A stretch of DNA of 48,335 nucleotides from Desulfocapsa sp. GTDB taxonomy: Bacteria > Desulfobacterota > Desulfobulbia > Desulfobulbales > Desulfocapsaceae. The notes below the pieces were generated by a model. It was not told the origin of the DNA. It saw nothing but the letters and a program-made list of their open reading frames with translations, and did no database searches. A program made the position numbers and the translations under genes. Of the stretch, positions 1-48,335 are shown piece after piece. Each line of letters opens with the position of its first letter. The first letter of the stretch is position 1. The stretch is from positions 1-48,335 of the forward strand of contig JANTGG010000009.1 in assembly GCA_024763035.1 (NCBI GenBank), read 5' to 3'.

Positions 1-1817
1 AGCTCTTTAAAACACCGCACTGCAAAACGGAGAAATGTGCATGTGCCCAGGCAATGAAAACCGACTCCGTCATCACCGAGCATACCATTGCCAGACCGGC
101 TGAAGGAGTCATTATCCCCATTAAATACACAGGATCACCCATAAAGGATGCCAAGGGCAATATCAAAGGGGCATTGGAATATATCCTGGACGTCACTGAA
201 GAGGCAAAGCAGAAACAGGATGCTGATGAAAAGATTGAAAATTTAAATGCCATCCCCACTCCCATCATGTCCGTCGACACTGAGTTCAATATCACATACA
301 TGAACCCTGCCGGAGCAGGAGTGGTTGCTTCCACCCCTGACGAGGTCATTGGAAAAAAATGCTACGATCTGTTTAAAACTGCCCACTGCAAAACTGAAAA
401 ATGTGCCATTGGTCGTGCCATGCGGGAAGATCAGGTTGTCCATGAAGAGACCATCGCCCGCCCCCGGGACGGCATAATCATGCCCATCAAATATACCGGT
501 GCCCCCATAAAGGATGCCAAGGGTAACATAAAGGGGGCCCTTGAGTTTGTCCTCGACATCACCGACGAGGCAAAACAGCGGCAGGAGGCAAATGAAAAGA
601 TAGAGAACCTGAACGCCATCCCTAATCCCATCCATGCCGTTGATCTTAATCACACCATCACCTACATCAATCCTGCGGGTGCTGCCATGGTCGGCATGAG
701 CGTGGAAGAAGCGATGGGCAGGAAGTGTTCAGAGCTCTTTGGAACTGATCGCTGCGACACACCGCAATGCGGTATTCAACGTGCCATCAGCAGCAGTCAG
801 ACAGTGACCGAGCAGACCACTGCCCATATAAACGGCAAAGATATCCCCGTGAAAGTAACCAGTATTTCCATCAAAGATGCCAAAGGCAATATTAAAGGCG
901 GTCTGGAATATATGGTGGATGTGACTGCGGAAGCAAAAGTTGAGCAACTGATCAACTCCGCATCGGCTGAGGTTGAAACCCTTGTCTCCGACTCTATCAC
1001 CAAGATGGATGAAGCAAGTGCCAATATGGAGGCAATGAATACCCTCATCGACCAGGAGGTACTCCTCCTAGACGAATCGACAAAAACCGTGGACAACATG
1101 GTTGAGTTCGCAAAAGAGATGGTAGAGCTCACCACCCGCTCCAGTGAAATGGCAGGCGATGTCTCAAAAGATGCCGAGCAGGGCAAGAAGGCTGGTTCCG
1201 ACGCGGAAAAGAAAATGGCAGCCATTAACGATTCCATGCAAAGCTCCAACGAGATGGTCGGCAACCTTGTCAACCAGCTCGAAAAAATCGGCGGCTTTGT
1301 GGACATCATCAAAGAGATCGCCTCCCAGACAAACCTCCTCGCCTTTAATGCCGCCATTGAGGCTGCCCGGGCAGGTGATGCCGGTCGCGGATTTGCCGTG
1401 GTGGCCGATGAGATTCGTAAACTTGCCGAAAATTCCTCCACATCAGCGGTGGATATCGCCAAAATCGTAAAAAAAGTGGAACACGAATCCAAGGACACCA
1501 TTGTTGCCATGAAAGACGGCATGAAGATGCTTGGTGACGGCAGTGAAGTGATTCAAACAGCCCTCGAAGCAATGGAAAAAATCTCCACCGGCATTGTCAC
1601 CATCTCTTCAGCTGTGGACGAACTTGACAAGAAGGCTGATATCCTCAGCAACAACGGTGAGGAGGTAAAACATCAGATCAACAGCGTGGTCAACTCCTCG
1701 GAGAAGAATAAGGAATCCACCGGAGCAGTAAATTTCTCCATTGACGGAACCATAGAGGCATTGAACAAACTCGCTACCTCCAGTAAGGAGCTAAGTGCTG
1801 CCGTGGGAGATATGTAA
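1..1817 (+). CDS. Methyl-accepting chemotaxis protein with Cys-containing PAS repeats (5' end missing)
   Basis: This is a chemoreceptor that would signal to CheA/CheW. The reading frame is open from base 3, and the first residues already match the middle of a repeat, so the real start lies before the window. Two complete PAS-type repeats and the end of a third are visible, about 120 residues each. Each carries an F-x(n)-C-x4-C motif (HCKTEKC, HCKTEKC, RCDTPQC), and each ends in a nearly identical [10 protein letters not shown] strand and a D(V/I)T(E/D/A)EAK linker. The C-terminal half is the coiled-coil signalling domain, with the conserved hairpin tip around [20 protein letters not shown] and [15 protein letters not shown]. 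No membrane segment is visible in this part, so it may be cytoplasmic. The Cys pairs suggest a metal, redox or thiol input; that is inference. Confidence 0.93.
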
Positions 1818-1880
1818 GGATGCCGAAGAAACTACAGCTGTTGCAGATCCCCGAAGATTAAAGGCTCAGGGGTACACTCC

Positions 1881-2450
1881 ATGAGTCTTTTTGGAGACAC
1901 ACTTTTCACCAGCAGACTGGCACTATCGAGAATCCACGAGGAACATTTACCGACACTCGTCGCCTGGAGTGACTCTGAAACTGCGTGTGGTCCCTTCCTT
2001 ACTCCGGAAAGATACAGTTTCAGCCGCCTGCAAAATCAGCTGCGGTCCGGTGTCTTCTGGGGCGAAACGGAAAAGATGTTTTTTGTGGAAACAAAAGAAG
2101 ACAAGCGCCCCATCGGTACCGCCCATTTCTGGCAGCCTGCCGGCAGAAGTGATACCATAACAATGGCACTCAAAGTTGCCCTGCCGGAGGAGAGGGGGAA
2201 AGGCTACGGCACCGAAATACAAAAGTTTCTTATCATTCACATCTTCGACCGGATAGCATCGGTGAAAGCCATTGAGATGTACACTGATATCAACAATGAT
2301 GCCCAGCAGCGATGTCTGAAAAAACTCGGCTTTGAGCTTATCGAATCTCTTATGTACGACGATCAGCAGGAACAGCGGACCGGTCACCTCTACCGCCTGA
2401 CCGCCAGGCAATACCACTCCCACCCCATCTATAAGTACCATTATGAATAA
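1881..2450 (+). CDS. GNAT family N-acetyltransferase
   Basis: The protein (189 aa) is a GNAT acetyltransferase of the RimJ/RimL type, which moves an acetyl group from acetyl-CoA to an amine or protein N-terminus. The acetyl-CoA binding motif A is seen as VALPEERGKGYGTEIQKF, with the R-G-x-G-x-G core. It is followed by the NNDAQQRCLKKLGFE segment typical of motif B (Asn, then a Leu-Gly-Phe turn). The start is the ATG preceded by a GGGG stretch. Its last 8 bases overlap the start of the deacetylase-like gene, so the two are probably translated together. That pairing recalls the AcuA/AcuC acetylation pair of Bacillus, although the sequence itself does not name the substrate. Confidence 0.85.
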   Translation: MSLFGDTLFTSRLALSRIHEEHLPTLVAWSDSETACGPFLTPERYSFSRLQNQLRSGVFWGETEKMFFVETKEDKRPIGTAHFWQPAGRSDTITMALKVALPEERGKGYGTEIQKFLIIHIFDRIASVKAIEMYTDINNDAQQRCLKKLGFELIESLMYDDQQEQRTGHLYRLTARQYHSHPIYKYHYE

Positions 2451-3471
2451 ACTGGGGCTGGTCTTCGACAATCGATATCTCCACCACTCGGTGCAGACAG
2501 CAAGTCCCGAAAATCCTGACAGATTACGCTCCATTTACATGCGCCTGCAGCAGAAGCTCAGCGGCAACATGTTCACCCGTATTCAGCCAAGGGAGGCAAG
2601 TGATACCGAAATCACCACCGCCCATTCACCTTTTTACATTAAACAGCTGTGCGAACATGCCATCAAGGAGAACCCGTATTCCTATGACAAGGACACCTAT
2701 TTAACCGACGACTCACTGCCCGCTGCACGACTTGCTGCAGGCGGCTGTTTCGCCCTCACCGACCGCATTATGAATGCGGATATTGATTACGGTTTTGCCC
2801 TTATTCGACCTCCCGGGCATCATGCCACCCCCGGCAGAGGAATGGGCTTCTGCATCTTCAACAATATTGCCCTCACTGCAGAATATTTACGTCGAACCTT
2901 TGGGCTGAAGCGTATTCTTATTGTCGATTTTGATGTCCATCATGCCAATGGCACCCAGGAGATATTCTACGAAACAGATGAGGTGATGGTACTCTCCATC
3001 CATCAGCAGGGGATTTTTCCCTTCAGCGGAGAAGCAGAAGAAACAGGCAGCAGCGCCGGTACCGGTTTTACCATTAATCTTCCAGTCCATGCCCAGTTTG
3101 GAGACAGCGAATACACTTCCATTCTTGGACGCACCCTGCAGGGAATCGTTGAACAGTACATTCCCCAGTTTATTCTGGTTTCAGCAGGATATGATGCCCA
3201 CCGGGATGAAACCATCAGCGGCACGGAACTCTCGACACAGTGGTATGCCACCATCAGCCATATTCTTCGTCGACATGCAGCAGAAAGCTGCCGGAACCGT
3301 CTTCTTTTCGTGCTCGAAGGCGGCTACAATCCAATAATCCTGGAAAAATCAATCTTTGCAACCATCGATGCACTGCTGCAGGATACCTTCGACAGACCCG
3401 GTATCCTTCCTGTTCCCCGTGCAGAAAAAATTCTGGATGGGCACCCATTTCGGAAATACTGGACAATCTGA
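2443..3471 (+). CDS. Histone deacetylase family protein (AcuC/acetylpolyamine amidohydrolase-like)
   Basis: A 342-aa zinc hydrolase of the arginase/deacetylase fold that removes acetyl groups from lysine or polyamines. The family landmarks are all present: RPPGHHATPGRGMGFC with the tandem His at 126-127, the zinc ligands in VDFDVHHANGT (Asp164, His166), the third ligand in SAGYDAHRDE (Asp251), and the catalytic-Tyr loop LEGGYNP. Length is normal for bacterial class II-like members. It overlaps the upstream GNAT gene and is followed 2 bases later by the Cys-cluster gene, so the three form a likely operon. The substrate cannot be told from sequence; protein lysine, acetoin-pathway or polyamine deacetylation are all possible. 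Confidence 0.92.
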   Translation: MNKLGLVFDNRYLHHSVQTASPENPDRLRSIYMRLQQKLSGNMFTRIQPREASDTEITTAHSPFYIKQLCEHAIKENPYSYDKDTYLTDDSLPAARLAAGGCFALTDRIMNADIDYGFALIRPPGHHATPGRGMGFCIFNNIALTAEYLRRTFGLKRILIVDFDVHHANGTQEIFYETDEVMVLSIHQQGIFPFSGEAEETGSSAGTGFTINLPVHAQFGDSEYTSILGRTLQGIVEQYIPQFILVSAGYDAHRDETISGTELSTQWYATISHILRRHAAESCRNRLLFVLEGGYNPIILEKSIFATIDALLQDTFDRPGILPVPRAEKILDGHPFRKYWTI

Positions 3472-3473
3472 CC

Positions 3474-3914
3474 ATGCCTGTCGCTTCTCCTGAAAATGCC
3501 GATTTAAAGAACCTCCTGGAGGAATGTCGGCAATGCGGTACCTGCTGTAAGAACTACTCAAAAGTTCTTCTGCAGGGGGATGAGGCGGCATTTATCAAAA
3601 AGATGGGTGGATATGTGGGAGTTGATGCAACACTAAAAGAACTGCGGGAAAAATCCCTGCAGCAGCTCATTGCAGAGAACAGCAGCAAAAACAAGGTATA
3701 TATGATTCATCCGGACGGGAAGGGCTGTGTCTTTCTTGAACGTGCAAACGGTCTCTATCGCTGCAAAATCTATCAGTACCGCCCCATGTCCTGCAGGGGA
3801 TTCCGTTGTAATACTGCAGATAAAAGCTTCCTCTCTCTTTTCGGAGATAATGCCATTCATCTTCTGGGATTGGATACATTCGGGCTGCCCCTTGGCAGGA
3901 AAAAACACAAGTGA
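3474..3914 (+). CDS. YkgJ-type cysteine cluster protein (putative zinc/iron-chelating domain)
   Basis: A 146-aa protein of the widespread YkgJ/CxxCxxCC family, usually annotated as a metal-chelating domain of unknown function. The N-terminal motif ECRQCGTCCKNYSK gives C18, C21, C24 and C25. Four more Cys follow at 85, 97, 107 and 112, within GKGC, YRCKIYQYRPMSC and GFRC; the YxxRPxxC part is the family signature. The ATG at 3474 sits just after the stop of the deacetylase gene. An upstream in-frame start at 3240 would bury the deacetylase 3' end and adds no family-like sequence, so it was not used. The distance to the deacetylase argues for co-transcription. Molecular function is unknown. Confidence 0.85.
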   Translation: MPVASPENADLKNLLEECRQCGTCCKNYSKVLLQGDEAAFIKKMGGYVGVDATLKELREKSLQQLIAENSSKNKVYMIHPDGKGCVFLERANGLYRCKIYQYRPMSCRGFRCNTADKSFLSLFGDNAIHLLGLDTFGLPLGRKKHK

Positions 3915-4020
3915 GCATTAGATCGAACCAGCATAAGCACCTTGCTGACCAGCCGACAACCATCCTCTTCCAGATAGGCTGACTCGACAGAAATACACCA
4001 TCAGTAAACGCAATTTCATG

Positions 4021-4071
4021 CAAAACAAAACAACCCTTTCAGGCCAAACTACTCTATGATCTGAAAGGGTT
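4021..4071 (-). terminator. Rho-independent terminator after the secreted unknown gene
   Basis: Bases 4032-4042 (AACCCTTTCAG) and 4061-4071 (CTGAAAGGGTT) form a perfect 11-bp stem with an 18-base loop. Read on the minus strand the stem is followed by TTGTTTTGTTTTG, a T-rich tail, so it fits termination of the minus-strand gene ending at 4156. It may also stop leftover plus-strand transcription from the YkgJ gene. Confidence 0.7.
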
Positions 4072-4155
4072 ACATAAGCTCACGACCTTGCTTCCGTTTC
4101 CCGCAGAGAGACGGGGAAAGCAGGTTGCGAGTTCTTCCCCTGAGGAATGAACGAT

Positions 4156-4746
4156 TTAATATGGTTCTGGCTCGGGGTCGACACACCCTCCGGTTTCATA
4201 ACTGAGCTCGAAAAAAATGGAATCTCCCGCCTGTCCAAACTCTCCCCACCATGCCCGATGGATAATATTCACCTCATCGCTGAGATCAATGGTAAGGCAC
4301 AACTGCCCATCACTCAATATGGAAGCCATATCACCAGCGTCAATGGTCCAGGCTTGACTCCAGGTGGTCTGATTATACTCCTTGTTGGGACGAAACCAGG
4401 TACCACCGTCCCTTGACCAATCCTTTTCTTCAGAAATCTCACCGCCATTTTCGGGCCCGCCAAGATCCTGAACACCTTCAATATCCCAACTGAGATATTC
4501 ATCGATATTTCCGGCACTGAAATCACCTTTTGCCCAGATCTTCAGAGTTGCCTGAGTACCTTCATTGATCTGGGGCAGCTCAGACTCTGAAAAAGAGAAG
4601 CTTTCTCCAGCTTTTGTAATCGTACTGTATCCCTCAATTACAATGACTTCTGGCTCTTCATCACAACATGCCATGGCACTTTGCTGAACAGACAAAAGAA
4701 GAACCAAGCCTGCAGCGGCAACTGAATAATATGTTTTTCTCATCAT
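4156..4746 (-). CDS. Secreted protein of unknown function
   Basis: I do not recognise this 196-aa protein. It starts with a clear Sec signal: MMRKTYYSV, then the hydrophobic run AAAGLVLLLSVQQ, then a likely cleavage after SAMA, leaving a mature N-terminus CCDEEPE. The mature part is acidic and rich in Trp, Gly and beta-prone stretches, resembling a beta-sandwich or ligand-binding domain, and it ends in a short PEPEP tail. The start is one of two tandem ATGs (4746 or 4743) with a G-rich ribosome site just upstream. A longer in-frame version from 4887 would put about 47 non-conserved residues before the signal peptide and is less likely. It is monocistronic, with its own terminator. Confidence 0.7.
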   Translation of the reverse strand: MMRKTYYSVAAAGLVLLLSVQQSAMACCDEEPEVIVIEGYSTITKAGESFSFSESELPQINEGTQATLKIWAKGDFSAGNIDEYLSWDIEGVQDLGGPENGGEISEEKDWSRDGGTWFRPNKEYNQTTWSQAWTIDAGDMASILSDGQLCLTIDLSDEVNIIHRAWWGEFGQAGDSIFFELSYETGGCVDPEPEPY

Positions 4747-4972
4747 TTTTCCCCCGGTTAATTGGTGTGGATAACTCCGTTTCCTTTTTTTCGACTGCCG
4801 GAAAAAGGAAAACGTGTGATCTCCTTCCCCCGTCACAATCTCCAGCTCGTTGACAACAGACATTCCAGGAGCTTGAACTTCCTGCAACCATCCATGCCTC
4901 CCCTCTCTAGAAAAAAATAAATCCAGAAAGATTCAAAAAGCTTAGTATGTTTTATACTATTAAGCAATGACT

Positions 4973-5012
4973 AAAATGGTCGATTATGGGACAAAATGGT
5001 CAAAATTGGGAC
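4973..5012. repeat. Two tandem 20-bp direct repeats
   Basis: AAAATGGTCGATTATGGGAC (4973-4992) is followed directly by AAAATGGTCAAAATTGGGAC (4993-5012), matching at 16 of 20 positions, and then by a partial AAACC. The period of about two helical turns would place bound proteins on the same DNA face. The array ends 12 bases before the -24 element of a sigma-54 promoter, so an activator site is possible. Confidence 0.6.
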
Positions 5013-5024
5013 AAACCAAAAATA

Positions 5025-5039
5025 TGGCACTAATTTTGC
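5025..5039 (+). promoter_or_regulatory. Sigma-54 (RpoN) promoter without an obvious gene
   Basis: TGGCAC (5025-5030), five bases, then TTGC (5036-5039) match the -24/-12 consensus at every fixed position, with the required GG-to-GC spacing. A start near 5051 is expected. No plausible plus-strand gene follows before the 3' end of the opposing nucleotidyltransferase gene at 5298. Confidence 0.55.
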
Positions 5040-5297
5040 TTGAATTGAAATCAGAAGAGCAATAGACTGTCAAACAGATAGTTGCGTACAAAATCAGGTC
5101 GTTGCACCAGGTAGCACTGGCAGATTCCTTAAAACCCATGATCCAGTGGGAGGCGATCTTCAAAGGTGGAGAAAACAGCCACCTTCACGCGCGGAGCAGT
5201 GCTCAAAAAAATCATCACCGGCAAGGGACCAGGGAAGACGAATCTTTAAATCCCTGCCTAAAAACAGTCTTCGTTTCTTTGTGCCCATTGCCCCCTC

Positions 5298-6413
5298 TTA
5301 ACACTTTGTTTTTGCGTACACTTTCAACCATCGGAGCAAATGTGCAGGATGCTGCACCAGTCTGCACCATAGAAGAGAAAAGCGCCGACCGCCGCCGTAA
5401 TACATACGCATCCACCACGGTGGCGGACACAGGGTATCGTACACTCTATCTGCCAGTCCCTTTCCGGATTCTTTGCACTTTTTCACAGGAAGCGGCCAGC
5501 CTCTGAAAGGTTCTCCTGCTCCTCCAGCAGCAGAAATCTCACCGCAACCCAATCTCTGTGAAAGAGAATCTCTCCAGGGTGTTATACAATGGAACAGTCT
5601 CAAGGCATTGAACAACTGCGGATACTTGCCGATGATCTTTTCCCAGTCCAGCTCTTCCTCATTTGCCTCCACAAGACCTATAATATCCGCTGCTGATATC
5701 AGCTTACAGGAAGTGTAGGTGAGCGGGGCATGAAAGCCATGCTGAAAAAGATGCGAGAGCATCTCTTCGTTTGCAAATCTGTATGCCGTCATCCCTCCGT
5801 TTACCTTGAAGGGTATGGCATTTGCCCAAGATTCTGCGAAGGAGAACTGCTCATAATAGGGGGGGAGCCTGGGGAATAGACCGTGATGAAGCTCGATCCA
5901 TACCTCAAATCCGCCAATCACGATGCAGAGCGGTGGAAGATGGTAATAATCCTCTGGCAACTCTTCCGTGGAAGCCGACAGGCCTTTTTCCAGTAAGAGT
6001 GCATGTGCCCGAAAGGCATCTTTTTTTTCAAGAAACAGATCAATATCGCTCATGGGCCGCAGACCAATCTGCGGATACAATGTCTGACTGAGGGCAGCAC
6101 CTTTAAGAACAAGGGCGGGAAGTCCCTCCCGTTCCAGCATATCGAGCACAACCTGCATCCCCTGAATACGGTGTTCATTTTCACGCTGATGACGCATGCT
6201 CAAAAATCGAAGACCGCGAAGAAACCCAGCGGGAATATCTGCATCCAAAGCACTCAAATGTCTGTGCAGAAGAGGCGAAAGCCCATGCTGCTCGGAAATC
6301 GGCAGGAGATCGTCCCACCGGCAACAGTCCGCACAGGCTGCCCGGAGCTGATCCTGCTGAACAGGATGTGGTCTGATGCAGGCACTTAATGTAAGAATGG
6401 GAGATATTGCCAT
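5298..6413 (-). CDS. Nucleotidyltransferase family protein (PF14907-like)
   Basis: A 371-aa member of the uncharacterised nucleotidyltransferase family often found near polysaccharide or peptide-modification genes. The signature is a VLKGAALSQTLYP segment followed by GLRPMSDIDLFLEK, where the Asp-x-Asp pair would bind the catalytic metal. Helical regions with many His and Trp follow. The ATG at 6413 is preceded by a weak AGAAAAA site; a TTG five codons further upstream (6428) is the alternative. It stands alone, without the usual PqqD, sulfotransferase or glycan partners, and shares direction with the LysR gene 110 bases upstream. The substrate is unknown. Confidence 0.8.
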   Translation of the reverse strand: MAISPILTLSACIRPHPVQQDQLRAACADCCRWDDLLPISEQHGLSPLLHRHLSALDADIPAGFLRGLRFLSMRHQRENEHRIQGMQVVLDMLEREGLPALVLKGAALSQTLYPQIGLRPMSDIDLFLEKKDAFRAHALLLEKGLSASTEELPEDYYHLPPLCIVIGGFEVWIELHHGLFPRLPPYYEQFSFAESWANAIPFKVNGGMTAYRFANEEMLSHLFQHGFHAPLTYTSCKLISAADIIGLVEANEEELDWEKIIGKYPQLFNALRLFHCITPWRDSLSQRLGCGEISAAGGAGEPFRGWPLPVKKCKESGKGLADRVYDTLCPPPWWMRMYYGGGRRFSLLWCRLVQHPAHLLRWLKVYAKTKC

Positions 6414-6462
6414 TTTTTCTTTTACCAATGTGAAAAAAACAATTTGTCCGCTACCACTGAAA

Positions 6463-6483
6463 CTGAGCCGCGATTTCGCTCAG
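6463..6483 (-). terminator. Possible hairpin between the LysR and nucleotidyltransferase genes
   Basis: CTGAGC(C)G and CGCTCAG form a 7-bp stem with one bulged C and a 6-base loop. On the minus strand it is followed only by TTTCAG, so as a terminator it is weak. It could reduce read-through from the LysR gene. Confidence 0.3.
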
Positions 6484-6541
6484 AAAGAATCTGCTGCAAT
6501 GGTACTGTATCAGAAAAAGAAGCACAACTGACCGTTCTCTT

Positions 6542-7435
6542 CTACTTCGAATGTTCAGTTAAAAATTTCAGAAAGACCGAGGCAACCGGAGAAAGGGTTC
6601 TATTGTTTCGCCGGATCAAGTAGAACGGTCGCTGCATCCTGTGCTCTTTAAGAGACAGTGCTGCCAGACGTCCGCATGCCATATCATCACGCACAGCATA
6701 CCTTGAGAGAATTGACACACCGATTCCTGCCTTCACGGCTTCTTTGACGGCAGCCGTTGTTCCTATCTCAGCCACTTCCTTGAGTTGACTCTCTTTCAAA
6801 CCGTTTTCCTCAAGAATCTTTGCAAAAACCCGGCGGGTCCCCGATTCCTGCTCACGCATGATATAGGGTTCACCCGGTAATTCATGCACAGAGATGCTTT
6901 TCAGCAACGCCCACGGATGAGCAGGAGGGACGGCCAGGGTCAGTTCATCGGAAAAAAGTTCACACCAGCTGAGTCCACTCTGATTCCACCTGGCACCAAC
7001 CACCCCAAACTCAAGCTCACCAGCCAGAACCCGTTGGGAGATAATCCTTGAGCTGCTGATGGTGAGCGTTGCCTGAATGGAAGGATACTGCTCACGAAAT
7101 TCACCGATTATTCCGGGCAGAATATATGTTCCGGGAATTGTTCCGCAGCCGACATATATTCGACCGGACAGATGACTGCTGAACTCAGTCAACGCCTGAA
7201 CAGCTTCACGACGCATACGCATAATTTTTCTGGCATAAGCGTACAGGACACTCCCGGCATGGGTTGCCTCAACTTCACGACCAAGACGATTGACAAGCTG
7301 CTGTCCCAGTTCATTTTCAAGGCTGCGTACATGCTCACTGACTGTGGGTTGAGTCAGAAGCATCGCCTCTGCCGCACGGGTAAAACTCTTCAGTTCCACA
7401 ACCTTACAAAAAGCGTCCAGTTTTCTGATTTCCAC
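6542..7435 (-). CDS. LysR family transcriptional regulator
   Basis: A 297-aa LysR regulator. The N-terminal winged helix-turn-helix is textbook: residues 1-60 include FCKVVELKSFTRAAEAM, LTQPTVSEHVRSLENELG and LVNRLGREVEATHAG. The rest is the periplasmic-binding-type effector domain, with GRIYVGCGTIPGTYILPGII and a late GIGVSILSRYAV. The helix-turn-helix resembles the LysR group that some Desulfobacterota annotations call selenium-metabolism-associated; I cannot confirm that. It is divergent from the transglutaminase-like gene, and the shared 146-bp gap contains a T-N11-A palindrome, so it probably controls that gene and itself. The effector is unknown. Confidence 0.93.
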   Translation of the reverse strand: MEIRKLDAFCKVVELKSFTRAAEAMLLTQPTVSEHVRSLENELGQQLVNRLGREVEATHAGSVLYAYARKIMRMRREAVQALTEFSSHLSGRIYVGCGTIPGTYILPGIIGEFREQYPSIQATLTISSSRIISQRVLAGELEFGVVGARWNQSGLSWCELFSDELTLAVPPAHPWALLKSISVHELPGEPYIMREQESGTRRVFAKILEENGLKESQLKEVAEIGTTAAVKEAVKAGIGVSILSRYAVRDDMACGRLAALSLKEHRMQRPFYLIRRNNRTLSPVASVFLKFLTEHSK

Positions 7436-7473
7436 ACTCTCTCCCGGTTCCCCTGTTCATCTGCTGAAAAATC

Positions 7474-7508
7474 CTATGAACCATAGACAATGCATAGGTA
7501 TTACCTAT
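7474..7508. promoter_or_regulatory. LysR-type operator pair
   Basis: Two inverted repeats lie between the divergent genes. CTATG-AAC-CATAG is at 7474-7486 and ATAGGT-ATT-ACCTAT at 7494-7508. The second contains the classic LysR T-N11-A pattern inside a perfect 6-bp palindrome and directly abuts the -35 box of the rightward promoter, the usual place for a LysR activation site. Confidence 0.6.
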
Positions 7509-7537
7509 TTGCATTATTTGACTTTCCAATTTATATA
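7509..7537 (+). promoter_or_regulatory. Promoter of the transglutaminase-like gene
   Basis: TTGCAT (7509-7514), 17 bases, TATATA (7532-7537). The -35 box departs from consensus, in keeping with a need for the activator site next to it. The expected leader before the ATG at 7582 is about 35-40 bases. Confidence 0.5.
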
Positions 7538-7581
7538 GCGACCTCATTTATCACTTTTCACCATAAACTGCGAGTCTTATC

Positions 7582-8595
7582 ATGAAAAAAATCCGGTTCA
7601 TTTCCGTTCTTCTTTTCACCCTCCTTCTTCCCGCCCTGAGTCTTGCCGGGAACACTGCAAGCAGCACCATCACCATGGACTTTGATCTGTCAGAGCACAA
7701 CACAGATCAGGACGCACAGCTCTGGATCCCCTACCCCCTTTCAGACCGGGATCAGCTTATCAGCGATATCGCGGTCAGCGGTGATTACAGTGAATCAGCT
7801 GTGTACAGCGACCGGGAATATTCTACCCCCATCCTCTATGCACGCTGGAATAAGGGAGCTAAAAGCCGAAAACTGCAGCTCTCTTTTCATGTTATCCGTA
7901 ACGAAGTTGTCCGCCGTGATTTTCCGAATAAGGAAGCAGACTGGGACCCTGCAGATTACACAGCGTTTTTAAAAGCGACCAGCCTTGGTCCCATCGACGG
8001 ACAGGTGAAGATTCTGGCAGACCAGATCACCATGGGTAAAACAACCGTTCTGGCAAAGGCGAAGGCCATCTATAAGTGGATTTGCGAGAATATGTACCGT
8101 GATCCGGCAACCAGAGGATGCGGTCCCGGCAATGTCTGCCTCCTCCTGGAACAACCTGGAGGAAAGTGCACAGACATCCACTCTGTTTTTGTCTCCCTGT
8201 GCCGTGCGGCTGGTGTTCCGGCTCGTGAGGTTTTCGGCATTCGACTGGGGAAAAAGCAGACAGAGGACATAAGCACCTGGCAGCACTGCTGGGCGGAATT
8301 TTATCTGCCCGGATATGACTGGGTACCAGTGGATCCGGCTGATGTTCGGAAGATGATGCTGAAAGAAAACCTGCAGCCCGGAGACGCAAAGACCATACAC
8401 TACAAGAAGTATTTCTGGGGCGGCTGGGACCAGTACCGGGTGAAACTTGCCATGGGACGGGATCTGCAGCTAAACCCGCAGCAGCATGGAGAAACGTTAA
8501 ATACCTTTGGCTACCCCTATGCCCAGATCGGCACAAAAACTCTGGACTGGCTTGATCCCAAAACATTCAAATACACATTCACTTTCCATCAGTAA
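7582..8595 (+). CDS. Exported transglutaminase-like (papain-fold) protein
   Basis: A 337-aa protein with an N-terminal signal peptide (MKKIRFISVLLFTLLLPALS, cleavage near LAG). An immunoglobulin-like N-terminal region is followed by a transglutaminase-core domain, which in bacteria usually acts as a peptidase or amidase rather than a cross-linker. The catalytic triad can be read: Cys196 in PGGKCTDIHSVFVSLCRAAG, His235 in STWQHCWAEFY, Asp251 in WVPVDPAD. Extra Cys at 168, 180, 186, 207 and 236 might form disulfides in the periplasm. It is divergent from the LysR gene and probably under its control. The substrate is unknown; the intact triad suggests an active enzyme. Confidence 0.88.
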   Translation: MKKIRFISVLLFTLLLPALSLAGNTASSTITMDFDLSEHNTDQDAQLWIPYPLSDRDQLISDIAVSGDYSESAVYSDREYSTPILYARWNKGAKSRKLQLSFHVIRNEVVRRDFPNKEADWDPADYTAFLKATSLGPIDGQVKILADQITMGKTTVLAKAKAIYKWICENMYRDPATRGCGPGNVCLLLEQPGGKCTDIHSVFVSLCRAAGVPAREVFGIRLGKKQTEDISTWQHCWAEFYLPGYDWVPVDPADVRKMMLKENLQPGDAKTIHYKKYFWGGWDQYRVKLAMGRDLQLNPQQHGETLNTFGYPYAQIGTKTLDWLDPKTFKYTFTFHQ

Positions 8596-8622
8596 CCTAC
8601 AAAAGAGCAGCCTGAGCGATGT

Positions 8623-8659
8623 GCCCCCTGTCACTCATTACCAACGTAACCCAGGGGGC
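8623..8659 (+). terminator. Possible terminator between convergent genes
   Basis: GCCCCCTG (8623-8630) pairs perfectly with CAGGGGGC (8652-8659) across a 21-base loop. It lies 27 bases after the transglutaminase stop and runs into the 3' end of the opposing small gene. There is no T-run, so the terminator role is tentative. Confidence 0.4.
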
Positions 8660-8960
8660 GTGAAAAGGTGTAGCACATGGGATCTGTAACAAGCACATCG
8701 CCGGCTTCCCCCACATTTCCACCCAGCAGTGTCGCCGGCAGGGCAACAACCCAGACAGCGGCACCCGCGATACCTGCCACCAGAGTCAGGGGACGGACAA
8801 TTACCAGATCTGCAACCATGGCAATGGCACTTGGATCAGAATACTGCTCGTAATCCGACCGACACTCCGCAAAGCTGCTTGAAGCAGACATCAGGGAACT
8901 GCTGACAACAAATATCAGTATCAGCGTGATAATAAGAACATTCTTCGGCAATCTACTCAT
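8631..8960 (-). CDS. Small membrane/exported protein of unknown function
   Basis: This 109-aa protein begins with a long hydrophobic segment (NVLIITLILIFVVSSSLMSA) that may be a signal peptide ending near SSSFAE. A second hydrophobic stretch follows, LVAGIAGAAVWVVALPATLLG, and then a GGNVGEAGD...LVTDPMCYTF tail. That tail pattern (glycine-rich helix, GNVGEA, tail ending TFxRPLG) is one I associate with small conserved proteins of Desulfobacterota and Geobacter; no function is known to me. The start at 8960 has a strong GGAGAATCC ribosome site; an upstream in-frame GTG or ATG would add residues that do not look conserved. Confidence 0.65.
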   Translation of the reverse strand: MSRLPKNVLIITLILIFVVSSSLMSASSSFAECRSDYEQYSDPSAIAMVADLVIVRPLTLVAGIAGAAVWVVALPATLLGGNVGEAGDVLVTDPMCYTFSRPLGYVGNE

Positions 8961-9064
8961 TGGATTCTCCTTTTTCTCATCCCAAACACTCAACACCCGG
9001 ACATAACACACAATGTTATTACGTTACAAGAATATTAGCCCCTAAGCCATTTCCGGGGTGTTGC

Positions 9065-10246
9065 TTACTCAAGGGACATGTAGTTTCCATACTCTTCCCA
9101 GACAGACTTCATGGGGATAGCAAAGCCTATACCTTCTGTATTCCGGATTATCATGGTATTTACTCCCACCACCCCTCCGTTCTCATCAATCAAAGGTCCC
9201 CCGCTGTTTCCCGGATTGATCGGAGCGTCTGTCTGTACAAATGCTACCCCGTCAAAAGTACGATAACCTGATATAATTCCGGAAGTTATCGAATGCCTGA
9301 GCCCCTGTGGATTTCCCACGGCATACACCTGCTGCCCCTGTTCTCCCCTTCCTTTTGCGGGTGTAAGATAAGGAGCCGACCATACATCGATGGAGAGCAG
9401 TGCCAGATCAAAACGATTACTCATCATAACAGAATCCACAGTATACTCACTGCCGTCAACCAGAACAACCTTTACTCCTTTTGTGGGTGAAGCGTTTTCC
9501 ACAATGGAGACCTTTTCCTGTAGCGTCTCATGTGCCCTCCTGTACTTCTGAAGATTTTTCTCACGTGCACGAATATCTTCCCAAACCCGTTGCCGCAATT
9601 CATTGTCCCGAACCTTGGCGACCTTTTTTTTCAGATACTGCAGATTCTTTTCTTCACGGATAAGCAGCTCTTTTTCTTTTGCGATCTGGTCAGTAAGCTT
9701 CTGCATATCCTTCTCTTTCATCTTCAGAACATGCTTATTGGTCACAATCAAGCCATTGGGAGACACAAAGAACCCGGACCCGGATCCCCAGCTCGTCTGA
9801 ATGGACACCGTAGCATTCCGTGCTGCATCTATTCCACTATTGACAGAATATTTCTCGGACAGTTGCAGAGCCAATCCTTCCAGCTCAGCGGTATTCCCGT
9901 TCCGGGAACTCACACCAGCAGACCGTTTCTTCAAAGGTGCGGCCTTCTTCCCCACAGATTGCGACTCAGCTGCAGAAGTCGTAACAGCTTGAGGTAAAGG
10001 GACGGGATTGTTGTCGGTGCCGATGCCCAGGTAATAGAATGTTCCCCCGCCGGAGACTATCCCCACAATCAAAGCAAGCAGCCACCCGGGCACCCCTTTC
10101 TTTTGCGAGGACTCAGCAGGCTCCTGAGATATCACACTTTCCTGGGCGAGACGTTCCTGTCGCTTCTTATATTTCTCAAATATAATTCCGCAGCGTTCAC
10201 ACTCAACACTGCCTTTTTGTTCATATTTACAACTGGGACACTGCAT
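9065..10246 (-). CDS. Zinc-ribbon, membrane-anchored Deg/trypsin-like serine protease with coiled-coil insertion
   Basis: A 393-aa serine protease of the trypsin/Deg type. Residues 3-19 are a zinc ribbon (CPSC...CERC), and one membrane helix lies at about 54-73 (GWLLALIVGIVSGGGTFYYL). The protease domain has His172 (IVTNKHVLK), Asp280 (NRFDLALLSID) and Ser348 (INPGNSGGPLID). About 75 residues of charged heptad-like coiled coil (175-250) lie between the His and the Asp, where ordinary Deg proteases have a short loop. No PDZ domain follows. With the zinc ribbon inside, the protease domain would face the periplasm. The insertion might sense or bind a partner; that is inference. Confidence 0.88.
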   Translation of the reverse strand: MQCPSCKYEQKGSVECERCGIIFEKYKKRQERLAQESVISQEPAESSQKKGVPGWLLALIVGIVSGGGTFYYLGIGTDNNPVPLPQAVTTSAAESQSVGKKAAPLKKRSAGVSSRNGNTAELEGLALQLSEKYSVNSGIDAARNATVSIQTSWGSGSGFFVSPNGLIVTNKHVLKMKEKDMQKLTDQIAKEKELLIREEKNLQYLKKKVAKVRDNELRQRVWEDIRAREKNLQKYRRAHETLQEKVSIVENASPTKGVKVVLVDGSEYTVDSVMMSNRFDLALLSIDVWSAPYLTPAKGRGEQGQQVYAVGNPQGLRHSITSGIISGYRTFDGVAFVQTDAPINPGNSGGPLIDENGGVVGVNTMIIRNTEGIGFAIPMKSVWEEYGNYMSLE

Positions 10247-10483
10247 ACCATAGCTCCTTCATTGGACACTTGAATCGATGTAACCTCAAAATATAGTACA
10301 ATTCATCCTTATTTTATCCTTTCTTTTCTATTTAATAGACGTTTTCATGAACATTATGTATACTCATCCGAAAGGTTCGCTACTGTCAACCAGGGGAAAC
10401 TCTCTTTATTGTTGTATATTCAACAGCAAAAAGAAATGATTTTCCTCCTGCAAAAACAAAAATCCCAATAAAGGAGATGTATC

Positions 10484-10642
10484 ATGCAAAAGATGGAATG
10501 CCCCTGCGGCTACATTTATGACCCGGAAGAAGGCGATTATGAGCATGGAGTGGAACCCGGCACCCCATGGGAGAAAGTTCCGGCAGACTGGGTCTGCCCG
10601 AAATGCGGTGCAGAAAAAGAAGATTTCTGGGAAGCTGACTGA
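10484..10642 (+). CDS. Rubredoxin with a CxC first cysteine pair
   Basis: A 52-aa rubredoxin, the small FeS4 electron carrier used by anaerobes for oxygen and peroxide reductases. The [10 protein letters not shown] segment, the [18 protein letters not shown] core and the C-terminal aromatic residues are typical. The second metal pair is normal (C38-x2-C41). The first pair is C6-P-C8, one residue shorter than the usual C-x2-C-G-Y. It starts 8 bases after AAGGAGA. The membrane methyltransferase gene begins 11 bases after its stop, so they may be co-transcribed. The iron ligand count is still four. Confidence 0.93.
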
Positions 10643-10653
10643 TACGGGCTTGT

Positions 10654-11286
10654 ATGGATTATCCGGCGATGGGAAAGATCGTGTTGTGCTGGTTCACCTG
10701 GTGTTTCATGCACAGTTTTCTGATCTCCACATGGCTTACCGACCACCTGCAGAACCTGCTTGGTGAAAAATTCGCCTGCTATCGCCTCTGTTTTAATATC
10801 ATCAGCATTCTTGCTCTGATCCCTGCCATCTGGTACCAGCTCTCCTTTGAGCAGACCGTTCTCTTTCAGTGGAATGGATTATGGAGAATACCGCAGGTCT
10901 GTCTCATGCTTTTTGGTTCATATATGTTTTATATTGGACGAAAACGCTACGACATGCCGTTTTTCCTTGGTACCAGACAGCTGAGATCCTACCTTGCCGG
11001 CAAACCCGCTGATCCGCTGCCCTTTCATGCAGATTATCGCGGCGGCGTCCGGCATCCCTGGTACTCCGGCAGTATTGCCATGGTACTGGCGTCGGGAACA
11101 CTCACCGACATTACCCTTGCCAGCAAAAGTGTGCTTATCAGCTATCTGATTATCGGTACATTTCTTGAGGAACGAAAACTCATCAAAGAGTACGGGCAGC
11201 CCTATAGACAGTATCAAAAAGAGCTGCCCATGCTCTTTCCCTGGCAACACTTCCTTTTTGGCAAAAGCAAGATACAATCGGCCTGA
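10654..11286 (+). CDS. Membrane protein of the ICMT/PEMT (isoprenylcysteine-methyltransferase-like) superfamily
   Basis: A 210-aa integral membrane protein with about five hydrophobic segments. The C-terminal part carries the S-adenosylmethionine-binding signature of the ICMT/PEMT/NnrU superfamily: GGVRHPWYSGSIAMV, then after a helix EERKLIKEYGQPYRQYQKE. In characterised relatives this region methylates lipid amines or prenyl-cysteine; here the acceptor is unknown. It follows rubredoxin closely in the same direction. The ATG at 10654 has no clear ribosome site, so initiation may depend on coupling, or start at the Met five codons later. Confidence 0.8.
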   Translation: MDYPAMGKIVLCWFTWCFMHSFLISTWLTDHLQNLLGEKFACYRLCFNIISILALIPAIWYQLSFEQTVLFQWNGLWRIPQVCLMLFGSYMFYIGRKRYDMPFFLGTRQLRSYLAGKPADPLPFHADYRGGVRHPWYSGSIAMVLASGTLTDITLASKSVLISYLIIGTFLEERKLIKEYGQPYRQYQKELPMLFPWQHFLFGKSKIQSA

Positions 11287-11357
11287 GACTGCGTCCCGTT
11301 TCTCCCTTTTGCCGCCGCACACCTTTACCGTTCCCCCTGCAATGCTTACACTGTACA

Positions 11358-11391
11358 GCAGAAATTTGGGAAGTGCTGCACTCCCCTCTGC
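11358..11391. promoter_or_regulatory. Extended hairpin upstream of the coiled-coil gene
   Basis: Inner arms GGGAAGTGC / GCACTCCC (11368-11385, one bulge) sit inside outer arms GCAGA / TCTGC. The hairpin lies about 45 bases before the coiled-coil ATG. It has no T-run, so it could be an operator or an mRNA leader structure. Confidence 0.35.
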
Positions 11392-11436
11392 AAACGAAAA
11401 GAACAGGTGAAATTTAATATCTGAAAGGAGACACAC

Positions 11437-11700
11437 ATGAGTGATGAAAAAAACAGTCTGGAAAAAGTTAAGGAGTCTATCGAGCAGCTGCGTGACGAAA
11501 TCAAACTGAAAGCCCATCTCGGCAAAGCTGAAGCCCAGGAGGAACTCAATAAACTCGATAAAAAGTGGAATGATTTTCTCGGGCAGTACAAACCCGTCGC
11601 TGATGAGGCTGGAAAAACAATGGAAAGTGCCGGTGAGGCATTAGGGCTTGCAGCAGATGAGCTGAAAGCCGGTTATGAGCGCATCCGTAAATTATTTTAG
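11437..11700 (+). CDS. Small coiled-coil protein of unknown function
   Basis: An 87-aa highly charged protein, soluble, without Cys. From the N-terminus to about residue 50 it is predicted coiled coil (heptads in SLEKVKESIEQLRDEIKLKA and EAQEELNKLDKKWNDF), followed by an amphipathic helix, EALGLAADELKAGYERIRKL. Length and composition resemble small stress- or envelope-associated coiled-coil proteins seen in many Desulfobacterota, but I assign no function. AAAGGAGA lies 8 bases before the ATG, a strong ribosome site. It seems to be a single-gene unit, preceded by a hairpin. Confidence 0.75.
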   Translation: MSDEKNSLEKVKESIEQLRDEIKLKAHLGKAEAQEELNKLDKKWNDFLGQYKPVADEAGKTMESAGEALGLAADELKAGYERIRKLF

Positions 11701-11755
11701 GGAGTCGGATTATCACCAAGGCTCGGCAAAATTCCAATGAACAGAAGAGTCGGCT

Positions 11756-11866
11756 GGAGCAAGCGATTGAAACTGTTATCAGGTCTGGAAAATCGTTTGC
11801 AGTGACGAGCTCCTGCAGTTTCATTTTGCATTTACCTGAGTCTCCGCGGTAAGCATGAAAAGAATA
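11756..11866 (+). repeat. REP-like palindromic element, copy A (degenerate)
   Basis: This intergenic stretch matches the element at 44.05 kb over about 105 bases. Shared blocks are AGCGATT, TCTGGAAAATCG, CGAGCTCCTGCAG (against CGAGTTTCTACAG), TTGCATTTACCTGAG (against TGTGCATTTACCTGAG) and a GGTAAxCATGAAAA end. The left arm of the palindrome is shortened here. It lies between the coiled-coil gene and the convergent response-regulator gene. Confidence 0.65.
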
Positions 11867-11927
11867 GCGTTCAGGCTGTCTGAAAACACGAAAAATCCTG
11901 CAGTGCGGTGGGACACCAACAAAGAAA

Positions 11928-12299
11928 TCAGTCGAGGATATCTGAGATAACCTGCAGTAACTCGTTTGTTTTCACCGGTTTTGCCAGAAATCGGTTGCCA
12001 CCGATATATGAGCCCATGGCGTCGGTGTCTTCCTTGGAGACAATGGCGGTCAGGAAGACAATGGGAATGGCTGCCAGGGTGTTATCGCTGCGAAGCTCCT
12101 GAGCGATATCATCACCGGACATTCCCGGCATCATGATATCGAGAAAGATCAGATCCGGCTGAAAGCTTTTTACTGCGTCCACTGCCCGCAGTCCGGAATT
12201 TTCAGTCTTCACCTCAAACTTGCCGGTACGATCAAGATTCAACTTCATCAACTTGGTCAGCGAGGCTTCATCATCAATCAGTAATATTTTTTTCGTCAT
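11928..12299 (-). CDS. Single-domain response regulator (CheY-like)
   Basis: A 123-aa receiver domain with no output domain. The acidic pair is Asp9-Asp10 (LLIDDEAS), the phosphorylated residue is Asp54 (DLIFLDIMMPGMSG), and the conserved Lys is in FLAKPVKTNEL. It starts 6 bases after the sensor kinase stop and is therefore almost certainly its partner. With no DNA-binding domain it would act by protein contact or pass the phosphate to another protein. It is the last gene of the hisS-aspS-tamA-tamB-kinase series. Confidence 0.93.
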   Translation of the reverse strand: MTKKILLIDDEASLTKLMKLNLDRTGKFEVKTENSGLRAVDAVKSFQPDLIFLDIMMPGMSGDDIAQELRSDNTLAAIPIVFLTAIVSKEDTDAMGSYIGGNRFLAKPVKTNELLQVISDILD

Positions 12300-12305
12300 T
12301 TTCCC

Positions 12306-13961
12306 TCATTTTCGGAAAGGCAGCAGAATTGTAACACAAACCCCGCCCTTTTCACAATTTGCCAGCTGCAATGTGCCGTGGTGCAGTTCGACAATATTAC
12401 GGGACACTGAAAGACCAAGCCCCGTTCCTTCTCCCACTTCTTTGGTAGTATAGAAGGGATCAAAGACTCTGTCGACTTCTTTTTTGGCTATCCCTTTCCC
12501 GTTGTCTCTCACCCGAATCTGCACGACATTCATCCCGGCGTGGAACTCTTCAGAAAATCCAGCCTCCTCACTGCTCAGGATATGACGTGTAGAACTGACC
12601 ATCAGCTCCCCCTTCTTTTCCATGGCATGGATGCTGTTCATAAACAGATTCACGAAGACCTGCTGCAATTTGCTGAAATCCAGTGTGAGAGCAGGTAATT
12701 CTACTAAATTTTTAGTAACGGAGATCTGCTTTTTGAGAAATTCATGATCCACCAGCTGCAATGACTGGCGAATAACTTCATTAATATCCTCACCGGCTTT
12801 CAGGGACAGCTTCTGATCCCTTGAGAAATCGAGCAATCCGTGGATCACCGTGTCGGCACGCTGCACCGCATCTTCCATATCAGCCAGAATTTCCTGCTCT
12901 GTTTCTTCAACATCCGGAGCACCGGCTAGATACTCAACACCCATACGAATAATAGCCAAGGGGTTTTTTACTTCGTGCGCCACCCCTGCCGCCAGCTGCC
13001 CCACAGATTCCAGCTTCGCCGCCTGCATAAGCTGCTGATGTGCCAGCTGCAGCTCATCTGACCGTTTTTGTACCTGACGGGCAAGGGCTCTGTTCCAGAT
13101 TATCACCACAAGGATTACCAGGACAAAAAAGCCGACAATAAGTGTGGCAAAAGTGTGCAGGGTCGAGTCCTGCCACCAGGGAATATCAACCACCTTAATC
13201 CATCGCTTACGGATTTCGTCACGCTGCTTCTGATCCACAGTCGCCAGGGTTTTATTAAGAATCGTCACAAGTTCGGGCCAGTCTTTGCGCACCCCCATAC
13301 GCACGTCAATCTTCGTATCCAGGTATTTGACCACCCGAAGATTGGTAATCCCGACTTTTGATATTATCTCAGTGGTACTGGCAAGATCGCTGATCATGGC
13401 ATCCACTGCCCCCATGGCAGTCATGTCAACCGCAGTTCGCAGATCCTCCGTTTCGATAACAACAACATCCACTTTATGATGCGAGATAAGATCTGCCCAG
13501 ACAGAACCCGCCACCACCGCCACCTTTTTTCCTGCCAGATCTTCAACCCCGGTAAATGCTTCTGTAGAAAAGAGAACACCCGGAACCTTAAGATAGGGCT
13601 CAGTAAAGGAGAGTATATTGTCTCTTTTCTCAGTCAAGGCAACCACCGGCAGCATATCCACCGCCTTACTATGGGCAAGAGCGAGCACTCCCGACCAGTC
13701 TGCTGCCCGCACAACCTGAAACCGCACTGCCAATTCATCTGCAATAATAGCAAGATAATCAGCACTGATCCCCCTGTAGGTTCCGTCACTATCCAGACAC
13801 TCATAAGGAAGCCCATCGGGATCAGGAGCAATGCTAATGACCGGATGGGCTTCCAGCCACGCCCTTTCCTCCGGGGTGAGAAAGCTGCGGTCTGAAGCAA
13901 AACACAGCTGAAAAAAGCACATCGTTACCGTAAAGAGCAGAAGCCATAACAGGTTTTTCAC
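12306..13961 (-). CDS. Sensor histidine kinase with periplasmic solute-binding (SBP_bac_3) sensor domain
   Basis: A 551-aa kinase. It has a signal or anchor segment at 1-22, then a solute-binding fold of the amino-acid type at about 35-260 (VISIAPDPDGLPYECLDSDG, YRGISADYLAIIADEL, DMLPVVALTEKRD), one membrane helix at about 271-290, and then HisKA with the phospho-His at 329 (AAGVAHEVKNPLAIIRMG). The ATPase domain has the N box (FVNLFMNSIHAM), G1 (VRDNGKGI) and G2 (GEGTGLGLSVSRNIVELHHG). There is no PAS domain. Its ATG overlaps the tamB stop by 4 bases (ATGA), so its synthesis is coupled to TamB. The ligand is unknown. Confidence 0.93.
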   Translation of the reverse strand: MKNLLWLLLFTVTMCFFQLCFASDRSFLTPEERAWLEAHPVISIAPDPDGLPYECLDSDGTYRGISADYLAIIADELAVRFQVVRAADWSGVLALAHSKAVDMLPVVALTEKRDNILSFTEPYLKVPGVLFSTEAFTGVEDLAGKKVAVVAGSVWADLISHHKVDVVVIETEDLRTAVDMTAMGAVDAMISDLASTTEIISKVGITNLRVVKYLDTKIDVRMGVRKDWPELVTILNKTLATVDQKQRDEIRKRWIKVVDIPWWQDSTLHTFATLIVGFFVLVILVVIIWNRALARQVQKRSDELQLAHQQLMQAAKLESVGQLAAGVAHEVKNPLAIIRMGVEYLAGAPDVEETEQEILADMEDAVQRADTVIHGLLDFSRDQKLSLKAGEDINEVIRQSLQLVDHEFLKKQISVTKNLVELPALTLDFSKLQQVFVNLFMNSIHAMEKKGELMVSSTRHILSSEEAGFSEEFHAGMNVVQIRVRDNGKGIAKKEVDRVFDPFYTTKEVGEGTGLGLSVSRNIVELHHGTLQLANCEKGGVCVTILLPFRK

Positions 13962-16900
13962 TGTTTCTCCCTTTCATTGGTTTCCTTAAGAACATTCAGA
14001 TTCTTCAAATTCAGATCTTCGGTCACCACTTCGGTAACGAGCTCATCAATCCCACCAACCTCAATGGTATAAAAGAGATCAACAGCATTGGAATTTGTTG
14101 CCGTTGTGGTCTGTACATAGGTTTTACGATTGAGACGATAACGCGCTCCAAACTCACTATCTCCGCTCTTCACGTCTGTCCCCACAAAAACTGACAGCCT
14201 GTTGTTGATCTGACGTCCCGTGGACAGTTTTACCCCCCCATTCCCGCCCTCGGGTGCCGAACCGGTGAGCAGATAGGAGATGGTGCTGCTCTCCGACATG
14301 GGAGGTCTTGAGAATGTGGTAATACGAGGGCGTGAAGCAGAGCCAAGAACATTGACTCCGGCAACGATGTCTCCCACTGTCCGTGTTGCCTGCAGGTTGA
14401 TTCCCGGCTGTGACAACGGCCCTCCGGGGAATGAGATCACTCCCCGCTCAATATCAAGATCCTGCCCGTACGCCCGGAATGTCCCCTGTTTGACATGAAA
14501 TTCTCCACTGCCGAGCATCTGCTCTCCCGGATTTGCTGTAAGACTCAACTGCCCGTCCACAAAGGAATTCAGACCAAAACCGATAAAGTGAACATCATTG
14601 CCAAGACTTACCTTCAGATCCATCGTAACAGGGGAGGTAACCTTCTCAGGTTCTTCTTTTCGCTCCTGAATAATCACGACATCCGGAGAAACATCCTGAC
14701 TCCCCGGAGCAAGCTCCCGTATCAGTACCGCCGCCTTGGGAATAGCAAGAGTGCCGGTCAGCAGACTCTCCTCCCCCTTTCGTGTAAAAGACAGATCAGA
14801 GTCCAGGAAAATTTTTATTTCCGGCAGGTTCACCAGACGAAAAGTGTCCGCCTGCAAAGAGAATTCTGCCGGCCAGTTCCTCGCAGCATCAAGCTCTGCA
14901 GTACCACTGAGGATCAGTTTTCCTCCCGGAGAATACAAGGTGCCACTCAGACTGAGCTCTTTATCAGCTGCTGCCATTGTAAAAACAGTATCCTTTAGCT
15001 CCAGCCCGGCAGCGGGAATAAACACATTCCCGATGTCCAGATGCCCTTTCCCCCTGAGTCCGGGTTCCTTAAGGGTTCCATCAACCGTAAAATCAAGTTC
15101 AATCCCGCCTTCCAGCTCCTGAATATCCGGTACTAATGCCTCGAGAACATCAAGCTCATGGGCAGTGACAAACAGTCGGGCAGTTATTGCTGCATCCCCC
15201 TTCTCTGCCACTTTCAGAACATCCGGCAGCGTCGCCTCTCCCTTCAGTTCATTACCCTCCAGACTGAAATGAAAATCGGATTCCACTGCACCCCCGGCAA
15301 CATGTGCCGTAAATGCTCCCCCCTCATGGTGGACAGTACGGAACAGCTCTGAATCTGTTCTATAGCGTATTTCTCCCGGTGTAATCTTTGCAGTCACATC
15401 CGCATCTATTTCCTCCTGCATGGCTACCATTGCCTGCAGAGAAAAAATACCGCCCACCTCCTGCAGTTTCTCGGGGTACCATGGAGCAAGAGCAGCAAGG
15501 GCAAAGCCGTTCAACTGTACCTCCGCCTTGCTCTGTCCACTGTACCCGTCCCAGGATCCGCCAAGGCAAAGGCTTCCCTCCCCCTCAAGACACATCGTTT
15601 CAAGCTGTGCCGCTTCTGCACCCACTGTAAGAGCAGCCGTTTTCCGCAACCGCCAGGCTCCAAGGTCCCTGCTGTCCACTTTAAATTTTTTAATCACACC
15701 CTGCCATACCTCATCATATCCGCCTGCAAGGGACAAATGCAAAGAGGCAAGTTCATGAACGGCAGAAAGAAGAACAGTATGCTTCTCACGGCTTCCGGCA
15801 GCATTCACCTGCAGATCCTCCACACCATTCCCTTCATATTGCAACCCCTGGGTCGACAGTGAAACAGAAAAGGGATTCTGCCAGCTCAAATCCAGGTCGG
15901 CGGCAAGCTGCAGATCTTTCAGCTCAGCTTCGGCAAAGGATGCTGATTCTGCCGTCAGCTGCACATTCAACCGGGGCTCATCCATTGCCCCCTTCACCGT
16001 ACCGCTGCCACGAAGAATCCCGGAAGCATGGGGCAGCAGATCACCCAAGGCAGGCACAACAAGGTTCCAGTCTATTTCCGAACTCTCCCCAAGACGGCCC
16101 TTCGCCGCAATTTCGGCACTTCCTGACCCCAGTTGCAATTTTTGGATATCAATACTGTCCGAAGAGACGGAAAGCTCTGCACTACCAAAGAGCGGCTGCT
16201 CTCTAAGCGTTCCCTGCAGACTCTCAAGACTCACCTCGGCACTGACACCCTCCTCTTCCAGCCTTCCCTCACTCTGCAACAGCCAGTCAAACTTCCCCGG
16301 CCATTCTCCGCTGAGCTCCTCCGGATTTATCCCCTGTGCCTGACTTTTCAGATTCCACTGCAGCTGCGGTGTCCACTGCACATCACCGGAAAGGCCAAGG
16401 GTTCCGTCGAGGACATTTCCCTGAAGATCCATAATCTCAGCCCGCTCCGTGCTGCCCTTCGCCTTCAACAGCCAGCTTCCAGCGGGCAGCTGAGCACCGC
16501 CAAGATCTGCCGTCAGGTTCAGCAGGTAATCATCCACCGTACCTTTGAGAGTGATTGTACCGGCAGAAACTGCAAAATCAGGCGTCCCCTGAAGCGGCCA
16601 TTGCAGATCATGCAGGTTCAGCAGGAGGTCAAGTTCCTGATCCACGCTGGCAGTACCGCTCAGCTCCAGGGCGGCATTTGTCCGGTCATGGGAGAGCAGG
16701 AGGTGATTCACCGTAAAAAGAAGATCCTGCAGATCTGCCTGCATATCAAGATCTGCATTCCAGTTATAAGCACCGTTCTCCTCATCATGCATTGCAAGCA
16801 ATGCCGTCAAAGATGCCTGCTGCAGATTACCTTGTGTTTCAATTTTTCCGCTGACGACTCCGGGGATATCCGGAGCAAAAAGAGCAGGACGCAGATCGCT

Positions 16901-17677
16901 TACACCGAGCTTTCCCTGCCAGGATGACTTATTGATCACATCATTGACGGTCGCATTCAACTCTGCGGCAATATCCCCCTGCACTGTAAGCTGAACAAGC
17001 AGTCGCTTAAGGTCGCCGGAAAAATCACCATGCAGTTTTATCGACGGCAGGTCAGTCATCAGAGAAACGATATCCGCCTGCAGCTTCAGAGGATAGCCGG
17101 CAACAGGATTCAACTCACCCTGTACCGCCGCTGTTCCCTCCGGCATACGTACCTGAAGATCCTGCAGTTGAATCCCTGACTCATCCCAGAGGAGTGCCAG
17201 AAACGCACTGTCTATGACAAGGGGTGACACTTCGGAAGCAGAAAAGAACTGCAGGTTTGCAACTGCCAGTTTTTCAAGACTGATCGATACGGGAAGAGAC
17301 AATTCGGGCAGCACAAACGGTTCTGTGGAGGGTGCTTCACTTTCCGTAGGCAACAGTGTGTACGAGATATCATCGGCAGCAATTTCAAGGATGTGCAGCT
17401 GCAGATGCAGCAGATCCGTTGTTTTCCAGTCGAGAACAAAACGGCTGAAGCCCCCCCTGCCGAAGGGAAAACTAAAGCGAACATCACGCAATTCCAGACG
17501 ATCAAGCAGCCGTCCCTCGACCGTTCCCACCTGCAGCTGACCATCGAGCTGTTTCTCCAGCTGTGAGACAAGAAAACGGGCACCACTCTCACTACCGAGA
17601 AGAAAGCAGCATCCGCCAATCAGTACGGCAAGCACAGCAGCAGCGCCAAGCCCTATCCGTTTCAGCCACTTTTTCAT
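13958..17677 (-). CDS. tamB: Translocation and assembly module subunit TamB (DUF490)
   Basis: A 1239-aa, single-pass envelope protein. The N-terminal helix (GLGAAAVLAVLIGGCCFLLG) anchors it in the inner membrane. A very long repetitive beta region follows, the bridge-like groove typical of AsmA/TamB proteins thought to move lipids or beta-barrel proteins to the outer membrane. The C-terminal DUF490 part is recognisable (RTVGDIVAGVNVLGSASRPR, LSYLLTG-type segment, GARYRLNRKTYVQT). It continues about 35 residues past the usual barrel-like end (LFYTIEVGG). It overlaps tamA upstream and the sensor kinase downstream by 4 bases each. Together with TamA it would span the envelope. Confidence 0.93.
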   Translation of the reverse strand: MKKWLKRIGLGAAAVLAVLIGGCCFLLGSESGARFLVSQLEKQLDGQLQVGTVEGRLLDRLELRDVRFSFPFGRGGFSRFVLDWKTTDLLHLQLHILEIAADDISYTLLPTESEAPSTEPFVLPELSLPVSISLEKLAVANLQFFSASEVSPLVIDSAFLALLWDESGIQLQDLQVRMPEGTAAVQGELNPVAGYPLKLQADIVSLMTDLPSIKLHGDFSGDLKRLLVQLTVQGDIAAELNATVNDVINKSSWQGKLGVSDLRPALFAPDIPGVVSGKIETQGNLQQASLTALLAMHDEENGAYNWNADLDMQADLQDLLFTVNHLLLSHDRTNAALELSGTASVDQELDLLLNLHDLQWPLQGTPDFAVSAGTITLKGTVDDYLLNLTADLGGAQLPAGSWLLKAKGSTERAEIMDLQGNVLDGTLGLSGDVQWTPQLQWNLKSQAQGINPEELSGEWPGKFDWLLQSEGRLEEEGVSAEVSLESLQGTLREQPLFGSAELSVSSDSIDIQKLQLGSGSAEIAAKGRLGESSEIDWNLVVPALGDLLPHASGILRGSGTVKGAMDEPRLNVQLTAESASFAEAELKDLQLAADLDLSWQNPFSVSLSTQGLQYEGNGVEDLQVNAAGSREKHTVLLSAVHELASLHLSLAGGYDEVWQGVIKKFKVDSRDLGAWRLRKTAALTVGAEAAQLETMCLEGEGSLCLGGSWDGYSGQSKAEVQLNGFALAALAPWYPEKLQEVGGIFSLQAMVAMQEEIDADVTAKITPGEIRYRTDSELFRTVHHEGGAFTAHVAGGAVESDFHFSLEGNELKGEATLPDVLKVAEKGDAAITARLFVTAHELDVLEALVPDIQELEGGIELDFTVDGTLKEPGLRGKGHLDIGNVFIPAAGLELKDTVFTMAAADKELSLSGTLYSPGGKLILSGTAELDAARNWPAEFSLQADTFRLVNLPEIKIFLDSDLSFTRKGEESLLTGTLAIPKAAVLIRELAPGSQDVSPDVVIIQERKEEPEKVTSPVTMDLKVSLGNDVHFIGFGLNSFVDGQLSLTANPGEQMLGSGEFHVKQGTFRAYGQDLDIERGVISFPGGPLSQPGINLQATRTVGDIVAGVNVLGSASRPRITTFSRPPMSESSTISYLLTGSAPEGGNGGVKLSTGRQINNRLSVFVGTDVKSGDSEFGARYRLNRKTYVQTTTATNSNAVDLFYTIEVGGIDELVTEVVTEDLNLKNLNVLKETNEREKQ

Positions 17678-19455
17678 AATGTCGCTCCAAACCCGATATG
17701 GAAACGTACATCACCAATCCCGGGCTGTTCACTCACCGGCCATGCCAGATCCACCCGCAGCGAACCAAAGGGTGCCAGCCAGCGGACACCGAAACCTGCC
17801 CCCACATACACCTTGTCAACTGTATCATTATAGGCATTTCCTCCATCCACAAAACCGGCAAGAACCCATGATTCTGCAACCCGGTGATCATACTCCGCAC
17901 TGGCGGTAAAAACATTCTTTCCGCCGACCACAATATTGTCATCATTAACCGGTCCCAGCGATTCATATCTATATCCCCGAACAGAGCTGTCACCACCGGC
18001 AAAAAACCTGAGAGACGGTGGATAGCTCGTAAAATCATCCACCCAGGCGGTGCCTATCTCCATCCGTGTATCCAGACGACCGTTTTCGCCAAGCCCCAGC
18101 ATATACTTTCCCTTCAAATGCAGCCGGGTAAAGCTGGTATCGGAAATCAGCGACTCGGCAGCCCCGCGGACATCAGCGGAGGCAAAGTAACCAAACTGTG
18201 GATACATACTTTTCTCCATTTCTGAAAACCTGGCAATCGCCCCGAAAATCAGAAGTTCCGTTGACTCCTCGGGCTCGAGATCCACAGTAAAACGCTCAAT
18301 GGAACGGAGGATAAATGCTTTGTAAAATCGGGTATCTTCCATATTCCTGCGTACCAGCGCTGTCTCCAGTTCATAAAGATCACTGATAGTGGTGGGTTTT
18401 TTTTCGTACTCATAGCTCACCGATGAAACCCAGCTGTCTGTGAGATGGTTAAAGATCGGAACAGAGTACTGCCCCTTATATTCCTTTTCTCTTTCAGAAT
18501 AATTCAGCAGCACATCAGAATGATGTCCGTAACGGTTAATGAGGCGATCCGTCCAGCGGGCTGAGCCGCGGAATCCGACATCAGTCTCGTAGCCGAGTCC
18601 GAAGGCAAAACGGTGCGGCGGAATGGGGGTCATAATAACCTCAAGGGGAACCCGCATATCCTCGGCTTTATTGAAAAGTGGTTTTACCGTTACCTCCTGG
18701 GCATAACTGCTGGCAATGAGATTTTGCTGAAACTCGAGCAGGGCGTCATAGGAATATTCTTCACCCGGGGTAATGGTTACATAAGAATTCAGCAGTGAGC
18801 GGGAGAGAAAATCCTGCCTGAAATGAATCTCTCCAAAATGATACAATGCTCCCGTATCCATATGCAGGAAGATATCCGCACTGTTCTTTTCCAGATCAAC
18901 CAGAACCTCACTTTTGATTATTTTTGCCTGGGGATAACCTGCAGAAAGTGCTGTGTTCAGGAATCGGCTCTTTGCCGACTCATACTCGGAATGGACAAGC
19001 GTATCAGGAGCATTTTTATAGTAGTCCTCAATACTTTTTTTAAAAATTTCCTTTTCCGCACCTTCACCCTGCCACCGAATATCACACTTGCCGATTCTGA
19101 CCGCCGGACCTTTATCAACGGTGTATCTGGCGATCCAGCCTGTGTCAGTCTCCTTGAGCCTGCTTTTTATTACCGGCAGATAATAGCCGTACGGCTGCAA
19201 TGCCTCCCGGATCTCATCCGGTGCCTCCCCGTGCAGCCGTTTCAGCCAGCGCACATTAAAGTCTTCACTGTCTTTTTGCTTTTCTATTGCCAGAAAATTC
19301 AGGACGTTTGCTTTCAGCGGATCTTCAATCCCTGTGAGCTCGACCTGCACAGCGATCGCGCTAAAAGCAGAAACGGGGATGGCAAGGAAGAGAATGGTAA
19401 AGAGGAAGAGGGATGGAAGGGGAAAGCATGCTGGGAGACAGGAGGATACTTTCAT
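17674..19455 (-). CDS. tamA: BamA/TamA family outer membrane protein
   Basis: A 593-aa Omp85 protein. A signal peptide (KVSSCLPACFPLPSLFLFTI, ending near VSAFSA) is followed by POTRA-type domains up to about residue 280 and then a C-terminal 16-strand barrel. The barrel shows the surface-antigen signature (RFFAGGDSSVRGYRYESLGP) and the last strands end in FHIGFGATL. Gene order aspS-tamA-tamB and the 4-base overlap with tamB support TamA rather than BamA. The start is uncertain. The ATG at 19455 gives a clean signal peptide but has a C-rich upstream; an in-frame ATG at 19527, 12 bases after the aspS stop, would add 24 residues encoded partly by a heptamer repeat. Confidence 0.88.
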   Translation of the reverse strand: MKVSSCLPACFPLPSLFLFTILFLAIPVSAFSAIAVQVELTGIEDPLKANVLNFLAIEKQKDSEDFNVRWLKRLHGEAPDEIREALQPYGYYLPVIKSRLKETDTGWIARYTVDKGPAVRIGKCDIRWQGEGAEKEIFKKSIEDYYKNAPDTLVHSEYESAKSRFLNTALSAGYPQAKIIKSEVLVDLEKNSADIFLHMDTGALYHFGEIHFRQDFLSRSLLNSYVTITPGEEYSYDALLEFQQNLIASSYAQEVTVKPLFNKAEDMRVPLEVIMTPIPPHRFAFGLGYETDVGFRGSARWTDRLINRYGHHSDVLLNYSEREKEYKGQYSVPIFNHLTDSWVSSVSYEYEKKPTTISDLYELETALVRRNMEDTRFYKAFILRSIERFTVDLEPEESTELLIFGAIARFSEMEKSMYPQFGYFASADVRGAAESLISDTSFTRLHLKGKYMLGLGENGRLDTRMEIGTAWVDDFTSYPPSLRFFAGGDSSVRGYRYESLGPVNDDNIVVGGKNVFTASAEYDHRVAESWVLAGFVDGGNAYNDTVDKVYVGAGFGVRWLAPFGSLRVDLAWPVSEQPGIGDVRFHIGFGATL

Positions 19456-19490
19456 GTGTGGGGTTTGCGGTTTGCGGTGTGCGGTTTGAG
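19456..19490. repeat. Heptamer tandem repeat at the tamA start
   Basis: On the plus strand the units are GTGTGGG, GTTTGCG, GTTTGCG, GTGTGCG and GTTTGAG, five in exact 7-base register. They are of the same family as the larger array between hypD and hypE. They sit exactly where the ribosome-binding site of the 19455 start should be, or inside the N-terminal coding region if 19527 is the start. Confidence 0.75.
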
Positions 19491-19539
19491 GGAAACAGCA
19501 GCCGTTACCACCCGGCAACGACTGCATTGTCCATCAGGA

Positions 19540-21333
19540 TTATTTGGCCTCTTCCTTCCAGTCCGGGCGCAGATACAACTCGGTGAGCTGCTTGCGGTCG
19601 ACCCCTGCAGGTGCTTCGGTGAGCGGGCAGGTGGCTTTCTGTGTCTTGGGAAAGGCTATAACGTCACGAATGGAATCACTGCCGGTGATAATCATCAGCA
19701 ATCGATCAAGTCCAAACGCCAAACCGCCATGGGGAGGAGCGCCAAGCTCCAGAGCACGCAGCAGAAAGCCGAACTTGTCATTTGCCTCTTCTTCAGAGAT
19801 ATCAAGGGCTGCAAGTACCCGTGCCTGAATATCACGCTGATGAATACGGATAGAACCACCACCGATTTCAGTACCGTTCAGAACCAGATCATACGCTTGA
19901 CTGTACACTGCACCGGGATCGGTTTCCAGCTTATCCACATCCTCATCTTTTGGAGCCGTGAAGGGATGATGGAGTGCCTGGAAGCGCTTTCTGTTCTCAT
20001 CATACTCAACAAGCGGAAAATCGGTAACCCAGACAAAATTGAAAGTTTCCTTATCCAGCAGTTCCAGGCGTCGTGCTATCTCCACCCGTAACTCGCCGAG
20101 CACCGGAAAAACAACCTCCGGTTTATCGGCACCGAAGAAAAGCAGATCCCCTTCCTCGGCAGCAAGGGCTGCGGTCATGGCAGCACGTTCCTCATCACTG
20201 AAGAACTTGGCAATGGGCGACTGCCATTCACCGTCCGCCTTCATCTTCACCCAGGCAAGTCCCTTGGCCCCGAACTGAGCAACATACTCGGTGAGAACAT
20301 CAAGATCCTTTCTGGAAAAATTTGCACAACCTTTGGCGTTAATGGCACGCACGGTACCGTCACCATCGGCAATGGAGCGAAAAACCTTGAAAGAACAGGT
20401 TTTGGCAATTTCGGTGAGATCAACGAGTTCAAAACCAAAACGCAGATCCGGGCGATCGGTACCGAACCTGTCCATCGCCTCGTCGTAACGTATCCGGTGA
20501 AAAGGCAGGCTCACATCAAGGTCGAGGGTATCTTTAAAAAGTTTTGCGATCATCCCCTCGGTGATCTCAATAATCTGATCTTCGCTCATAAAGGAGAGCT
20601 CCATATCAATCTGGGTAAACTCAGGCTGACGGTCGGCACGCAGATCTTCATCACGAAAACATTTGACAATCTGATAATAGCGATCCATCCCGGCGATCAT
20701 CAGCAGCTGCTTGAAAAGCTGAGGGGACTGGGGAAGGGCATAAAACTTTCCGGCATTCACCCGGCTGGGCACCAGATAGTCCCGTGCTCCTTCCGGGGTG
20801 GAACGGGTGAGCATGGGGGTTTCAACTTCGAGAAAGGCATTGTCATTCAAATAGGTACGAATGGACTGCACCGCCCTGTGACGCTGGAGCAGCCTTTCCG
20901 CCATCTCCGGACGGCGAAGATCCATATAGCGATACTGCAGACGGATATTTTCCGAGACTTCACTCTCTTCATCAAGGGGGAAGGGCGGAGTTTCCGATCT
21001 GTTCAGGATACGCAGCTCATCAACAAAGACTTCAATCTCACCGGTGGCAAGCTTGGTATTTGCCATACCCTCCAGCCTGGCTGAAACCTTTCCCCGTACA
21101 GCAATCACCCACTCACTGCGCAGAGAATGTGCCTTGTTGTGCACATCCGGATTTACTTCGGGGTTAAAAACGACCTGAGTCAAACCATGCCTGTCACGCA
21201 GGTCAATAAAAATAACACCGCCATGATCCCGCCGCCGCAGAACCCAGCCCATCAGAGTTATCTCTTTTCCAATATCAGCACTTGTCAGCTCATTGCAGGA
21301 ATGACTTCGCTGCAGCGTTCCCATTGATTCCAT
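19540..21333 (-). CDS. aspS: Aspartyl-tRNA synthetase
   Basis: A class II synthetase of about 597 aa, the bacterial-type length with the GAD insertion. It has an N-terminal OB fold (LMGWVLRRRDHGGVIFIDLR), motif 1 region (FLEVETPMLTRSTPEGARDY), motif 2 (CFRDEDLRADRQPEFTQIDM) and motif 3 (GGLAFGLDRLLMI). Whether it is discriminating or also charges tRNA-Asn depends on the rest of the genome. The ATG at 21333 is preceded by GGAACGGG. A TTG touching the hisS stop (21348) and an ATG at 21324 are alternatives. It lies directly after hisS and before tamA. Confidence 0.95.
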   Translation of the reverse strand: MESMGTLQRSHSCNELTSADIGKEITLMGWVLRRRDHGGVIFIDLRDRHGLTQVVFNPEVNPDVHNKAHSLRSEWVIAVRGKVSARLEGMANTKLATGEIEVFVDELRILNRSETPPFPLDEESEVSENIRLQYRYMDLRRPEMAERLLQRHRAVQSIRTYLNDNAFLEVETPMLTRSTPEGARDYLVPSRVNAGKFYALPQSPQLFKQLLMIAGMDRYYQIVKCFRDEDLRADRQPEFTQIDMELSFMSEDQIIEITEGMIAKLFKDTLDLDVSLPFHRIRYDEAMDRFGTDRPDLRFGFELVDLTEIAKTCSFKVFRSIADGDGTVRAINAKGCANFSRKDLDVLTEYVAQFGAKGLAWVKMKADGEWQSPIAKFFSDEERAAMTAALAAEEGDLLFFGADKPEVVFPVLGELRVEIARRLELLDKETFNFVWVTDFPLVEYDENRKRFQALHHPFTAPKDEDVDKLETDPGAVYSQAYDLVLNGTEIGGGSIRIHQRDIQARVLAALDISEEEANDKFGFLLRALELGAPPHGGLAFGLDRLLMIITGSDSIRDVIAFPKTQKATCPLTEAPAGVDRKQLTELYLRPDWKEEAK

Positions 21334-21348
21334 TGTATCCCGTTCCAA

Positions 21349-22611
21349 TTATATTTTTTCTACCAGCAGTGTGCTGATATCTTCAAGATTTGAGCCAATC
21401 CCAATCTCTTCCTGTTCCTGGCTCTCCATATTTCGCAAAACCGCCATACCTTCTGCCAGCTCATTTTCGCCGATAATAAGAGCAAATCTCGCTCCTGCCT
21501 TGTTTGCCTGTTTCATCTGACTTTTCAGGCTGCGGCCTTCGTGATCCATGGCTGCCTGCATGCCGGTTTTTCGCAAAACATGCACCAGAGAAAAGACAAA
21601 CTCCGAAGCCGCCTCACCAAGCCCCACCACAAAGAGATCAATTACATTGGGTGTGCTCAGCTCTTCCTGCTGCTGCAGAAGGAGTATCAAGCGTTCCATA
21701 CCAAGGGCAAATCCGATTCCCGGCACATTTCTCGACCCGCCAAGCTGTTCCACAAGACCGTCATAGCGCCCCCCCGCTCCCACAGCCGCCTGAGCACCAA
21801 GATCGGTGGTAATAAATTCAAAAGTGGTTCGGCTGTAATAGTCCAGCCCGCGAACCATAAATTTATTCAGACTGTAGGGAACACCAAGCTGATTCAGCCC
21901 TTCCTGTACCGCGGTAAAATGCTCACTGCAGCCATCGCAGAGATGATCCTGGATGGAGGGGGCTTCTTCCACCTGCTCCCGGCAGACGGGATTTTTACAG
22001 TCGAGTACCCGTAGAGGGTTGGTTGTACTGCGTCGTTTACAGTCATCACAGAGCACCCCGTGACGTTCTTTGATAAAATCCAGCAGCACTTTGCGAAATC
22101 CTGGGCGACAGTCGGGACAGCCCAGTGAGTTCATCTCCAGACTCACGTGAATCCCAAGGGTCTCAAGGAGCAGAGCCCCCATGGCCATAAGTTCCGCATC
22201 GACCCGGGGACTGGAGGCACCGAGCACCTCCACATCCATCTGATGAAATTGCCGGAGACGCCCCTTTTGCGGACGTTCGTGCCGGAACATGGGACCAATG
22301 GTAAAAAGTCGCTGCACAGGCTTCTGCACATGCAGACCGTGCTGAATATAAGCGCGAAGCAGCGACGCCGTGGCCTCGGGACGCATGGTGATCTGTTTAT
22401 CGACAAAGGTGTACATCTCCTTTTCGACTATATCGGTGGCCTCCCCGATGGAACGGGCAAAGAGTTCCGTCTTTTCCAGAATGGGCATGCGAATCTCAGA
22501 AAAACTGAAGCGGGCAAAAATATCACGCGCAGTGTTCTCCACATGCTGCCACAGTTCCACTTCACCGGGCACTATATCTTTAAACCCGTTCAGGGCTTTT
22601 AGCTTTGTCAC
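21349..22611 (-). CDS. hisS: Histidyl-tRNA synthetase
   Basis: A 420-aa class II synthetase. The signs are ALNGFKDIVPGE at the start, the motif 2 region (MFRHERPQKGRLRQFHQMDV), the histidine-binding signature (LVRGLDYYSRTTFEF read as MVRGLDYYSRTTFEF here) and the GGGRYDGL-type segment (GAGGRYDGLVEQLGG). A Cys-rich insert (CPDC, CDDC, NPVC, CDGC) at about 165-230 may bind zinc, as in many delta-type HisRS. The start is GTG with GGAGAAGG just upstream. It is the first gene of the hisS-aspS-tamA-tamB-kinase-regulator series and has a recognisable promoter. Confidence 0.96.
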   Translation of the reverse strand: MTKLKALNGFKDIVPGEVELWQHVENTARDIFARFSFSEIRMPILEKTELFARSIGEATDIVEKEMYTFVDKQITMRPEATASLLRAYIQHGLHVQKPVQRLFTIGPMFRHERPQKGRLRQFHQMDVEVLGASSPRVDAELMAMGALLLETLGIHVSLEMNSLGCPDCRPGFRKVLLDFIKERHGVLCDDCKRRSTTNPLRVLDCKNPVCREQVEEAPSIQDHLCDGCSEHFTAVQEGLNQLGVPYSLNKFMVRGLDYYSRTTFEFITTDLGAQAAVGAGGRYDGLVEQLGGSRNVPGIGFALGMERLILLLQQQEELSTPNVIDLFVVGLGEAASEFVFSLVHVLRKTGMQAAMDHEGRSLKSQMKQANKAGARFALIIGENELAEGMAVLRNMESQEQEEIGIGSNLEDISTLLVEKI

Positions 22612-22656
22612 ACCTTCTCCAATAAATAAAGATTTTTCAAATGAAAAAAGAATGAA

Positions 22657-22684
22657 ATTAAATGCAAATAGAGCAAAATGTCAA
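22657..22684 (-). promoter_or_regulatory. Promoter of hisS
   Basis: On the minus strand there is a perfect -35 TTGACA (22684-22679), a 16-base spacer and TTTAAT (22662-22657) as -10. The hisS GTG is about 45 bases downstream. It may drive the whole six-gene unit. Confidence 0.55.
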
Positions 22685-22798
22685 GTATATGCGAGTAACA
22701 CGGGGAAAAAACACGATTTCTGTGGTACATTCACCCATTTATGGTGGCACAAAACGGGAAAATAACGCCCCGGGATACCGCCTTACCAGGAACTATGC

Positions 22799-22827
22799 TT
22801 GACAATTCATATCAAGCAAGGCATTAT
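22799..22827 (+). promoter_or_regulatory. Sigma-70 promoter of the NMO/FabK-like gene
   Basis: TTGACA (22799-22804), 17 bases, CATTAT (22822-22827): perfect -35, good -10 and ideal spacing. The leader before the ATG at 22901 is about 65 bases. GGCA-tatca-TTGC-like bases overlap the -10, but the match to sigma-54 is imperfect. Confidence 0.65.
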
Positions 22828-22900
22828 CATTGCTTGCTTTGATACCATCGTAATAAACGCTATTAATTTTCAGCCTGCACCATCAGGAGTTGCAAAGTAC

Positions 22901-23890
22901 ATGAAATTACCCAAGTTGACCATTGGAGGATTTACTGCCCCCATTCCTCTTATTCAGGGCGGCATGTCCATTCGTGTTTCCACGGCTGCACTCTCTGCAC
23001 CGGTCGCAGAATGTGGCGGCATCGGGGTGATAGGCGGATCTGCTCTTCCCACTGAGGATCTGCATAAGGATATTCTCAAAGCAAAGTCCATGACCGACGG
23101 CGTCGTGGCAGTGAATATCATGTACGCCATGAAAGATTTTTATAATCTTGTCATGACCTCCATTGACGCCGGGATCGATATGATCATCACCGGTGCCGGT
23201 TTTTCACGGGACATCTTCAAAATCGGCAGGGAGCACAATGTACCCATCGTGATGATCGTCTCTTCCCCCGGTATTGCCAAACTCGCCGAAAAACTCGGGG
23301 CAGCGGCTATCATTGTCGAATCCTGCGAGGCTGGCGGACACCTCGGTACAGACCGCCCCTTGCGGGAAATATTTCCCCCCATCAGGGAAGTTATCACCAA
23401 AGTACCCCTTATCGCCGCAGGCGGCATCACCAACGGCTATGAAATGGCAGAGATGATGGATAAATACGGGGCTGACGGAATACAGATTGCGTCCCGGTTT
23501 GTATTGAGTGAAGAATGCGATGTGGATGAAAAGTTCAAACAGGCATTTCTCGACGCCAAAAAGGAAGATATCGTCCTCACCTCGTCTCCGGTGGGGATGC
23601 CCGGACGGGCGATAAATACACGATTTATCCGCTCCCTCGCCGAGGGGACAGCGGATAAGGTGAAGAAATGCGTTTATAAATGTCTTAAAAAATGTGACCA
23701 TCACTACTGCATCAGCGAGCGGCTGATGAGTGCCAGAGATGGTAAAATTGACGAAGGTCTGATATTTTCCGGAGCAAATACTTACAAGATGAATGAGATC
23801 CTGCCGGTGGCAGAGATCTTCAAACAGTTTGTTACCCAGGCAGAGTCTGTATATAAAGAGGGCAAGGGCTTCTCCCCTGCTGCTTCCTGA
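22901..23890 (+). CDS. Nitronate monooxygenase / FabK-like FMN enzyme
   Basis: A 329-aa TIM-barrel flavoprotein of the NMO/2-nitropropane dioxygenase/enoyl-ACP reductase II family. It has the N-terminal PLIQGGMSIRVS, the central SCEAGGHLGTD (FMN phosphate and active-site His region) and the C-terminal IAAGGITNGYEMAEMM and GADGIQIASRFVLSEEC. An insert with several Cys and His (CVYKCLKKCDHHYC) at about 255-270 looks able to bind metal; similar proteins occur in strict anaerobes. The start was placed at the ATG after CAGGAGT. It could be a nitronate oxidase or an enoyl reductase; sequence alone does not decide. Confidence 0.85.
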   Translation: MKLPKLTIGGFTAPIPLIQGGMSIRVSTAALSAPVAECGGIGVIGGSALPTEDLHKDILKAKSMTDGVVAVNIMYAMKDFYNLVMTSIDAGIDMIITGAGFSRDIFKIGREHNVPIVMIVSSPGIAKLAEKLGAAAIIVESCEAGGHLGTDRPLREIFPPIREVITKVPLIAAGGITNGYEMAEMMDKYGADGIQIASRFVLSEECDVDEKFKQAFLDAKKEDIVLTSSPVGMPGRAINTRFIRSLAEGTADKVKKCVYKCLKKCDHHYCISERLMSARDGKIDEGLIFSGANTYKMNEILPVAEIFKQFVTQAESVYKEGKGFSPAAS

Positions 23891-23910
23891 TTGCCCCTCC
23901 CTTCCCTGTC

Positions 23911-25251
23911 ATGACTATTTCCGGTGAACCTTTGATTGTCACTGCTGACGACCATCCCATTCGTCAGCAGATGATAGACAAAGATGCCATGAAAGTATTG
24001 CGAACCCTTCGTGACAACGGCTTTGCCGGTTTTCTGGTGGGCGGAGGAGTACGCGACCTCTACCTGGGAAAAACCCCGAAAGATTTTGATATCTCCACCG
24101 ATGCCCGTCCCGGGCAGATCCGAAAGCTCTTTCGCAACAGCCGCACCATAGGCAGACGATTCCGGCTGGTGCAGGTCTTTTTCCACGGAAAAGAGCTTGA
24201 GGTCTCAACCCTTCGCTCCTTAAGTGAACACGACCTTGATGGTCCAGCCGCCGTACTCGCCCCCAACAACACCTTCGGCAGTCTTGATGAGGATGCCCAG
24301 CGTCGTGATCTCACCATCAATTCACTGTTTTATGAAATAGAACATAACACGATCATTGATTATGTGGACGGCATTCGGGATCTGGATCATTCCATTATCA
24401 GGATCGTAGGGGAACCGGAGCTGCGAATTACCCACGATCCGGTTCGAATGCTGCGTGCCATTCGGCATGCAGCACGACTGAATTTCACCATCGAAAAAGA
24501 AACCTGGCACTCCATCTGTAAGAACCACCAGAAACTTACACTCTGTCCCCCGTCAAGGATCAGGGATGAGTTTTTTAAAGACGTACACTCCACAGCCCTC
24601 TGTGAATGGCTGGAACTCGCTCTCGATTCGGAACTCTTTTTTGATATCTTCAGCCTCTATAAAAAACCGCTGCGCCAGAAAGAAGCAGATAATGAGCTTC
24701 CCTATCGGCAGCAGCTGAAAAATATAGCAAAAGTAATCGACCGGACAGCGACACTTGCCAAAGAATCCGGTAAACACGGATTACACAACGACTTTCTGCT
24801 GGCACTGCTCCTTATCCCCTGGGCGAATGCCCGCTTTGACCTTGTCAACCAGCAGCTGAAAGGTGCCGCAGCCTTCAAGTTCTCTAAAATTTTACGGGAA
24901 CATCTGGATACAGATATCGGAGCACAGCTCAACCTGCGCCGTTCCATCCGCCAGGAAATGGTTACCCTCCTCTCCAATCTGCCTCAATTTATCCGCCATA
25001 AGAACAGCGGTTCCCAACCCAAATGGCTGAGAAAAAAGAGCTACTACAAATCCTGCGCCCTCTTTTGTGATCTTTATCTCGAATCAGTCACCGGAGACCC
25101 GGCAGAACTGGATTTTCCCCCGGCACAGAGCCTCAAACAGGACGGGCACAGAAAAAATCCCTCGCAAGCAAAAGGACGCGGGAGACGTAGAAAACGATAT
25201 AAACCAGCCTTTTCTTCCAGGAAAAAAGGGGTGTTCGGTTTCAAGAAATAG
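23911..25251 (+). CDS. pcnB: Poly(A) polymerase / CCA-adding-type nucleotidyltransferase
   Basis: A 446-aa class II nucleotidyltransferase. The catalytic part has the signature FLVGGGVRDLYLG and the Asp58-x-Asp60 pair in KDFDISTDARP. It is followed by RRDLTINSLFYE and the RNA-binding segment EPELRITHDPVRMLRAIRHA. The very basic C-terminal tail (KGRGRRRKRYK and around) is typical of PcnB, which adds A tails that mark RNA for decay, rather than of CCA enzymes. It starts 20 bases after the flavoenzyme stop, without a clear ribosome site, so it is probably co-transcribed with it. Confidence 0.9.
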   Translation: MTISGEPLIVTADDHPIRQQMIDKDAMKVLRTLRDNGFAGFLVGGGVRDLYLGKTPKDFDISTDARPGQIRKLFRNSRTIGRRFRLVQVFFHGKELEVSTLRSLSEHDLDGPAAVLAPNNTFGSLDEDAQRRDLTINSLFYEIEHNTIIDYVDGIRDLDHSIIRIVGEPELRITHDPVRMLRAIRHAARLNFTIEKETWHSICKNHQKLTLCPPSRIRDEFFKDVHSTALCEWLELALDSELFFDIFSLYKKPLRQKEADNELPYRQQLKNIAKVIDRTATLAKESGKHGLHNDFLLALLLIPWANARFDLVNQQLKGAAAFKFSKILREHLDTDIGAQLNLRRSIRQEMVTLLSNLPQFIRHKNSGSQPKWLRKKSYYKSCALFCDLYLESVTGDPAELDFPPAQSLKQDGHRKNPSQAKGRGRRRKRYKPAFSSRKKGVFGFKK

Positions 25252-25301
25252 CAGCACAGGGACTAACCTGACATCACACCGCAGGACCCTGAACACTCCC
25301 C

Positions 25302-27740
25302 CTAAGCCACGCCCTTGCTCAACAGAAAAGGAGCATATCTGGCATCAGTTTTTTTGATATGCTCCACCAGCCAGTCTTTTAGAAATTCCATCAGCTCAAC
25401 CGAGATATCAGCCTCACCGCTGGCAAACTGATTTTGGAAATCCACGACCTGAGCAACCAGTTCCTTGTGGATAGCTGCATGTGCTGCAGCATCCTCATAT
25501 CCGTGAGCGGCAAAAAGATCCTCTTCAAAGGTAAAATGTGTGCCGGTATAATCGATGAGTTTTGCCAGGGCATTCCCCACACCCGCCTTTCCCTCTCCCG
25601 AATGCATCTTCACGTACAGATCATTTATAAGATCAACGAGTTTCTTATGCTGACTGTCAATGGAAGGAATCCCCACTGACAGGGACGGTGTCCAGCGCAG
25701 CAGGGGACGGGAAAGCGAGACAGAATAGTTTGACAAACTGTCCTTATCTTCGCCTCCCAGGTCAAAACGATCCGTTTCCCTGGTGATGGTATTGGCAATC
25801 TCCTTGAGATGATCGGCACTCTCCTGCAAGCGGAGACTGCCCTCTCTTGCCTCCTGAGAAACTTGGCTGACGTCCGTGATATCCCGCGCAATTTCTGCGG
25901 AAACAGCAGATGCCTGGGAAACATTTTCGGTTACCTCACCGATACCATTTGCCGCTTCTGTGACGTTACCCGAGATATCTGCGGCAGTTGCCGTCTGTTC
26001 CTCAACAGCCGCCGCAATGGTGGCAACAATCTCATTCACACTGTTAATCACCTGGGTGATCTCGGTAATCTCCGTCACCGTCTCATCGGTGGACGACTGA
26101 ATGGATTCGATCTTGTTTTTGATCTCACCTGTTGCCTCGGCAGTCTGCTTGGCAAGCTCTTTAATTTCATTTGCCACCACAGCAAATCCTTTGCCTGCTT
26201 CACCTGCACGGGCAGCCTCAATTGTTGCATTTAATGCCAGCAGATTGGTCTGTTCGGAGATTTCGGTGATCACCTCCGTCACCTTGCTGATTTCATTGGC
26301 AGCCCTGCCCAAATGATCTACTTTTTCAGAAGAGGACTGCGCATAACCCACCGCTTCACTTGTCATGGAGCTTGCCTTTTCAGTGTTCCCGGCAATTTCC
26401 TGGATGGCAGACGACATCTCTTCCATGGCAATCGCCATCACGTTCACATTCTGTGCCGCCTGTTCACTTGCCTGGGTGACCATTCCCATATTGGCACTCA
26501 TCTCTTCGGTGGCAGCAGCAACCGTATCCGCCTTGGCAGCAGACTGCTCCGCACCTCCGGTCATATCTTCTGCGGCAAGGGACAGTTCGGTGGAGGTGGC
26601 ACTGAGTGCCCGCCCTTCCCCAACAATATTGCCGATCAGACGGCGCAGGTTTTCTGTCATATCGTACAGGGCAGCCTGCAGGCTGGCAGGTGCAGACTGC
26701 TTACTGCCAGCACTCGTTTTCAAATCGCCATTGGCAATACGTCTGGCAAGTTGCACCATCTCCTCCGGTTCACCGCCGAGACGCTTCAAAACCGCATTTG
26801 CGTTAACAAACAGAATCACAAGCAACACCACAATCCCAAGCAGGGAACCGAGCATAAACAGATTACGGCTACGACCCCCAAGCCTGCTGCTCGTCTCTGT
26901 CATCGCCGTCACCGTTTCCGCCGACTGATCTGTGAGCTGCTGCTTAACATCCACGATCACACTCTGCAGATCAGACCGGATTCTTTTCGATTCCCGACTC
27001 AGGATAACGCCGATCTGTTCACTGTTCTCCTGAACAAGATCGTCAAATTCATCCCTGATCTCTGTCGCCTGCTCCCTGGCCAGGGTCATGTCTATGGCAA
27101 GGGAAACACTGCCCACCCGCTCACCGTCAGAGATGATATCTTGTACAAGGGTCAGCACATTCGGATCATCCTTGCCCGCCTGTATAATTTTAGCGATATC
27201 GGGTCTGCCTTCTGGCAGCAGTGCCTTCAGCTTTACATTTTTTCTGTTAAGAAACCGGGTGAGGGGTCTCTGGTTTTTATCCATGTAAAAGAGAAAAACA
27301 ACATCGGGATTCCGGTGAGCATTATGCACATAGCTGTTCAATGCGGCATAATCTTTGGTAATCACATCATCTGCCGCAACAAGGGACATCAGCTCAAGTA
27401 TATTTTTCCCGCTTTGTCGGCGAACATCGCGAAGTCCCTTCTGTACAGATGACGCTGCTTCAGCCAGTGCCTCCCCGGAATATTCGGCAAGCGTTGTGGC
27501 AGCAGTCTCCTGCATCTGCTGCAGCTTGTTCTCCAGCTGAGTGGACAAAGCTGCCATATCCGTTGAGATGGTGGCTTCAACTGCAGTAAAGGAATCCCGA
27601 ACCTCCTGATTCAGGGTCTGACTGCTCTTCGCCTGCATGATAACCGTAAAAATCACAGAACTCGCCATTATTCCCAGAAATGTAATGGCAACCGGGGCTA
27701 TCAACTTAAAGCGAAAACTGTTTATCATCGAACCTTTCAT
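25302..27740 (-). CDS. Methyl-accepting chemotaxis protein with C-terminal bacteriohemerythrin domain
   Basis: An 812-aa membrane chemoreceptor. Membrane helices lie at about 12-34 and 295-313, with a periplasmic sensor region between them. HAMP comes next (ending near RIANGDLKT), then the signalling domain with [21 protein letters not shown] complete hemerythrin domain fills about 680-812. Its di-iron ligands can be read: His698 (DSQH), His735 and Glu739 (HFTFE), His754 and His758 (HAAIH), His794 and Asp799 (HIKKTD). This resembles the oxygen-sensing receptor DcrH of Desulfovibrio. The start has GAGAAGAGC upstream. It is divergent from the hydrogenase operon. Confidence 0.95.
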
Positions 27741-28062
27741 TGCTCTTCTCCTCTGTGCTAAGAAAACATGCTTCCCATACCGCAGGCTATCACGAATATA
27801 AAAAAGATTAAAAGGATTTTTATACAGTCAGGAATTTCAGAATTCCATTACATAAGTATTATTGATACATACCCCCAACACTACTGTTTCTACGCTATTC
27901 TTTTATTTTGACATTCATCTGCGCCAGCGTATATCATGAAATGTGTTAGGCATAGTTTTGCTGCGTTTGCATGCTGTCGTCAACCGGGTAACGGTCTCCT
28001 CTTCCAACCCAAAGGCAGCGGCGAAAAGAACTCTCAAACAGAGGAAAAGGAAGGAGAAACAC
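27741..28062. other. Divergent promoter region, hemerythrin receptor / hydrogenase
   Basis: These 322 bases separate the two divergent units. The rightward half holds a likely promoter (listed separately) and an mRNA leader of about 120 bases. The left half is A/T-rich with no strong motif recognised for the receptor gene. An in-frame upstream extension of the hydrogenase small subunit into this region is not supported, because AAGGAGA precedes the ATG at 28063. Confidence 0.5.
27908..27935 (+). promoter_or_regulatory. Candidate promoter of the hydrogenase operon
   Basis: Perfect -35 TTGACA (27908-27913), 16 bases, TATATC (27930-27935). TATCAT three bases on is an alternative -10 with slightly longer spacing. 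No sigma-54 or obvious FNR palindrome was seen beside it. Confidence 0.45.
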
Positions 28063-29142
28063 ATGGCAGAGCAGATAGACAATATACAGACGAATTCCGG
28101 TCTCAGCAGACGCGGCTTTATCAAAAGCTGCAGTGTGGCTGCCGCTGCCCTTGGTCTTTCTGAGACCATGATTCCAAAGCTTGTGGAAGCAGCAGAGTCG
28201 TCTGAACGCCCCACGGTCATCTGGCTGCATTTTCAGGAATGCACAGGCTGTACCGAAAGTCTCCTGCGCGGCTCCCATCCGGATATCGGTCGTCTTATTC
28301 TCGACATAATCTCTCTGGACTACCATGAAACCGTCATGGTTCCCTCCGGTCATCAGGCAGAAAAAAGTCTGCATGACTCCGTTGCCAAAAACGCAGGTAA
28401 ATATATTCTGGTTGTGGAAGGAGCTATCCCCACTGCCGACAACGGCAACTTCTGTAAAATATCCGGTCGAACCGCCATGGATATTCTCGCTGACGTCGGC
28501 CCAAAGGCCGCCGCCATAATCGCCATGGGAACCTGTGCCTCTTTTGGCGGTATCCAGGCTGCAGCACCAAATCCCACAGGGGCTAAAGGAGTGCGTGACC
28601 TTATTTCCGACGTGCCCATTATCAACATTTCCGGCTGTCCTCCCAATCCCATTACCTTTCTCGGTACTGTTCTCCACTATCTGACCTTCAAACGTCTGCC
28701 CAACTGTGACGAAATGGGACGACCACTCTTTGCCTACGGCCGCAGAATTCACGACCACTGTGAACGCAGGGCACACTTTGACGAAGGTCGTTTTGCCGAG
28801 GAGTTCGGCGACTTTGGTCATAAAAACGGGTATTGCCTTTACAAAGTCGGCTGTAAAGGACCGGAAACATTTTCAAACTGTCCTGCAGCCCGCTTTAATG
28901 ATGTTGATGTGTGGCCCGTTTCCGTGGGTCATGGTTGTGTGGGCTGTACTGAGCCAAACTTCTGGGATTCCATGACTCCCTTCTATGAACGACTCCCCAA
29001 CGTTGCCATTCCCGGCACCGGTATTGTCGCCGACGCTGACAGTGCCGGCAGGAAAATACTGGGTGTGGCGGCAGCGGCTGTGGGCATTCATGCCGCAGTA
29101 GGAATAGGGAAATCCATTACAAACAAGAAAAAGGACGAATAA
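28063..29142 (+). CDS. [NiFe] hydrogenase small subunit (periplasmic, Tat-exported)
   Basis: The 359-aa electron-transfer subunit of a group 1 uptake hydrogenase (HyaA/HynB type). A Tat signal (SRRGFIKSCSVAAAALGL, twin Arg at 16-17) exports the folded dimer. The iron-sulfur ligands are present: the proximal cluster starts at Cys60-x2-Cys63 (ECTGCTES) with GTCASFGG and GCPPNP; the distal cluster in HDHCERRAHF, GYCLYKVGCKG; the medial 3Fe-4S in NCPAARF and GHGCVGC. A hydrophobic C-terminal segment may anchor it. Strong AAGGAGAAAC ribosome site. First gene of the locus; the large subunit follows after 66 bases. Confidence 0.95.
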   Translation: MAEQIDNIQTNSGLSRRGFIKSCSVAAAALGLSETMIPKLVEAAESSERPTVIWLHFQECTGCTESLLRGSHPDIGRLILDIISLDYHETVMVPSGHQAEKSLHDSVAKNAGKYILVVEGAIPTADNGNFCKISGRTAMDILADVGPKAAAIIAMGTCASFGGIQAAAPNPTGAKGVRDLISDVPIINISGCPPNPITFLGTVLHYLTFKRLPNCDEMGRPLFAYGRRIHDHCERRAHFDEGRFAEEFGDFGHKNGYCLYKVGCKGPETFSNCPAARFNDVDVWPVSVGHGCVGCTEPNFWDSMTPFYERLPNVAIPGTGIVADADSAGRKILGVAAAAVGIHAAVGIGKSITNKKKDE

Positions 29143-29208
29143 GGTTATCAGACAACAGAAAAACGGAATATTTCCAGACACTGACGACCTGAATAAGGAG
29201 AACAGACA

Positions 29209-30909
29209 ATGGCTCAACGAATAACCATCGACCCCATCACCAGAATTGAGGGGCATTTACGAATAGATGCAGAAATAGAAAACGGGCAGGTAAACAAAGC
29301 CTGGTCATCGGGACAGATGTGGCGCGGGATAGAGACCATCCTCAAGGGTCGTGATCCCCGTGACGCATGGCTCTTCACCCAGCGTATCTGCGGTGTCTGC
29401 ACCACTGTTCATGCCCTTGCCTCCGTGCGCGCCGTGGAAAATGCCCTGCAGCTGGAAATCCCCATCAATGCCCAATATATCAGAAATATTGTTATGTCTG
29501 TGCATGCCCTGCAGGATCACATTGTCCATTTCTATGTGCTCTCTGCACTGGACTGGGTGGATGTAGTCTCCGCCCTTTCCGCCGACCCTAAAAAGACTGC
29601 CGCCCTTGCCAACAGTCTCTCAGAATGGCCAAACAACAGTGCAAAACGCTTTACAGCGGTGCAGGCAAAAGTGAAGGCACTGGTGGACAGCGGTCAGCTC
29701 GGTCCTTTTGCCAACGGCTACTGGGGACACCCTGCCATGAAACTGCCGCCTGAGGCAAACTTGATGGCAGTATCCCATTATCTCGAGTCCCTTGACTATC
29801 AACGAAAGGCAACCAAGGCACTGGGCATCATTTCCGGAAAGAACCCGCATATTCAGAACCTGTCTGTGGGTGGTGTTACCACGGCACTCAACCCTGACAG
29901 CGACTCCGCACTGAATATGGAGCGTCTCTACTGGATAAAACAGCTTATCCAGGAAGTACGCGGATTTATTCAGCAGGTCTATCTGCCCGATGTTGTTGCC
30001 GTGGGTGCCCTCTATAAAGACTGGCTGCCGTACGGTGCCGGAGTAACCAACTACCTGGCAGCTCCGGATATGGTTACAAATAGTGCAGCCACAGAGTTTG
30101 ATCTTCCCGGAGGCACCATCATGAATGGCGACTTGGGCACAGTGAAGGGAATCACATCCTTTAACGACGACTACTTCCGTGACAATGTCGTGGAGAACAT
30201 CGCCCACGCCTGGTACAAGGGAAACTGGTCGAAACACCCATATGAAGAAGATGATGTGCCAAACTACACCGATTTTCAGGATGATGGGAAATACTCCTGG
30301 ATCAAAGCCCCGCGCTTTCAGAAACAGCCCATGCAGGTGGGTCCCCTTGCCCAGATGCTTGTGGGCTATGCCCAGGGACATAAATCCATTATAAAAAATG
30401 TAGACAATGCCCTGTCACTGGTCTCCAGTGTTGCTGGTGTCACAGTCGGCCCGGAAATCCTTCACTCAACCCTGGGGCGTCATGTCGCACGTGCCGTACG
30501 GGCTTCCATGCTTGCAGACCTTAGCTTGAAACACTGGGAGCTGCTGGTTGACAATATCGGCAAAGGAGATCTTGAAATTTTCAACAAACCGGTTTTTCCA
30601 CAGGGGGAACAGCAGGGTTACGGAATCCACGAGGCTCCCCGCGGCATCCTCTCTCACTGGATTGTCATTCAAGATGGAAAAATCAAAAATTATCAGTGCG
30701 TGGTTCCGTCAACATGGAATGCCGGTCCCCGTGACTCGGAAGGCGTTGCCGGTCCGTACGAGGCGTCCCTTGTGGGTAACCCTGTGGCCGATGCGGAAAA
30801 ACCTCTGGAACTGCTGCGTACAGTTCACTCCTTTGACCCGTGTATTGCCTGTGCCATACACACAGTCAATCAGAACGGGCAGGAAATAAGCAAGGTTAAG
30901 GCACTGTAG
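29209..30909 (+). CDS. [NiFe] hydrogenase large (catalytic) subunit
   Basis: A 566-aa subunit that holds the NiFe(CN)2CO site and splits H2. The N-terminal ligand motif is RICGVC (Cys61 and Cys64) followed by TTVHALASVRAVENAL. The C-terminal motif is DPCIACAIH (Cys545 and Cys548), with both second-half ligands as Cys, so there is no selenocysteine. After His551 there are 15 residues (TVNQNGQEISKVKAL) that the maturation protease encoded downstream should remove. It has a GGAGA ribosome site. It is exported piggyback with the small subunit; the cytochrome b gene follows after 121 bases. Confidence 0.97.
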   Translation: MAQRITIDPITRIEGHLRIDAEIENGQVNKAWSSGQMWRGIETILKGRDPRDAWLFTQRICGVCTTVHALASVRAVENALQLEIPINAQYIRNIVMSVHALQDHIVHFYVLSALDWVDVVSALSADPKKTAALANSLSEWPNNSAKRFTAVQAKVKALVDSGQLGPFANGYWGHPAMKLPPEANLMAVSHYLESLDYQRKATKALGIISGKNPHIQNLSVGGVTTALNPDSDSALNMERLYWIKQLIQEVRGFIQQVYLPDVVAVGALYKDWLPYGAGVTNYLAAPDMVTNSAATEFDLPGGTIMNGDLGTVKGITSFNDDYFRDNVVENIAHAWYKGNWSKHPYEEDDVPNYTDFQDDGKYSWIKAPRFQKQPMQVGPLAQMLVGYAQGHKSIIKNVDNALSLVSSVAGVTVGPEILHSTLGRHVARAVRASMLADLSLKHWELLVDNIGKGDLEIFNKPVFPQGEQQGYGIHEAPRGILSHWIVIQDGKIKNYQCVVPSTWNAGPRDSEGVAGPYEASLVGNPVADAEKPLELLRTVHSFDPCIACAIHTVNQNGQEISKVKAL

Positions 30910-31030
30910 CACCAGCATGGGAAGATCCGGTCAGAAACCGTATTGCCGGTTCACTGTTTACATTTAATACTTCAGAAAGGGCTTTGTTTATTACTGCTTT
31001 TTCGGAGTAAGGCATTAACAGAGGGTTATC

Positions 31031-31675
31031 ATGAGCTATGAAATAAAAAATGTCTGGAGTGTTCTACTCCGCCTGTTTCACTGGTCTCTGGTTCTATCCA
31101 TTATCACCCTTGTGGTGACAGGAGTATACATCAATACTCCCTGGACTAATACCACCCTGGAAGGGAGCGTCTCTTTTCCCATGACAAACATGCGTTACCT
31201 TCACTTTCTAGCGGGCTATCTTTTTACTGCCGCCGTTATCGTACGACTGTTTCTCTATATCTTCGGCAACCGTCAGGAACGCATCTGGGATGTGCTGCCG
31301 GTGACCCCGAGAAATATTAAAAGTCTGATAACCACCCTTGGCTTCTACACCTATATCAGTGATACCCACGATCCCCGCCCGGGACACAACCCCCTCGCCG
31401 GAATGACTTATATTGTCACTGTCACTGCCGCGATCTTTCAGCTTATCAGCGGATTTTACATGCTTTTTCCCGAGAGCAGCTTCTGGCAGCCACTGGGGAA
31501 CACACTGTTCGGATCACAGCAGCAGGGACGATTTATCCACCATCTGCTGATGTGGTACTTTATTCTCTTTGCCTTTGTCCATGTCTATATCGTGATATGG
31601 AACGATCTGAGGACTCCGGAAGGGCTGATTTCCTCCATGTTTTCCGGCAAGAAATTTAAACAGAAGAATGCGTGA
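31031..31675 (+). CDS. Ni/Fe-hydrogenase b-type cytochrome subunit
   Basis: A 214-aa membrane di-heme cytochrome b of the HyaC family. It passes electrons from the hydrogenase small subunit to the quinone pool and anchors the complex. Four hydrophobic helices are visible, with heme-ligand His in LLRLFHWSLVLSI (helix 1), MRYLHFLAGYLF (helix 2) and HHLLMWYFILFAFVHVYIV (helix 4). A 121-base gap separates it from the large subunit, with no stem that looks like a terminator. Its 3' end overlaps hypF by 8 bases, so maturation genes are translated after the structural genes. Confidence 0.93.
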   Translation: MSYEIKNVWSVLLRLFHWSLVLSIITLVVTGVYINTPWTNTTLEGSVSFPMTNMRYLHFLAGYLFTAAVIVRLFLYIFGNRQERIWDVLPVTPRNIKSLITTLGFYTYISDTHDPRPGHNPLAGMTYIVTVTAAIFQLISGFYMLFPESSFWQPLGNTLFGSQQQGRFIHHLLMWYFILFAFVHVYIVIWNDLRTPEGLISSMFSGKKFKQKNA

Positions 31676-33995
31676 CACCTCCCTTCTGCGGACGGAAATC
31701 ACACTCGGCGGTACAGTCCAGGGTGTTGGTTTCCGTCCCTTTGTCTACCGGCTGGCACAAACACATACAATCTTCGGAACGATCCTGAATAATGAAGAGG
31801 GTGTCGTTATTGAGGCAGAAGGAACAGAGTCTGCCCTTACTGATTTTATAAAAATGCTACAGTCGGATCCGCCGCCCCTTGCCCGAATCACTTCCCTTCA
31901 CACAAAGAATATCCCCACAATTAAAGGGTTTACAGACTTTTCGATCCTGCACAGTCTCGCAAAAAAGACGACCAGTGCCATAATCCCTGCGGATATCTCG
32001 ACCTGTAACGACTGCCTGTGCGACATCTCTGATCCCGAAAACAGGCGGTTCGCCTATCCATTTACCAACTGCACCAACTGCGGCCCCCGTTTTTCCATTG
32101 TAAAGAGCATTCCATACGATCGATGCGGCACATCCATGAAATCATTTCCTCTCTGTGATCTCTGCAGGAAAGAATATGAAGATCCAGACAATCGCCGGTT
32201 CCATGCCCAGCCCAACGCCTGTCCCGTCTGCGGTCCGCAGCTGACATTCCATGATGCTGCAGGCAAACAGTTTTCCAGCGGTTCACCGCTTGAAGCAACC
32301 AACCGCGAACTTTCACAGGGACATATTGTTGCCATGCGTGGACTTGGCGGATTCCATCTTGTTGTGGATGCTGTTTCAGATAAAGCCGTCAATCGTCTGC
32401 GTAAACGAAAGGGCAGAAAATCAAAACCCCTGGCTGTGATGGCGGCAGACCTCGTGACGGCAAGCTCCTTTTGCCATATAAGCAAGGCAGCAGAGCGACT
32501 TCTCAGCGGTCCGGAACATCCCATTGTCCTTCTCCCCCGTAAGGAGAACTGCCTTGCGGCTTCGCTCACACCCGGCATTAACGAGATCGGCGTCATGCTG
32601 CCCTATACCCCTCTCCACCATCTTCTTTTCAGGGAAAAAAACTGCCCGCAAACACTGGTCATGACTAGTGGCAACAGAAGTTCCATGCCCATATTTACCG
32701 GAAATCAGGAGGCAGTTACCGGTCTTTCGGGTATTGCCGATTGTTTTCTTCTCCATAACCGGGAAATAGTCACCCGTGTTGATGATTCAGTGGTCAGGAC
32801 AGACGGACAAAACGTACGGATACTGCGGCGGGCACGGGGGTATGTGCCGTCTGCAACTCCTCTTACCCACAAACTGCCGCCGCTTCTCGCCTGTGGCGGG
32901 GGGCTGAAATCAACTTTCTGCCTGACCCGGGACAAAGAAGCATTTCTCTCCCAACATATCGGTGACTTATTTAATCTGGAATCACTGGATTTTTATAAGG
33001 AATCCATCTATCATGCAAAGAGACTTCTCCAGATCAGCCCAGAAGCAGTGGTCTGCGACCTGCACCCCGATTACCTGAGCAGCCGCTTTGCAAAAGAAAG
33101 CGGGCTGCCCCTGTACAAGGTGCAGCACCATCATGCCCATGCTGCAGCTGTACTTGCAGAACACGGCATAGACGAAAAAGTGCTGGCTCTGGTTCTTGAC
33201 GGCACAGGTCTTGGCGATGATAATACAAGCTGGGGCGGTGAAGTCCTGGAAGCCGATTTTTACGGATTCAAACGATTGGGCTCCCTGTCTCCCATGCTCC
33301 TGCCGGGTGGTGATGCGGCAGCAGAAGCTCCGTGGCGAATGGGAGTATCCCTCCTCCACGGCAGCAGGCAGAAATGGCAGAGCACAGGCTTATCGGCAAT
33401 AGAGGCAAACAAACAGCAGATTATCCGACAGATGCTTGAGCAGAACTTCAACTGCCCGGTGACCAGCAGCTGCGGCCGCTTTTTTGACGGCATCGCCGCA
33501 CTCCTCGGTATCTGTCTCGAAGCGGATTACGAAGGGCAGGCAGCAATGGAAATGGAAGCACTTGCCCGGGAGGAAAAAGGAACCCGGTCCCTGCCAGGGC
33601 TGCTCAACAGCTGCAACTGTCAGGTCAAAACGAAAAACGCCGGACAACGACTGCTGCTGCAACAGGGAGATCTGCTGCAGCGTGTTTTAACCCTGCAGAA
33701 TGCAGGCAAAACAGCGGCAGCAATCAGTCTTGACTTCCACCTCTGTCTGACACGATATTTTTTTACATTGCTTAAAGAAATCAGCAGGAAAACAGGCATC
33801 ACAAAATGTGTTCTGACCGGAGGCTGCATGCAAAATACGATGCTGCTCGAAGGTCTTTTTATTCTCCTGGAAGAGGAGGGATTCACCGTCTTCACCGGAC
33901 AGAACATTCCGGTAAATGACGGCGGCATTGCCCTTGGACAGGCAGTTATCGGAGGCTTATTGCATGTGTCTGGCAGTACCCATGAAAGTGCTTGA
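31668..33995 (+). CDS. hypF: Carbamoyltransferase HypF
   Basis: A 775-aa protein that makes the carbamoyl adenylate used for the CN ligands of the NiFe site. Domains in order: acylphosphatase (LGGTVQGVGFRPFVYRLA), two zinc fingers (CNDC...CTNCGPRFS and CDLCRKEY...CPVCGPQ), a YrdC-like domain (from about residue 200), and a Kae1-like domain with the HHHAHAAAVLAEHG metal site near residue 487. The end, GGCMQN and NDGGIALGQA, is typical. The length is normal. It overlaps the cytochrome gene and, by 32 bases, hypC. Confidence 0.97.
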   Translation: MRDTSLLRTEITLGGTVQGVGFRPFVYRLAQTHTIFGTILNNEEGVVIEAEGTESALTDFIKMLQSDPPPLARITSLHTKNIPTIKGFTDFSILHSLAKKTTSAIIPADISTCNDCLCDISDPENRRFAYPFTNCTNCGPRFSIVKSIPYDRCGTSMKSFPLCDLCRKEYEDPDNRRFHAQPNACPVCGPQLTFHDAAGKQFSSGSPLEATNRELSQGHIVAMRGLGGFHLVVDAVSDKAVNRLRKRKGRKSKPLAVMAADLVTASSFCHISKAAERLLSGPEHPIVLLPRKENCLAASLTPGINEIGVMLPYTPLHHLLFREKNCPQTLVMTSGNRSSMPIFTGNQEAVTGLSGIADCFLLHNREIVTRVDDSVVRTDGQNVRILRRARGYVPSATPLTHKLPPLLACGGGLKSTFCLTRDKEAFLSQHIGDLFNLESLDFYKESIYHAKRLLQISPEAVVCDLHPDYLSSRFAKESGLPLYKVQHHHAHAAAVLAEHGIDEKVLALVLDGTGLGDDNTSWGGEVLEADFYGFKRLGSLSPMLLPGGDAAAEAPWRMGVSLLHGSRQKWQSTGLSAIEANKQQIIRQMLEQNFNCPVTSSCGRFFDGIAALLGICLEADYEGQAAMEMEALAREEKGTRSLPGLLNSCNCQVKTKNAGQRLLLQQGDLLQRVLTLQNAGKTAAAISLDFHLCLTRYFFTLLKEISRKTGITKCVLTGGCMQNTMLLEGLFILLEEEGFTVFTGQNIPVNDGGIALGQAVIGGLLHVSGSTHESA

Positions 33996-34239
33996 GATCC
34001 AGGGCGACCCCGACGATTTTTTAAGCGACCAGGTCGCCCTGGTTGACATCGACGGGATCTCCAAAGAAATCCGCCTCGATATTGTGGACAGATGGCCAGA
34101 CGTCGGAGACTACCTTATAATCCATGCCGGATTTGCCATTCACACCCTTGAACCGGAAGAGGCGGAGGAAAATATTCGCCTGATGCAGCAAATGGCTGCA
34201 GCCACCGACATTCCTGACAACCCGTCCGAAATGCCATGA
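33964..34239 (+). CDS. hypC: Hydrogenase assembly chaperone HypC
   Basis: A 91-aa chaperone that works with HypD to build Fe(CN)2CO and hand it to the large subunit. The start must be the ATG at 33964, because HypC proteins begin with Met-Cys (MCLAVPMKV) and Cys2 is the functional residue; an upstream in-frame start would bury it. The rest shows the small beta-barrel (ISKEIRLDIVD, VGDYLIIHAGFAI). It begins inside the 3' end of hypF (32-base overlap) and its stop overlaps the hypD ATG by 4 bases. Confidence 0.95.
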   Translation: MCLAVPMKVLEIQGDPDDFLSDQVALVDIDGISKEIRLDIVDRWPDVGDYLIIHAGFAIHTLEPEEAEENIRLMQQMAAATDIPDNPSEMP

Positions 34240-35321
34240 AATACCTCGACGAGTTTCGGGACGAAAACCTGGCTGCCCCCCTGCTCCAGGAGCTGCACCG
34301 TACATTCAGTAAACCGTTTCGGGTTATGGAAGTGTGCGGAACACACACCATGTCTATTTTTCGTAACGGACTGCGTTCCCTGCTGCCGAAAGGCTTAAAG
34401 CTTATCTCCGGTCCGGGCTGCCCGGTATGCGTCACTTCTGCTGCCCATATCGACGCCATCCTCGCCATAGCAGAACAGACGAATATGCGCATAGCACTTT
34501 TTGGCGATCTCCTCCGGGTCCCCGGCAGCACTGGACTCTCCCTTGCCAATGGTTCCGCCAAGGGCGCCAAAGTCGATGTTGTCTATTCGCCCATGGACGC
34601 CCTGGAAATCGCCCGCAGCCATCCGGACGAGATGATTGTTTTTCCCGGTGTCGGTTTTGAAACGACAACGCCCGGTATTGCCGCAACCATACTGGCTGCC
34701 GACAACTGCGGAATCGACAACTTCACTGTCTTTTCCACCCACAAGGTCATGCCTCCGCCCCTGCTTGCCCTTCTCGATGACCCGGATCTGAAAATAGATG
34801 CCCTGCTCTGTCCCGGTCATGTGAGCACCATCATCGGAGCATCTGCCTATGTGCCCCTTGCCGAAACATACAAGCTCGCCTGCGTGGTGGGTGGCTTTGA
34901 ATCAGCAGATATCCTGCAGGCCATGATCATGCTGGCAAAGCAGATCAACCGGGGTGAGTCAAAGGTGGAGAATGCCTACACCCGTGCCGTACGATGGGAG
35001 GGAAACAGACGTGCACAGCAGATGACCGCAGCGATATTTGAACCCGTGGATATGGAATGGCGGGGTCTGGGGTATATCCCGCAAAGCGGACTGGGTATTC
35101 GCAGTAAATATAAGCACTACGACGCAGTCACCCGACTGGGGATAAACCTTATCCCGGCAGCAGAGCCCAAAGGCTGTTTATGCGGCGAAATACTCAAAGG
35201 AAAAAAAGAACCGCCCGCCTGTCCATTGTATGGAAAACGATGTACCCCCGGAACCCCTGTGGGACCGTGTATGGTTTCCAGTGAGGGGACTTGTGCTGCT
35301 TTTTATACCTATGGGGGGTGA
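34236..35321 (+). CDS. hypD: Hydrogenase formation protein HypD
   Basis: A 361-aa iron-sulfur scaffold on which the Fe(CN)2CO unit is assembled. The key sites are Cys34 in MEVCGTHT and the GPGCPVC motif (Cys62 and Cys65). The C-terminal Cys cluster for the 4Fe-4S centre is also present (CLCGEIL, CPLYGKRC, GPCMVSSEGTCAA). It is translated in overlap with hypC. A 127-base gap then separates it from hypE, largely filled by a heptamer repeat array, the only sizeable break in the otherwise packed hyp genes. Confidence 0.97.
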   Translation: MKYLDEFRDENLAAPLLQELHRTFSKPFRVMEVCGTHTMSIFRNGLRSLLPKGLKLISGPGCPVCVTSAAHIDAILAIAEQTNMRIALFGDLLRVPGSTGLSLANGSAKGAKVDVVYSPMDALEIARSHPDEMIVFPGVGFETTTPGIAATILAADNCGIDNFTVFSTHKVMPPPLLALLDDPDLKIDALLCPGHVSTIIGASAYVPLAETYKLACVVGGFESADILQAMIMLAKQINRGESKVENAYTRAVRWEGNRRAQQMTAAIFEPVDMEWRGLGYIPQSGLGIRSKYKHYDAVTRLGINLIPAAEPKGCLCGEILKGKKEPPACPLYGKRCTPGTPVGPCMVSSEGTCAAFYTYGG

Positions 35322-35322
35322 G

Positions 35323-35427
35323 GCGGTATGCGGTGTGAGGTTTGCGGTTTGCGGTGTGAGGTTTGCGGTTTGCGGTTTGCGGTTTGCGGTTTGCGGGGTG
35401 CGGGGTGCGGGGTGCGGGGTGCGGGAG
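35323..35427. repeat. Heptamer tandem array between hypD and hypE
   Basis: Fifteen 7-base units lie in exact register: GCGGTAT, GCGGTGT, GAGGTTT, GCGGTTT, GCGGTGT, GAGGTTT, then GCGGTTT four times, GCGGGGT four times, and GCGGGAG. It begins one base after the hypD stop and ends about 20 bases before the hypE ATG, leaving AGGGGAC as the ribosome site. It is G-rich on the coding strand and therefore on the mRNA. Confidence 0.92.
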
Positions 35428-35448
35428 TTTACTTTTAGGGGACATTAA

Positions 35449-36468
35449 ATGAATAAGGAAAAGACCATTCTTCTTGATCACGGCAGCGGCGGGATTGCCA
35501 GTCAGGAGCTTATCTCCGGGATGTTTTTGAAATACCTGGACAATAAACTCCTTGCCTCCCTCGAAGACAGTGCCGTGATGGAAAACCAGCCGGGAAAACT
35601 TGCCTTCAGCACAGACAGTTATGTGGTCGACCCCATTTTCTTTCCCGGCGGTGATATCGGAACTCTTGCGGTACATGGAACAATCAATGACCTTGCCATG
35701 CGCGGGGCAAAACCCCTCTGCCTGAGCCTGGGAATGATTCTGGAGGAAGGACTTGTAATGGGCGACCTTGAACGTATCACCGCCTCCATCGGAAGATGCT
35801 GTAATGAAGCCGGTGTGCCTGTTGTCACAGGAGATACCAAGGTTGTGCCCAAGGGGAAATGTGATAAGATTTTTATCAACACCTCAGGCATCGGCATCGT
35901 AGCTGATGGGGTAAACATCTCTTCCCTTGCCGCACGGGCAGGAGATACCATCCTGCTCTCCGGATCAATTGGCGATCACGGGATCACCATTATGAGTCGA
36001 CGGGCGGGCATCAGCATGGACGGTGATCTTGCCAGCGACTCTGCTGCTCTGCACAATCTTGTTGCTCTCCTCCTCGACAATCTTCCGGCAGGCAGCATCC
36101 ACACCCTGCGTGACCCTACCCGGGGAGGCGTGGCGACGTCACTCAATGAAATTGCCGGTGCCGCCGGTCTGCAGGCTGAAATTGACGATCACGCCCTTCC
36201 CGTAAAACAGGAAGTTCGGGCTGCCTGCGAAATCATGGGGCTGGATCCGCTCTATCTTGCCAACGAAGGTAAATTTCTGCTGATTGTTAATCCAGAGCAG
36301 GCGGAAGAAGCCCTGCACCTGATGCAGTCCACACAACTTGGTAAAGGAAGTGCAATCATCGGAAAACTGCAGACGGGAACAGCAGGGCAGGTAGTTCTTC
36401 GTACCTCCCTCGGCGGTGCCAGAGTTATTACTCCTCTGCACGGCGAACCACTGCCACGCATCTGTTAA
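35449..36468 (+). CDS. hypE: Hydrogenase expression/formation protein HypE
   Basis: A 339-aa ATP-dependent dehydratase that turns the carbamoyl group received from HypF into the cyanide ligand, carried on its C-terminal Cys. The sequence begins LLDHGSGGIASQELI and has FSTDSYVVDPIFFPGGDIG, the PurM-type ATP site. It ends in PRIC, with the acceptor Cys339 last. The ribosome site is AGGGGAC, just after the heptamer array. The maturation protease follows after 11 bases. Confidence 0.97.
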   Translation: MNKEKTILLDHGSGGIASQELISGMFLKYLDNKLLASLEDSAVMENQPGKLAFSTDSYVVDPIFFPGGDIGTLAVHGTINDLAMRGAKPLCLSLGMILEEGLVMGDLERITASIGRCCNEAGVPVVTGDTKVVPKGKCDKIFINTSGIGIVADGVNISSLAARAGDTILLSGSIGDHGITIMSRRAGISMDGDLASDSAALHNLVALLLDNLPAGSIHTLRDPTRGGVATSLNEIAGAAGLQAEIDDHALPVKQEVRAACEIMGLDPLYLANEGKFLLIVNPEQAEEALHLMQSTQLGKGSAIIGKLQTGTAGQVVLRTSLGGARVITPLHGEPLPRIC

Positions 36469-36479
36469 AGGAACAAGCC

Positions 36480-36998
36480 ATGGATACAACAAACAAGAAA
36501 GCCGGTATACTGGGCATCGGCAACCTCCTCCTCTCTGATGAGAGTTTTGGGGTGCATGTTGTGGAAGCACTGGAAGAGCAGTTCACCTTCCCCGAATCTG
36601 TGACAGTGCTCGATGGCGGTACAGCTGGAATATACATGACTCCCTTCCTGGAAGCCCACGACCCGATTCTGATTGTTGATGTTGTCAATCTCCGGGATGC
36701 CGCTCCCGGCAGCCTCTTTACCTTCACGGCAGAAGACGCCCAGGACGGCACAATGCAGACACGCATGTCTCCCCATCAACTGGGTGTCCTGGAAATGCTG
36801 GACATCTGTGCCCTGCGTGGCAGCAAGCCGGAAATTGTGGAATTTTACTGCGTTGTCCCCAAAAGTATTGCCATGGGTCTTGAAATGTCCCAATGCGTGT
36901 CGGCACAGGTGGAAAAAACAGCCGCGATACTGGTGCAGCGGCTGCAGAAACTGGGACACCACATAACACCTGAAAATACTGTACACCCCCATGCATGA
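36480..36998 (+). CDS. Hydrogenase maturation endopeptidase (HyaD/HybD/HynC family)
   Basis: A 172-aa nickel-dependent protease that cuts the C-terminal peptide from the large subunit after nickel insertion. The N-terminal signature is GIGNLLLSDESFGVHVVEAL, with the nickel-binding acidic residue in SDESFG. A second Asp is in ILIVDVVNL and the His ligand is in MSPHQLGVLEML. Its expected target, the 15-residue tail after DPCIACAIH, is encoded in the same locus. Its end overlaps hypA by 8 bases. Confidence 0.92.
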   Translation: MDTTNKKAGILGIGNLLLSDESFGVHVVEALEEQFTFPESVTVLDGGTAGIYMTPFLEAHDPILIVDVVNLRDAAPGSLFTFTAEDAQDGTMQTRMSPHQLGVLEMLDICALRGSKPEIVEFYCVVPKSIAMGLEMSQCVSAQVEKTAAILVQRLQKLGHHITPENTVHPHA

Positions 36999-37341
36999 AC
37001 TATCCCTGGTGCAGAACCTGCTCCAACAGCTGCATGAGCTCGCAGAAGAACACCGGAAAACCAGGGTGCTCACTGTGTATATGTGTATCGGCCCCTTTTC
37101 CGGAGTGGTTATCGATTCCTTCGAGTTCGGATTCGAAACCCTCGCCAAAGAATCGCAGCTGACCAGTGAAGCTGTCCTGATTATCGAAAATCCGGATGCA
37201 GGCTATCGCTGCTGCGGCTGTAATACGGTAATAAAACACAAACACAAACAAAAAACTGACCAGTGTCCGAACTGTTCAGAAACACTCCTTATCCCGGAGG
37301 GCGGAGATGAACTCATTCTTTCCCGGGTTGAAATGGAATAG
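36991..37341 (+). CDS. hypA: Nickel insertion protein HypA
   Basis: A 116-aa nickel chaperone for the large subunit. The nickel-binding MHE start is present (MHELSLVQNLL). The zinc site is Cys74-x2-Cys77 (CCGC, with an extra Cys75) and Cys92-x2-Cys95 (CPNC). Several His lie between the two pairs (IKHKHKQK). It overlaps the protease gene, and hypB starts 8 bases later, so the two nickel proteins are made together. Confidence 0.95.
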   Translation: MHELSLVQNLLQQLHELAEEHRKTRVLTVYMCIGPFSGVVIDSFEFGFETLAKESQLTSEAVLIIENPDAGYRCCGCNTVIKHKHKQKTDQCPNCSETLLIPEGGDELILSRVEME

Positions 37342-37349
37342 GAAAAATT

Positions 37350-38063
37350 ATGTGTGATTCCTGCGGCTGTGACCTGAAACCCGACCATACCCACGACTCC
37401 AAAATGATCGAAGTCCACCAGAGCCTCCTTGCGGCAAACAGTGCCATGGCTGAAAAGAACAGGGCCCATTTCGACAGTTCGGGAACAGTGGTGATTAATA
37501 TGATATCAAGCCCCGGTTCGGGGAAGACCACACTCCTGGAAAAAACCATCGAAGCCGTCGGCAGCAGTATCCGCATTGGAGTGATTGAAGGTGATATTGA
37601 GACCGAGCGGGATGCGGAGCGTATCCGTGCCAAAGGTGTACCCGTAATTCAACTGACCACAGGCGGTGCTTGCCATCTCGACGCAGCCCAGATCCATAAG
37701 GGGCTGCATCTCCTAGAAAAAGAAAAAGGAGGCGATCAGCTGGATATCCTCTTTATCGAAAATGTCGGCAATCTGGTCTGCCCTGCCACCTTTGATCTTG
37801 GTGAACATCACAGAATGGTTCTCGTCTCAGTCCCGGAAGGTCCTGATAAGCCGGCAAAATATCCAAAAGCCTTTCACAGTTCCGGTCTTTTTATTATTTC
37901 TAAGACCGACCTGCTGCCCTACTTTGACTTTCCCGTGAACGACGCCACAGCAGATGCCCTGCGGCTGAACCCGAAGCTGCGGGTCATCCCCCTCTCTGCC
38001 ACAAGCGGCGATGGATTTGACAGGTGGCTGGACTATTTACAGGATATCTGTCGCAAACACTGA
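37350..38063 (+). CDS. hypB: Nickel-inserting GTPase HypB
   Basis: A 237-aa SIMIBI-class GTPase that delivers nickel with HypA. It has the high-affinity N-terminal metal motif MCDSCGC (Cys2, Cys5, Cys7). It lacks the long His-rich stretch of some homologues; only HTHDS follows. The P-loop is SSPGSGKTTLLEK (about 53-65), the G-domain metal site is GGACHLDA, and IENVGNLVCPATFDLGEH and ISKTDLLPY complete the fold. It is the last hyp gene. Its final 12 bases are repeated 21 bases further on. Confidence 0.97.
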   Translation: MCDSCGCDLKPDHTHDSKMIEVHQSLLAANSAMAEKNRAHFDSSGTVVINMISSPGSGKTTLLEKTIEAVGSSIRIGVIEGDIETERDAERIRAKGVPVIQLTTGGACHLDAAQIHKGLHLLEKEKGGDQLDILFIENVGNLVCPATFDLGEHHRMVLVSVPEGPDKPAKYPKAFHSSGLFIISKTDLLPYFDFPVNDATADALRLNPKLRVIPLSATSGDGFDRWLDYLQDICRKH

Positions 38064-38117
38064 TTTTTTTGTCGCAAACACTCACGAATTCCGCCTGTTC
38101 TTTTCCAGAATAATCAG

Positions 38118-38139
38118 CTACTATGATACTATCATGTAG
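38118..38139. promoter_or_regulatory. Palindrome upstream of the CXXCH protein gene
   Basis: CTACTATGATA and TATCATGTAG form a near-perfect inverted repeat with one extra T in the left arm. It lies 33 bases before the ATG at 38173, where an operator or a promoter-overlapping site would be expected. That gene may thus be controlled apart from the hyp genes. Confidence 0.4.
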
Positions 38140-38172
38140 TACTTATATTCATTTTCACGGGAGGATTCACAC

Positions 38173-38586
38173 ATGCGCTATCTTGTCTTTTCACTACTCT
38201 TTCTCTTCTGTCTGGTAAACACTTCTACCCAGTTTGCCGAAGCAAAACCCACCAAGCGGTATGACGCACGAACCAAAATGTGTCGTGATCTGACAAGCAG
38301 GGCCCTGGAATGGGACACCAACCTCTGGGGAAAGGGCAGTAAGCAGTTTCGCAATAAATGCCAGAGCTGTCACTCGAAAGACAACAGCTCTGGTGCTCCC
38401 TTTGTGCATGTGGAAACCTACACATCCGACGGCTGGAACGCATTTTTCACAAAACGGAAATCGGTCTGTGCCAATGACGGTTCCTGGAATTCCTTCAGTG
38501 ACGACGACCTCCAGATCTTAAATGACTATCTCTACAGAAACGGTGACTGGACATACGATCCCAATGACGCTGAAACCTGCGGTTGA
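38173..38586 (+). CDS. Small exported CXXCH (c-type cytochrome-like) protein
   Basis: A 137-aa protein with a Sec signal (MRYLVFSLLFLFCLVNTSTQ, cleaved near FAEA). One heme-attachment motif is present, Cys63-QS-Cys66-His67, in RNKCQSCHSKDNSSGAPF. The later LQILNDYLYR helix resembles the C-terminal helix of class I cytochromes c. No Met follows the heme motif, so the sixth ligand, if any, cannot be Met; His79 is the only other downstream candidate. Three extra Cys (37, 99, 136) remain. It has GGGAGGA upstream and follows hypB after 109 bases, with a palindrome of its own. A link to the hydrogenase is possible but unproven. Confidence 0.75.
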   Translation: MRYLVFSLLFLFCLVNTSTQFAEAKPTKRYDARTKMCRDLTSRALEWDTNLWGKGSKQFRNKCQSCHSKDNSSGAPFVHVETYTSDGWNAFFTKRKSVCANDGSWNSFSDDDLQILNDYLYRNGDWTYDPNDAETCG

Positions 38587-38598
38587 TGATCCCATGCT

Positions 38599-38620
38599 CT
38601 CCCGGTCGGGAGAAAATTTT
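38599..38620 (+). terminator. Terminator of the CXXCH protein gene
   Basis: CTCCC-GGTC-GGGAG, a 5-bp stem with a tetraloop, is followed by AAAATTTTG. It lies 12 bases after the stop codon. The stem is short but well placed. Confidence 0.45.
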
Positions 38621-38650
38621 GCGTAACACTGGCTGGATATTCTTTCAGTA

Positions 38651-38692
38651 AACATCCCCCCTGCTCCCTTCATCAGGCTGCAGGGGGGTGTT
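38651..38692. terminator. Strong GC-rich hairpin between convergent units
   Basis: AACA(T)CCCCCCTG (38651-38663) pairs with CAGGGGGGTGTT (38681-38692), one bulged base, 17-base loop, followed by GTTT. It separates the hydrogenase side from the 3' end of the RND permease and may act in both directions. Confidence 0.6.
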
Positions 38693-38725
38693 GTTTCCGA
38701 CGCTCCTCACACCAACAGATTTCTC

Positions 38726-41700
38726 TTATTCCAGAAGCTCTTTCACCCCCCTCGGTTCAACTTCCTCACGCGTTGGCCACACCCCGCTGCTTACTCTTAC
38801 CACGGACCGGCGGATATCATTGACGATAACCATCAGGCTGGGGATCAAAAGCAGGGTCAGACCGGTGGCAAATGCCACACCACCCGCCACCGACAGAGCC
38901 ATTGGAATAAGAAACTTTGCCTGCATATCCGTCTCCAGAATCAGGGGTGTGAGTCCGCCAATGGTACTGATGGAGGTGAGAAAAATCGCCCGAAAACGTC
39001 TCGCACCCCCCTGGATTATCGAATCAAAAAGACTCATCCCCGCGCCCAGATTTTCATTCACCCGTTCAATAAGAACAATGGCATCATTGATCACCACTCC
39101 GGACAAAGCAACCATGCCGAACACAGACATCATGGAAAGGTTATAACCAAGCAGCAGATGGCCGATGATGGCCCCTATAATTCCGAACGGAATGGTGAAC
39201 AGGATAATAAAAGGCTGAACATACGATCTGAACATTGTTGCAACAATGACAAAAATACCGACAATGGCGATGGGAAAACCCACTTTCAGTGAAGAAAACG
39301 ATTCTCTGGTATTTTTCTTTGAGCCCTGCATGGAAAGATGAACGCCGGGATATTGCTGCTTCAACTTCTTAAACGTTGTTTGCGACAGCTGCTCAAATAT
39401 CTCGCCGGCATTTGCCTTGCGGCTGTTCACCTCCGCCGTAACCACAATGCGTCGCATACCATCTGTTCTGGAAATGGTTGAGTAGCCGGGTGCAAAACTT
39501 ACATCAGCCACCGACAGCAACGGAAGCTCTCTCCCGTCTGCGGTACGGATATACATCTTCTCAAAATCAGAGACACGGGTTCGTTCATCGGATGGATATC
39601 GTACTTTTACCCGAATATCATCACTCCCACGCTGCAGACGAAACGCCTCCCTGCCATAAAACCCCGCATTCACCTGACGGGCAAGGTCTTCAACCGTCAG
39701 CCCAAGCGTAGTGGCTTCAGGCTTCAGGCGCAGCTGCAGTTCATTTTTACCCTGGGCATAATCGGAACGAATCTGATAGACCCCCGCATATTCCGCCAAC
39801 GCCTCCTGCAGCTGCCCGGAGACATTAATCAGGTCATCCATCTTTCTGCCCTGGAGCCATACTTCAATCTCAGCACCGGAAGGTCCCGCCTGCATGCCGT
39901 CGTATGTAAGACTTTTCACACCGGGAATGGTACCAACCTCTTTCTCCCAGGCAATCAACAGGTCATTGGAATGTATCCCCCTCTCCTCAGAGGGAATCAG
40001 GATAATCTGCACGGCACCGATATTCGGTCCAACCCCTCCGCCCGCCAATGCCTGCCCCACCAGAATAAGACGATGCCGGACAAGGGGATTGCCGCTGCTG
40101 GTTATTGTCTTTTCAGCCACCTTGTCAAAGGCCGCCTGAATCTGTTTCAATGCGGCATAGGTTCTGTCCTGCGGAGTTCCCTCCGGAAACTCCACAGTAG
40201 ATGCAATCACAAAACCGTCGAGTTTAGGAAATACCTGAAACTTTACCATACCTCCCTTAACCAGTCCGACGCTGAGAATCAGAACAGCAACAGCGACTGC
40301 CAGGGAGACGTAACGCCAATTCAGCACTGCCGTAACAAAAGGCACATACTGGTTGTCGATAAATGATTCGAGCCCGTGACTCACTGCCTTGCGAATTCGT
40401 TCGAGAAAAGCAAAGGGAAGCCACAATTTTTTGGGTTTGTTCAAATCCGGGAGATGGCTGAGGTGGGCAGGCAGGAGAAACAGTGACTCCACAAGTGAAA
40501 TAAGCAGGCAGGAGATAACAACCACCGGCAGAATCGAAACAAATTTTCCCATCGTCCCACCAACATAAGAAAGTGGAATAAAAGCGACAATGGTGGTGGT
40601 TACCGCGGCAAAAACAGGCATGGCAACCTCCGTAACACCACTGATGGCTGCCTGCAGCGGTCCCTCCCCCCGCTTTCTGTGCACATAGATTGCCTCTCCC
40701 ACCACGATGGCATCATCCACCACAATACCGAGCACCATGATCAGACCGAAGAGGGAGACCATATTAATGGTCGCCCCCACAGACCAGAGAATAAACATGG
40801 CACCGGCAATGGACGTGGGAATACCCATTCCAGCCCAGAACGAAAGGCGAAAGTCGAGAAAAAGCCACAGCAGAAAGAAAACCAGGCAAAGTCCGATTAC
40901 TCCGTTTCTGGTGAGCAGATTAATACGACCGCGCAGGGAGTTGGTGGTATCATAAAAAACAGAAATATGCACCCCCGGGGGCAATGTCTGCTGTTTTTCA
41001 TCCACATAGTGCAACACCTTATTGGATATTTTAATGGCATCTTCTTCTTCGGTCTTGGCAATCTGTACAAACATTGCCGGCTGCCCGTCAACGGTGGCAA
41101 AGATCGGATCTTCCGTGAATCCGTCCTTCACTTTTGCCACCTGACCAAGGGTGATGATCTCTCCACCCGGTCGCGCCATAACGACGATTTCCTGCAGCTC
41201 CTCACCGGTATACTTCCTTCCAAGCGTCCGGATGCGAATATCCTCACCGGCAGTACGCAGGGTACCACCCGCAAGGTTCAGACTGGATTTGCGTACCGCT
41301 GCCGCTACCTGGTCAAAACTCAGACCGTACTTACGCAGCCGCTCCTCGGAAATCTCAATGCCTATTTCATAATCCCGTGTTCCATACGTTTCCACCTGGG
41401 AAATCTCAGGAATCAGCTTCAACTCATCCTTTATACGGTCCCCCCACTGCTTCAGCTGTTTTTCGCTGAGATCACCGGAAAGCGTCAAGAGCATCACCAC
41501 CTGCTTCTTTACAATCTCACGGATAATCGGCTTTTCCGCATCAACTGGAAGGGTGGAGATGGCATTCACATGGGACCTCACCTGATCGAGCACCTCAGAG
41601 GTATCAAAACCGTCCTTCACATCAACGATGACTGATGCTTGATTTTCCTTGGATTTGGTGGTGTACTGATCGATTCCCTCAATGGACTCCAAGGCCTCCT

Positions 41701-41905
41701 CAATCTTCTGATTGATCCCCTCTTCAACCTCCTCCGGGTCGGCACCCGGATAGGGAACGGTAATCACAATCTTGTCTATTGAGAACTCAGGAAAACTCTC
41801 ACGAATCATCAGTTTGGTGGCAAGGAAACCTGCCAGAAAAATGAGAAGGAGGAGAATGTTTGCAAAAACCGTATTGCGGGCAAAAGACGCAAGCAGCTTA
41901 TTCAT
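38726..41905 (-). CDS. RND efflux permease (AcrB/HAE1-type)
   Basis: A 1059-aa inner-membrane pump driven by the proton gradient. It has the N-terminal helix (TVFANILLLLIFLAGFLATK), the porter-domain opening VPYPGADPEEVEEGINQKIE, and the proton-relay helix with double Asp (VLGIVVDDAIVVGEAIYVH). The second half repeats the fold, with VINDAIVLIERVN. The family exports drugs, solvents or lipids. No outer-membrane TolC-type gene adjoins it, so the channel must be encoded elsewhere. Its start overlaps the adaptor stop by 8 bases. It is the last gene of the marR-adaptor-permease operon. Confidence 0.95.
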   Translation of the reverse strand: MNKLLASFARNTVFANILLLLIFLAGFLATKLMIRESFPEFSIDKIVITVPYPGADPEEVEEGINQKIEEALESIEGIDQYTTKSKENQASVIVDVKDGFDTSEVLDQVRSHVNAISTLPVDAEKPIIREIVKKQVVMLLTLSGDLSEKQLKQWGDRIKDELKLIPEISQVETYGTRDYEIGIEISEERLRKYGLSFDQVAAAVRKSSLNLAGGTLRTAGEDIRIRTLGRKYTGEELQEIVVMARPGGEIITLGQVAKVKDGFTEDPIFATVDGQPAMFVQIAKTEEEDAIKISNKVLHYVDEKQQTLPPGVHISVFYDTTNSLRGRINLLTRNGVIGLCLVFFLLWLFLDFRLSFWAGMGIPTSIAGAMFILWSVGATINMVSLFGLIMVLGIVVDDAIVVGEAIYVHRKRGEGPLQAAISGVTEVAMPVFAAVTTTIVAFIPLSYVGGTMGKFVSILPVVVISCLLISLVESLFLLPAHLSHLPDLNKPKKLWLPFAFLERIRKAVSHGLESFIDNQYVPFVTAVLNWRYVSLAVAVAVLILSVGLVKGGMVKFQVFPKLDGFVIASTVEFPEGTPQDRTYAALKQIQAAFDKVAEKTITSSGNPLVRHRLILVGQALAGGGVGPNIGAVQIILIPSEERGIHSNDLLIAWEKEVGTIPGVKSLTYDGMQAGPSGAEIEVWLQGRKMDDLINVSGQLQEALAEYAGVYQIRSDYAQGKNELQLRLKPEATTLGLTVEDLARQVNAGFYGREAFRLQRGSDDIRVKVRYPSDERTRVSDFEKMYIRTADGRELPLLSVADVSFAPGYSTISRTDGMRRIVVTAEVNSRKANAGEIFEQLSQTTFKKLKQQYPGVHLSMQGSKKNTRESFSSLKVGFPIAIVGIFVIVATMFRSYVQPFIILFTIPFGIIGAIIGHLLLGYNLSMMSVFGMVALSGVVINDAIVLIERVNENLGAGMSLFDSIIQGGARRFRAIFLTSISTIGGLTPLILETDMQAKFLIPMALSVAGGVAFATGLTLLLIPSLMVIVNDIRRSVVRVSSGVWPTREEVEPRGVKELLE

Positions 41906-43193
41906 CTATTGCTCCAGTAAAATTCTCCACAATCTCAACCAGACTCTTCTCCAGAGGATTTACCAGACGGGTGGTTATAACCGTATCCCCGCTGTTCAGC
42001 CCGTCACTTACGTAAGCATTATTGTTCTGCACCCGGGCGACCTTCACCGGTACAGTATGCAGACGGTTTTCCTTCACCACATAGACCGTATCCTCAAAGC
42101 TCACTGCCCGACGCGGCAACTCAACCACCCGGGTCATCGGCTTTCCCGGAATCTCCACGCGACAAAACATTCCGGCAACCAGGGGCATGGAAATATTCTT
42201 GTTCTGGAACTGTTTGGAATCCACATCGATAACAACCTTCACCGTCCGTGTTTTTTCATCAAAGGAACTGATCCGGGCCAGGGTTCCCATGGCTTGATTT
42301 TCTTCATTTTCAGTCCAGCTCACCTTACAGGGAACCGGGGTTACATCAGAAAACCATGCCATTGAGACAGGCCCGGAAGACTTTGACCTGCCGCCAAACC
42401 CCAACCAGCGAAAGGCATCACTACCATCAAGGGGAACTTCAATCTGCAGGGTGGAATCGTCTGCCAGCCCAAGGACAACCTTGCCGGGAGCAACATATTG
42501 CCCTTTTTCAATATTCTTTTTGGTAATGCGGCAGGTAAACGGGGCAGTGACCCGACAACGCTCCAGCTTGATTTCGGCACGTGTCATCATCTGTTTCACC
42601 TGTGCCAGCTGATTGGCAACATTGTTTACGGCTTTTTCCGCCTTCTCAACACCGGCACGGGTCCCCACCCTGTTCTTCTCATAGAGCGTGGTCAACCGCT
42701 TTAATTCCTTTTCGGCAAGATCCTTATCCCTTTGCAGTATGCCGTAGCGACTCTCACTGCTCTCGTACTCCGCCTGATAATCCCGGTCATCAATGGCAAA
42801 AAGCAATTCACCCTTATTGATAACAGCACCAGTCTGCAGCCTGGGATGAACCTCAACCACAGTACCTGCCACCTCAGCCGCAATATCCACGGTACGTGTT
42901 GAGACCAGCTCACCATGCCCCTCTATAATGACCGGAACAGAACTGAAAACTGCGGTAGCAACCTCCACCTTCAGGGGTCTTTCAATGATTTCAGCCTGAG
43001 CCGGCACTTTTTTCTGACTCTTTAAAAAACGAAATCCACCAAAACCTGCTACCAGGATAACGAGACAGACAAGGACTCGAACAACGGTCCCCCTCGTGGT
43101 GGTCCGCTCTTCCGGATTCTTTTTCTTTCCATCCCAGGGCAACAGACCGTAACGGTCCATATCCTCCAGCCAGACAGGCTCCTTCCTGCTCAT
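41898..43193 (-). CDS. RND efflux periplasmic adaptor (MFP/HlyD family)
   Basis: A 431-aa adaptor that links the RND pump to an outer-membrane channel. A cytoplasmic N-terminus of about 35 residues is followed by one membrane helix (VVRVLVCLVILVAGFGGF). The lipoyl-like half (VVEVHPRLQTGAVINKGELL), the long alpha-hairpin (about 120-195) and the beta-barrel region (APFTCRITKKNIEKGQYVAP) come next. It has no lipobox, so it is held by the helix. It overlaps marR upstream by 4 bases and the permease downstream by 8. Confidence 0.94.
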   Translation of the reverse strand: MSRKEPVWLEDMDRYGLLPWDGKKKNPEERTTTRGTVVRVLVCLVILVAGFGGFRFLKSQKKVPAQAEIIERPLKVEVATAVFSSVPVIIEGHGELVSTRTVDIAAEVAGTVVEVHPRLQTGAVINKGELLFAIDDRDYQAEYESSESRYGILQRDKDLAEKELKRLTTLYEKNRVGTRAGVEKAEKAVNNVANQLAQVKQMMTRAEIKLERCRVTAPFTCRITKKNIEKGQYVAPGKVVLGLADDSTLQIEVPLDGSDAFRWLGFGGRSKSSGPVSMAWFSDVTPVPCKVSWTENEENQAMGTLARISSFDEKTRTVKVVIDVDSKQFQNKNISMPLVAGMFCRVEIPGKPMTRVVELPRRAVSFEDTVYVVKENRLHTVPVKVARVQNNNAYVSDGLNSGDTVITTRLVNPLEKSLVEIVENFTGAIDE

Positions 43194-43693
43194 ATCTTTT
43201 CTCCCGCGCAGCCCTTTGAATCCTGCAAAATTTCATTTTCCGCAAGCACCCGCTCCACATGCTCCAGGACTTCACACCACTTTTCCGCCGTTTCCGGTCC
43301 CACTTTTTCCACAAGTTCCACAAAGGTGGCGAGCACAGCCTTTTCCATTTTTTCGGCATGGGCAGCTGCCTGGTCAGAAAGGCGAACCACCACTTTTCGC
43401 CTGTCCTGCTCGCTCCGTTCCCGATACAACAACCCTTTATCCACCAGACGATCCACCATACAGGACACAGACGGCGGTGAAACACGCAACGCTCCGGCAA
43501 GATTTGTAATGCTGCTTTCCCCGCTGTTATGTACTGTCATCAGTGTTTCCACCTGTGCAATGGAGAGTTCCTCCCCCTTGTACTTCGCCTCACCCTGATG
43601 TACACCAGACTGGATAGAATACACATGATTCTTCAGTTTACGTCCGGCACGGGCAATAAACCGTGCCTGCTCGAATGCTTTTTGACTGACCAT
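43190..43693 (-). CDS. MarR family transcriptional regulator
   Basis: A 167-aa winged-helix regulator, first gene of the efflux operon. The DNA-binding part is clear: ELSIAQVETLMTVHNSG, then ITNLAGALRVSPPSVSCMVD (recognition helix), then GLLYRERSEQDRRKVVVRLS with the wing DRR. It probably represses its own operon through the 31-bp palindrome over the promoter and is released by a small molecule that the pump exports. GGAGTG precedes the ATG. Its stop overlaps the adaptor start by 4 bases. Confidence 0.94.
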   Translation of the reverse strand: MVSQKAFEQARFIARAGRKLKNHVYSIQSGVHQGEAKYKGEELSIAQVETLMTVHNSGESSITNLAGALRVSPPSVSCMVDRLVDKGLLYRERSEQDRRKVVVRLSDQAAAHAEKMEKAVLATFVELVEKVGPETAEKWCEVLEHVERVLAENEILQDSKGCAGEKI

Positions 43694-43739
43694 AGACCGG
43701 CAACACTCCTGTCATCTCTTAATACGTCCACTTACATTG

Positions 43740-43783
43740 ATTAGGATAGCTAAATAATAGCAACACTAATTAATAACTGTCAA
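43740..43783 (-). promoter_or_regulatory. Promoter and probable MarR operator of the efflux operon
   Basis: Minus-strand -35 TTGACA (43783-43778), 18 bases, TATTAT (43759-43754). A 31-bp exact-symmetry palindrome, ATTAG-n4-GCTA-n5-TAGC-n4-CTAAT (43740-43770), covers the -10 and half the spacer. That is the expected layout for self-repression by the MarR protein. The leader to the ATG is about 54 bases. Confidence 0.6.
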
Positions 43784-44034
43784 GAAAAATTCCCTGTTTT
43801 CACGCAATCATCCTGATAACAGCAGCCCCCACCACTACCCACAACCCCGAATCCTCTTTCGAAATGAATCCCACAGCGTGTGATTTTTTTTCAATTAACC
43901 AGTATATTTACCTAACTAAAAAAGGGTACTTACCCCTATTGTATTTTTTCCTTAAACAGTGGATAATAAGAGATATAGAAAAAGACAAAAAAACTGAGTG
44001 ACTACCATCAAAGCACTGTTAATCTGGATTTGAT
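43784..44034. other. Non-coding A/T-rich spacer
   Basis: About 250 bases between the efflux promoter and the REP-like element. It has no plausible ORF. A 12-base palindrome-like GGGTA-CT-TACCC near 43925 and several T-runs are the only structure noticed. It might be a horizontal-transfer scar or a small-RNA region, but nothing here proves either. Confidence 0.35.
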
Positions 44035-44156
44035 GTAGGAGCTCGCCCCTGCGAGCGATTCAAGGTGTTGCCAGACCTGGAAAATCGCTCGCAAGGGGCG
44101 AGTTTCTACAGTTCCATTGTGCATTTACCTGAGCTTCAGTGGTAATCATGAAAAAC
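44035..44156 (+). repeat. REP-like palindromic element, copy B
   Basis: GTAGGAGCTCGCCCCTGCGAGCGATT (arms at 44035-44060) is matched by the inverse AATCGCTCGCAAGGGGCGAGTTTCTAC (44083-44109), giving a stem of about 26 bp around a 22-base loop. A TGTGCATTTACCTGAG...GGTAATCATGAAAA tail follows. The same core and tail recur, more worn, at 11.76 kb. The pattern resembles REP/BIME elements spread by RAYT transposases; no such gene is in the window. Confidence 0.75.
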
Positions 44157-44310
44157 TTTCTTCTGCAGAGAGCAGAGGGAATTTAACACTATCAGATAAC
44201 ACCGGTGATAAACGGTAAGGCACTAAATATATACAAAAGAACAGTCGATAAGAAGAATACAGGGTAAACGATTTCACCTGCAGCCGACCACCATGGAAGG
44301 AGGAAGAGAG

Positions 44311-44463
44311 ATGACCAGTCAGGAAGCCATCAGAATTCTTATGCTGAGCCCCATATACTTTCAGTTAACTCCCAGCAACCGGAAACAGCTGATCCTCGAA
44401 TACTGCGCCCATTTTGCCAAGGTCTGCAAACAGCAGGGCGGGCAGGAAAACAGCAAGAAGTGA
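44311..44463 (+). CDS. Small ORF, 50 aa, unknown function
   Basis: The ORF encodes MTSQEAIRILMLSPIYFQLT, continuing PSNRKQLILEYCAHFAKVCK and a polar tail QQGGQENSKK. A very strong ribosome site, GGAAGGAGGAAGAGAG, precedes the ATG; an in-frame ATG six codons earlier overlaps that site and was not used. The first 35 residues look like two amphipathic helices, and the SQEAIRILMLSP opening is of a kind seen in small conserved proteins of Desulfobacterota. I give no function. It lies between the REP-like element and the sigma-54 promoter. Confidence 0.6.
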   Translation: MTSQEAIRILMLSPIYFQLTPSNRKQLILEYCAHFAKVCKQQGGQENSKK

Positions 44464-44591
44464 ATCAGGTTTCACCCCTTGAGAAATTTAATCATATCAT
44501 AGTACTTCACTTTGCATTTCCCGGGATTCACTGCTCAACAAGGTACATTCCCCCCCTTTACAGACCAGGAAAACAGCAAAAACTCTCGACA

Positions 44592-44606
44592 TGGCACGCC
44601 GATTGC
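44592..44606 (+). promoter_or_regulatory. Sigma-54 (RpoN) promoter of the 62-aa ORF
   Basis: TGGCAC (44592-44597), five bases, TTGC (44603-44606), then T: perfect match to the -24/-12 consensus, including the G after TGGCAC. Transcription should start near 44618, about 70 bases before the ATG at 44691. No enhancer-binding-protein gene adjoins it. Confidence 0.75.
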
Positions 44607-44690
44607 TTAACAATAAACCAGAGACGGTGAAATTATTACTACCTGCGAACAGAATGTAAGCCGGTACAACCATTAACGAGAGGAAAAAAA

Positions 44691-44879
44691 ATGAGCCAGG
44701 CAACCACCCAACTCCGACCATCAGGCAAAGGCTTTGTTCTCGCAAAACTCGGCAAGGGACTTCCTTCAATGAGACGACTGGTAGACACTTACACCAGTGC
44801 AGACCGAAAGACATACATCAAACTTGATGGCGAACTGACCCCGCTTCTGCCGGAACATGTATTTCTTCCCGGCAACTAA
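44691..44879 (+). CDS. Small protein (62 aa) under a sigma-54 promoter, unknown function
   Basis: The protein is basic at its N-terminus and compact: SGKGFVLAKLGKGLPSMRRL, then VDTYTSADRKTYIKLDGELT, ending PLLPEHVFLPGN. It has no Cys, no signal and no membrane helix. A GAGAGGAAAAAA ribosome site is just upstream, a perfect RpoN promoter lies about 70 bases before the gene, and a terminator hairpin follows, so it forms a complete single-gene unit. It matches no family I know. The sigma-54 control suggests expression on a specific signal (nitrogen, stress, motility or envelope). The ORF could in part be the vehicle of a regulatory RNA. Confidence 0.65.
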   Translation: MSQATTQLRPSGKGFVLAKLGKGLPSMRRLVDTYTSADRKTYIKLDGELTPLLPEHVFLPGN

Positions 44880-44892
44880 GTTTACAAATACA

Positions 44893-44940
44893 CGGAACCG
44901 GCGTTTACGATCAATACCCGCCGGTTCCGCCGAATTTTAT
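44893..44940 (+). terminator. Terminator of the 62-aa gene
   Basis: CGGAACCGGCG (44893-44903) and CGCCGGTTCCG (44919-44929) form a perfect 11-bp stem with a 15-base loop, followed by CCGAATTTTAT. It lies 14 bases after the stop and also faces the end of the opposing J-domain gene. Confidence 0.75.
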
Positions 44941-44950
44941 AGAGCAGCAG

Positions 44951-45277
44951 CTACTTCCTCCCTTTATCTTTTCCTTTGCCCCAAAGTGGATCCTGCCCGA
45001 ATCGATCCATCCACCAGTCATCTGCCTCCACGGAATCTCCGTCACCGGGAACAAGGGGAATGCGAAACTGGCTGCAGTGACGTATCAGCAGATCATAGGA
45101 TCTGGTCAGCTGCCGCATGACCGTTCCCTTCTCCTTATCGTTTCCCACAATATCTGGATGAAACGCTTTGCATTTCTGCCGATAGCTCCGCTTGATCTCC
45201 CCCAGGGTCGCCCGGTCTCCAAGCCCCAGCAACTCCTTTGCTTCCAGAAGATCCTGCCACTCTGATTTTGTGGTCAT
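44951..45277 (-). CDS. J-domain (DnaJ-like) protein
   Basis: A 108-aa protein consisting mostly of a J domain, which would stimulate a DnaK ATPase. The HPD motif is at 40-42 in SYRQKCKAFHPDIVGND, preceded by LLGLGDRATLGEIKR. No Gly/Phe or zinc region follows, so it is a type III J protein. The tail has a Trp-Trp pair (DDWWMDRFG) and a basic end. Its ATG overlaps the plsY stop by 4 bases, so it is translated together with plsY. The client is unknown. Confidence 0.88.
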   Translation of the reverse strand: MTTKSEWQDLLEAKELLGLGDRATLGEIKRSYRQKCKAFHPDIVGNDKEKGTVMRQLTRSYDLLIRHCSQFRIPLVPGDGDSVEADDWWMDRFGQDPLWGKGKDKGRK

Positions 45278-45882
45278 GCTGTTTCCTTCTTTTTCCAGCC
45301 CTTCTCCTCACCCCGCAGCAGTCTGCCGATATTCGCACTGTGCTTCACCCATATCAGAAATGCAATCACCACAGCAGCAAGCAGGATAGGGGTTGTGCCA
45401 TTCAGCATCCAGATACAAAGGGGAATAACGGCTGCGGCAGCAAGGGAACCTGCCGACACAAAACCCGAGACTGCCACCACTCCAATAAAAAGCAACAGGG
45501 CAAAGAGAATGGAGAGGGGCGAAAAGAACAGAAACACGCCAAGTGCTGTGGCAACACCCTTTCCCCCCTTAAACCCGATATACACCGGAAACATATGTCC
45601 AAGAACTGTTGCCAGTCCGCAAAGGGCAATATACGTCTCATAATTTGCATTCTGCTCCAGAAAAAGTGACGCGAGATAAACCGGCACAAAGCCTTTGCCG
45701 ACATCACACAAAAGGGTGAGGATACCCAGTTTCTTTCCCAGCAGACGGGCAACATTTGTCGCCCCGATATTGCCACTGCCGGAATTGCGCACATCTCTGC
45801 CGGCAGCACGCCCGAACAAAAGTCCGAAAGGAACGGCACCCGCGAGATAGCAAAGAATAAAAATGATAAAAAATGTACCCAT
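45274..45882 (-). CDS. plsY: Glycerol-3-phosphate acyltransferase PlsY
   Basis: A 202-aa polytopic enzyme that transfers acyl groups from acyl-phosphate to glycerol-3-phosphate, the first step of phospholipid synthesis. It has about five helices and the conserved loops SGSGNIGATNVARLLGKK, FKGGKGVATALGVF and GLATVLGHMFPVY. The ATG at 45882 has GAGACGGAT just before it; a longer version from 46020 adds a Trp/Arg-rich segment unlike the family. The C-terminus ends basic. It is followed, in overlap, by the J-domain gene. Confidence 0.95.
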   Translation of the reverse strand: MGTFFIIFILCYLAGAVPFGLLFGRAAGRDVRNSGSGNIGATNVARLLGKKLGILTLLCDVGKGFVPVYLASLFLEQNANYETYIALCGLATVLGHMFPVYIGFKGGKGVATALGVFLFFSPLSILFALLLFIGVVAVSGFVSAGSLAAAAVIPLCIWMLNGTTPILLAAVVIAFLIWVKHSANIGRLLRGEEKGWKKKETA

Positions 45883-45913
45883 ATCCGTCTCAAATGTGTT
45901 GATTCTCAAATTG

Positions 45914-45942
45914 TATGTATTACGTTGTATCCATGTTGACAA
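45914..45942 (-). promoter_or_regulatory. Possible plsY promoter
   Basis: Minus-strand TTGTCA (45942-45937), 17 bases, TACATA (45919-45914). It lies about 30 bases before the plsY ATG. The boxes are moderate matches. Confidence 0.35.
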
Positions 45943-46076
45943 AAACCACCACTGCAGACAGTAACGCAAATCAGGCAGGAACACAACTTTGATGGCGTTT
46001 ACACGTATGCTGTGATACATTTAAGAGACAATTACAAAAAGTTTACCATCTCATTACTACTACAAATCATTCCATT

Positions 46077-46586
46077 ATGAGCCTGCGCCCCATTCTAACA
46101 TTCCCCGATCCCGTCCTTCGCAAAAAAGCGGAAAAGGTCACCGTCTTTGACGACTCCCTCAGCCCTCTTATCACTGATATGGCGGCAACCATGTATGATG
46201 CTCCCGGCATCGGACTTGCCGCCCCCCAGATCGGAGAATCCATTCAGCTGATTGTGGTTGATGTCTCCAAAGAAGAGGACGAACAAAAATTCACGGTTCT
46301 CATCAATCCGGAAATCACCGAACGTGAGGGCCATCAGGTGGATGAAGAGGGGTGCCTCTCCGTGATAGATCTCACTGCTTCGGTAAAAAGAAGCCGGAAA
46401 ATCACAGTGACCTACCAGGATGCATCGGGTGCAGAACAGACCCTCACCACCGAAGACCGTTTTGCGGTAGTGCTGCAGCATGAAATCGACCATCTGCACG
46501 GCATCCTCTTCCTCGATCATCTCTCCACACTGAAACGAACCATGTATAAGAAGAAGATCAAAAAACAGCTGGCATCCAAAAAATAG
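46077..46586 (+). CDS. def: Peptide deformylase
   Basis: A 169-aa metalloenzyme that removes the formyl group from new proteins. All three motifs are intact: GIGLAAPQIG (45-54), EEGCLSV with Cys93, and QHEIDHLHG with His135, Glu136 and His139, which hold the Fe or Zn. The C-terminal helix is basic (MYKKKIKKQLASKK). It starts after a leader without a clear ribosome site. fmt follows after 7 bases, the usual def-fmt pair. Confidence 0.97.
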   Translation: MSLRPILTFPDPVLRKKAEKVTVFDDSLSPLITDMAATMYDAPGIGLAAPQIGESIQLIVVDVSKEEDEQKFTVLINPEITEREGHQVDEEGCLSVIDLTASVKRSRKITVTYQDASGAEQTLTTEDRFAVVLQHEIDHLHGILFLDHLSTLKRTMYKKKIKKQLASKK

Positions 46587-46593
46587 GGGCATC

Positions 46594-47544
46594 ATGGCAG
46601 ATAAACAGTTTCGTATTATCTTTATGGGCACACCTGATTTTTCCGTCCCTGCCCTCCAGGCGTTAATCGACGGTCCGGACCACGTTACTGCAGTGGTCAC
46701 GCAACCCGATCGCCCCAAAGGCAGAGGCAAGAAACTCACCCCGCCGCCGGTAAAGGTTCTGGCCGAATCAGCCGGGATTCCCGTTATCCAGCCCACAAAA
46801 ATCAAAACTGAAGAATTTGCCGCCCAATTACGCTCATACAATCCGGACCTTATAATTGTTGCCGCCTACGGCCGGATTCTGCCGTCGTCCATCCTCGACC
46901 TTCCCCCCATGGGCTGCATCAATATCCACGGTTCCCTCCTCCCCCGTCATCGGGGTGCCGCCCCCATCCAGTGGGCAATACTTGCGGGTGACAAAGAGGC
47001 AGGGGTCACCATTATGCAGATGGATGTGGGCATGGACACCGGAGATATGCTGCTGCCCGCCTCCATTCCCGTTCAGGAAGACGATACCGCAGGCAGCCTT
47101 TTCACCAAACTCTCGGAACTCGGCGGCAAGGCACTGCTGCAGGCACTCGATCTGCTGCGGCAGGATAAACTTCCACCCGTCAAACAGGATCACAGCCTGG
47201 CAACCGAAGCCCCTCCCTTAAAAAAGGAGGACGGCTGTATCGACTGGAAAAAATCCGCCGAAGAAATCCACTGCCTTATCCGCGGGATGGATCCCTGGCC
47301 CACAGCCTACAGTTTTCTTGACGGAAAACGGTTTCGTTTTTTCTCCCCGACCGTGAGTACCAGAGAGACGGATCTTTTGCCGGGAGCTATTGTCCAGGCA
47401 GACCGCGACGGACTCTCCATCGCCACGGGAAACGGTGTGCTCAGTGTTAGCGAGATCCAGCCGGAAGGGAAAAAACGCATGAGTGTGGAAGCCTATCTCT
47501 GCGGGCAAAAGCTTACGCCAGGGCAGCAGTTCAATGCTGCCTGA
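46594..47544 (+). CDS. fmt: Methionyl-tRNA formyltransferase
   Basis: A 316-aa enzyme that formylates initiator Met-tRNA using 10-formyl-tetrahydrofolate. The catalytic region is read in INIHGSLLPRHRGAAPIQWA (Asn and His), with VTIMQMDVGMDTGDML carrying the Asp. The N-terminus (RIIFMGTPDFSVPALQALI) and the C-terminal tRNA-binding domain (CLIRGMDPWPTAYSFLDGK) are typical. It is coupled to def and runs within 3 bases of larC. Confidence 0.97.
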   Translation: MADKQFRIIFMGTPDFSVPALQALIDGPDHVTAVVTQPDRPKGRGKKLTPPPVKVLAESAGIPVIQPTKIKTEEFAAQLRSYNPDLIIVAAYGRILPSSILDLPPMGCINIHGSLLPRHRGAAPIQWAILAGDKEAGVTIMQMDVGMDTGDMLLPASIPVQEDDTAGSLFTKLSELGGKALLQALDLLRQDKLPPVKQDHSLATEAPPLKKEDGCIDWKKSAEEIHCLIRGMDPWPTAYSFLDGKRFRFFSPTVSTRETDLLPGAIVQADRDGLSIATGNGVLSVSEIQPEGKKRMSVEAYLCGQKLTPGQQFNAA

Positions 47545-47547
47545 CCG

Positions 47548-48335
47548 ATGACTGCCTGCTCCTCCATCGCCTACCTGGACTGTTTTTCAGGAATCAGCGG
47601 CGATATGCTTCTGGGGGCATTGCTCCATGCCGGCCTGGAACAGGATTTTCTGGTATCGGAGCTGAGGAAACTGGAAGGTGTCGACTTTCAGCTGAGCATC
47701 AGGAAAACGGTACAGGCAGGAATCGGCTGCAGACAGATCCAGGTTCACTCCCCTTCACACCAGACATTCCGCCACCTGCCGAATATCCTCGACCTGCTCA
47801 AAAAAAGCAGTCTCCCCGAAACCATTACCGCCAAAGCCAAACAGATTTTTATACATCTGGCGAACGCCGAGGCAAAAGTCCACGACATTCACCGGGACAA
47901 GGTTCATTTCCATGAAGTGGGAGCCGTCGACACCATTGTTGATATTGTGGGTGCCCTTATCGGCCTCCGCTTTTTCAATATTGAACGGATTGTCTGCTCA
48001 CCCCTGCCCATGGGACGGGGGTTTGTCAAATGTGCGCACGGCACCCTGCCCCTGCCCGCCCCTGCGGTCTGTGAACTGCTTGGTGACACACCGGTGTACG
48101 GGGTCGATCAATCCCTTGAACTGGTCACGCCCACTGGAGCAGCCATTGCGGTAAGTCTGGCAGATGATTTTGGAGCCATTCCACCAATGCAGATACAGGC
48201 ATGCGGATACGGTGCAGGCAGCCAAACCCTGAAAGACGGGCAGCCCAATCTTCTCCGCCTGCTCATCGGCACAGCAGCAACACAAACAGAGAGTCACACT
48301 GTTGAGATCATAGAAACAAACCTTGACGACTGGAA
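47548..48335 (+). CDS. larC: Nickel pincer cofactor biosynthesis protein LarC (3' end beyond window)
   Basis: The first 262 codons of a LarC protein, which inserts nickel into the pyridinium-dithiocarboxylate pincer cofactor used by lactate racemase and related enzymes. Landmarks: YLDCFSGISGDMLLGALL at the start, VHFHEVGAVDTIVDIVGALI, CSPLPMGRGFVKCAHGTLPL, LVTPTGAAIA, and ETNLDDW at the window end. The open frame reaches the last base, so a stop lies outside. Lactobacillus LarC needs a programmed frameshift; whether this one does cannot be seen here. No larB or larE is in view. Nickel use is shared with the hydrogenase genes of this window. Confidence 0.93.
   Translation, partial: MTACSSIAYLDCFSGISGDMLLGALLHAGLEQDFLVSELRKLEGVDFQLSIRKTVQAGIGCRQIQVHSPSHQTFRHLPNILDLLKKSSLPETITAKAKQIFIHLANAEAKVHDIHRDKVHFHEVGAVDTIVDIVGALIGLRFFNIERIVCSPLPMGRGFVKCAHGTLPLPAPAVCELLGDTPVYGVDQSLELVTPTGAAIAVSLADDFGAIPPMQIQACGYGAGSQTLKDGQPNLLRLLIGTAATQTESHTVEIIETNLDDW

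Follow-up and report, generated by a model that had tools for sequence, protein, structure and literature searches.

Comparative sequence analysis identifies the unit at positions 44,592 to 44,940 of the window (the whole 48,335-nucleotide stretch of Desulfocapsa DNA that was analysed) as a real, conserved, sigma-54-controlled gene for a tiny protein in Desulfocapsa. What is new here is the likely activator of this small gene. The unit looks like a sigma-54 gene driven from a downstream enhancer that overlaps its stop codon. What was an orphan small ORF becomes a circuit open to experiment, whose promoter, activator, binding sites and second target are all named. Such an enhancer is invisible to regulon searches confined to regions upstream of promoters, and the circuit offers an initial way into the study of a one-component sigma-54 regulator that occurs across Desulfobulbales. 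The features are as follows.

44592-44606, plus strand: sigma-54 promoter TGGCACGCCGATTGC (TGGCAC-N5-TTGC), exact match
44618-44690, plus strand: untranslated leader including the ribosome-binding site (RBS) GAGAGG, from the sequence, with the start inferred from the -12/-24 geometry
44691-44879, plus strand: ORF for a conserved basic 62-aa protein, a predicted small beta-barrel (homologues, dN/dS, AF2 models)
44870-44886, no strand: predicted activator site 1, CGGCAACTAAGTTTACA, 19.9 bits, ranked second in the 48 kb, same place in congeners
44893-44909, no strand: predicted activator site 2, CGGAACCGGCGTTTACG, 14.2 bits, ranked third in the 48 kb
44893-44929, plus strand: 11-bp inverted repeat, possible terminator hairpin (sequence and fold)
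5025-5039: other exact sigma-54 site
Contig C2:73233-74762 (L144:8225-9769): activator orthologue in the window's genome, 630 bits, GAFTGA

A conserved small gene behind a sigma-54 promoter

An earlier note, made from the letters alone, had described a perfect sigma-54 promoter, a leader of about 70 bases, a good ribosome site, a 62-codon ORF with no known motif and an 11-bp terminator, and all of these except the last stand as described. The promoter is exact, with its GG (-24) and GC (-12) at a 10-bp spacing, features that are kept in the homologues; the exact TGGCAC-N5-TTGC pattern occurs twice in the 48-kb window against 0.14 expected, and none of 100 shuffles contained two. The inferred start at about 44618 gives a leader of about 73 nt, and GAGAGG precedes the ATG at 44691. 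The 11-bp repeat is present as well, with arms CGGAACCGGCG (44893-44903) and CGCCGGTTCCG (44919-44929). However, its loop is 15 nt long, its tail is just CCGAATTTTAT, and the hairpin is absent from the list returned by a terminator scan that allowed loops of 3-8 nt, so that a terminator role is plausible rather than clear and the repeat is a modest candidate.

Homologues of the 62-aa protein were recovered by protein and profile searches in 30 of the 93 genomes, and 12 of the 18 genera, of a single GTDB family, that of Desulfocapsa and its kin, and none was found beyond that family among 258 genomes of the class. Pfam (window protein, up to E=1), NCBIfam, PHROGs and PDB-sequence searches returned no profile match, single family members gave weak profile matches only (best E 0.067), and by these comparisons the protein is a member of an undescribed family. 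A phage or plasmid origin was also searched for, with no match. The alignment of 31 members has invariant G12 and L30 and nearly invariant G14, F15, R28, Y42 and H56. Where dS is measurable, dN/dS is 0.02-0.12, which indicates purifying selection, and mismatches at codon positions 1, 2 and 3 amount to 0.28, 0.15 and 0.55, respectively. In 25 of the 29 testable loci, a strong sigma-54 site lies ahead of the ORF; among shuffled regions, 13% score as high. Because the site is kept and the ORF is conserved under purifying selection, the unit is best read as a protein gene. The note had named, as grounds for abandoning its view, a promoter conserved without the ORF or conservation of neither; the two prove to be conserved jointly, which supports its suggestion of a specific sigma-54-regulated small gene. 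Its description of the gene as isolated holds in the window's genome but not in most relatives outside Desulfocapsa.

Two AF2 models of the protein (pLDDT 81-82) contain five strands and little or no helix. Foldseek returned no significant structural relative for these models, among SH3-like and Hfq/Sm-like small beta-barrels or elsewhere (best E 0.87 and 1.7, TM about 0.3-0.5). The protein is basic (pI 9.9) and hydrophilic. We would hazard the guess, itself doubtful, that this basic protein, rich in beta structure, acts in the cytosol as a regulatory effector of the activator's response, perhaps binding RNA or protein.

It is improbable, in our estimate, that the product that matters is an RNA, whether the ORF is then incidental or the transcript has a dual function of which the ORF is one half. 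Such a reading draws on three genera (g2, g4 and g35) in which the ORF is followed by a single-copy hairpin whose 12-bp base is constant and whose tip is C-rich, on genome G056, which keeps promoter and hairpin where the ORF is absent, and on the sigma-54-dependent ncRNAs that lie beside activators in Desulfovibrio (PMC4641369). However, this type of hairpin is in no Desulfocapsa genome searched, the window transcript folds no better than shuffled sequences (z -1.2), and the ORF is under strong purifying selection at the protein level. The RNA reading is thus partially supported, and only outside Desulfocapsa. Rfam gave no match at this unit at the gathering score.

The hairpin of the three genera is a candidate small RNA in its own right. 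It has the form TCTGYATTGA...TTTCARTGCAG with a C-rich tip, is mostly followed by a T run, and was seen at L055, L056, L058, L061, L078, L081 and L150; a dispersed repeat was ruled out by its single copy in each of the seven matching genomes. In three other genera (L079, L080, L082 and L063), a different long structured element, strongly similar among these loci, lies 3' of the small ORF (GCCCCCC..GGGGAYGTGGAGTG ... CACTCCACRTCCCC). In the window, the 5' neighbour of the unit is a small ORF at 44311-44463 (50 aa from the ATG at 44311, strong RBS GGAAGGAGGAAGAGAG) without a Pfam match; a 68% identical homologue in the same order was found in L067 only. Further upstream, at 44036-44110, an imperfect palindrome TAGGAGCTCGCCCCTGCGAGCGATT...AATCGCTCGCAAGGGGCGAGTTTCTA of REP-type appearance occurs in one copy in the window.

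A candidate activator

The enhancer-binding protein that the note had asked for has a candidate, found through its linkage to the small gene in relatives and through co-occurrence. At all 16 loci outside Desulfocapsa that have enough upstream DNA, the small gene and the same neighbour gene are divergent. The neighbour encodes a protein of about 515-538 aa where complete, and the two that were scanned contain GAF, sigma-54 AAA+ (PF00158) and Fis-type HTH (HTH_8) domains in Pfam. At several of the non-Desulfocapsa loci, a gene for a class III nucleotidyl cyclase (Pfam-confirmed in three) is convergent and downstream. The genome of the window (209 contigs, 92% complete) contains one clear orthologue of the activator, at 630 bits against 267 for the next bacterial enhancer-binding protein, and it is unlinked to the small gene. 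Its neighbour there is a gene for a group-2 sigma-70 factor, which has a sigma-54 promoter of its own.

The activator is present in 30 of the 30 genomes that carry the small gene. Across the GTDB family, both genes occur in 30 genomes, the small gene alone in none, the activator alone in nine and neither in 54 (Fisher 1e-16, with counts that ignore kinship of the genomes); some congeners have the activator without the small gene. Given linkage in relatives together with co-occurrence, we take the activator as cognate, and the GAF-AAA+-Fis one-component protein is the likely activator of the small gene.

Palindromes at the stop codon

A motif search over 50 activator-linked regions, from which the small-gene loci of Desulfocapsa were excluded, yielded TGTAAAC-N3-GTTTACA at 17.4 bits compared with about 7.1 in shuffled sets. 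Two predicted sites lie at the end of the unit in the window: site 1 covers GGC AAC TAA, the two final sense codons of the ORF plus its stop, and site 2 lies 23 bp beyond it, overlapping the 5' arm of the hairpin. Relative to the inferred start, they are at about +261 and +284. Sites of at least 14 bits occupy the same ORF position at seven congeneric loci (L065-L070 and L072), L064 and L073 have weaker site pairs there, and L075 has a 17.7-bit site 21 nt beyond the stop. In the 386 kb of 30 loci combined, 40 sites score at least 14 bits, and about 36 of these are no more than 800 bp away from the small gene. In other genera, the sites are upstream, between the small gene and the activator gene. 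With sites upstream there and at the stop in Desulfocapsa, the control element appears to have changed place when the small gene and the activator parted.

Score alone is no proof of function, since the top-scoring site of the window (42614-42630, 20.7 bits) sits within an HlyD-type gene and has no conserved counterpart in L067; it was rejected as an enhancer. A looser enhancer pattern, searched in three genomes, matched about as often as its reversed control, and nearly all the extra matches examined were single and lacked a convincing promoter, many being intragenic. The exception (G018:C138, L246:1595-2010) has tandem palindromes and a sigma-54 site followed by a 648-aa protein with ten CXXCH motifs (Pfam cytochrome families).

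The palindromes might instead belong to a different regulator, or the activator might bind them on behalf of a neighbouring promoter, given that they sit 3' of the gene, overlap the possible terminator and are followed by a convergent dnaJ-like gene. We consider this unlikely: the motif at the stop codon is identical in type to that in the divergent regions beside the activator gene, it accompanies the small gene even though the neighbouring genes differ among congeners, and the small-gene copies that have no sigma-54 site (L071 and L074) also lack the palindromes, with no strong site at the stop. Less likely still, and in our view very improbable, is that the sites are a by-product of a conserved Gly-Asn-stop C terminus rather than binding sites. 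Site 1 is indeed partly coding and the Gly-Asn-stop ending is common to related proteins; yet site 2 is wholly non-coding, as is half of site 1, the protein of L075 ends without Gly-Asn and still has its site just past the end, and outside Desulfocapsa the protein ends are different and the sites upstream.

Two further observations concern the gene copies. L071 and L074 both have GGGTATTTWTACCGAT upstream of the small ORF, which suggests another regulator, and genome G013 contains one copy of each kind, with and without the sigma-54 site and strong enhancer.

Other genes linked to the activator

In Desulfocapsa, the divergent neighbour of the activator gene encodes a sigma-70 factor, and in most cases the two genes flank a sigma-54 site. 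The divergent region of the activator in genome G000 has a 20.4-bit palindrome and a sigma-54 site, TGGTTCACTTTTTGC, ahead of the sigma factor, and the second palindrome there scores low (9.1 bits). The sigma factor of the window's genome has 361 aa and regions 2, 3 and 4. Close relatives (66-77% identity) were found only in Desulfocapsa, and a more distant relative (about 47%) is present in every genome of the family that is at least 90% complete. Against the RpoS equivalog of NCBIfam, the sigma factor scores 229 bits, below the cut-off of 378.7. Elsewhere in the order, in families other than this one, the divergent partners of the activator gene are pseudopilin genes with an N-methylation motif or, alternatively, 59-66-aa ORFs with a signal-like N terminus. 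As a lead only, these genes and the CXXCH protein of G018 suggest a cell-surface or electron-transfer theme for the regulon. Nitrogen limitation, for which the note had proposed to measure the transcript, finds no support as the trigger: the activator belongs to the one-component GAF class, and its linked genes in relatives encode a sigma factor, pseudopilins, small peptides that look exported and, in a single genome, a multihaem cytochrome.

The hint of an RpoN regulon shared with the site at 5.0 kb is not supported either. None of the window's top matches to the enhancer motif lies near that site, and the site has tandem repeats of its own; it seems to belong to another activator. These are two direct repeats of approximately ATGGTCRAWWWTGGGACA, about 22 bp apart, which precede the site (region 4960-5300), and no ORF with an evident RBS follows directly. 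The site may drive a non-coding RNA that some other activator controls.

Proposed circuit

Sigma-54 RNA polymerase would wait at the promoter of the small gene, while the one-component activator, encoded elsewhere in the genome, would bind the two 17-bp palindromes about 261 and 284 bp past the start, loop back across the ORF and open the promoter once its GAF domain switches. A second target of the same activator would be the divergent sigma-54 promoter of the genus-specific group-2 sigma-70 factor. The promoter, the selection on the ORF, the co-occurrence of the activator and the motif with its position were computed; to these we add, by inference, the start site, binding, looping and control of both targets by this activator. 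Taken as a whole, the model of a sigma-54 gene, an unlinked GAF-AAA+-Fis activator, downstream stop-codon palindromes and a shared sigma-factor target is, in our judgement, probably correct.

A bolder version, which we put forward tentatively and hold to be possible rather than probable, is that the enhancer is written into the gene's own stop codon. The palindromes would have kept control after the gene left the activator gene, and DNA binding would be part of what holds the Gly-Asn-stop of Desulfocapsa in place. Throughout Desulfobulbales, a response of the cell surface or of electron transfer would then stand under the activator, and the protein would be a new kind of small cytosolic effector in it.

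Comparison with known systems

NifA and NorR are GAF-AAA+-HTH activators, and NifA sites have the form TGT-N10-ACA. The activator described here has the same domain order (NorR: PMC2941729), but the spacing is N11 and the linked genes belong neither to nitrogen fixation nor to NO detoxification. The RpoN-RpoS cascade of Borrelia likewise places a sigma-54 promoter ahead of a second, sigma-70-type sigma factor (PMC3037356); the corresponding cascade here is a putative one, and the sigma factor, unlike RpoS of Borrelia, is a genus-specific group-2 paralogue that falls below the NCBIfam RpoS cut-off.

The one-component sigma-54 activators of Desulfovibrio vulgaris have GAF or PAS domains and are often divergent from their sigma-54 targets, some of which are ncRNAs; several of their motifs consist of TGT/ACA half-sites 9, 11 or 12 bp apart (PMC4641369), and the motif found here, TGT-N11-ACA, resembles them. 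In that study, motifs were sought upstream of the targets (PMC4641369), whereas the sites in the window lie downstream, across the stop codon, and the target here belongs to an undescribed family. For position, the parallel is FlrC, whose sites at the class III flagellar genes of Vibrio are typically downstream of the transcription start and are true enhancers (PMC6504787). The sites predicted here are also downstream of the start; however, FlrC is a two-component regulator of flagellar genes, whereas the present activator is a GAF-type one-component protein with predicted sites about 260-285 bp past the start, at the very end of the ORF.
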